DNA of 34,219 nt from an uncultured bacterium (GCA_903882905.1 CAIRYW010000024.1:1-34219), one strand, 5' to 3'; counted from the stretch's first letter, positions 1 through 34,219 are shown. Notes: a model not told the origin generated them from the sequence alone. A program made the numbers and translations.

Positions 1-1
1 T

Positions 2-226
2 ATTCAAACCTCTAGAGTCTTGAAGGAATACATTGATGTAGTTCTAAACACCACAGGCGCTATCTCATATGATGACCGTGTCAAGCTTGAGAGTGATGTC
101 AGACAACTTGCTGATCCAAATATCACCAAACAATGGGATGCTTTCGTTGCAAGCAAGGATGCCAAGGTTGCTCAGGGGAATGCTGTGAAGTTGATGAGTT
201 TGCTTGCTAACAAGATGATACAGTAG
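2..226 (+). CDS. 3' end of an unknown protein (5' truncated by the window edge)
   Basis: The reading frame is open from the first bases of the window to a TAG at 224-226, and no convincing start or ribosome site is visible, so this is the C-terminal ~74 residues of a gene that begins outside the window. The tail is hydrophilic and predicted mostly alpha-helical, with no Cys, no membrane segment and no motif I recognise. A TTG at 20 is in frame, but it is more likely an internal Leu codon. The gene is followed directly by hairpin repeat copy A. Confidence 0.55.
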   Translation: MQTSRVLKEYIDVVLNTTGAISYDDRVKLESDVRQLADPNITKQWDAFVASKDAKVAQGNAVKLMSLLANKMIQ

Positions 227-240
227 GGTTTTTTGGGAAA

Positions 241-345
241 GTCACAGATATTTTTCTGCTGAAAAATTCTGCGACCCCGACTCGCGCCGTCGCGCTCCGT
301 CTTTGAATTGCTTTCGCAATTCAACCTCCTCTTGAGAGGTCTTTT
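241..345 (-). repeat. Dispersed hairpin element, copy A
   Basis: On the minus strand it reads a small GC-rich stem (GCGC-GACG-GCGC), the linker GAGTCGGGG, then a long hairpin GGTCGCAGA ... ATTTTTC/GAAAAAT ... TCTGTGAC (plus positions 241-276). The sequence is shared with copies at about 4320, 17223 and 17388. Beyond it (303-345) lie another hairpin, GAATTGC/GCAATTC, and the 20-mer CCTCCTCTTGAGAGGTCTTT, which recurs exactly at 9427-9446. No coding potential is seen. Confidence 0.7.
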
Positions 346-374
346 CCGAAAAAGTATTTCTAAGTTTAAAAGTA

Positions 375-407
375 AAAAAAAGCCGCCCCGTTAGGGGCGG
401 CTTTTTT
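375..407. terminator. Bidirectional rho-independent terminator
   Basis: A perfect 8-bp GC stem GCCGCCCC/GGGGCGGC (382-389 and 394-401) with a GTTA loop is flanked by an A-run on the left and a T-run on the right, so it can terminate in both directions. It sits 10 bp beyond the stop of the minus-strand cold-shock gene, which it most likely serves. Confidence 0.9.
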
Positions 408-417
408 GACATTAAGC

Positions 418-615
418 TTACGCTCTCTGTACGTTTGTTGCGTTCATTCCTTTTGGTGACTGTTCAGTCTCAAAAGTGACAGCATCTCCTTCACGAAGAT
501 CGTTGAATGCTACTCCAACAAGAGAGTTACTGTGAAAGAAAAGATCTTTCGGCATACTATCTGTTGAAATAAATCCAAAACCTTTGTCAGTGAGTTTTTT
601 GATTACTCCTTTCAT
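418..615 (-). CDS. Cold-shock domain protein (CspA family)
   Basis: A 65-residue protein that is a single cold-shock OB-fold. It shows the RNP1-type motif DKGFGFI and the RNP2-type motif DLFFH, followed by the usual REGDAVTFE strand and a C-terminal NATNV stretch. Family members bind single-stranded RNA or DNA as chaperones or transcription antiterminators in the cytoplasm. The frame is open upstream to 735, but the extra 40 residues are not part of the fold, and the promoter at 707-735 would start transcription near 700, so the ATG at 613-615 is the start. This leaves a leader of about 85 nt, as is usual for cold-shock mRNAs. A strong terminator follows. Confidence 0.92.
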   Translation of the reverse strand: MKGVIKKLTDKGFGFISTDSMPKDLFFHSNSLVGVAFNDLREGDAVTFETEQSPKGMNATNVQRA

Positions 616-706
616 CTGTTTTACTTTATTACTTTCTAAAATACAAATATATTTATGTTTGAGAAATTCGACTCTTTTTCGCGACTCATATCTACTTTGT
701 TCCAGA

Positions 707-735
707 ATGATAGCATATTTTGACTTTAAAGTCAA
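707..735 (-). promoter_or_regulatory. Promoter of the cold-shock gene with palindrome over the -35
   Basis: On the minus strand TTGACT (730-735) and TATCAT (707-712) are 17 bp apart. The -35 lies inside a perfect 16-bp palindrome, TTGACTTTAAAGTCAA (720-735), which could be an operator. The predicted start site is near 700. Confidence 0.7.
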
Positions 736-739
736 TTTG

Positions 740-778
740 ACCCAGCACCTTGTTTATTAATTAAACAAGGTGCTGGGT
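740..778. repeat. Long inverted repeat, ACCCAGCAC family copy 1
   Basis: Arms ACCCAGCACCTTGTTTA (740-756) and its exact complement (762-778) enclose a 5-nt loop. Its outer part matches the inverted repeat inside the ATPase gene at 22729-22768. It lies between two divergent promoters and its last base is the first base of the rightward -35 hexamer. Confidence 0.85.
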
Positions 779-806
779 TGACAAAAATGCAAAAAAGGAG
801 TATATT
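778..806 (+). promoter_or_regulatory. Consensus promoter of the surface-protein gene
   Basis: TTGACA (778-783), a 17-bp spacer, and TATATT (801-806). This is one of the best sigma70-type matches in the window, suggesting strong expression of the downstream surface protein. It abuts the inverted repeat at 740-778. Confidence 0.85.
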
Positions 807-873
807 ACGGGCATAAAATTATTATTACAAAGATAAAAACATGAAAAACAAAGCAAATAACAAAGGAATTTTT

Positions 874-2046
874 ATGAAAAACCTCAATAAAATAGGTCTT
901 TTTGTAGTATTTATTTTTGCAATATTTGGTCTATTTGCTCCAAAAGCATTTGCAATGACTCCTACACTATCACTTTATTCTACTGGTAATAATTCTGTTC
1001 AAATTACAGTAAATGGAGACGCATACGCTTCAGTTAACCTTAATTACTATCCAAATGGTAATGGTTCAATTATCTCTTCTAACATCGGCTCAACTAATCA
1101 AAATGGATATTTTAACACTTCGTTAAATACCAACACTTATAATATTCAGCAAAATTCTTCTGTATATATCACAGTCAACGGCTCGCAATCAAACAGCGTC
1201 AGTTGGCCGTACAACAATAATTATAATAATGGAGGAAGTATTTATTTAAGTCAGAGTTCACTTAACGTCAATTCAAATCAAACTGTAACAGATTACATCT
1301 ATGGGGGATCAGGCACATATAATATTTCTTCAAATTCAAACTCGAGTATTGCATCAGCATATATAACCGGAAACACAGTAAATGTTTACGGATATAACCC
1401 TGGCAGTACAAATATCACTATTTGTTCTGTAAATTCTGGCTACGGATGCGTTACACTTTATGTCATAGTTAATGGAAATAATTATAACTATTCACCAGTG
1501 ACTTTGAGTCAGAGTAATGTTTCCGTTGGTATTGGTCAGAGTGTAAACGTTGGCATATCTGGAGGCACAGGACTTTATTATATTTCTTCAAATACAAACC
1601 AATATCTTGCGACTGTTTCTACAAATGGAAACACTCTGAGTGTATATGGCAGACAAGTTGGTTCTGAAAATGTGACAATCTGTTCATCAGTAGTAAATAA
1701 TTACAACAGTGGCAATGGGAATGGAAATAATTATTCATACAACAGTTGTGCAGATTTGGTCATAAATGTTGGTCAGGGCTATGCTTATAATAATTCTTAC
1801 ATAAACAGCGGCTCAAATACTTCTGGAGTATTTCTAAGTCAGGTTCCATACACAGGAGCAAATTCAAATACTGGAGTTGTTCTCTTTGTTATTGGACTTT
1901 GGATTTGGAGTGCCTCAATTGCATACTTTATTTTCAAAAAAACAAGCAAAGATTCTTTCTTTCAGTTCGCAAATTCTTCTAAGAAAATTTCACAAAGAGA
2001 TTTAATTGCAAAATTCAAGAAAGAGAACTTGGAGAGAAGGGGATAA
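874..2046 (+). CDS. Secreted Asn/Ser/Tyr-rich surface protein with Ig-like repeats and C-terminal anchor
   Basis: A 390-residue protein with a signal peptide (basic MKNLNK, hydrophobic core, cut near AFA-MT). A low-complexity region rich in N, S, G and Y follows, with two similar ~80-residue repeats. Each opens with a LSQS motif, has the pattern NITICS or NVTICS, and contains a Cys pair, so they resemble bacterial Ig-like beta-sandwich domains. Near the C-terminus SQVPYTG precedes one hydrophobic helix and a 36-residue basic tail. VPYTG resembles an LPxTG sorting signal, although the tail is long for one. An ATG at 841 is in frame, but the ATG at 874 has AAGGA at the right distance and gives a cleaner signal peptide. 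Likely a cell-surface adhesin or coat protein; its ligand is unknown. Confidence 0.8.
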   Translation: MKNLNKIGLFVVFIFAIFGLFAPKAFAMTPTLSLYSTGNNSVQITVNGDAYASVNLNYYPNGNGSIISSNIGSTNQNGYFNTSLNTNTYNIQQNSSVYITVNGSQSNSVSWPYNNNYNNGGSIYLSQSSLNVNSNQTVTDYIYGGSGTYNISSNSNSSIASAYITGNTVNVYGYNPGSTNITICSVNSGYGCVTLYVIVNGNNYNYSPVTLSQSNVSVGIGQSVNVGISGGTGLYYISSNTNQYLATVSTNGNTLSVYGRQVGSENVTICSSVVNNYNSGNGNGNNYSYNSCADLVINVGQGYAYNNSYINSGSNTSGVFLSQVPYTGANSNTGVVLFVIGLWIWSASIAYFIFKKTSKDSFFQFANSSKKISQRDLIAKFKKENLERRG

Positions 2047-2097
2047 ATAATACTCCCAAAAAAGATTCTAGACCGTAGTCTATTTGTATAAAAAAAT

Positions 2098-2122
2098 CAC
2101 CACCTCTACTGGGGAGGGGGTG
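2098..2122. terminator. Terminator hairpin between convergent genes
   Basis: Arms CACCACCTC and GAGGGGGTG pair with one A.G mismatch. An A-run precedes and TTTT follows, so it can act in both directions between the surface-protein gene and the convergent gene ending at 2106, whose stop codon lies inside the stem. Confidence 0.65.
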
Positions 2123-2567
2123 TTTTGCGGTGTCCGTTTTTGTGGCCGTTGATCTTTGGGGAGACGCTTGTCAGTTCACCTTCCTGATTGATATGTCCGA
2201 ACCGATCCGGAGCCTCTGCGTGTGTCGTTGCGCACTTAATGCAACAAACCTGAAAGCTTTCGCCTCCAAATTTCACAAAGAGAGTCTGTTTCCTGGGAAT
2301 TTTTACGTCAGGAAGCAAAGGCGTCTTGTCTTTATGCGAAAGCCAAACACCTTGACCGTTTTTATCACCCTTGATAGCTTCGGCACAAAGAGGGCAGAAG
2401 CAAATCGCAGGGTAAGCTGGATCACTGATCATCTCATCGATGTGTTTCGGCTCCAGTAGACCGAATTTTGCACTGAACTTTTTTAATGTAGGCCAGTTGC
2501 TTGTATCCAACCAAATCTTGAGCCGTGGCGGAAGCCACTTTTTTAGCAGCAGTAAGGAACGTTTCAT
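2106..2567 (-). CDS. Small Cys-rich protein of unknown function
   Basis: A 153-residue protein starting MKRSLLLLKKW. A basic hydrophobic N-terminus is followed by a region with CFCPLC and, about 50 residues later, CCIKC, which together could bind one zinc. The tail is rich in His, Lys and Pro. I do not recognise the family. The frame continues upstream to 2645, but a consensus promoter places the transcription start at about 2567, so the ATG there is the start and the mRNA would be leaderless. By eye the gene is richer in G+C than its neighbours. Plus-strand open frames overlapping it have no signal or promoter. Confidence 0.65.
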   Translation of the reverse strand: MKRSLLLLKKWLPPRLKIWLDTSNWPTLKKFSAKFGLLEPKHIDEMISDPAYPAICFCPLCAEAIKGDKNGQGVWLSHKDKTPLLPDVKIPRKQTLFVKFGGESFQVCCIKCATTHAEAPDRFGHINQEGELTSVSPKINGHKNGHRKTPPPQ

Positions 2568-2573
2568 GCTCTT

Positions 2574-2602
2574 ATATAACCTCAATAATTTTATTTTGTC
2601 AA
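2574..2602 (-). promoter_or_regulatory. Consensus promoter giving a leaderless mRNA
   Basis: TTGACA (plus 2597-2602), 17-bp spacer, TTATAT (plus 2574-2579). Only 6 nt separate the -10 from the ATG at 2567, so the first transcribed base should fall at or beside the start codon. Confidence 0.8.
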
Positions 2603-2639
2603 TTTTTGCTCTGCTTAGTAGAGGTGTTAGAAAAACTAA

Positions 2640-2660
2640 AACCACCCTATTCGGGCGGTT
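2640..2660 (-). terminator. Terminator of the membrane-protein gene
   Basis: Arms AACCACCC and GGGCGGTT pair with one mismatch around a 5-nt loop. On the minus strand it is followed by TTTTAGTTTTT. It lies 68 bp past the stop of the gene at 2728-4173. Confidence 0.65.
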
Positions 2661-2727
2661 AAATTTTTCTATGTGGAGACAGGTTTAGGATGTTAGAAAT
2701 TGTTTTTGTAAATAGAGAAGTAATTTT

Positions 2728-4173
2728 TTAATTACTCTCTGAAAGGGATTTTATTACATCATCAAGTCTTGAGTTATTTTCACATCTTTTATTAAGAACT
2801 GAAGCTAAACTAGCACTTATTGTATCGTGTAGTATTTTACCAACTGCATTTTCAGTAAAGTATATTTTAAAGTAAGAAATAGGTTTAATTAGCATTTTTT
2901 CTTTAACATCAGGTTTAGTGTTACAAGACACATCAATATTATTTATTTCTTCTCTCGCATTATCTGCGAAGTATTCTGTAGTTTGATTTTGTTCGTAATA
3001 ATAAGAAGAACCATTTAAAACCATGTTAGTAAAAATTGGAATATTCACTTGGGAAACTAGTTCACCTATAAACTCCTTAAGGCTATTCTTTTGATTATAA
3101 TATTCAAGAATAAAAGAATTCTTAAGACCTTTTCCATCATCCTTTAATAGATTTAATTGCGTCAAGTAGTTTTGTTTTTGTACTTGATTAAAGTGTTCCT
3201 GATTAATTATTTTTAATGCAGCTTCGTATCCGTAACTTTTTATTGCAATGCCAACTAAGTATCCAATTAAAGGTTGATTAGATTCTGACCCTAAGTAACC
3301 AATTTTTATAGTTTTAATTGCTTCATTCATTGCTTCTGTGTTTTTACCTTCTTTTAGTAGGTGTAATGCGTTTAATGAAGCAATTAGACCCGCGTTTCTC
3401 CAATCATTATATTTTGGAAGAATTGTCTCTGATGAAATTTTAGATAAATCACTATCTTGTGGATTATATAGAAATGATTTATTAGACGCGTTTGAAAACA
3501 TTTCTATTGTCTTCTGATTTTTTGAAATTATATCGTTTACCAGACTATCATCCCAAACGTTTCCAGAAGTTGCTGTTACGATAGACCTTAAGGTCTTCAT
3601 GTTTTCAGTAGAGGTAGAAATATATATGGAATTTGTTATTTGATCTAAATCGTAATATGCGTTAGCAGAATCTGGTATATTAGGGTTTTCAATTTGTAAT
3701 CCAGTTTCATTCACAGTTGGTATATCTTTAGCAAATAGATTCAGTATCCCAGGGATAGTTATAAATATAACGAATAATACATATAACACCCCAAGTATCA
3801 TTAAAGGAACTTTAAATAATTTCCTCATACTCTTATTTTTATAAAGCTTCAGTTGTCTATAAATTATAAAATTAAGAAATATAATAATTAAAATTATCAC
3901 TAGCATCTCTAGTCTAATTTCTGGAGGACTAGTATAGACACTGAGATATCCTGGAGTTATCCATAGTAAAAAAACTGATACGATAATAGGTGCCCATTGT
4001 TTTTTTAAAATAATTCCGACAAAACCTATAATAAATCCAACAGATGCTAGTATAGTAGAAAATGAAACTACATTTAATCCTATTATGGGAACCAATCCTG
4101 TTATTGCAGCAATAACATCAAAAGTGACATATAAAAGAATAATTGACGACAAAATCCAATATGATTTTTTCAT
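2728..4173 (-). CDS. Five-helix membrane protein with a large soluble C-terminal domain
   Basis: A 481-residue protein. The first ~150 residues contain about five hydrophobic helices (near 6-27, 33-57, 62-80, 88-108 and 122-147) joined by short loops. The remaining ~330 residues are soluble, predicted mainly helical, with many Asn and Lys and a few scattered Cys near the end. I do not recognise the family, and no catalytic motif is visible. The soluble part probably faces outside or the cytoplasm as one domain; topology cannot be decided by eye. The gene is monocistronic, with an extended -10 (TGA-TACAAT) 7 nt before the ATG and a terminator after it. Confidence 0.75.
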   Translation of the reverse strand: MKKSYWILSSIILLYVTFDVIAAITGLVPIIGLNVVSFSTILASVGFIIGFVGIILKKQWAPIIVSVFLLWITPGYLSVYTSPPEIRLEMLVIILIIIFLNFIIYRQLKLYKNKSMRKLFKVPLMILGVLYVLFVIFITIPGILNLFAKDIPTVNETGLQIENPNIPDSANAYYDLDQITNSIYISTSTENMKTLRSIVTATSGNVWDDSLVNDIISKNQKTIEMFSNASNKSFLYNPQDSDLSKISSETILPKYNDWRNAGLIASLNALHLLKEGKNTEAMNEAIKTIKIGYLGSESNQPLIGYLVGIAIKSYGYEAALKIINQEHFNQVQKQNYLTQLNLLKDDGKGLKNSFILEYYNQKNSLKEFIGELVSQVNIPIFTNMVLNGSSYYYEQNQTTEYFADNAREEINNIDVSCNTKPDVKEKMLIKPISYFKIYFTENAVGKILHDTISASLASVLNKRCENNSRLDDVIKSLSESN

Positions 4174-4180
4174 AACATTA

Positions 4181-4189
4181 ATTGTATCA
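4181..4189 (-). promoter_or_regulatory. Extended -10 promoter, leaderless
   Basis: On the minus strand TGA-TACAAT ends 7 nt before the ATG at 4173. No good -35 is visible, as expected for an extended -10. Confidence 0.55.
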
Positions 4190-4319
4190 AAGGTTCGAAC
4201 TTAACTTAAGGTACCAAATAACAATTGAGAAATATTGTTAGGGTTTTAGAACACATTTAGAAGGTGTTCATATTTTTTCTACCTAATATAATGGAATTTA
4301 TATATGGTTGTGGGAATTG
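4190..4319. other. Intergenic region with two small hairpins
   Basis: No gene is seen. AACAAT/ATTGTT lies at about 4220-4239. GAACAC/GTGTTC (4249-4254 and 4264-4269) is followed by a T-rich run and could be a weak plus-strand terminator, though no plus-strand gene precedes it. Confidence 0.4.
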
Positions 4320-4453
4320 GTCACAACTCAAAAACTTTTCAGTCAAAAGTTTTTGGTCGCGGCCCCGACTCGCAATTTTTCCTACTGGAAAAATTATGCT
4401 CTGTCTTTCAATTCTCCCACGAAAGCAAATAAATTTGCTTTCTCATCTCCACC
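4320..4453 (-). repeat. Dispersed hairpin element, copy B (degenerate), ending in an inverted copy of the tmRNA 3' end
   Basis: GTCACA (4320-4325), an AT hairpin AAAAACTTTT/AAAAGTTTTT, then GGTCGCGGCCCCGACTCGC match the family seen at 241. The GCTCTGTCTTT segment matches GCTCCGTCTTT of copy A. The plus strand ends with CATCTCCACC (4444-4453), an exact 10-bp inverted copy of the tmRNA 3' end (4493-4502). Confidence 0.6.
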
Positions 4454-4461
4454 TAAAAATT

Positions 4462-4484
4462 CAAAAACCCGCATAAAGCGGGTT
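4462..4484 (-). terminator. tmRNA terminator
   Basis: On the minus strand AACCCGC-TTTAT-GCGGGTT is followed by a T-run. It lies just beyond the mature tmRNA 3' end and inside the larger fold-back formed with the inverted copy at 4444-4453. Confidence 0.85.
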
Positions 4485-4491
4485 AGAATTT

Positions 4492-4888
4492 TGGTGGAGA
4501 TGGGGGGAATTGAACCCCCGTGCATATGAGTTACTTAAATGAGTCTACGCAATGTGGTTATGCTTGTGGTTTAAAAAATAATACTTAAAGCAAAACGAAA
4601 CGTATTATTTTCGATCCTCTATAATTTTCGACTTGTGATCGAAGAAGTTCACAAGCTTATTCTCATCTTATAACACCCTATCCAATTCGAGAGAAGGGAA
4701 TTGGTAGAATGGCGAATGTTCCGCGAGCTTACGCTCTAGCGAAGGCAAACGCGAAATCGTTTGCTCCAAAATATGGAGAAGCGATTTTCTGTGCTTTAGC
4801 ACTTAAGTTTCCTAAAAGTTTTACGAGATTTTAGGGTACTCGATTGCGCACAAGAAAGAAATTTCACATGTCTATGCCAGGCATCCCC
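4492..4888 (-). ncRNA. ssrA: Transfer-messenger RNA (tmRNA)
   Basis: The 5' end GGGGATG pairs with 3' CATCTCC, followed by A and an encoded CCA, and the T-arm has the five-base-pair stem GGGGG/CCCCC. The third acceptor pair is G.U, the alanyl-tRNA synthetase identity element. Just after the 5' end, CTGGCATAGACATG matches the conserved tmRNA D-region. The tag frame begins at a GCA resume codon (4762-4764), preceded by a small hairpin, and reads ANDFAFAFARA then TAA (4729-4731). With SmpB it rescues stalled ribosomes and tags the product for proteolysis. smpB lies immediately upstream on the same strand. The tag ends in ARA rather than the common LAA type. Confidence 0.95.
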
Positions 4889-4921
4889 GAAAAAATTTCA
4901 AAGCCTTGAAATTTTTTCGGG
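4886..4921. repeat. Perfect 16-bp inverted repeat at the tmRNA 5' end
   Basis: CCCGAAAAAATTTCAA (4886-4901), loop AGCC, and the exact complement (4906-4921). Three bases overlap the mature 5' end of tmRNA. It sits between smpB and ssrA and may be an smpB terminator or a processing site for the tmRNA precursor. Confidence 0.8.
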
Positions 4922-4949
4922 AACTTCTAGAAGACAAGTTCTGTCTTTG

Positions 4950-5399
4950 CTAGTTTTCTTTTTTCAAAGTTCTTCTCATTTCGCGATCAGTATCGCGTTT
5001 TTTAATTGACTCACGTTTATCAAATTTCTTTTTTCCGCGAGCAATTGCAAGTTTTAACTTGATTTTTCGATTTTTATTATATAACGAAATTGGTACTAGT
5101 GTCAACCCCTTTGTTTCAGACGAAGTAGCGAGTTTTTGGATTTCCTCTTTCGTTAAAAGAAGTTTTCTGTTTCGCATTCTCTCGTAATCTTTTGGAGAGT
5201 TTTTCGGCTGAAATGCAGGAATATCTGCACCTACCAAAAACGCTTCACCTCCTCGCACAATAATATATGAAGAATCTAAATTTCCTTGATTAGCGCGAAC
5301 GGATCTGGCTTCAAGTCCAAGTAGTTCAATACCGGCCTCAAATTCTTCTTGAATTTCGTAATTAAAAAATGCTTTTTTGTTTTGAATATAATCTTTCAT
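4950..5399 (-). CDS. smpB: SsrA-binding protein SmpB
   Basis: A 149-residue protein that binds the tRNA-like part of tmRNA and delivers it to stalled ribosomes. The N-terminal signature NKKAFFNYEI...FEAGIELLGLEARSVR, the central LVPISLYNKNRKIKLKLAIARGKKKFDKRE block and the basic C-terminal tail are those of the family, and the length is normal. An in-frame TTG at 5429 would add 10 residues not expected in the family, so the ATG at 5397-5399 is preferred. Transcribed toward ssrA, 61 bp downstream, which fits co-expression of the two partners. Confidence 0.95.
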   Translation of the reverse strand: MKDYIQNKKAFFNYEIQEEFEAGIELLGLEARSVRANQGNLDSSYIIVRGGEAFLVGADIPAFQPKNSPKDYERMRNRKLLLTKEEIQKLATSSETKGLTLVPISLYNKNRKIKLKLAIARGKKKFDKRESIKKRDTDREMRRTLKKEN

Positions 5400-5621
5400 C
5401 CCGTTAGAGAAAGGAAGCGCTTGGGGCAACTTTCAACGTTAAGTTTTTTAAATTACGACCGTCAAAATATGAAACCTTTGTGATGAAAAAGCGCTTCCGT
5501 AGTATGTTTGATTTTATGTAAGTAATTGTCATATTGTTATTTTACAAATATATCTCTCGAGTTCCTAACAAAGCTTCTTTAACGGGAGGACTATAAATAG
5601 TTTAACATTTCTTTTTGAATC
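5400..5621. other. Divergent smpB-ftsH intergenic region
   Basis: No gene is seen. GGAAGCGCTT near 5413 recurs inverted (AAGCGCTTCC) near 5489, on the smpB side, and could bind a regulator; this is speculative. Confidence 0.3.
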
Positions 5622-5649
5622 TTTACTAAACTTCCTCTGCGTATATAAT
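5622..5649 (+). promoter_or_regulatory. ftsH promoter, leaderless
   Basis: TTTACT (5622-5627), 16-bp spacer, TATAAT (5644-5649). The predicted start is near 5656, only a few bases before the ATG at 5660. An upstream in-frame ATG at 5648 overlaps the -10 itself and so cannot be translated from this promoter. Confidence 0.75.
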
Positions 5650-5659
5650 GAGCGTACAT

Positions 5660-7597
5660 ATGAGTAAACAACCAAATCAAAATAATAATAAAAAGGGTAA
5701 AGGAGGACTTCCTCCAGTTAAAGGTGAGTTTTTGCGCAATATTCTGATTGTCCTTCTTGTCTTAGGTATTCTTGTCACTTCTTATTCCTATATTTCCGAC
5801 TATTTTGTTGCAAAGGCTTCTATTGATATTACGCAAGTAGCGACAGATGTAAAAGGCGGACTTATAAAAAATATAGATGTTACTGACAGTGGTTTGGTCA
5901 TCACTTACAAGGATGGAACAGAAAAAGTTTCTAAAAAAGAAGACAATGTTTCTCTAACAGATTCTTTGAATGGACTTGGAGTTACTTCGGATGAGATTTC
6001 AAAAATTTCAGTGAATGTTACAACTGGCTCAGGTTTTGGATATTGGTTTGGAACTATTATTGGTCCAATACTTCTTCCTCTAGTTTTTACATTGCTTTTA
6101 ATTTGGTATTTATCAAGACAAGTAAAAGGTGCTGGTATGCAGGCGTTTTCTTTTGGCCAATCTCGTGCCCGCATTACTGATCCTGATGATAAAAAACAAA
6201 AAGTAACTTTCCGTGATGTTGCTGGTGCCAAAGAGGCCAAAGAAGAATTGATGGAAATTGTAGATTTTCTAAAAAATCCCAAAAAATTTATTGATATCGG
6301 TGCAAGAATTCCTAAAGGAATACTTTTGATGGGTGCGCCCGGTACAGGAAAAACTCTTTTGGCCCGCGCCGTTGCAGGAGAAGCAAATGTTGCATTCTTT
6401 TCTATTTCTGGTTCTGAATTTGTTGAAATGTTTGTTGGGGTTGGAGCTTCTCGTGTAAGAGATTTGTTTAAGGTTGCAAAATTGGCATCACCCGCAATTA
6501 TTTTTATTGATGAAATTGATGCAGTTGGAAGAGTTAGAGGTACGGGAGTTGGGGGAGGAAATGACGAGAGAGAGCAAACTTTAAACCAAATTCTTGTGGA
6601 GATGGACGGCTTTGAACCAAATGAAAAAGTAATTATTATGGCTGCGACAAACAGGCCGGATGTTTTAGATCCTGCACTTTTACGTCCAGGACGCTTTGAT
6701 AGAAGAGTTGTTATTGATTTGCCTGACAGAAAAGATCGTGAAGAAATTTTGAAAATTCATTCTAGAGGCAAACCTTTCGGAGAAGATATAAATTTAGGTT
6801 TGATTGCCGAAAGAACACCTGGATTTTCTGGAGCAGATCTATATTCTTTGATGAACGAAGGGGCAATTTTAGCCGCAAGAGAAAATAGATTAAAAGTTGC
6901 GCAGTTTGATTTGATTCGTTCAATCGAAAAAGTAATGCTCGGTCCTGAACGTCGAAGTCATTTGTTTTCTCTAAAAGAAAAGGAAATTACTGCATACCAT
7001 GAAGCAGGGCATGCAATTCTTGCAAGTGTTTTGCCTTATTCTGATCCAGTCCACAAAATTTCAATTATCTCTCGAGGGCGTGCTGCAGGATATATGCTCA
7101 AACTTCCAATTGAAGATAAAAAAATGCAATCCAAGAAAGAATTTCTTGATGATATTGCAGTGTCACTTGGTGGTTATGTTGCAGAAAAAATGATTTTTGG
7201 AGATATCACAACTGGTCCTTCAAATGATTTGCAGGTTTCTACAGCACTTGCTCGCGACATGGTCACAAAGTACGGTATGTCAGACAAACTTGGTCCTATA
7301 GCTCTTGAAGGGGCTGGTGGAAAGGTTCTTTTTGGACAAGGGGTGAGTGATAAAGAATATTCTGGAAAAGTTGGAGATGAAATTGATAATGAAGTTTCTC
7401 TAATAATGAACAATGCACTAAAACGTGCAGAAGAAACTTTGGCACAGTACAAAAATTTGCTCGATATTATTGCAAAAAGATTAGTTGAAGTTGAAGTTAT
7501 CGAAATGGAAGAATATGAAAAAATTATTGTTCCTCATGGAATTTCTTTAAAGAAAAAAAAGACTATTGAAAAAGGTGAGCTTAATGTTGTTTCTTAA
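5660..7597 (+). CDS. ftsH: ATP-dependent zinc metalloprotease FtsH
   Basis: A 645-residue membrane-anchored AAA+ protease that degrades misfolded and regulatory membrane and cytoplasmic proteins. In order: a basic N-terminus, a first membrane helix (~25-47), a small periplasmic-type domain, a second helix (~130-153), the AAA module with Walker A GAPGTGKT (~225-232), Walker B IIFIDEID and the second region of homology RPGRFDRR, then the M41 protease with HEAGH (~447-451) and the third zinc ligand Asp in TTGPSNDLQ. All key residues are present and the length is normal. The start at 5660 is chosen because the -10 overlaps the earlier ATG. The HAD gene follows after 3 bp. Confidence 0.97.
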   Translation: MSKQPNQNNNKKGKGGLPPVKGEFLRNILIVLLVLGILVTSYSYISDYFVAKASIDITQVATDVKGGLIKNIDVTDSGLVITYKDGTEKVSKKEDNVSLTDSLNGLGVTSDEISKISVNVTTGSGFGYWFGTIIGPILLPLVFTLLLIWYLSRQVKGAGMQAFSFGQSRARITDPDDKKQKVTFRDVAGAKEAKEELMEIVDFLKNPKKFIDIGARIPKGILLMGAPGTGKTLLARAVAGEANVAFFSISGSEFVEMFVGVGASRVRDLFKVAKLASPAIIFIDEIDAVGRVRGTGVGGGNDEREQTLNQILVEMDGFEPNEKVIIMAATNRPDVLDPALLRPGRFDRRVVIDLPDRKDREEILKIHSRGKPFGEDINLGLIAERTPGFSGADLYSLMNEGAILAARENRLKVAQFDLIRSIEKVMLGPERRSHLFSLKEKEITAYHEAGHAILASVLPYSDPVHKISIISRGRAAGYMLKLPIEDKKMQSKKEFLDDIAVSLGGYVAEKMIFGDITTGPSNDLQVSTALARDMVTKYGMSDKLGPIALEGAGGKVLFGQGVSDKEYSGKVGDEIDNEVSLIMNNALKRAEETLAQYKNLLDIIAKRLVEVEVIEMEEYEKIIVPHGISLKKKKTIEKGELNVVS

Positions 7598-7600
7598 ACA

Positions 7601-8167
7601 ATGAAAATTGGGATTGATTTTGATGATTGTCTTGCGGATTACTGTAAGGTCTTGATTGACCATTATAATAAAATTGATGGAACCTCTTATAAAATTGAGG
7701 ACGCTATTACTTGGGATCTTGGATATTTGTGGGGGATGGATGAAAAAAGTGCAATAGATAGATGTATTAATTTTTATCCTAAAGAAAAGGGTATTGAAAT
7801 TCTTCCAGTTTATGGAGCTATTGAAGCTATAAACAAATTAAAAAAAAATGAGTTAATAATTATTACAGGAAGACCAGATACAACACTTAATTTTGTTGTT
7901 GAATGGTTACAGAAACACTCAATAAATGTTTTTTCAAAAATTATTTTTAGTAATCAGTTTAATGGAGAAAAAAGAGGAAAAGCAGAAATATGCAAAGATG
8001 AAGAAGTTGAAGTTTTTATTGATGATCATCTAGGTAATGTTATTAATACCTCGAAAACAGGGATAAAGTGTTTTTTAATGGATATGCCGTGGAATCAAGG
8101 AGATATACCTTCGACGGTAGAAAGAGTGGAGAGTTGGGACGAAATCGTGGAGAGGATAAATAAATAA
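7601..8167 (+). CDS. HAD-family 5'(3')-deoxyribonucleotidase-like phosphatase
   Basis: A 188-residue protein. DFDDCLAD at residues 6-13 is the HAD nucleophile motif (first Asp attacks phosphate, second is general acid), IITGRP supplies motif II, and VFIDDHLGN supplies the C-terminal acidic metal site. The pattern matches the NT5C/YqfW-like nucleotidase group, which removes phosphate from nucleoside monophosphates, but the true substrate cannot be read from the sequence. The start lies 3 bp after the ftsH stop, so the two are probably co-transcribed. Confidence 0.75.
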   Translation: MKIGIDFDDCLADYCKVLIDHYNKIDGTSYKIEDAITWDLGYLWGMDEKSAIDRCINFYPKEKGIEILPVYGAIEAINKLKKNELIIITGRPDTTLNFVVEWLQKHSINVFSKIIFSNQFNGEKRGKAEICKDEEVEVFIDDHLGNVINTSKTGIKCFLMDMPWNQGDIPSTVERVESWDEIVERINK

Positions 8168-8176
8168 TTTTAATTT

Positions 8177-8506
8177 ATGAACAAGAAAATTCCTAAAGAA
8201 CTACTTTCAAATAAATACCGAAAAGAGACATGGAATAATGTTGAAAAAATTATTAAAGAAATTTCAAAGAATTTACCGATTACCTCCATGGAAATTATTG
8301 GCAGTTTTGCTACAAAAAAGAAAAGACCAGCAGATGTTGATTTTATGGTGTTACTTAAAACGACAAAAAATAATAAGAAAAAATGGTCTGTTGATTTAGT
8401 GATTGCTCCTGATAACAAACACGGTAAAGAGGTTTCAGAAGATGCTCACAAATGGATGACTCAAAAATACGGTAAGAAAAATTATACTTCTTTTAGGTTG
8501 AAATAG
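8177..8506 (+). CDS. Minimal nucleotidyltransferase-fold protein
   Basis: A 109-residue protein with a GSF-x(10)-DVDFMVL motif at about 42-60, the GS...DxD signature of the DNA polymerase beta-type nucleotidyltransferases. The third acidic residue may be the Asp in SVDLVIAP. MntA/HepT-type antitoxins and other small nucleotidyltransferases share this fold, but no HEPN partner lies next to it. It starts 9 bp after the HAD gene and probably belongs to the ftsH transcription unit. The C-terminus is Lys/Thr-rich and ends KKNYTSFRLK. Confidence 0.6.
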   Translation: MNKKIPKELLSNKYRKETWNNVEKIIKEISKNLPITSMEIIGSFATKKKRPADVDFMVLLKTTKNNKKKWSVDLVIAPDNKHGKEVSEDAHKWMTQKYGKKNYTSFRLK

Positions 8507-8613
8507 GTGCATTAGGGATGTTGAAGCTTACAGCTGAGTACTTAATTGGATTTTATCTGTGTAAGAATCACGAACTGTTGTATAATAGTTGATATAAACC
8601 TTTCTCTATAAAT

Positions 8614-9279
8614 ATGGCAAATAAAATGTTAAAACAAAAGGCATTAGATATGAGAGCAAAGCAAATGAGTTATAGTCAGATAAAAGAAAAACTAGGTATT
8701 AGTAAAAGTACTTTAAGTGGTTGGCTTAATAAAATGCCTTTGTCAGAAAAGAGAATAAAAGAACTTGGGTCATTGAATCCAATGAGAATAGAACGATACA
8801 GGAATACTATGAGAAAAAAGAGAGAAGATCGTTTGGAGTTGGTTTACGAAAAGGTATCTATTGATATAGGTAAGTTAACAAAGAGAGAATTATTTTTAAG
8901 TGGATTGTTTTTGTACTGGGCAGAAGGAGGAAAGACTGAAAAAAATGCGACGACTTTTAGTAATACTGATCCAAGTATGGTTGCCTTTTTTGTTAAATGG
9001 GCTGAAATATGTTTAGGAGTAAAGAAGAGTGAGATGCACGTAAAACTTCATTTGTATAAAGACATGCAGATAAATAGGTATGTTAATTTTTGGTCAAATA
9101 GACTTAAAATTTCAAAAAAATTTTTTGAAAAACCTTACATTAAAGACTCAAGCCTAATAGATTTAACTTATAAAAATGGCTTTGCTAAAGGGACATGCAA
9201 TATAAGAATCTTTAATAGGGATAAATCTGAATATATTAAACAAAGTTTGAGATATATTAGTCAACTAGATATTTCTTAA
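8614..9279 (+). CDS. HTH protein with a LAGLIDADG-like C-terminal region
   Basis: A 221-residue protein. Residues ~8-40 form a helix-turn-helix (MSYSQIKEKLGISKSTLSGWL) typical of small DNA-binding proteins. From ~93 the pattern LSGLFLYWAEGGK, then FSNTDPSMVAFFVKW and LHLYKDM...RYVNFWSNRL, resembles a single LAGLIDADG-type homing-endonuclease-like fold, a combination I associate with many uncharacterised CPR and archaeal proteins. Whether it cuts DNA or acts only as a regulator is unknown. A TATAAT lies at 8581-8586. The nearest neighbour is tRNA-Ile(TAT), convergent, 7 bp away. Confidence 0.55.
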   Translation: MANKMLKQKALDMRAKQMSYSQIKEKLGISKSTLSGWLNKMPLSEKRIKELGSLNPMRIERYRNTMRKKREDRLELVYEKVSIDIGKLTKRELFLSGLFLYWAEGGKTEKNATTFSNTDPSMVAFFVKWAEICLGVKKSEMHVKLHLYKDMQINRYVNFWSNRLKISKKFFEKPYIKDSSLIDLTYKNGFAKGTCNIRIFNRDKSEYIKQSLRYISQLDIS

Positions 9280-9286
9280 TTTTCTG

Positions 9287-9360
9287 TGCACGCACTAGGA
9301 TTCGAACCTAGGGCCTTGACTGTATAAGAGTCCTGCTCTACCAGACTGAGCTATGCGTGC
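9287..9360 (-). tRNA. tRNA-Ile (anticodon TAT)
   Basis: A 74-nt cloverleaf: acceptor GCACGCA/TGCGTGC, discriminator A, D-arm GCTC...GAGC, anticodon loop CTTATAC, and T-arm CTAGG-TTCGAAT-CCTAG. CCA is not encoded. The body closely resembles tRNA-Ile(GAT) at 17125, whose loop is CTGATAC, which supports isoleucine identity. It would read AUA directly. The outermost anticodon-stem pair is mismatched (G.A). Confidence 0.85.
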
Positions 9361-9411
9361 GATATTTTGTTATCTTATAGCAAAAATAAGCTTTTATCCA
9401 GTGACTTAAAT

Positions 9412-9456
9412 AAATTAGAGGTAAGTCCTCCTCTTGAGAGGTCTTTCCTCTAATTT
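9412..9456. repeat. Nested hairpin at the recG 3' end with shared 20-mer
   Basis: Outer arms AAATTAGAGG/CCTCTAATTT enclose the palindrome CCTCTTGAGAGG. The 20-mer CCTCCTCTTGAGAGGTCTTT (9427-9446) is identical to 325-344 in repeat copy A. The right arm overlaps the recG stop codon, so it may serve as the recG terminator. Confidence 0.65.
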
Positions 9457-11608
9457 ACTCAAAATGCACTTCTTTTTGTTTTGAAAGTATTTCAAGGAGT
9501 GAAGAATGTTTTTTCAAGGTATGGTCGCTTGCGACAATTTCTTTTGCTTCGGTCCTTGCAAATTCAACCATTTTGATGTTTTTAATTGCTTCCATCGCCA
9601 AGTCAGAAAGTCCCCATTGTTTTCCAACATAAAGTTCTCCAGCCCCTCTCATTTTCAAATCAAGTTCGGATAATTCAAAACCATTTTTGGCACTCTCGAG
9701 AGCCTTAAGTCTTTCTGTCGTTTTTTCATTTGTACTTTCTGTGAAAACGTAACAATAAGATTGTTCTGTGCTTCTTGCGACACGTCCTCGTAGTTGATGG
9801 AGTTGTGAAAGGCCAAATCTTTCTGCTCCTTCAATAATAATTGATGTTGCATTTGGGACATTTACTCCAACTTCAATGACCGAAGTGGCAACCAAAATAT
9901 TTATTTTTCCTTCTTCAAAATCAAGCATAGCTTTATCTTTTTCAGTTGGCGTCATTTTGCCATGCATCAATCCAATATTAAATTCAGGGAAAATATATTT
10001 TTTAAGTCTGATGGCTTCATCCTTAACAGATTTTGCATTTATTGTATTTGTTTTGTTCGGATCACTTGCTTCAATTTTGGGGCAAATAACGTAAGCTTGT
10101 CTTCCTTCGTTGACTAATTTTCTAATTTTTTCGTAAACATTTTCACGACCACTTGGTAGTACAATTTCAGTAATTGTTTTTTTTCTGCCTGAAGGCATTT
10201 CTTCTATTAAAGATAAATCTAAGTCACCATAAATTGTTAGCGCTAAAGTTCTTGGGATAGGTGTGGCTGTCATAGAAAGCAAATGGGGAATGCGTGATTC
10301 TTTTCGCATTAATTTTTGACGAGCTTCAGTTCCAAATCTGTGTTGTTCATCGATAATTACAAGCGCCAAGTTTTTAAATTTAACAGTTTTTTGAATTAAA
10401 GCATGTGTGCCAATAACAATTGAAATTTCTCCGCTTTCTACCCACTTTAAAAATTGTGGGCGGGAAATATTAGTCCAACCTTCGGGATTTACTTTTGAAG
10501 GAAATTTTCTGCATCCACTTCCGGTAATTAATCCAATGGAAATGGGCAAATGAGAAAAATATTTTATAAAAGATTCAAAATGTTGCTTAGCTAAAATCTC
10601 AGTAGGAGCCATATATGCCACTTGCAGAAAACCGTAGTTTTCACCCTTTGGATTGGTCATAACAGCCCCATAAGCCACTGTAGCGGCCACAGCGGTCTTT
10701 CCACTGCCTACGTCTCCTTCTAGGAGGCGAGACATTGGATAGGTATGGGAGAAGTCTTTAAGGATCTCAGATACAGCTCTGTTTTGGCTTTTTGTGAAAT
10801 CAAAAGGGAATCTGCTTGTAAATTCCTCTATTTCTTCTTTGGTCTTTTTTATGACAAAAGATTTTTCTTTTTTCTGTTTTGCTCTTTCAACTTGGTTTCG
10901 TAACTGAATAAAAAATACTTCTTCGAAGGCAAATCTTTTTCTTGCAGCAAGTGCATCAGTTTCTTTTTTCGGGGAGTGAATCCAAATAAAAGCAGTTTTA
11001 ATAGATGGAAGATTATATTTTTGTAAAGTCTCTTCAGGAATTGGGTCAACGATATTTTTGAAATCATCCGTACTAAAAATTTTTGTTATGGCATGATAAA
11101 TCCAATTTGAGGTAATACCTTTTGATTCTTGATATACAGGATAGAGCGAGTGACCTTCTCCATCTACGCCGAACAAAGATTCTCCTGCAATGTCTGGTAT
11201 TTTTGAAACAGACTCAATTTGTGGATTTAGAAAACTAAGTTCTTCTTTTCTTTCTGATACTGGTCCGCTAATTTTAACTAATCCACCTTCTGTAAACATT
11301 TTTGCAATATATGGCTGATTAAACCAAATAGACTTAATTGATCCAGTGTCATCCGTAATTGTTGCTGTAGCAATTGCAACTCGGCTTTTGAAAGTTTTAT
11401 TTATTTTTAATTTGGAAATTTTTCCAAAAATAGTTGCATTTGCGCCTGAGGTTAAAGTTGCAATCGCTACTGCTTTTTGAGTATCGCCGTATCGACTTGG
11501 AAAGTGATATAGCAAATCCTTTATGCTAAAAATATGCATCTTTTTCAGAGCCAACTTTTGTGGTTCTGAAAGTTTTTTAAATATTGAAATGAGAGGAATA
11601 TTTTCCAT
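9455..11608 (-). CDS. recG: ATP-dependent DNA helicase RecG
   Basis: A 717-residue branch-migration helicase acting on stalled replication forks and recombination intermediates. An N-terminal helical part with YHFPSRYGD is followed by the OB-type wedge domain (~50-145), then the SF2 helicase with Walker A GDVGSGKT (298-305), DEQH (420-423), SMTATPIPRT, and the C-terminal QLHQLRGRVARS and GAGELYVGKQWGLSDL blocks. All motifs are intact; the length is normal to slightly long. A TATTAT lies 7 nt before the ATG. The small gene at 11671 is upstream on the same strand. Confidence 0.95.
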   Translation of the reverse strand: MENIPLISIFKKLSEPQKLALKKMHIFSIKDLLYHFPSRYGDTQKAVAIATLTSGANATIFGKISKLKINKTFKSRVAIATATITDDTGSIKSIWFNQPYIAKMFTEGGLVKISGPVSERKEELSFLNPQIESVSKIPDIAGESLFGVDGEGHSLYPVYQESKGITSNWIYHAITKIFSTDDFKNIVDPIPEETLQKYNLPSIKTAFIWIHSPKKETDALAARKRFAFEEVFFIQLRNQVERAKQKKEKSFVIKKTKEEIEEFTSRFPFDFTKSQNRAVSEILKDFSHTYPMSRLLEGDVGSGKTAVAATVAYGAVMTNPKGENYGFLQVAYMAPTEILAKQHFESFIKYFSHLPISIGLITGSGCRKFPSKVNPEGWTNISRPQFLKWVESGEISIVIGTHALIQKTVKFKNLALVIIDEQHRFGTEARQKLMRKESRIPHLLSMTATPIPRTLALTIYGDLDLSLIEEMPSGRKKTITEIVLPSGRENVYEKIRKLVNEGRQAYVICPKIEASDPNKTNTINAKSVKDEAIRLKKYIFPEFNIGLMHGKMTPTEKDKAMLDFEEGKINILVATSVIEVGVNVPNATSIIIEGAERFGLSQLHQLRGRVARSTEQSYCYVFTESTNEKTTERLKALESAKNGFELSELDLKMRGAGELYVGKQWGLSDLAMEAIKNIKMVEFARTEAKEIVASDHTLKKHSSLLEILSKQKEVHFE

Positions 11609-11615
11609 TACAGAG

Positions 11616-11621
11616 ATAATA
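11616..11621 (-). promoter_or_regulatory. Putative -10 of recG, leaderless
   Basis: On the minus strand TATTAT ends 7 nt before the recG ATG. No clear -35 is seen, so this is a weak call supported mainly by the same spacing at other genes. Confidence 0.4.
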
Positions 11622-11670
11622 GTATCAAAAATAAGCAGAAAAAAATCTGCACGAGTTTGTGACTCGGCAG

Positions 11671-11970
11671 TTAGACTACATAATCGAGAGCAGTCTTTAG
11701 GAAGGAAGGATCTATTTTGCCGGTGTGGGTTTTGATATGTTGGTCAATTGTTTCCACACCTATTGAAACTCCTCCTGAGATTATATCCCGCATCTGATTG
11801 CATTTATTTTCGTAATCTTCACTCAGACCTGCATGAGGCAATTCTTGTCTGGAGAGGTCGTCGATTTCTTGAGCAATCGCAAGCGCCTCAGTCATGAGAC
11901 GCGTAAGTTTTTGCTGTTGATTCTCACCAGTACGGGGTTGAAAGACACTGAAAAGGGCCAAAGGTTTCAT
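11671..11970 (-). CDS. Small protein of unknown function
   Basis: A 99-residue soluble protein, predicted mostly helical, with a Gln/Glu-rich centre and a single Cys. I recognise no family. Its codon use is richer in G+C than the flanking recG and ATP-grasp genes, like the other small unknown genes of the window. It lies 62 bp upstream of recG and 33 bp downstream of the ATP-grasp gene, all on one strand, so co-transcription is possible. It has no Shine-Dalgarno site. Confidence 0.55.
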   Translation of the reverse strand: MKPLALFSVFQPRTGENQQQKLTRLMTEALAIAQEIDDLSRQELPHAGLSEDYENKCNQMRDIISGGVSIGVETIDQHIKTHTGKIDPSFLKTALDYVV

Positions 11971-12003
11971 TTGTATTTAAAATACATCTGAAAGTTTTTT
12001 CTG

Positions 12004-14583
12004 TCAATTCCACAAATCCCAAACTTTTCCAGCAACGTTTTGTGGAGTACCTTCCAAAGGAAAGTGGTGAAGATTTATAAAAGGTAAAGAGTTTGCCTCA
12101 ATAATTCCCCAGTGTTTGCCAGTCGGGTCCGAAGTTGGGTCTTCAACGATAAAATCAAAACCAACAATAGGTACGTTGAGCAAATCTCCGGCTTTTTTTA
12201 ATTCCTCTAAAATTTTAGGATGAGTTTCATTTATCATTTCTTTCGAATAACCTCCGTAAGAAATTCCAATTTTTTCTGAAAGGTCTATAGTTTTGCCTTT
12301 GGGTAGAATAGAATTTAGATTGAATCCCTGTCTTTCTAGAAAAACTTCAATTTTTTTATCTGTCGCAACATCTTTCACTTTTGGATTTTTGTTTTTATTT
12401 TTTTCTATTATAAGATCTGTAATATTTTTTATTCCATCGCCAGTGATTCTTGGTGGGTCACCTCGAAGAATCCCAACAATTTCTCCTCCAACATAAGTCC
12501 CTCTGTAAACACTTCCCAAAAGATGCTCTTCAATTACAACGAAGTGGCACAAATCTTGGGCTACACTAAAACCATGTTTAAGATCTTCTCTTGAGTAAAG
12601 ATAAGTTGAAGTATGTCTGCCACGAGAACCAACTTCAGGTTTACAAATAACAGGTTTTCTTAATTTATTAAATATTTCTAGAGCTTTTTCCCAATTAGTT
12701 GCACTTCCACCATTTGGAGTAGCAATATTTTTTTCCAGCAACTTTTTTTTGAGAATGGCTTTGTCATCAATCCAAGCATATGCAATAGAATTCATTTTTG
12801 GAGGAATTGGCAAACTTTCAAAATAAAACCATTCGTTATCTATTTTAGCTCTGTATTGTTCTATTGGTTTACCCCAGATGACAAATTGTTCCATCTTGAT
12901 TCCTCTTTTTATTGCCTCGTGCCAAATCACACTAGCACGTTCAGTATGAGCAAGAATTGGATCAGTGTTCATTCTTAACATTCCAGTTAGTCTAAAAAAA
13001 TAGATATAAGGTGTAAGGATCGTCTTTGCTATTTTAAAGGTTAGCCAGTTTTCGATGTATGCAGCTGGGCGTAGGATCGGAGATAGTAAGACACTTAAGC
13101 TTTGCATAAAAAAAACAACATTGTGGTTTACAGGATTATTACCACAATATTGGCATTGTTTTTTCTTTATTTCTTTTTCTGTTTGAGTCATTAAGGTTTT
13201 TCTTGGTGTTGGCAAATCTTCAATCTGCTCGTATTTACCTGAAACAATTTCATAAAGTTCATACATCATAGCATCTAAACTTTCTCCAATTCTAATTTCA
13301 GATAGTGATTTTTCAATAAGTTTGTTTGCTTCACTGGGGTTTTTTGTATGGACAAAAAAATCAGCAAGTGTCGCTTGGGTGTTAGTTGTCCCATTTGAAA
13401 TTCCTGTAATTATAGCTTCACCTGAAAAGATATCAGTCTTGACGTTTTCGAATTCTTTTTTTAATTCAGGAAAAACTTTGCCCCAAGCAATCTTCATATC
13501 TCCCAAATATTGAATTTGAGAAAAGCCCCCTCCAAGAGTCAGTCCGTAATGGAAGGCAAGTATTGAATAACAAAGTGCCATCGAAGGCATAAGGGAATAA
13601 TTGTCTAAACCCTCTTTTAAAGATTCCGTATCTAAAGAGATTTTCACTTTTTCATCTAAAGTTTCAAGATTTTTTCCATTTAGAAAAAGTGGCTTTCTTT
13701 TGTTCTCTTTTTCATCTATATACCAAAATAAAAAGGAACCAGTTTTTTGTTTTGTATTATGAGCCCCAGTAATACCATCAAAGTTTTTTAGATATAAATT
13801 TCTGCGTTCTTCGTTAAAAAAAATTTCTAAAAGTACGTCTTTTTTTTCAAGGCTATCTAGTAAAATATTTTTTACTAGTTCCTCAGCTTCAAGGTAGAGT
13901 AGGTCTCCGCGAAGGTTTCCAAATATTTCATTCCACCAAATATCATTCAAAATTGTCAGTTGCTCGCAAAATCTTTTTTGTTCCCAAATATTTTTTTGCT
14001 CTAATGTTTTCTTAATAAAGTCTGAAAATTTTTTCTTTTTAATTTTTGAAATATCTTTTTCAAAAAAATAATCTTTAAGTTTTAAGAAATCACTTTTTGA
14101 AATTGCAGGAATTCCATAGAGAGGTCTTTGCCTCCACTTCAAAGAAATCATATGTATTTTTTGAAGTTCTAAATCATTATCATGAAAAAAAATCGAACGA
14201 GGGAATGAGGAGTTAGTGGGGGATACAGCACCGACAGTTAAAACAATTTGTGTTTTCGGTCTGTATAAAATTTTGTTGCTTGATTTTGCAATTGCTAGAT
14301 TGGAAAAGAATGGATGACAGAGAAGTCCGTGATGATCGGCTGTAGAAACAAAACCTGTTTGGTTTATAGACTCGAGGGCTTTTTTTGTTTTTTCTGCCCC
14401 CAAAGTGTTCTTGACAGTATCGAAAAAAACTTTGCTAAAGTCTTTTTTATTTCTGATATTTGACCCCTGTGGATAGCTATTATTTATATATTCTGACCAA
14501 CTTTTTTCTTTATTTTTTTCATAAAAATCCTTAAATATAGGTTTTTTTTCGAAAATTATTTTTTTAGCCTCATTTAATTTCAC
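12004..14583 (-). CDS. Large two-part protein with C-terminal ATP-grasp ligase domain
   Basis: An 859-residue protein starting with GTG. The last ~280 residues are an ATP-grasp domain of the cyanophycin-synthetase/glutathione-synthetase type: CKPEVGSRGRHTS binds ATP phosphates, VIEEHLLGSVYRGTYVGGEIVG and ITGDGIKNITDLI form the central block, and VGFDFIVEDP...IIEANSLPFINLH is the metal-binding end. Such enzymes join a carboxylate to an amine or thiol using ATP. The first ~550 residues are not recognisable to me. They include ADHHGLLCHPFF, which looks catalytic or metal-binding, a GNLRGDLLYLEAEEL segment, and CQYCG. Substrates are unknown. A TATAAT lies 7 nt upstream of the GTG, with TTCACA 16 bp before it. 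Confidence 0.7.
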   Translation of the reverse strand: MKLNEAKKIIFEKKPIFKDFYEKNKEKSWSEYINNSYPQGSNIRNKKDFSKVFFDTVKNTLGAEKTKKALESINQTGFVSTADHHGLLCHPFFSNLAIAKSSNKILYRPKTQIVLTVGAVSPTNSSFPRSIFFHDNDLELQKIHMISLKWRQRPLYGIPAISKSDFLKLKDYFFEKDISKIKKKKFSDFIKKTLEQKNIWEQKRFCEQLTILNDIWWNEIFGNLRGDLLYLEAEELVKNILLDSLEKKDVLLEIFFNEERRNLYLKNFDGITGAHNTKQKTGSFLFWYIDEKENKRKPLFLNGKNLETLDEKVKISLDTESLKEGLDNYSLMPSMALCYSILAFHYGLTLGGGFSQIQYLGDMKIAWGKVFPELKKEFENVKTDIFSGEAIITGISNGTTNTQATLADFFVHTKNPSEANKLIEKSLSEIRIGESLDAMMYELYEIVSGKYEQIEDLPTPRKTLMTQTEKEIKKKQCQYCGNNPVNHNVVFFMQSLSVLLSPILRPAAYIENWLTFKIAKTILTPYIYFFRLTGMLRMNTDPILAHTERASVIWHEAIKRGIKMEQFVIWGKPIEQYRAKIDNEWFYFESLPIPPKMNSIAYAWIDDKAILKKKLLEKNIATPNGGSATNWEKALEIFNKLRKPVICKPEVGSRGRHTSTYLYSREDLKHGFSVAQDLCHFVVIEEHLLGSVYRGTYVGGEIVGILRGDPPRITGDGIKNITDLIIEKNKNKNPKVKDVATDKKIEVFLERQGFNLNSILPKGKTIDLSEKIGISYGGYSKEMINETHPKILEELKKAGDLLNVPIVGFDFIVEDPTSDPTGKHWGIIEANSLPFINLHHFPLEGTPQNVAGKVWDLWN

Positions 14584-14590
14584 ATCATCA

Positions 14591-14618
14591 ATTATAGCCC
14601 GATGGCATCAAATGTGAA
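14591..14618 (-). promoter_or_regulatory. Promoter of the ATP-grasp gene, leaderless
   Basis: On the minus strand TTCACA (plus 14613-14618), 16-bp spacer, TATAAT (plus 14591-14596), then 7 nt to the GTG start. This also supports GTG at 14581-14583 as the start codon. Confidence 0.7.
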
Positions 14619-14715
14619 GTTTGGGGGGTTTTCAAATAATGCACCATCTGGTAATCTTAATGCGTATTTGGGAGTAGTTGGGGAATTGTGATTAATACTT
14701 CAATAATTCCTAAAT

Positions 14716-14759
14716 TAAGAGCACCAGCGTTCCGATCTCGCTGGTGCTCTTAGTTTTTT
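14716..14759 (+). terminator. Strong hairpin with a plus-strand T-run
   Basis: A perfect 14-bp stem TAAGAGCACCAGCG (14716-14729) with its complement (14739-14752), 9-nt loop, then GTTTTTT on the plus strand. Both flanking genes are on the minus strand, where the following run is poor in T. It therefore points away from the known transcripts, unless an unannotated plus-strand RNA ends here. Confidence 0.65.
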
Positions 14760-14779
14760 AAGACTCCACAATCAAATGA

Positions 14780-15892
14780 TTAAAAATTAATAGTCATTGG
14801 ACTTCCCAGACCCGTTACAAAATCATAGTGAGTTCGTGCGTCACAATAATATACACAGTCACCATTTGATCCGCTTTTGATGTCACGGAAATATTCAATA
14901 CTTCCTCCAGATAATTTATCTTTGTAAATATTTGAAAGGGTAACAGAAAGTCCTAAAGATTGAATACCTGCCCACTGCGGAGCACTAGCTGAAGTGCCAC
15001 CAACAACGTACCAATTTTTTGATGAAGATCCGCTTTTATAAATTGCAAAACCGGTCTTTGGATCAGCATCAAAAGAAACATCTGGTATGGCACGCATTCC
15101 GTAATTTTTTGGAATATTAATTTTTTTTTGATAATCAGGTTCTTTTTCAAAAACACTCACTCCGCCACCAGAGCCACTCCAAGCAGTTTCAGAGATAAAT
15201 GTCCCATCATTTTTTAAATTTATAGTTGTACCTCCAACTGATATAACATTTGGAGATGATGCTGGCCAGCTTGCTCCTGCACCATTATCTCCAGAAGATG
15301 CAAAATAACTTGCACCTGAGACACTTTTGAAATGAGAATCGAGATTTGTTTCATCAGAAAATTCTTGCCCTCCCCAACTCATAGATATTGCAACCACATC
15401 CTTGCGGGAGGATGCATAGTCAATCGCTTTTAATAGATTTGCGCCTGAAGGAGTTTTTGCTTCGATTAAAAGAATTTTTGCATTGGGCGCAATTGCATGC
15501 GCCCATTCAACATCTAGTGATGTTTCCATCGTCCAACCCGAATTTGATTTTGTATTTGAGTCTATTGTATGTTCCTCAAAACATCCATTATTTTTTGTAC
15601 AAAGCGGAAGATTAAATTCAGAACTAAATACGTTTAAATCATTTTCAATATTTGGGTCCCTATATGCACCAATAATCGCAATGGTTCCATGTCCACCACT
15701 TTTAGGAAGATTATAAACTTCTTTTACTTTTTGCGGTGTAAGTCCTTTTGGTGAGGGAAGAGAGCTTTTGTAAACATAAATAGGTGGGTGTGCTTTAAAA
15801 TTTGAAAAGCGATAACTTGCCAGAGTTCGGCCTGGTAAAAAAGTGAAAACAAAAATAATGATTAAAATTTTAAGTGAGGTTTCCGATCTCAT
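14780..15892 (-). CDS. Secreted sedolisin-type serine-carboxyl peptidase (S53)
   Basis: A 370-residue secreted protease. A signal peptide (~1-25) is followed after ~25 residues by the catalytic domain. The catalytic Glu and Asp lie in METSLDVEWA (E123, D127), the oxyanion Asp in SSGDNG (D202), and the nucleophile Ser in GGTSASAP (S301). The C-terminal block FRDIK...CVYYC...DFVTGLGSP matches the calcium site of the family. Sedolisins cleave peptides at acidic pH. The usual ~200-residue inhibitory prodomain is missing, so activation must differ. It probably feeds the cell with peptides or acts on host surface proteins; the target is unknown. Confidence 0.9.
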   Translation of the reverse strand: MRSETSLKILIIIFVFTFLPGRTLASYRFSNFKAHPPIYVYKSSLPSPKGLTPQKVKEVYNLPKSGGHGTIAIIGAYRDPNIENDLNVFSSEFNLPLCTKNNGCFEEHTIDSNTKSNSGWTMETSLDVEWAHAIAPNAKILLIEAKTPSGANLLKAIDYASSRKDVVAISMSWGGQEFSDETNLDSHFKSVSGASYFASSGDNGAGASWPASSPNVISVGGTTINLKNDGTFISETAWSGSGGGVSVFEKEPDYQKKINIPKNYGMRAIPDVSFDADPKTGFAIYKSGSSSKNWYVVGGTSASAPQWAGIQSLGLSVTLSNIYKDKLSGGSIEYFRDIKSGSNGDCVYYCDARTHYDFVTGLGSPMTINF

Positions 15893-15936
15893 TAACAGAA
15901 TTATATTACAAAATCTATTTTTATGTAAAGTTCAAA

Positions 15937-16023
15937 CGGAGAGAGGGAGATTCGAACTCCCGGACGATATTACTCGTCGGCGGTTTAGTAAACCGCTGGT
16001 TTAAACCACTCACCCATCTCTCC
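15937..16023 (-). tRNA. tRNA-Ser (anticodon ACT)
   Basis: An 87-nt class II tRNA: acceptor GGAGAGA/TCTCTCC, discriminator G, long variable arm GACGA/TCGTC, T-arm GGGAG-TTCGAAT-CTCCC. The anticodon stem GCGGT/ACCGC encloses loop TTACTAA, so the anticodon is ACT. CCA is not encoded. A34 in a serine tRNA is very unusual in bacteria; see findings. Confidence 0.85.
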
Positions 16024-16112
16024 ATATATTTCCAATATATACATGTTAACCGAAAATAGTCTATAAACAAATAGAAAATGTAAATATTTTATGGTACTGT
16101 TCTAAAACATTT

Positions 16113-16201
16113 GGAGACGTGTCAGAGCGGTCTAATGTACGACTTTGCTAAAGTCGCAGGGGCTTTAAAACCCCTCGAGGGTTCGAATCCCTCCGTCTCC
16201 G
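16113..16201 (+). tRNA. tRNA-Ser (anticodon GCT)
   Basis: An 89-nt class II tRNA: acceptor GGAGACG/CGTCTCC, discriminator G, anticodon stem CGACT/AGTCG with loop TTGCTAA, variable arm AGGGG/CCCCT, T-arm GAGGG-TTCGAAT-CCCTC. CCA is not encoded here, but a second partial 3' end followed by CCA lies 140 bp downstream. Confidence 0.95.
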
Positions 16202-16202
16202 T

Positions 16203-16344
16203 AAAAATTCGAAGAATTTTTTGTGGGATTCGAACAGTTTTTGCATTGAGCTTGTAGCAACAAGCGAAGCAAAAACGGCGTCCTTAATTTAAATTTGTGG
16301 CTGACAAATTTAAATTAAGGAAGAAATTCGCTCCGTCTCCGCCA
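16203..16344 (+). repeat. Hairpin array after tRNA-Ser bounded by a duplicated tRNA 3' end
   Basis: Three hairpins follow the tRNA: AAAAATTC/GAATTTTT (16203-16221, likely the tRNA terminator); GTTTTTGC...GCTTGT/ACAAGC...GCAAAAAC (16237-16276); and a perfect 17-bp stem CCTTAATTTAAATTTGT with its complement (16282-16320). Between the first two, GGGATTCGAAC (16225-16235) is an inverted copy of the tRNA T-arm. The segment ends with CTCCGTCTCCG-CCA (16331-16344), a direct repeat of the tRNA 3' end. No coding potential. Confidence 0.75.
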
Positions 16345-16350
16345 CCACTA

Positions 16351-16378
16351 TTTACTTTCTATAAAAATATGCTATAAA
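16351..16378 (+). promoter_or_regulatory. Promoter of small membrane gene, leaderless
   Basis: TTTACT (16351-16356), 16-bp spacer, TGC-TATAAA (-10 at 16373-16378). The ATG at 16387 lies 8 nt beyond. Same hexamers and spacing as the ftsH promoter. Confidence 0.65.
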
Positions 16379-16386
16379 TTGAATGT

Positions 16387-16623
16387 ATGAGTGAATTAAG
16401 CCTGTATGGTCTAATCGGTTCCTTCTTTTTTGTTATGGGTATGGTCATAATGATATTCTTCCGAGAGACTGTTATCCCGATTGAGCTAAAAAAGCCTTTC
16501 AGAATGAAGGGTTATATAGTTTGCTTCAAGGTCCATGTGACAGATCTTGCATACTTAGCATTTGCTGTCGCAATCGTCCTCGGGGGTTTGAATTTCGTTT
16601 ATGACATTATTCAAACTCATTGA
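16387..16623 (+). CDS. Small two-helix membrane protein, unknown
   Basis: A 78-residue protein with two hydrophobic helices (about 7-25 and 53-72) joined by a basic loop containing KKPFRMKG and a HVTD segment. No known family is recognised. Codon use is richer in G+C than in the long genes. It has its own promoter and stands alone between two tRNA genes. It ends at the TGA at 16621-16623. Confidence 0.6.
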   Translation: MSELSLYGLIGSFFFVMGMVIMIFFRETVIPIELKKPFRMKGYIVCFKVHVTDLAYLAFAVAIVLGGLNFVYDIIQTH

Positions 16624-16771
16624 TGAACCCTCTTCGGTCAAGCCTAGCTTTGATCGATTTTTTTTATATTAAACTCCAAAATTTTTTATTATATTGACTT
16701 TTACATAAAATGTGATAAAAATGTTGCCAGCGAGAAATCTCGGATTTCTCAAAAAAACAAAACTGAATAAA

Positions 16772-17038
16772 ATGAAAACCTATGTTAGCCCTTTAGAAAT
16801 ATCGATGCTGAATCTTGCGCTCCAGTTCGTCCGTCCGTTTGGATTCATCATCCTTACAGTGCCACAATATCTGCGCGCAAACAAAATCAATGTGTTGGCA
16901 GTTCTGGTTGCTGTCTTTGGAGTCTACGCCTTTTACAAGGCGTTGGAGCATGACAATCTCCGAAAGATGGACGAGCAGTTTCTCCAAAAAATACAACCTG
17001 TTCAAGTCGTCATCGCTAAAGAGCATTTCAGTTTCTAA
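16772..17038 (+). CDS. Small single-helix membrane protein, unknown
   Basis: An 88-residue protein with an amphipathic N-terminus, a hydrophobic helix (roughly INVLAVLVAVFGVYAFY) and a charged C-terminal tail. I do not recognise it. The frame is open from a GTG at 16712, but that GTG lies inside the promoter-like region (TTGACT at 16694-16699), so the ATG at 16772 is preferred. The minus-strand frame over the same bases has no membrane or domain signal. Its codon use resembles that of the small gene before it. Confidence 0.5.
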   Translation: MKTYVSPLEISMLNLALQFVRPFGFIILTVPQYLRANKINVLAVLVAVFGVYAFYKALEHDNLRKMDEQFLQKIQPVQVVIAKEHFSF

Positions 17039-17124
17039 TTCTGTTTGCTCTATTTTTTTTTGTCTAAAACTTCCATTTTACAAGTTTTTTTGATAATCTA
17101 TGGTCCTGTTCATATTATGTATAT

Positions 17125-17197
17125 GCGCGCATAGCTCAGCTGGTAGAGCATTCGACTGATACTCGAAAGGTCCTAGGTTCGAACCCTAGTGCGCGCA
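17125..17197 (+). tRNA. tRNA-Ile (anticodon GAT)
   Basis: A 73-nt cloverleaf: acceptor GCGCGCA/TGCGCGC, discriminator A, D-arm GCTC...GAGC, anticodon stem TTCGA/TCGAA with loop CTGATAC, T-arm CTAGG-TTCGAAC-CCTAG. CCA is not encoded (CAA follows). The 3' end is embedded in a hairpin, GCACAACC/GGTTGTGC (17195-17221). Confidence 0.95.
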
Positions 17198-17324
17198 CAA
17201 CCGACGTTAGGTAGGTTGTGCGAGCCGGAGCGCGACTGGCGCGAGGCGGGGTCGCAGAATTTTCTAGCAAGAAAATATCTGTGACCACAAAAAATCTCGT
17301 AAGGGATTTTGTTTTGTGCGCGCA
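17198..17324 (+). repeat. Dispersed hairpin element copy C between tRNA-Ile and a duplicate of its 3' end
   Basis: The core (17223-17286) has GCGC-GACTG-GCGC, linker GAGGCGGGG, then GGTCGCAGA-ATTTTCT-AGCA-AGAAAAT-A-TCTGTGACC. A second hairpin around AATCTCGTAAGGGATT follows. The segment ends with GTGCGCGCA (17316-17324), an exact copy of the tRNA 3' end (17189-17197). Confidence 0.75.
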
Positions 17325-17480
17325 AGCACTTGCCGGGTGGCAAGTGCGTCTAGGGTTGAATTGCGAACACTTGAAGCAATTTAAAAACGGAGGCAGACGT
17401 GCCGAGTTGGGGTCGCAGGATTTTTTAGTAAAAAAATACCTGTGACCGAATGGTGTACCGATCCTGTAAGGATCGAAATC
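17325..17480 (+). repeat. Hairpin array with element copy D and tRNA-like fragments
   Basis: It opens with a perfect stem GCACTTGCC/GGCAAGTGC (loop GGGT). CTAGGGTT and CGAAC (17350-17368, split by GAATTG) form an inverted copy of the tRNA-Ile T-arm. Copy D (17388-17447) has GGCA-GACG-TGCC, GAGTTGGGG, then GGTCGCAGG-ATTTTTT-AGTA-AAAAAAT-A-CCTGTGACC. The hairpin CGATCCT-GTA-AGGATCG (17459-17475) and a degenerate T-arm-like GATCGAAATCCC follow. Nothing here codes. Confidence 0.7.
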
Positions 17481-17541
17481 CCTAGTTCTCCTTCCTCCTA
17501 ATCTATTGTATTATTTACTTATAATCATTAATTAATAAATT

Positions 17542-17943
17542 ATGTTAGACGAACAAAAATTACATGGACAAATAGTGAATGAACCAGAAAGTGAATTTAC
17601 TAAAGAAGATCTTGAAAGATTTAAAGAAAGTGACGCTAGAGCTGTGTTAAAACGAGTATTGTACTCAAAAGATGGTGTAAAATTTTTAACTGCATTTGCA
17701 GAGTGTGAAGATTCAGTAAGAAATGAAAATAAGGCTATTCTTTATGGATTCTTAAGAAGTGCTTTTGCAGATTCCCTCAAATGGCCAAAGCACAACAATT
17801 TGAGATATCTTGATGAAAATGAAGTAGAAGATTTTTTCCCAGATGATTTTATAGCAAAACTTATTATCGAACATATTGATAGACTAGGTTTTAGTGCACC
17901 AGAAGGATCTGATAAGTTAAAAGAATTTTTAGCTAATCAATAA
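17542..17943 (+). CDS. Acidic soluble protein of unknown function
   Basis: A 133-residue acidic protein, predicted mostly helical, with two Cys-free ends and one Cys in the middle. Motifs such as KEDLERFKESDARAVLKRVLYSKDG do not point to a family I know. A TATAAT lies at 17520-17525, giving a leader of about 10 nt. It is the first gene of the long rightward block and is followed after ~55 bp by the cytidylyltransferase-like gene. Confidence 0.6.
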   Translation: MLDEQKLHGQIVNEPESEFTKEDLERFKESDARAVLKRVLYSKDGVKFLTAFAECEDSVRNENKAILYGFLRSAFADSLKWPKHNNLRYLDENEVEDFFPDDFIAKLIIEHIDRLGFSAPEGSDKLKEFLANQ

Positions 17944-18000
17944 GATCTTTCCCTTTAAACTTATTTAATCTTTTGCCCAAAAAAACCAAAAAAAAAATCA

Positions 18001-18417
18001 ATAGTTGTTGCCGTCAGTGGGGGATTTGATCCACTTCATATTGGGCACGTCAGAATGTTTGAAGAAGCAAAAAAACTCGGAGATAAGTTAGTTGTAATAA
18101 TTAACTGCGATGATTGGTTAACAAGAAAAAAGGGTTTTACATTTATGCCAGAGCAGGAAAGGGCCGAAATTATTCAAGCTCTGAAACCAGTTGATGAGGT
18201 TTATATACATCACAGCAAAGACCATCATGTCAGTGGTGCCCTAAAAAAAATTAAACCAAATATTTTTGCAAATGGAGGAGACCGAAAAACCACTGAGGAC
18301 ATTCCTGAGGCAAAAATTTGTAAAGATCTAGGTATTGAAATGGTTTTTAATGTAGGGCATGGCGGAAAAGTTCAGTCTAGTTCTTGGTTGACAGCAAAAG
18401 TTCCTCATAAAAAATAG
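18001..18417 (+). CDS. Cytidylyltransferase-like nucleotidyltransferase with missing or hidden start codon
   Basis: About 139 residues of the HxGH nucleotidylyltransferase fold (TagD/RfaE2-like): VSGGFDPLHIGHVRMFEEAKKLGD carries the catalytic HIGH, and FANGGDR and SSSWL are the C-terminal substrate-side blocks. Such enzymes transfer CMP or AMP to a phosphorylated sugar or polyol. The HIGH motif lies upstream of the first ATG (18055), and the frame is open back to a stop at 17956-17958 with no ATG, GTG or TTG. A TTG at 17973 is one frame away, separated by a run of ten A (17988-17997); one A fewer would join them. The 5' end is therefore uncertain. Confidence 0.75.
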   Translation: MVVAVSGGFDPLHIGHVRMFEEAKKLGDKLVVIINCDDWLTRKKGFTFMPEQERAEIIQALKPVDEVYIHHSKDHHVSGALKKIKPNIFANGGDRKTTEDIPEAKICKDLGIEMVFNVGHGGKVQSSSWLTAKVPHKK

Positions 18418-18419
18418 AT

Positions 18420-18953
18420 ATGAATATAAAATGGAACGAAGTCACCTGGTATACAAGAGTTTGTTCCTATATTTTGCTTTTCGTTATTTTTTTCCTAGGC
18501 TTTTATATTGGAGGACGTTATCAAGATTTACAGCAAATTATAAATACGACAAAAAATACTACAGCCCAGAAAGAGATTCATAGAATCTATACTAATAAAG
18601 ATTTGGGTTTTCAAATTACTTTTCCTTTAAATTGGAGTAAAGTAAAAATTCAAGCAGACAAAAAAAATAATAGCGTAGATTTTTCTATGATGCATAGTTT
18701 AGGTGCATATGTAAAAGTTTTTTCTATAAATCGTTTTACACAAGATGAATGGAAAAATGCTCAAAATAGTTTTAATCCAACAATAAAAATTACAGATTCT
18801 GGCGATTATGTTTTTGCTTATGTTTTAGGGAAAGACGATGAGGGTTTTGTAGGATTTCCTGATATTGTTTATGGAGCGATCTATCAAGGTCCGTATTATG
18901 ATGTTCAAACAAATATCATTCCAACATTTAATTTAATTCAGAATCCATCTTAA
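18420..18953 (+). CDS. Membrane-anchored protein of unknown function
   Basis: A 177-residue protein with an N-terminal hydrophobic anchor (~13-32) and an extracytoplasmic domain. The stretch YTNKDLGFQITFPLNWSKV is of the kind that opens many small lipoprotein-like or PsbP-like beta domains, but this is a loose likeness. It starts 2 bp after the previous stop and 4 bp before rsmI, so it is within an operon. No catalytic motif is seen. Confidence 0.6.
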   Translation: MNIKWNEVTWYTRVCSYILLFVIFFLGFYIGGRYQDLQQIINTTKNTTAQKEIHRIYTNKDLGFQITFPLNWSKVKIQADKKNNSVDFSMMHSLGAYVKVFSINRFTQDEWKNAQNSFNPTIKITDSGDYVFAYVLGKDDEGFVGFPDIVYGAIYQGPYYDVQTNIIPTFNLIQNPS

Positions 18954-18957
18954 TAAA

Positions 18958-19626
18958 ATGAATCTATACATAATTGCAACACCAATAGGAAATCTTGAAG
19001 ACATAACTCTTCGCGCACTTCGAATTTTAAAAGAAGTGGATATTATTTTTTGTGAGGATACGAGAACCACAAAAAATTTATTGAAACATTATGGTATTAC
19101 GACTCCAACTGATAGTTTTTATGCGCAAAGCAAATTATCAAAAATAGATAAAATTATAAATCTTTTAAGAGAAGGAAAAAATTTAGCATTAGTATCGGAC
19201 GCTGGTACTCCGGCTATTTCAGACCCCGGAAGCATTTTAGTCTCAAAAATTCGGCAAGATTTACCTGAAGCAAAAATTATTCCAATTCCAGGCGCGAGTT
19301 CTTTGACTGCTACTTTTTCTGCAAGTGGAGTGCTTGGCGGAGAATTTACATTTTTGGGGTTTCTACCTCACAAAAAAGGTAGAGAGACTTTATTTAAAGA
19401 AATTGCTGAATCCAAAAGACCTTACATTTTTTTTGAATCACCACATAGAATTGAAAAAGCATTAGAATCACTTAAAAAATTCGCTCCAGATAAAAAACTT
19501 GTCATTGGGAGGGAATTGACCAAAATATACGAAGAATTTTTACTTGGAACTCCAGAGGAAGTCCAAAAAATCTTTAAAGATAATTCCGAAAAAATCCGCG
19601 GTGAGTTCGTGGTGATTGTATATTAA
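18958..19626 (+). CDS. rsmI: 16S rRNA (cytidine-1402-2'-O)-methyltransferase RsmI
   Basis: A 222-residue SAM-dependent enzyme that 2'-O-methylates C1402 in the decoding centre of 16S rRNA. ATPIGNLEDITLRA near the N-terminus, CEDTRTTKNLLKHYGI, LVSDAGTPAISDPG, and PIPGASSLTATFSASG are the SPOUT/tetrapyrrole-methylase-type family blocks, and RPYIFFESPHRIEKAL is typical of RsmI. It is shorter than the ~286-residue E. coli enzyme because the C-terminal extension is missing, a state common in reduced genomes. It overlaps no gene and ends the operon begun upstream. Confidence 0.93.
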   Translation: MNLYIIATPIGNLEDITLRALRILKEVDIIFCEDTRTTKNLLKHYGITTPTDSFYAQSKLSKIDKIINLLREGKNLALVSDAGTPAISDPGSILVSKIRQDLPEAKIIPIPGASSLTATFSASGVLGGEFTFLGFLPHKKGRETLFKEIAESKRPYIFFESPHRIEKALESLKKFAPDKKLVIGRELTKIYEEFLLGTPEEVQKIFKDNSEKIRGEFVVIVY

Positions 19627-19670
19627 TTTTAATTTGGTAGTGAGGCTTAGCCTCAATACAAGTAACTTTA

Positions 19671-19679
19671 TGATATAAT
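19671..19679 (+). promoter_or_regulatory. Extended -10 promoter, leaderless
   Basis: TGA-TATAAT, with the -10 at 19674-19679, ends 7 nt before the ATG at 19687. No -35 is visible. Predicted transcription starts at the ATG. Confidence 0.65.
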
Positions 19680-19686
19680 TTCCCCT

Positions 19687-19935
19687 ATGAAAAAAGACCG
19701 AATATATCTTATTTTAGGGATTTTAGTTCTAATTTTACCAGTAACAGGTTTTTCTAGAGATTTAAAAAATTTACTTATTTACGTTTGCGGGATTTTAATT
19801 TTCTTTCTTTCTCTTGCTTCAATTTACCTTAATTCAAAATATAACAAAAAAACAAAAAGTGATATTTTTGTTGAAAGCAAGCCGTCAGAGGAAATTTTAG
19901 AAAAAGAGGAAACAGATAATCAGAGTTTTAGCTAA
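19687..19935 (+). CDS. Small two-helix membrane protein, unknown
   Basis: An 82-residue protein with two hydrophobic helices (about 5-22 and 28-48) and an acidic C-terminal tail (SKPSEEILEKEET). No family recognised. Its stop codon lies directly before the ATG of the next gene, so the two are co-transcribed from the extended -10 promoter at 19671. It may assist the larger secreted protein that follows, but the sequence shows no direct link. Confidence 0.65.
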   Translation: MKKDRIYLILGILVLILPVTGFSRDLKNLLIYVCGILIFFLSLASIYLNSKYNKKTKSDIFVESKPSEEILEKEETDNQSFS

Positions 19936-21039
19936 ATGAAGAAGGTACATATATACATTCTTTTGGCAGTCGTTGCCGTAATTGTTCTAGTTATTTTTTT
20001 TGTACCTAATTTAGTTTTTACTGAAACAACTCCAACAATTGCGACAACAACAAGTATAAAGGAAATAGCAGTAGTTCCTGTCCCAACTTTAGATAAAGTC
20101 TTATACGACCAAAAAATGTTGGCTTTAGCAAACATTACAGTTGCGACAAGTACAGCAACCACGACTAAAAAAAATATCGCTTCCACAACTTCTACTACAA
20201 CAAAAATAGTAAAAAATCTTTGGCCTGTAAAAACTGTTTATCCAAATGCAGGGGCTCTTTTGCCATTCAATCGAATTGTTGCTTACTACGGAAACTTTTA
20301 TTCAACTAAGATGGGTGTACTTGGAGAATATCCCCCAAAGCAGATGCTTCAGATGCTTTTGGATGAAGTTAATAAGTGGAAATTGGCCGATCCAACTACT
20401 CCTGTAATTCCAGCTATTGATTATATAGCGGTCTCTGCACAAGGGTCAGCGGGTTTTGATAACATGTATAGATCTAGAATGCCAAAAGATCAAATTGAAA
20501 AAGCTATCGATTTAGCAAAACAGGTTAATGGAATAGTTTTTCTTGATATTCAAGTCGGAAAAAGTAGTGTTCAAGCAGAGGTCCCATTGCTAAAAGATTA
20601 TTTAGCTTTACCTAATGTTCATCTTGCTTTGGATCCAGAATTTTCTATGAGTACTTCTGGCAAAAAACCTGGCACGATAATTGGAACAATGGATGCATCG
20701 GATATAAATTTTGCGGCAGATTTTTTAGCAAAAATTGTTCGTGATAATAATTTGCCACCAAAAATTTTAGTAGTTCACAGATTTACTGGACACATGGTTA
20801 CAAATTCTCAAAATATTACACCACTACCTGAAGTACAAATTGTTATGGATATGGATGGATGGGGAGGCAAACCAAATAAGACCAAAGCCTACAAAGATGT
20901 TATTTATAGTGAGCCGGTTCAATTTACTGGCCTGAAACTTTTCTACAAAAACGATCTTCTTTCGCCAAGTACAGGAATGCTCAGTACTTCACAAGTATTA
21001 AATCTCAAACCAATTCCAAGTTATATTCAGTATCAGTAA
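19936..21039 (+). CDS. Secreted or membrane-anchored protein, putative TIM-barrel
   Basis: A 367-residue protein with an N-terminal hydrophobic anchor (~6-25), then a Thr/Ser/Ala/Lys-rich linker (TSTATTTKK-type, ~35-85) and a ~270-residue globular domain. The domain has alternating strand-helix segments such as IVAYYGN, GIVFLDIQVG, VHLALDPEF and ILVVHRFTGH, with acidic residues at strand ends, which suggests a glycosidase-like TIM barrel. The family is not identified and no catalytic pair can be named. It may act on cell-wall or host glycans. Same operon as the 82-residue protein. Confidence 0.6.
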   Translation: MKKVHIYILLAVVAVIVLVIFFVPNLVFTETTPTIATTTSIKEIAVVPVPTLDKVLYDQKMLALANITVATSTATTTKKNIASTTSTTTKIVKNLWPVKTVYPNAGALLPFNRIVAYYGNFYSTKMGVLGEYPPKQMLQMLLDEVNKWKLADPTTPVIPAIDYIAVSAQGSAGFDNMYRSRMPKDQIEKAIDLAKQVNGIVFLDIQVGKSSVQAEVPLLKDYLALPNVHLALDPEFSMSTSGKKPGTIIGTMDASDINFAADFLAKIVRDNNLPPKILVVHRFTGHMVTNSQNITPLPEVQIVMDMDGWGGKPNKTKAYKDVIYSEPVQFTGLKLFYKNDLLSPSTGMLSTSQVLNLKPIPSYIQYQ

Positions 21040-21063
21040 TTTAAGTTTATGATTAGTTAGTTG

Positions 21064-21072
21064 TGTTATAAT
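21064..21072 (+). promoter_or_regulatory. Extended -10 promoter, leaderless
   Basis: TGT-TATAAT, with the -10 at 21067-21072, ends 7 nt before the ATG at 21080. Same layout as at 19671. Confidence 0.65.
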
Positions 21073-21079
21073 TTAATTA

Positions 21080-22864
21080 ATGCAAGAAGATCCTAATCAA
21101 GTTGTATATTTTGCCGAGACAGATTCGCGAAACAGGCGATTAAAATTTGGCATTAAACTCAAAGACCGTTCACGACATACTTATGTCATTGGAAAAACAG
21201 GTATGGGAAAATCTACCTTACTTGAGAATCTTGCTATTCAAGATATTCAGGCGGGAAGAGGTCTTTCTTTTATTGATCCTCACGGAAAAACAGCCGAGCT
21301 TCTTTTAGAATATGTTCCAAAAGAAAGAATCAAAGATGTAATTTATTTTGCACCGTTTGATTTAGATAATCCTATTTCGTTTAATCTTTTAGAAGATATA
21401 GGACCAGACAAAAGACATTTGGTTGCAAACGGCTTGATGTCTGTTTTCAAAAGAATTTGGCAAGACGCTTGGTCTGCTCGAATGGAATACATTTTAAATA
21501 ACGTACTCTTGGCTCTTCTTGAATATCCTAACTCAACTCTTCTTGGGGTTAATAGAATGCTTTCTGATGAGGCATACAGAAAACAAGTTGTAGATAATAT
21601 TTCTGATCCATCTGTAAAAGCATTTTGGACACAAGAATTTGCAAAATATGGTCCAAAGTATATGCAGGAAGCGGGAGCTGCTATTCAAAACAAAATCGGT
21701 CAGTTTATTGCTAATCCTCTAATTAGAAATATTATTGGTCAACCACAATCTTCTTTTAGTCTGCGCGATGTAATGGATCAAAATAAAATTTTGATTGTAA
21801 ACCTTTCAAAAGGAAAAGTAGGTGAATCAAATACAAATATTTTGGGAAGTATGGTTATTACTAAAATTTATCTTGCTGCTATGAGTCGTGCAGATATTTC
21901 TGAAAGAGAACTCGAAGAAAAACCAAATTTTTATTTATATGTAGATGAATTTCAAAATTTTGCCAACGAATCTTTTGCAGATATTTTATCTGAAGCAAGA
22001 AAATATAAATTAAATCTAATAGTTGCCAATCAATATGTGGAGCAAATGACTGAAGAGGTGCGGGCTGCCGTTTTTGGAAACGTTGGAACCATGATTGCTT
22101 TTAGAGTTGGAGCTTTTGACTCAGAACTTTTGGAAAAAGAATTTAGCCCGTACTTTTTGGGGGAAGACTTGGTTAATTTAGGTTTTGCTCAAATTTATTT
22201 GAAACTCATGATAGATGGTGTTTCTTCAAGGCCTTTTTCCGCAAAAACTTTACCTCCACTTGTAAAACCAGAAACAAACTACACAAAAGAAATCATTGAG
22301 AATACGAGAACTGTTTTTGCTAAGACTCGAAGAAATGTCGAGGAAGATATAAAGAAATGGCATGAAGAAATTTCTCCAAGCAAAGGTGGCGAAAGAGTTC
22401 AGACAAGTCCAGGTTCCAGTCGTGGAAATTCAAATCCATATCCTCCAAAAACTTCAAACTTTAAACCAGACCATCAAAAGAAGACTGCAGTTGAGTCTGC
22501 CTTAGAAGCAGTTCTTGGAAGACCTGCAACAAAGATTGCCCCAACAGAAGTCAGAAATTCAAAAGAATCAGACGCTTTATCTAGAGAAAAAGAATTACGT
22601 AAGGCAGTATCTCTAAGTTACTTACGTCATAATCCTCGTGTTGAAAAAGAAAAAAAAGTTCCAACCCAAGAACATATTGATGAATTACGTAGAGCTCTAA
22701 AGGAAGCTGGGGCTGATACAGAAAGCAAACCCAGCACATTGTCTTCTGCTGAAGACAATGTGCTGGGTAAACCTACTCAAAAAGAGTTTCCAAAAAAAGA
22801 AGAAAAATCTGAAAACAAAGAATTGCCAGAAGAAACACTTAAAAGAGTTTTAGGTATTGAGTAA
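21080..22864 (+). CDS. TraG/VirD4-like (DUF87-type) ATPase
   Basis: A 594-residue P-loop ATPase. Walker A is GKTGMGKST (38-46), Walker B is YLYVDEFQNF (~285-294), and NLSKGKVG (~241-248) and ANQYVEQM complete a pattern shared by type IV secretion coupling proteins and HerA-like pumps. The ATPase part covers ~1-410. The remaining ~185 residues are charged, Lys/Glu/Pro-rich and low in complexity. No membrane helix is present, unlike classical VirD4, although a 54-residue membrane protein follows at once. The gene likely powers DNA or protein transfer or pilus handling. A 40-bp palindromic repeat lies inside the tail at 22729-22768. Confidence 0.8.
   Translation: MQEDPNQVVYFAETDSRNRRLKFGIKLKDRSRHTYVIGKTGMGKSTLLENLAIQDIQAGRGLSFIDPHGKTAELLLEYVPKERIKDVIYFAPFDLDNPISFNLLEDIGPDKRHLVANGLMSVFKRIWQDAWSARMEYILNNVLLALLEYPNSTLLGVNRMLSDEAYRKQVVDNISDPSVKAFWTQEFAKYGPKYMQEAGAAIQNKIGQFIANPLIRNIIGQPQSSFSLRDVMDQNKILIVNLSKGKVGESNTNILGSMVITKIYLAAMSRADISERELEEKPNFYLYVDEFQNFANESFADILSEARKYKLNLIVANQYVEQMTEEVRAAVFGNVGTMIAFRVGAFDSELLEKEFSPYFLGEDLVNLGFAQIYLKLMIDGVSSRPFSAKTLPPLVKPETNYTKEIIENTRTVFAKTRRNVEEDIKKWHEEISPSKGGERVQTSPGSSRGNSNPYPPKTSNFKPDHQKKTAVESALEAVLGRPATKIAPTEVRNSKESDALSREKELRKAVSLSYLRHNPRVEKEKKVPTQEHIDELRRALKEAGADTESKPSTLSSAEDNVLGKPTQKEFPKKEEKSENKELPEETLKRVLGIE
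22729..22768. repeat. Long inverted repeat, ACCCAGCAC family copy 2, inside the ATPase gene
   Basis: Arms of 18 bp, beginning ACCCAGCACATTGTCTTC, with loop TGCT and exact complement. The outer arm matches the intergenic inverted repeat at 740-778 (ACCCAGCAC-N-TTGT). It lies within the low-complexity tail, where an insertion would be tolerated. Confidence 0.85.
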
Positions 22865-22873
22865 TTTTTTACT

Positions 22874-23038
22874 ATGATTTTAATCCTACTTGCCCTAATT
22901 ATTTTAATAGGTATTGTATCTATATGGCTGTTGAAAAATACCCCAAGTATTCCAAGGACCGACCTATGGCAGTTTATCCACACCCAAAAACTTTCTGCTA
23001 ATGATTTTGAGATCATTGATTTGAAAAAACAAGATTAG
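22874..23038 (+). CDS. 54-residue membrane protein following the ATPase
   Basis: A short protein starting MILILLALII with one N-terminal membrane helix (~2-20) and a 34-residue tail containing PSIPRTDLWQF and NDFEIIDL. It begins 9 bp after the stop of the TraG-like ATPase and is likely in the same transcript. Minus-strand open frames over the same bases show nothing. The tail could be a docking element for the ATPase, which itself lacks a membrane anchor; this is inference. Confidence 0.6.
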   Translation: MILILLALIILIGIVSIWLLKNTPSIPRTDLWQFIHTQKLSANDFEIIDLKKQD

Positions 23039-23086
23039 ATATAGACTACAAAATAAATTTTTGGAAAAAAATATAGTTTTAATTAA

Positions 23087-24052
23087 ATGAATCCGAACGA
23101 ATCTCAAAAAAAGTACATGGAAGAAAAACACGAACAATGGAATACCCCATCTGATGTTATTGAAAATGCAGTAATAAAAGCTACAGGTTCTAGAATTGTA
23201 GAACAAAAAAGAATTCTCAATGGTGAGACGAATGAAGTATACGATATTGTCACTGAATTAGGTCAAGAAATAATTCTTCGTATTTATCACGGCCAAAAAG
23301 AAAAATTCGAAAAAGAAAAGTGGATTTTTGGTGAATGTGAAAAAGCAGGGGTGCCAACTCCAAAAATAATTCTTGTAGAAAGTTTAGAGGTAGACGGAAA
23401 TCCAATTGAGATTTGTGTTGAATCAAAAATTCAAGGAGTTGGTCTGGATAAGGCCATAGAATCAGAAGATGTGCTTCGTGATTTGGGAAAAAATCTTGCT
23501 AGACTTCACTCAATAAGAACAGATGGATTCGGAGCACTAAGCAGAGAGGGTAAGGGTAATTTTTCTTCAGTTCAAGAACTTATTGTTGATAATAAATATA
23601 TAAGAAGAGATAAAATTTTACCTGCTTTAAGTGGAAGAGATGCTGACATAGAAACAGTTGAGAGAGGTTATGAAATTATGAAACAAGAAGCGGCAAGCTA
23701 TCCTCAAATCGAGCCAAGACTTCTTCATAATGATATTTCTCCTCAGCATGTGTTAGTGAATGGTGGAAAAATTTCCGGAATAATTGATTTTGAAAGTGCG
23801 GTTGGAGGAGATCCTTTACTCGAGTTGGCACGTTGGGATTTTAAATATGGGAAAAAATTTCCTTTGAAACATATTCTGGAAGGATACGGGAGCCTAGAAA
23901 TTTCTCCCGATGATTTTGAGCGCAGATTAAATTTTTGGAAAATAAATCGTTCTTTTACTAGCTTGCGGTATTGTATAGATGAGAAAAAGCAGGAAGGTAT
24001 TGATAATTCTATCAGGGGTATAAGGGAGAGTTCCGAATACTTTAATAAATAG
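23087..24052 (+). CDS. Aminoglycoside-phosphotransferase (APH/choline kinase)-family kinase
   Basis: A 321-residue kinase-fold protein. EIILRIYHGQKEKFEKEKW holds the ATP-site Lys or Arg region, LLHNDISPQHVLV the catalytic loop and GIIDFESAVGGDP the metal-binding Asp. In the loop the usual Asn metal ligand (HxDxxxxN) is His, a substitution seen in some APH subgroups. APH-family members phosphorylate small alcohol substrates such as antibiotics, choline or sugars; the substrate here is unknown. TATAGT lies 9 nt before the ATG. The EEP gene follows after 40 bp. Confidence 0.75.
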   Translation: MNPNESQKKYMEEKHEQWNTPSDVIENAVIKATGSRIVEQKRILNGETNEVYDIVTELGQEIILRIYHGQKEKFEKEKWIFGECEKAGVPTPKIILVESLEVDGNPIEICVESKIQGVGLDKAIESEDVLRDLGKNLARLHSIRTDGFGALSREGKGNFSSVQELIVDNKYIRRDKILPALSGRDADIETVERGYEIMKQEAASYPQIEPRLLHNDISPQHVLVNGGKISGIIDFESAVGGDPLLELARWDFKYGKKFPLKHILEGYGSLEISPDDFERRLNFWKINRSFTSLRYCIDEKKQEGIDNSIRGIRESSEYFNK

Positions 24053-24092
24053 ATTTTGTTATAAGCTTAAAAGCTCGGACAAGTGAAATAAT

Positions 24093-25007
24093 ATGAAAAT
24101 AGCTACATTTAATGTTGAGTTTCTTTTCGGGGAAGGTGTTCAGAAGCATTCTGGAAAAGAATGGATATACACAAAAGAGTTTGTCCAAGCGAGAATAGAC
24201 CGTCTATCAAGTATTATTTCTGAAATTAATGCTGATATTATTTTCCTTCAAGAAGTTGCTTCTGAAGATGTTATAAAAAGAATTATCGAAAAAACTGGAA
24301 TAAATTATTTTCACTTTTTAGCTACTCCAAAAAATGGAGTCGGCAATGCTGTTTTATATAAACAAAAAGATGTCATATGCGAATCAATTCCTGCAAAAAC
24401 TAACCTGCCTATATTTGTAGAAGGGGATGAAGATATTGTCGGTTCACGTATTTGGTCTCGAAGGGATTTTGTAGGTGTGACTACAACTTTTAACGAAAAG
24501 AAGCTTTTTATTATCGGTGTTCACATTAAAGCTAATTTTTTGGTTGAACAAAAAAATGCAGATAAAACAGAAATTTTTCCGATGAATACACAGATTACTG
24601 CTGCAGATGGACTTATTAGATCTGAGTTGTTTCGTTTCTCACAAGCAAAAAGAGTAAGAGAATTCGTGGACGATAAATTTTCAAAAGATCCTGAAGCTTT
24701 AGTAATTGTTGCAGGTGATTTTAGTTCAACTGAAGAGGTTTCTGCCTTTAGGATAATTCGAGGAGTTATAGCGACAGGGTCTGATTCTTTGTTCCGAGCA
24801 AGCCAAAAAGTTTCGGATGAGAAAAGATTCTCAAGAATAATAGATAAAAAAATTCTGATTGACCATATACTTATTTCAAAATCTCTAGAATCCCATCTTG
24901 GAACAGTAAAAATATTGAATGAACACATAACAGATCATACAAATATTGCTCCAAATCCATCTTTTGTTGAAAGTGACCATGCACCTATGTTTATTGAATT
25001 AATATGA
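24093..25007 (+). CDS. Endonuclease/exonuclease/phosphatase (EEP)-family protein
   Basis: A 304-residue protein of the DNase I-like fold. Visible motifs in order: ATFNVEFLF (N-terminal Asn), IIFLQEVAS (catalytic Glu), FIIGVHIKA (His), VIVAGDFSS (GDFN-like with Asn replaced by Ser) and VESDHAPMFIEL (terminal SDH). Members hydrolyse phosphodiesters in DNA, RNA or lipids. Substrate is not evident; no signal peptide, so cytoplasmic. It is co-directional with murD, 15 bp downstream. Confidence 0.8.
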   Translation: MKIATFNVEFLFGEGVQKHSGKEWIYTKEFVQARIDRLSSIISEINADIIFLQEVASEDVIKRIIEKTGINYFHFLATPKNGVGNAVLYKQKDVICESIPAKTNLPIFVEGDEDIVGSRIWSRRDFVGVTTTFNEKKLFIIGVHIKANFLVEQKNADKTEIFPMNTQITAADGLIRSELFRFSQAKRVREFVDDKFSKDPEALVIVAGDFSSTEEVSAFRIIRGVIATGSDSLFRASQKVSDEKRFSRIIDKKILIDHILISKSLESHLGTVKILNEHITDHTNIAPNPSFVESDHAPMFIELI

Positions 25008-25008
25008 A

Positions 25009-25014
25009 TATAAT
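25009..25014 (+). promoter_or_regulatory. -10 of murD, leaderless
   Basis: TATAAT ends 8 nt before the murD ATG and starts 2 nt after the stop of the preceding gene. No strong -35 is seen. Confidence 0.5.
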
Positions 25015-25022
25015 AGGTATTT

Positions 25023-26354
25023 ATGGATTACAAAGAATATTTTAAAGGAAAAAAAATAACGATAATGGGCTTAGGGCTTCTCGGGAGGGGACTAGGGGAT
25101 GCTATTTTTTTGGCTGAGTGCGGGGCAGAATTAATTATCACTGATTTGCGAGAAAAAAAAGTTTTAAAACCTAGTTTAGAAAAGCTCAAAAAATTTAAAA
25201 ATATTAAATACACCTTAGGTAAACACGATCTCAAAGATTTTGAGTTTAGAGATTTTATATTGAAAGCGGCAGGGATTCCACTCGATTCTGAATTTATAAT
25301 TCATGCAAGGAAAAATAAAATACCGATTGAGATGGATGCGTCACTATTTTCAAGAATTGCTCAAGGTGTAATAACGATCGGTATTACCGGCACAAGAGGA
25401 AAAACAACTGTCACTTCTTTAATTTACAAAATTCTTTCGGATGCTTATAAGAAAAAATCACAGAAAGTTTATCTTGCAGGAAATATTCGAGACACAGCTA
25501 CTTTGCCTTTGATTAAAAAAGTTAAAAAGGGAGATATTGTTGTTATGGAGCTCGATAGCTGGCAACTTCAAGGTTTCGGTGACTCAAAAATCTCTCCGCA
25601 TATTTCTGTTTTTACAAATTTAATGGAAGATCATCTAAATTATTACAAAGGTAGTCTTGAAAAATATCTAGAAGATAAAGCTCAGATTTTTTTGCACCAG
25701 AAACAAAATGATTATTTAATTACAGGTGAAAAAGTTGCACATTTAATCACTGCAAAATATCACGATAAATTAAATAATTTACTTTTGACTGCAAACTCGT
25801 CTGAAATTCCTTTAGATTGGAAATTACCATTAATAGGTGAACATAATAAAGAAAATATCGCTTTAGCTTTGAAGGTAGCAAGAATTATGAAAATTTCAGA
25901 CAGTATAAGTAAAAAATCTATTGAAAATTTTAAAAGCGTAGAAGGAAGATTGCAGAAGATAAAATCTTACAAAGGTATAACAATTTGGAATGACAATAAT
26001 TCTACAACACCAGAGGCTGCGATTGCGGCTCTCAATTCTTTTCCACAAAATAAAAATATTGTTTTAATTGCAGGAGGAAATGATAAAAATATTGATACGG
26101 CAAAACTTGTTATAGAAATTTCTAAGACTTGTAAAGCGATAGTTTTGATTCCTGGAACGGGAACAGACAGATTAAAAAATATTGAAAACTCCGTTAAAGT
26201 TAAGAATTTAAAAGAAGCTGTAAAAAAAGCTTTGTCATTTTGTACTAAAGGTGACGTCTTGTTGTTTAGTCCAGCTTTTTCTTCATTCAGTCAATTTAAG
26301 AATGAATACGAAAGAAATGATATGTTTATGAAATTAATTAAATCTCTCAAATGA
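25023..26354 (+). CDS. murD: UDP-N-acetylmuramoyl-L-alanine--D-glutamate ligase MurD
   Basis: A 443-residue Mur ligase adding D-Glu to UDP-MurNAc-L-Ala in peptidoglycan synthesis. An N-terminal Rossmann part (ITIMGLGLLGRGLG) is followed by the ATP loop GITGTRGKTT (~120-129; most MurD have GTNGKTT), VMELDSWQLQGF, NLMEDHLNYY and the C-terminal WNDNNSTTPEAAIAAL block. All domains are present and the length is normal. The stop overlaps the next start (ATGA), so the next gene is translationally coupled. Confidence 0.93.
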   Translation: MDYKEYFKGKKITIMGLGLLGRGLGDAIFLAECGAELIITDLREKKVLKPSLEKLKKFKNIKYTLGKHDLKDFEFRDFILKAAGIPLDSEFIIHARKNKIPIEMDASLFSRIAQGVITIGITGTRGKTTVTSLIYKILSDAYKKKSQKVYLAGNIRDTATLPLIKKVKKGDIVVMELDSWQLQGFGDSKISPHISVFTNLMEDHLNYYKGSLEKYLEDKAQIFLHQKQNDYLITGEKVAHLITAKYHDKLNNLLLTANSSEIPLDWKLPLIGEHNKENIALALKVARIMKISDSISKKSIENFKSVEGRLQKIKSYKGITIWNDNNSTTPEAAIAALNSFPQNKNIVLIAGGNDKNIDTAKLVIEISKTCKAIVLIPGTGTDRLKNIENSVKVKNLKEAVKKALSFCTKGDVLLFSPAFSSFSQFKNEYERNDMFMKLIKSLK

Positions 26355-26881
26355 TAGAAATAATAATTAGTACAATGCGTCACGGAGCATTTTCAAGAAA
26401 AGTTGGAAATGAAGTTTTTAATATTTATAAAATCCTCACAAACGATGTTGGTTTAATTGATTTAAAAGATTTACCCAAAGAAGCTTTTTTGGCTGATGCA
26501 TACGATGATCGTCCAAGGGCCATAAAAGAATTTTCAGATAGATTATTAAAAGCTGATGGGGTAGTGGTTGTCATTCCCGAATACAATTCTGGTGTCCCTG
26601 GTGTGATGAAACATTTTATTGATTTATGGAAATTTCCAGAAACCTTTAATAGAAAATTTACAATTATTTCTGTTTCTTCCGGAGCATTTGGAGGAATTCG
26701 TGCTTCAGGTCATCTAGGGGAAATTCTTTTAAATCGCGGGGGTTTAATTTTTCCGCAAAAAATTTTAATACCAAACGTTGAGTCTCTTTTCAATGAAAAA
26801 GATGAAATGATTTCTGAGAAAGACAAAATCCGTCTCGAAAATCACAGCAAAGCATTTATAGAGTTTGTAGGAAAAAAATAA
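26351..26881 (+). CDS. NADPH-dependent FMN reductase-like flavoprotein
   Basis: A 176-residue flavodoxin-fold protein. VVVIPEYNSGVPGVMKHFIDL is the hallmark of the NADPH-dependent FMN reductase family (PF03358-type), and SVSSGAFGG contributes to the flavin phosphate site. Such enzymes reduce FMN or quinones. It overlaps murD by 4 bp and precedes murC by 29 bp, an unusual guest between two cell-wall ligases. The reason is not evident. Confidence 0.85.
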   Translation: MIEIIISTMRHGAFSRKVGNEVFNIYKILTNDVGLIDLKDLPKEAFLADAYDDRPRAIKEFSDRLLKADGVVVVIPEYNSGVPGVMKHFIDLWKFPETFNRKFTIISVSSGAFGGIRASGHLGEILLNRGGLIFPQKILIPNVESLFNEKDEMISEKDKIRLENHSKAFIEFVGKK

Positions 26882-26910
26882 CTTCTTTGTGATATTCTAT
26901 GGTCACAAAT

Positions 26911-28203
26911 ATGGAAGATTTTAATACAGTCAAAAAGGTCTATTTTCTGGGAATTGGTGGTATAGGTGTTTCAGCCCTGGCTAGCATGTTTTTGCATGAA
27001 AATAAGGCCGTTTTTGGCTCAGATACGGCTTCTAGCGAGATAATAGAGGAACTCAGGAAGACGGGGGCAAATGTGTTTATAGGCCAAGATTTGGAACATA
27101 TTCCAGATGATACTGACTTGGTAATATACTCAATTGCTTTAGATATTTTTGCACCAGAATTTATGAAGGAAGTAAGAGAGAAAATAAAAAATGTTATTTC
27201 ATATCCAGAAGCGCTTTCAATTATTTCAAAAAATAAATTTACAATCGCGATTTCAGGAACCCACGGAAAGACCACCACAACTGCAATGGTTGCAAAAATT
27301 TTAATTGATGCTGGAATGGATCCGACGGTTATCGTTGGATCAATTTTAAAAGATGTAAAAAGTAATTTTATTGCAGGTAAGAGTAAATATTTAGTAGTTG
27401 AAGCCTGCGAATACTGTAGATCTTTTCTTAAAATAAATCCGACAGTTGTTGGAATTACAACAATTGATGATGATCATTTAGATTATTACAAAGATAGTGC
27501 CGATATAATTCTCGCTTTCAAAGAATTTGCATTAAAGACTCCAAAAGAGGGAGCTGTAGTTGGAAATTTAAATGATGAAAAAATAAAAGAAGCTGTAAAT
27601 GTTTCTGTCTCAAAAATAATTAACTCTGAAGATTTTTTTGATATTAATCTTCCTCTTAAAGTTCCTGGAGTTCATATAAAAAAAGATGCATCTGTTGCTT
27701 TGGCAATTGCTGATTTTATTGGTATTCCAAAAGATGTCGCATTAAAATCCATTAAAGAATTTTCTGGCACATGGAGAAGATTTGAATATAAAGGAGAAAC
27801 TTCAAAAGGAACAATTGTTTACGACGATTATGGACACCATCCAGCGGAAATAAAAGCGACAATCCAAGGTACTAGAGAAGCTTTTCCTGATTCAAAAATT
27901 ATTGTTATTTTCCAACCTCATCTATTTTCCCGAACAAAATCATTACTGTCTGATTTTCAAAAAGCATTTGATAATGCTGACAAAACAATTTTACTTCCAA
28001 TTTATCCTGCTCGAGAAGAATTTGATCCAACAATCGCGTCTGATGACATTGTCACAGAGAATTCAAAAAATATTGAAATGGCAAAAGATTTTATAGATGC
28101 TGCCAAAAAAGCTTTTGAATATGGAAATAAAGGTGATGTAATTCTTGTAATGGGAGCAGGCGACGTTTACGAAGTTACAAATCTTCTTTTGAGTCAAAAA
28201 TAA
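26911..28203 (+). CDS. murC: UDP-N-acetylmuramate--L-alanine ligase MurC
   Basis: A 430-residue Mur ligase catalysing the first amino-acid addition in peptidoglycan precursor synthesis. VYFLGIGGIGVSALASM is the N-terminal nucleotide loop, SGTHGKTTTTAM the ATP loop, EACEYCRSFL and TTIDDDHLDYY the central metal and substrate sites, and YDDYGHHPAEIKATI the C-terminal block. An in-frame ATG at 26899 directly follows a -10-like TATTCT (26893-26898), so the ATG at 26911 fits better. With murD upstream it forms a small cell-wall operon. Confidence 0.93.
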   Translation: MEDFNTVKKVYFLGIGGIGVSALASMFLHENKAVFGSDTASSEIIEELRKTGANVFIGQDLEHIPDDTDLVIYSIALDIFAPEFMKEVREKIKNVISYPEALSIISKNKFTIAISGTHGKTTTTAMVAKILIDAGMDPTVIVGSILKDVKSNFIAGKSKYLVVEACEYCRSFLKINPTVVGITTIDDDHLDYYKDSADIILAFKEFALKTPKEGAVVGNLNDEKIKEAVNVSVSKIINSEDFFDINLPLKVPGVHIKKDASVALAIADFIGIPKDVALKSIKEFSGTWRRFEYKGETSKGTIVYDDYGHHPAEIKATIQGTREAFPDSKIIVIFQPHLFSRTKSLLSDFQKAFDNADKTILLPIYPAREEFDPTIASDDIVTENSKNIEMAKDFIDAAKKAFEYGNKGDVILVMGAGDVYEVTNLLLSQK

Positions 28204-28204
28204 A

Positions 28205-28900
28205 ATGCCAAAAATCAGTGTAATAATGCCAGTTTACAATGGTGAAAAATTTTTAAAAGACGCTATTGAAGGCGTGCTTAATCAAACATACAAAGATTTT
28301 GAATTTTTGATTCTCGATGATGGATCAACTGATAACTCATCAAAAATTGCAGAAAGTTTTTCTGATCCAAGAATTAAAATTGTTAAGTTGAATCATGGTG
28401 GAATAGTGAAAGCACTAAATGAGGGATTAAAAATTATGAGTGGGGAATACATTGTAAGAGTTGATGCTGACGATATTTCTTTACCCGAGAGATTCGAAAA
28501 GCTTTTGGATTATATGGAAAAAAATCAAGACGTTGCAGTTTGTGGTTCTAGGGCAATTTCAATAAATGAAAAAGGGGAATATATAGGTGAAATGAATTAT
28601 CCAGAAATTGAATCAGAAAAAATAAAAAAATATGCATTATTGCATAATCCATTTATTCATCCCTCCGTAATTATTTGCAAAGAAGCTTTAGCGGAGGTTG
28701 GGAATTATAGAGATTTTAAGCATATAGAAGATTACGAATTATGGACTCGTGTTTTAGCAAAATTTAAAGGGCATAATTTACCAGAACCTCTTTTAAAATA
28801 CAGAATTCATCAAAACCAAATCACAAAGAAAGAAAATCTTACAATGAGATTTTACGGAATTTTTGTGAGGATTTTAGCTATTTGGAGATTAGTTTTTTAA
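28205..28900 (+). CDS. Family 2 glycosyltransferase
   Basis: A 231-residue GT-A enzyme. SVIMPVYNGEKFLKDAIEGV opens the nucleotide-binding half, LDDGSTD and RVDADD (the DxD metal site) follow, and EDYELW is the acceptor-side acidic motif. It lacks C-terminal membrane helices. It begins 1 bp after the murC stop and converges with the GT11 gene, overlapping it by 4 bp. It probably transfers a sugar during surface-glycan assembly; sugar and acceptor are unknown. Confidence 0.85.
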   Translation: MPKISVIMPVYNGEKFLKDAIEGVLNQTYKDFEFLILDDGSTDNSSKIAESFSDPRIKIVKLNHGGIVKALNEGLKIMSGEYIVRVDADDISLPERFEKLLDYMEKNQDVAVCGSRAISINEKGEYIGEMNYPEIESEKIKKYALLHNPFIHPSVIICKEALAEVGNYRDFKHIEDYELWTRVLAKFKGHNLPEPLLKYRIHQNQITKKENLTMRFYGIFVRILAIWRLVF

Positions 28901-29691
28901 ATTTTAATCCAATCTTTTGGAATAATATTTTTTGAATCCTCTTTTGGATTTGCAAACCATTTTTCTGGTGCGATCACAATTTTTTCTTTATTAGGATTCA
29001 GCCACGCACCCCACCAAGAAAAAGATGAGTTTGCAATAATGTTATGAGTACACTTACTCATTAAAATTATTTCCTCAAAGTCTTGTATTTTTGGATCTGA
29101 AACAAAATGCATTACAGATGGTAATTTTAGATTTTCTCTTACCCATTCAATATCATCAGAAAAAACAAAAATTTCTAACGCAGTATTTATTTTTTTTAAT
29201 AGTATCTCGTAAGCTTTTTTATAATAATTTAAACTGCAAACTCCGTGATAGGCATTTGTCTTTGGTTCTTTTACATAATCGCCCCTACGAATGTGAAGTG
29301 ATACAGATGTAGGTATATTTTCGATTTTATTTTTCCACTCACTCGATTCAATTCCTAGTGGATCTTTAAGAGTAAATTCTTTTCTTATTATTTCTTCGAT
29401 ATCTTTAAAATATTTTTCACTTTGGAAGTACTCTTCAATTTTAAAATCAAACCGTCTTTTTATTTTATTACAAAATACTTGGAATTTATCTTGTTTGTCA
29501 GAAAATTGTGCTTTAGTCTCAATATTAAAATTATTCAGTTTAAAATTTCTGGCCGTATTAATATTAGCTTTTTTGCCTTTAAAAAAAGAAACATCAAAAA
29601 CAATCTTTCTTCCAGAAATCTCTAGTTTTCTTCCGTAGGCATATTGGAACATTTGATTCCCCAGACCACCTTGAATTTTAATTGTTATCAT
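28897..29691 (-). CDS. Family 11 glycosyltransferase (alpha-1,2-fucosyltransferase-like)
   Basis: A 264-residue protein. IQGGLGNQMFQYAYG at the N-terminus, HIRRGDYV (133-140, the fucosyltransferase motif binding GDP-fucose) and NSSFSWWGAWLN near the C-terminus are GT11 hallmarks. Known members add fucose alpha-1,2 to galactose, making the H antigen. No membrane anchor is seen. It converges with the GT2 gene and is divergent from the methyltransferase-like gene at 29737. The GT6 gene lies 0.6 kb away on the same strand. Confidence 0.88.
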   Translation of the reverse strand: MITIKIQGGLGNQMFQYAYGRKLEISGRKIVFDVSFFKGKKANINTARNFKLNNFNIETKAQFSDKQDKFQVFCNKIKRRFDFKIEEYFQSEKYFKDIEEIIRKEFTLKDPLGIESSEWKNKIENIPTSVSLHIRRGDYVKEPKTNAYHGVCSLNYYKKAYEILLKKINTALEIFVFSDDIEWVRENLKLPSVMHFVSDPKIQDFEEIILMSKCTHNIIANSSFSWWGAWLNPNKEKIVIAPEKWFANPKEDSKNIIPKDWIKI

Positions 29692-29717
29692 ATATTTTTT
29701 AATTATATCATTACCTA

Positions 29718-29726
29718 TGTTAGAAT
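29718..29726 (+). promoter_or_regulatory. Extended -10 promoter, near leaderless
   Basis: TGT-TAGAAT, with the -10 at 29721-29726, lies 10 nt before the ATG at 29737. This supports that start over an upstream in-frame ATG at 29644 that overlaps the GT11 gene. Confidence 0.5.
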
Positions 29727-29736
29727 TGATTTATAT

Positions 29737-30336
29737 ATGATTAGAAATTATATTCATCAGGTCAGAGACATTTTAAGGACAATTTCTTGGCTTTTAAACG
29801 GAAAGATTGGTAATCCTCCACACATAATTAAGCAGGCGATTATTAAAAATTATGCAAAAATTTCCAATAATAAGGTCTTAGTTGAGACCGGTTCTTTTAT
29901 GGGGTATATGATATTTTCTCAATTAAGTTCATTTGATGAAATATATTCAATCGAAATTGCTGATTATTATTATCAAAGATTATTGAAAATTTTTGGAACA
30001 TCGAAAAAAGTAAAACTAGTTTTGGGTGATAGTGCAGAAAAATTACCTACAGTTTTAAAGGGTATAAAAAGAGATGTCGTATTCTGGCTTGACGGGCATT
30101 TTTCAGGTGGTATGACTGGTCAATCAAAACTTGGAGTAAGTCCAATTATTTTTGAGGTAGATCTTATCTTAAAAGATAGGCAAGACTTCAAAGATATTAT
30201 TTTAATCGATGATGCTCGTCTTTTTGGTACTGATGGTTATCCGACGATAGATCAATTGTTAGGGGTTTTTGGAGATAAATTAAAAAAATATGATTGGTTT
30301 ATTGACGACGATGTAATAAGGTTTATTCTGAAATAG
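29737..30336 (+). CDS. SAM-dependent methyltransferase-like protein
   Basis: A 199-residue class I Rossmann protein. VLVETGSFMGYM is the glycine-rich SAM loop, IYSIEIADYYY the acidic motif II binding the ribose, LGDSAEKLP motif III, and FWLDGHFSGG motif IV. The frame runs upstream to 29644, but the extra part overlaps the divergent GT11 gene and lacks a promoter. It is the only rightward gene within the leftward glycan block and converges with GT6, overlapping it by 14 bp. A glycan or lipid methyl acceptor is plausible. Confidence 0.65.
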   Translation: MIRNYIHQVRDILRTISWLLNGKIGNPPHIIKQAIIKNYAKISNNKVLVETGSFMGYMIFSQLSSFDEIYSIEIADYYYQRLLKIFGTSKKVKLVLGDSAEKLPTVLKGIKRDVVFWLDGHFSGGMTGQSKLGVSPIIFEVDLILKDRQDFKDIILIDDARLFGTDGYPTIDQLLGVFGDKLKKYDWFIDDDVIRFILK

Positions 30337-31114
30337 ATCTCAAGTATCTAGTTAGTTTGAATTTTATTGTTTCTAAAAAAAGTCTAAGGTTAAAATTTCC
30401 TCTAAGTTTTGCAAATCCTCCATAATTTCTTTTGTCTCTAATAAGTATTTTAGGTTCAAAAGGTATATTTGAATATTCTGGGTAAAGATATGAAGGCGAT
30501 AACACTTTTATGTCATTTCTTTTTGATAAATATTTATTCCAATGAGATTCGTCATGCCATTTAGCCGTGACATTATTTTTAGAGTCTTTTTTTATGCTTT
30601 CATTCATTTTCTCTATGGCCTCAATAAAAGATGATGTTTTACCTCCATTAATACCACCCGCAAAATATCTTACTCCTTCATTTTTTGCTATAAAAGCTGA
30701 AGATCTTTCATTTTCATCATAAGTAAATTCTTTTCTTTTTTTGTTAAAGTATCCAGGATGTAAGCAGGCCACAAGATTTTCTTTTTCATTGGGTAGAAAT
30801 TCTTCAGTTGTAATTGGTTTAAGGAGTAAAAGATTTGAATTAAAGAAAAAAATATAATCAAACTGTGAAAGTTTATCTTCGACACACAAAAACATCTCGT
30901 ATCTTTTGAGGGTGTTATTGGGCCAGCCAAGATTTTCTTGAAAAATTCTGTGAATATTTGGGTTTTCTTTTTCGAAATCAATATCAGCACTATCAGTAAA
31001 AACAAAGTAATGCTTTTCGGATTCTGAAATGAAATATTTTTCACAGCTTAAGTAAAAGTTTTTCCAAAAGACAGTGTATTTTCCAGTGCAAATGTAAAGA
31101 ATTGCTATTCTCAT
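30323..31114 (-). CDS. Family 6 glycosyltransferase (ABO-type alpha-1,3-Gal/GalNAc transferase)
   Basis: A 263-residue protein strongly resembling the human ABO and alpha-1,3-galactosyltransferases. ACLHPGYFNKKRKEFTYDENE, FAGGINGGKT and AKWHDESHWNKYL (WHDES at 186-190, with the catalytic Glu at 189) align to the family. Where animal enzymes have the metal-binding DxD, this one has NSN (92-94), as reported for bacterial GT6 enzymes that work without a metal. No membrane anchor is seen. The GT2 gene starts just upstream on the same strand (3-bp gap). Confidence 0.9.
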   Translation of the reverse strand: MRIAILYICTGKYTVFWKNFYLSCEKYFISESEKHYFVFTDSADIDFEKENPNIHRIFQENLGWPNNTLKRYEMFLCVEDKLSQFDYIFFFNSNLLLLKPITTEEFLPNEKENLVACLHPGYFNKKRKEFTYDENERSSAFIAKNEGVRYFAGGINGGKTSSFIEAIEKMNESIKKDSKNNVTAKWHDESHWNKYLSKRNDIKVLSPSYLYPEYSNIPFEPKILIRDKRNYGGFAKLRGNFNLRLFLETIKFKLTRYLRSISE

Positions 31115-31117
31115 TTT

Positions 31118-31888
31118 TTAGTAGAAGATCGCGTAATTAATTAGTTTCAATATTGAGATTAATGTCTTTGGGTAGCGGAAACCATATTTCAAAAGTATTT
31201 TTAGTTGGTAGTAAATTTGATTACTTTTTGTGTTTTTTGATGACATGCCTTTTCTTTTTAAATAATTTACACCAAAAATATCTAGATTTTTAAACTTTGA
31301 AATAAGCCCAATTCTGATCCAAAGATCCCAATCCTCAGTATATTTTAATTTATGGTAGAGGAATTCTTTCCCAAGTATTTTTTTTCTGAAGACGATTGAT
31401 GAATGACAAAATGGATTGCTGATCATAATATTTTTCCTTATCTTTTCATCTGTTACTAACGTGCCTAATTCTCCTATTATATTGTTATCGGTATCTATAA
31501 TTCTTGCTTTAGTTCCCACTAATCCATATTCTGGATTTCTTTCGAGAAAATTTACTTGTTCTTTTAATTTATTTATATCACTCCATGTATCATCGTCATC
31601 TATTCTGGCTATATATTTACCATTAGATATTTTTATTCCTTTGTTTAAGGATTCTACTATACCTACGTTATTTACATTTGCTAAGCTTATTATTCTGCTG
31701 TCTTTAGATTTATATGAATCTACTATTATCTGGGTTTTGTCTACAGAGCAATCATTAATTATTATAAGTTCAAAATCTGAAAATGTTTGAGATAGAACAC
31801 TTTCAATCGCTTTTGAAATAAATTTCGATCCATTAAATGTAGGTAATATTATAGAAACAAGAGAGATTGTATTTTCTTTAGTATACAT
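31118..31888 (-). CDS. Family 2 glycosyltransferase
   Basis: A 256-residue GT-A enzyme. SIILPTFNGSKFISKAIESV, INDCSVDKT, ARIDDDD (the DxD site) and EDWDLW are the canonical motifs. No membrane helices. It is the gene directly upstream of GT6 (3-bp gap) and likely co-transcribed. A TATAAT lies at plus 31899-31904, 10 nt before the ATG. Specificity cannot be read from the sequence. Confidence 0.85.
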   Translation of the reverse strand: MYTKENTISLVSIILPTFNGSKFISKAIESVLSQTFSDFELIIINDCSVDKTQIIVDSYKSKDSRIISLANVNNVGIVESLNKGIKISNGKYIARIDDDDTWSDINKLKEQVNFLERNPEYGLVGTKARIIDTDNNIIGELGTLVTDEKIRKNIMISNPFCHSSIVFRKKILGKEFLYHKLKYTEDWDLWIRIGLISKFKNLDIFGVNYLKRKGMSSKNTKSNQIYYQLKILLKYGFRYPKTLISILKLINYAIFY

Positions 31889-31898
31889 TTTTTCTAAA

Positions 31899-31904
31899 AT
31901 TATA
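31899..31904 (-). promoter_or_regulatory. -10 before the GT2/GT6 gene pair
   Basis: On the minus strand TATAAT lies 10 nt before the ATG at 31888, with a weak TTGCTA 16 bp upstream. It may start the GT2-GT6 transcript. Confidence 0.45.
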
Positions 31905-31906
31905 AA

Positions 31907-32620
31907 TCATTTTATTTTTCTAGCAAAAACATGGTAACCAAAACATAGTAATTCTGATGACCTGTTATCTTTTTTCGAATTTCTTTTTAAAATAATTAAT
32001 AGTGGGTATATAAATATTTTCGAGATGAAGCTCATTTTTGAGGTTGAATAATTATTTTCAATAGAAGGAAGTCTCCATAGTTCTTGAGCTATATATTCAA
32101 AATAGTTACCATTTGGTGTCAATTCATTAATTTCAAAATTGTACTTAGTTAGGTTATGTTCATAAAAATATTTATTAAAACTTGTTGAAAAATGATACGG
32201 AGCAAAATGAGTTAGAGAACAAAAAGGGGATGTAATTATCAGATAACCGTCTGATTTTAGGATTCTTGAGAATTCTTTAATTGCAGAAACAGGATCTGGA
32301 ATGTGTTCAAATACTTCCGTACACATTATTGCATCAAAGGAGTTGTCTGATACTGGGATTTTTGTGATATCGCTCACTATGTCTAATTTAGTATTATCCC
32401 AATTTTTAGTTTGTAAACCTTTCTTATCACCCTTACCGTCATATTGTCCAAAGTCTTGAGAAACATAATTTAAATGAGAACAAAATTTTTTGAATGGACA
32501 TTCTCCGGCTCCAGCATCTAAAATTTTCAAGCCTGCGGGGATTTTTTTTAATGTTTTTTTGATCCATAAAATACGAGTGCCCTCATTTTGTAGACCAACA
32601 TTTAATATTTTTTCTTTCAT
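31907..32620 (-). CDS. SAM-dependent methyltransferase (Methyltransf_11 type)
   Basis: A 237-residue class I methyltransferase. ILDAGAGECPF is the SAM-binding loop, SFDAIMCTEVFEHIPDP motif IV, and SRILKSDGYLIITSPF motif V-VI. The C-terminal third is basic and hydrophobic. It is common in glycan loci, where such enzymes methylate sugars or lipid carriers, but the acceptor is unknown. The next gene downstream, the GT2 gene, starts 18 bp after its stop. Confidence 0.8.
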   Translation of the reverse strand: MKEKILNVGLQNEGTRILWIKKTLKKIPAGLKILDAGAGECPFKKFCSHLNYVSQDFGQYDGKGDKKGLQTKNWDNTKLDIVSDITKIPVSDNSFDAIMCTEVFEHIPDPVSAIKEFSRILKSDGYLIITSPFCSLTHFAPYHFSTSFNKYFYEHNLTKYNFEINELTPNGNYFEYIAQELWRLPSIENNYSTSKMSFISKIFIYPLLIILKRNSKKDNRSSELLCFGYHVFARKIK

Positions 32621-32664
32621 TGTTAATTGCCTTAGATTAATTTAATAAATTCATTAAAGTATAA

Positions 32665-33423
32665 TTATCCATATTTTTTTACAAACCAGAAACATCCACA
32701 ACCATAAGTTTGCTTGTTCGCATCTTCTTTTGTGGCATTTTCAATAAAATTTATACCTTTATAGGTATTAGGAACAAGACTAAATTTTTTTAATTCAAAA
32801 CCTTCAAAATATTTAATTATTTGTTCATATGAATAAATTCTATGAGCATTAAACATAATCGTAGGGATGCCAGTAATTGGGATGACAAAAAGTAGAGTGC
32901 CTCCTATAGCTGTTACTCGTTTGAGTTCATTGATTGCTTTAAGATCTCCTTCCGGATCAATTTGGTCTCCGTAACGTCCAAGACCGATATGTTCTATCGT
33001 ATGCATACAAGAGATTGATTGAATACTATTGTTATTAAAAAAAAGCTTTGTAAGATCAGCTTTTTCGTTGGTAAGATTTGAAAGATGAAGTTCTGCTGGG
33101 CGATAATCATAAAATTTTACAGGTATAAAGGCTGAAAGTATTGTGCAGAAATGAAGAGTTGACGATATGTCTACATGAAATTGAGGATTTATTTTTTTCA
33201 CTATTCTTGCGGCCCATGCTGGATGATAAACATAATGAGTATCGAATGGGGTAAATAAAGTTTTGTCATGTAATTGAGGAAATCTATCTAAAAATGATAG
33301 GCGGAATCTCTTGTCAGATTTTTTTTTGAAAACATAAAAATCCTTTAAATAAAGCACATAAAAATAACTTGTTTTTAAAGTTCTATAGAATGGTCTAATT
33401 ATGTTTTTTATTTCTGTTTTCAT
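32665..33423 (-). CDS. DUF268-family protein (methyltransferase-like)
   Basis: A 252-residue protein. HVDISSTLHFCTILSAF and SISCMHTIEHIGLGRYGDQ followed by LKAINELKRVTAIGGTLLFVIP match DUF268, a family with a SAM-methyltransferase fold and the conserved HxxEHxGLGRYGD block. Its activity is not known. The frame is open to a TTG at 33471 inside the neighbouring gene; the ATG at 33421-33423 is preferred as it avoids that overlap. It belongs with the surface-glycan block. Confidence 0.8.
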   Translation of the reverse strand: MKTEIKNIIRPFYRTLKTSYFYVLYLKDFYVFKKKSDKRFRLSFLDRFPQLHDKTLFTPFDTHYVYHPAWAARIVKKINPQFHVDISSTLHFCTILSAFIPVKFYDYRPAELHLSNLTNEKADLTKLFFNNNSIQSISCMHTIEHIGLGRYGDQIDPEGDLKAINELKRVTAIGGTLLFVIPITGIPTIMFNAHRIYSYEQIIKYFEGFELKKFSLVPNTYKGINFIENATKEDANKQTYGCGCFWFVKKYG

Positions 33424-33439
33424 TTTTATAATATTACTC

Positions 33440-34183
33440 TTATTTATTTTCCCAAGATTTTTTGTCGACAAAAATTGTATTTATATAAGTATCGGCGTAC
33501 ACAAAATATCCATTTTCTTTCATTAACTCAATAATATTTGTAAGTTTCCCCTCAGTATTATCTTCAGTATAAGTAAGTGTTTCTACGCAAAATACTTCGG
33601 GTTTGTATTTAGTAAAATCAAACGATTTCAAAATACTGTAGTCTAACCCTTCTATATCAATGGATATAAAATTCGGAAAACTATTAACAAAATATTCTGA
33701 AATTATTTGGTTTACAGATAAGAGTTCTATTTGAACTATTTTTTTTATCTTTTGCTTATTGTTTAAAGTAAGAGCCTCAGCTTCTTTTTTTGAAAAAGTA
33801 TTTAATGAAGAAGAAGACATTAAATAAAAGTCCATCTTTTCTTTTTTTGTACCAACTCCAATGTTTAAACATATATCTTTTTTTCTTACTCGTTTGATTT
33901 TCTTGAATAGATCCCCATCTGGTTCTACATTTACACCAGTGTTTCCTTTTTTGTAAAAAAAATAAGTATTGTTAATCCATATTGGGTGATTAGCCCCTAA
34001 ATCAAGATAGGATATATTTTTTTTCCCTAATTGATCAAAAATAAAATTGATAATAAGATCTTCTCCACATTGAGCATAGGAAATTTTTCCTGAATATTTT
34101 TTCTCAATTTTTCTGTATGTTTTTGCGATTTTGTTTAACAAAAACTTTGGTGTAATTTTTTTTACAAACTTTTTTATCTTCAT
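33440..34183 (-). CDS. FkbM-family methyltransferase
   Basis: A 247-residue protein. YLDLGANHPIWINNTYFFY is the SAM loop, GVNVEPD the acidic motif II, LNIGVGTKKEKMDFY motif III, and FISIDIEGLDYSIL the FkbM signature. Family members O-methylate sugars in polyketides and surface glycans. The N-terminal ~30 residues are basic. It is the upstream-most gene of the leftward methyltransferase run visible in the window; the true operon start may lie beyond the window edge. Confidence 0.88.
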   Translation of the reverse strand: MKIKKFVKKITPKFLLNKIAKTYRKIEKKYSGKISYAQCGEDLIINFIFDQLGKKNISYLDLGANHPIWINNTYFFYKKGNTGVNVEPDGDLFKKIKRVRKKDICLNIGVGTKKEKMDFYLMSSSSLNTFSKKEAEALTLNNKQKIKKIVQIELLSVNQIISEYFVNSFPNFISIDIEGLDYSILKSFDFTKYKPEVFCVETLTYTEDNTEGKLTNIIELMKENGYFVYADTYINTIFVDKKSWENK

Positions 34184-34219
34184 AATATTTAAATTATTTT
34201 TTTTTGAAACTTAATTCCA

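Follow-up and report, generated by a model that had tools for sequence, protein, structure and literature searches.

A very small cell of the Patescibacteria (CPR), likely dependent on a host, probably makes a surface polysaccharide that bears a blood-group-A-type branch, GalNAc-alpha1,3-(Fuc-alpha1,2)-Gal, formed by a GT11 and then by a GT6 glycosyltransferase. Both genes were found in the window, a stretch of 34,219 bp that is the entire contig C24 of a 746-kb genome (92% complete; Table 1), and both would be part of a Wzx/Wzy-type surface-polysaccharide locus. The GT11 enzyme would transfer L-fucose in alpha-1,2 linkage onto the terminal beta-galactose of a lipid-linked repeat unit, and the GT6 enzyme would next add GalNAc in alpha-1,3 linkage onto that galactose, giving the branch. 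The branched unit would be flipped, and then polymerised or ligated onto the surface.

If true, a CPR GT6 clade in which each genome has GT11 would bring the making of blood-group-type glycans to reduced cells that mostly depend on a host, and would provide a concrete, testable surface structure for CPR, whose surface glycans are, to our knowledge, little known. Antigen synthesis by GT6 and GT11 in bacteria is known in Escherichia coli O86, and GT6 occurs also in Helicobacter mustelae and Bacteroides ovatus (PMC4202792, PMC3961637); no prior report of it in CPR was found in a search of the open-access literature. A count made in 2014 recorded GT6 in two cyanophages and in 36 species of bacteria, all but one of them Gram-negative (PMC3961637).

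Table 1. Features of the GT11-GT6 locus and its flank in the window
Feature	Position	Strand	Evidence
murD, locus flank	25023-26354	+	Pfam match
Flavodoxin-like FMN reductase, locus flank	26351-26881	+	Pfam match
murC, locus flank	26899-28203	+	Pfam match
GT2 glycosyltransferase, locus edge	28205-28900	+	PF00535, 4.4e-39
GT11, probable alpha-1,2-fucosyltransferase, 264 aa	28897-29691	-	PF01531, 2e-36, 126.2 bits
Probable SAM-dependent methyltransferase of class I, in the GT11-GT6 gap	29737-30336	+	Similarity to L004 gene
GT6, ABO-type alpha-1,3-GalNAc(Gal) transferase, NXN type, 263 aa	30323-31114	-	PF03414, 1.8e-34; NF041524, 4.4e-93
GT2 glycosyltransferase, directly upstream of GT6	31118-31888	-	PF00535, 1.7e-31
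SAM-dependent methyltransferase	31907-32620	-	PF08241, 1.3e-14
DUF268 protein	32665-33471	-	PF03269, 8.5e-16
FkbM-family methyltransferase	33440-34183	-	PF05050, 2.6e-18

The GT11 and GT6 genes and the predicted donor

The sequence-only reading had described a GT11 gene and an ABO-type GT6 gene lying within 0.7 kb on one strand, both with intact catalytic motifs, and expected GT6 to fall in the bacterial clade; family assignments, spacing, motifs and the position of GT6 all agreed with it. The cut-off of PF01531 for GT11 was 23.9 bits, and the GT6 protein exceeded those of PF03414 (119.4 bits; curated cut-off 25) and NCBIfam NF041524 (311 bits; cut-off 250). Both genes were on the minus strand with 631 bp between them, and a plus-strand gene occupied the gap, so that GT11 and GT6 are linked but do not form one operon or transcription unit. 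GT6 started 3 bp after the GT2 gene directly upstream, with which it is probably co-transcribed.

The GT11 motifs GGLGNQMFQYA, HIRRGDYV, FSDDIxW and NSSFSWWGAWL were present, and were conserved with the GT11 proteins of Candidatus Nomurabacteria GWD2_36_14 (L003) and Paraflavisolibacter (L004). GT11 enzymes depend critically on the first Arg of HxRRxD, and the family includes the bacterial enzymes FutC, WbwK, WbsJ and WbiQ, which make the H antigen (PMC4202792). The linkage formed by the window GT11 is likely alpha-1,2; it is uncertain from the family alone, because GT11 includes HhFT2, which has alpha-1,3-fucosyltransferase activity (PMC4202792). The nearest relative was the GT11 of G615 (51-53% identity), and the sole match in a PDB sequence search was a chance match to a ribosomal protein. 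Predicted structures were of low confidence for GT11 (mean pLDDT 54) and for GT6 (mean pLDDT 46; alignment of 4 sequences only). A GT-A fold is presumed for GT6, whose sequence matched solved structures of the family strongly.

In the GT6 protein, NSN replaced DXD (N92-S-N94), WHDE was present (W186-H187-D188-E189), and the C-terminal Lys and Arg were kept. The closest solved structures were those of B. ovatus BoGT6a (4AYJ, 1.8e-72; also 4CJB), with human ABO transferases next (about 1e-27), and the window GT6 took its place beside BoGT6a within the bacterial enzymes that have NXN. Twenty BoGT6a positions were compared (published contacts, NXN motif, catalytic stretch and donor tripeptide), and 18 of the 20 residues were kept, the exceptions being H239F and A96S, the latter at the variable position inside NXN. 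The acceptor-contact residues of BoGT6a were kept. The window enzyme, known here from its sequence, thus shares with BoGT6a the NXN motif, the donor tripeptide and conserved substrate-site residues, and differs from it in the change of H239 to F and in lying beside GT11 in a CPR genome.

The donor tripeptide of the window GT6 (equivalent to human 266-268) was AGG (Ala-Gly-Gly), as in BoGT6a. In human ABO, AGG conferred strong A activity without B activity (PMC6351642), and BoGT6a transfers GalNAc from UDP-GalNAc to 2'-fucosyllactose in a metal-independent manner, with an A-antigen-like product (PMC3961637). Because of the tripeptide and the GalNAc activity of BoGT6a, an A-like donor (GalNAc) is a better guess for the window GT6 than a B-like donor; of the A/B-like glycan first proposed, the A-like form was favoured and the B-like form was not. 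The pair WbwK (GT11) and WbnI (GT6) of E. coli O86 is similar in occurring in one bacterium, in making a blood-group-type antigen and in its fucosylated Gal acceptor (PMC4202792), but, compared by description only, WbnI transfers Gal (B type) whereas the window motif predicts GalNAc. Helicobacter mustelae BgtA is likewise a bacterial alpha-1,3-GalNAc transferase, forming the blood-group-A determinant on Fuc-alpha1,2-Gal (PMC4202792), and differs, also by description only, in its animal-associated host.

Neighbouring genes and contig C25

As in the window, murC preceded the related locus in L029. Four related loci (L027-L030) had genes 50-63% identical to the GT2 gene at the locus edge, close to their GT6. 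The gene between GT11 and GT6 had no Pfam match and begins at 29644 if a TTG start is used; the GT11/GT6 locus of Paraflavisolibacter contained a gene with 37% identity to it. The GT2 gene directly upstream of GT6 was about 42% identical to the GT2 adjoining GT6 and GT11 in L003 and in Nomurabacteria GWE2_34_25 (L002), and genes 54-61% identical to the DUF268 gene occurred in the GT6 loci L002, L003 and L028. The contig ended 36 bp past the FkbM-family methyltransferase gene. The GC content was 28.4% in 28205-34219 vs 34.2% in the remaining window; low GC is common for surface-polysaccharide islands. Elsewhere in the window, long ORFs (367-859 aa) at 841-2046, 2728-4173, 12004-14583 and 19936-21039 had no Pfam match at the thresholds used.

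Contig C25 (7,079 bp) of the same genome carried murB, a Wzy/ligase-like gene of the Wzy_C-TPR type (PF04932), gmd, fcl, and a Wzx-like flippase gene cut by the contig end. The Wzx-like protein shared 38-62% identity with its counterparts in L027, L028 and L029, of which the L029 protein has PF01943. The gene order in L028 and L029 was GT2, GT11, FkbM, GT6, further genes, Wzx, Wzy_C-TPR and murB, with an epimerase-like gene between GT2 and GT11 in L028. The broken ends of C24 and C25 fit this order, and a search for an overlap of the contig ends found none; by synteny only, the two contigs may adjoin.

Pairing of GT6 with GT11 in CPR, Bacteroidota and phages

A search of genome contigs with GT6 retrieved the two Candidatus Nomurabacteria (64% identity) and Paraflavisolibacter (50%). 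Pfam-based searches of 98 relatives and of a 380-genome phylum sample matched GT6 in the window's genome only; a GT6 protein query against 397 genomes from the order to which the window belongs found GT6 in the window's genome and four more. GT11 was present in 7/7 CPR genomes with GT6, within about 2 kb in six of them and at 31 kb in G702. Beyond the window, the gap between the two genes was 835 bp in L003, 657 bp in L028, 652 bp in L029 and 1606 bp in L030, and about 0.8 kb in L002, in which GT11 was cut by the contig end. The genes were also linked in both Bacteroidota sampled (1020 bp in L004 and 811 bp in L080). The Nomurabacteria resemble the window in being CPR with GT11 next to GT6, and differ in their ABC-type export genes, Wzm/Wzt. 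In L003, a single locus held a glycosylphosphotransferase gene, Wzm/Wzt, GT6, GT2, GT11, fcl, gmd and an epimerase gene, GalE-like in type with a score below the GalE cut-off.

Two fusions were observed among these proteins: GT6 was joined to an unnamed C-terminal part in L002 (8001-9581), and to a C-terminal GT2 domain in L030 (9570-11183).

In the order sample, GT11 occurred in 104 genomes (26%), GT6 in 5 and both in 5 (Fisher p = 0.0011, relatedness ignored). GT11 was without GT6 in 99 of the 104 genomes that had it, and GT6 was without GT11 in none, a one-way pattern that is expected if GT6 needs the product of GT11. The CPR GT6 sequences formed one group in the tree (support 81/92; weak inner forks), and the window GT6 was nearest to G702 by path and to L003 by identity (60%). 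In the GT11 tree, the window, G702, G659 and G615 grouped together (96/95), with L003 and G675 outside that group. One reading of the two trees, among other possible histories, is that the GT6 lineage has retained a partner GT11 even in genomes whose GT11 belongs to another lineage, which would point to a functional need.

Cyanophages commonly carried GT11 beside a DXD-type GT6 (e.g., L016, L017, L019, L077 and L078). Among phage records, 71 had a GT6 match and 102 had a GT11 match. In the cyanophage records examined, the two genes overlapped or were <1.5 kb apart; Bellamy, S-CAM9, B23 and P-SSM2 had GT11 beside GT6, with a 4-bp overlap in three of these, and in many ACG-2014f records the genes were about 0.8 kb apart by listed positions. 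Cyanophage GT6 differed from the window GT6 in having DXD and not NXN, in the tripeptide (QGC in 4/6 examined), and in an identity of about 30-36%. GT6 and the best-scoring GT11 were farther apart, by about 11 and 19 kb, in two phage genomes of very large size. No GT11 was found in two short faecal phage-like pieces with GT6, and a scan of viral contigs with GT6 found no relative.

Linkage of the two genes in relatives, which the sequence-only reading had named beforehand as a refutation test, was thus conserved in CPR relatives, Bacteroidota and cyanophages. The same reading had suggested glycan mimicry or host attachment. The two named Nomurabacteria relatives are GW2011 metagenome-assembled genomes, which come from aquifer samples, and the pair was also common in cyanophages; nothing in the loci pointed to animal hosts, and animal mimicry was set aside. 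The pairing of GT6 with GT11 is not tied to animal hosts. Host attachment as the role of the glycan was not supported.

Donor-sugar supply and alternative readings

On C25, the reading frame of gmd shifts at an A7 run (4447-4453) and is open elsewhere; an error in sequencing or assembly, slippage and genuine decay could each account for the frameshift. Because gmd is split by it, GDP-fucose synthesis in the window's genome is uncertain; fcl was intact (486 bits). A search of the 92%-complete genome for a GalE/Gne-type epimerase, using the L003 epimerase, matched only Gmd and Fcl, and the PF00483 nucleotidyltransferase family had no match in it (14/14 controls matched). No close gmd match was found in 5/7 GT6-bearing CPR genomes (all but the window's and L003's), which may obtain GDP-fucose by salvage or from a host, or may have gmd on missing contigs. 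Among GT6 genomes of the order sample, gmd showed no enrichment (1/5) and was therefore given no weight as support; it was associated with GT11 (44/104 GT11 genomes vs 54/293 others), a strong gmd match being absent in 60/104 GT11 genomes.

The gmd frameshift, the epimerase and PF00483 searches and the small genome (0.75 Mb) would fit a locus that is decaying or unfed, with no transfer of fucose or GalNAc unless activated sugars or precursors are supplied by a host cell. This is improbable, however: the remaining genes of the locus were open and fcl was intact, the only defect in the gmd frame was at a homopolymer, where sequencing errors are common, and the locus is interrupted by the contig end in a genome that is 92% complete, leaving room for an epimerase gene such as that of L003. 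It is possible, if rather unlikely, that both enzymes serve the same polysaccharide pathway at separate sites, with GT6 adding GalNAc or Gal in alpha-1,3 linkage to another acceptor and GT11 fucosylating elsewhere. Glycosyltransferase genes cluster in such loci whatever their order of action, GT11 was distant from GT6 in G702, and most GT6-bearing relatives were without a close gmd. Acceptor-contacting residues also changed in some CPR relatives (Thr134 to Pro in G675 and G659, and His190 to Trp in the L030 protein of G615), but the window GT6 retained the acceptor contacts of BoGT6a. The accompaniment of GT6 by GT11 in CPR, Bacteroidota and cyanophages, with GT11 so often alone, argues further for action of the two enzymes on one galactose.

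That the window GT6 transfers galactose, and not GalNAc, onto the fucosylated galactose is highly improbable. GT6 enzymes change donor with few substitutions, and those of G659 and G615 (L029 8861-9682; L030 9570-11183) carried QGA, with Ala at 268 as in the human B transferase; the window GT6 has AGG instead, like BoGT6a, and human ABO with AGG is of the A type. A B-like donor for the two QGA enzymes is a guess, since only one alanine is shared with the human B transferase. The A-type branch made by GT11 and then GT6 is therefore preferred for the window. A broader proposal, tentative and on the whole unlikely, is that a rare, patchily distributed set of CPR displays ABO-type A or B epitopes, the donor having switched between lineages (AGG in 5 genomes, QGA in 2), as a variable surface trait that would affect contact with host cells or phages.

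In G007, another genome of the order, gmd was likewise split in two pieces.
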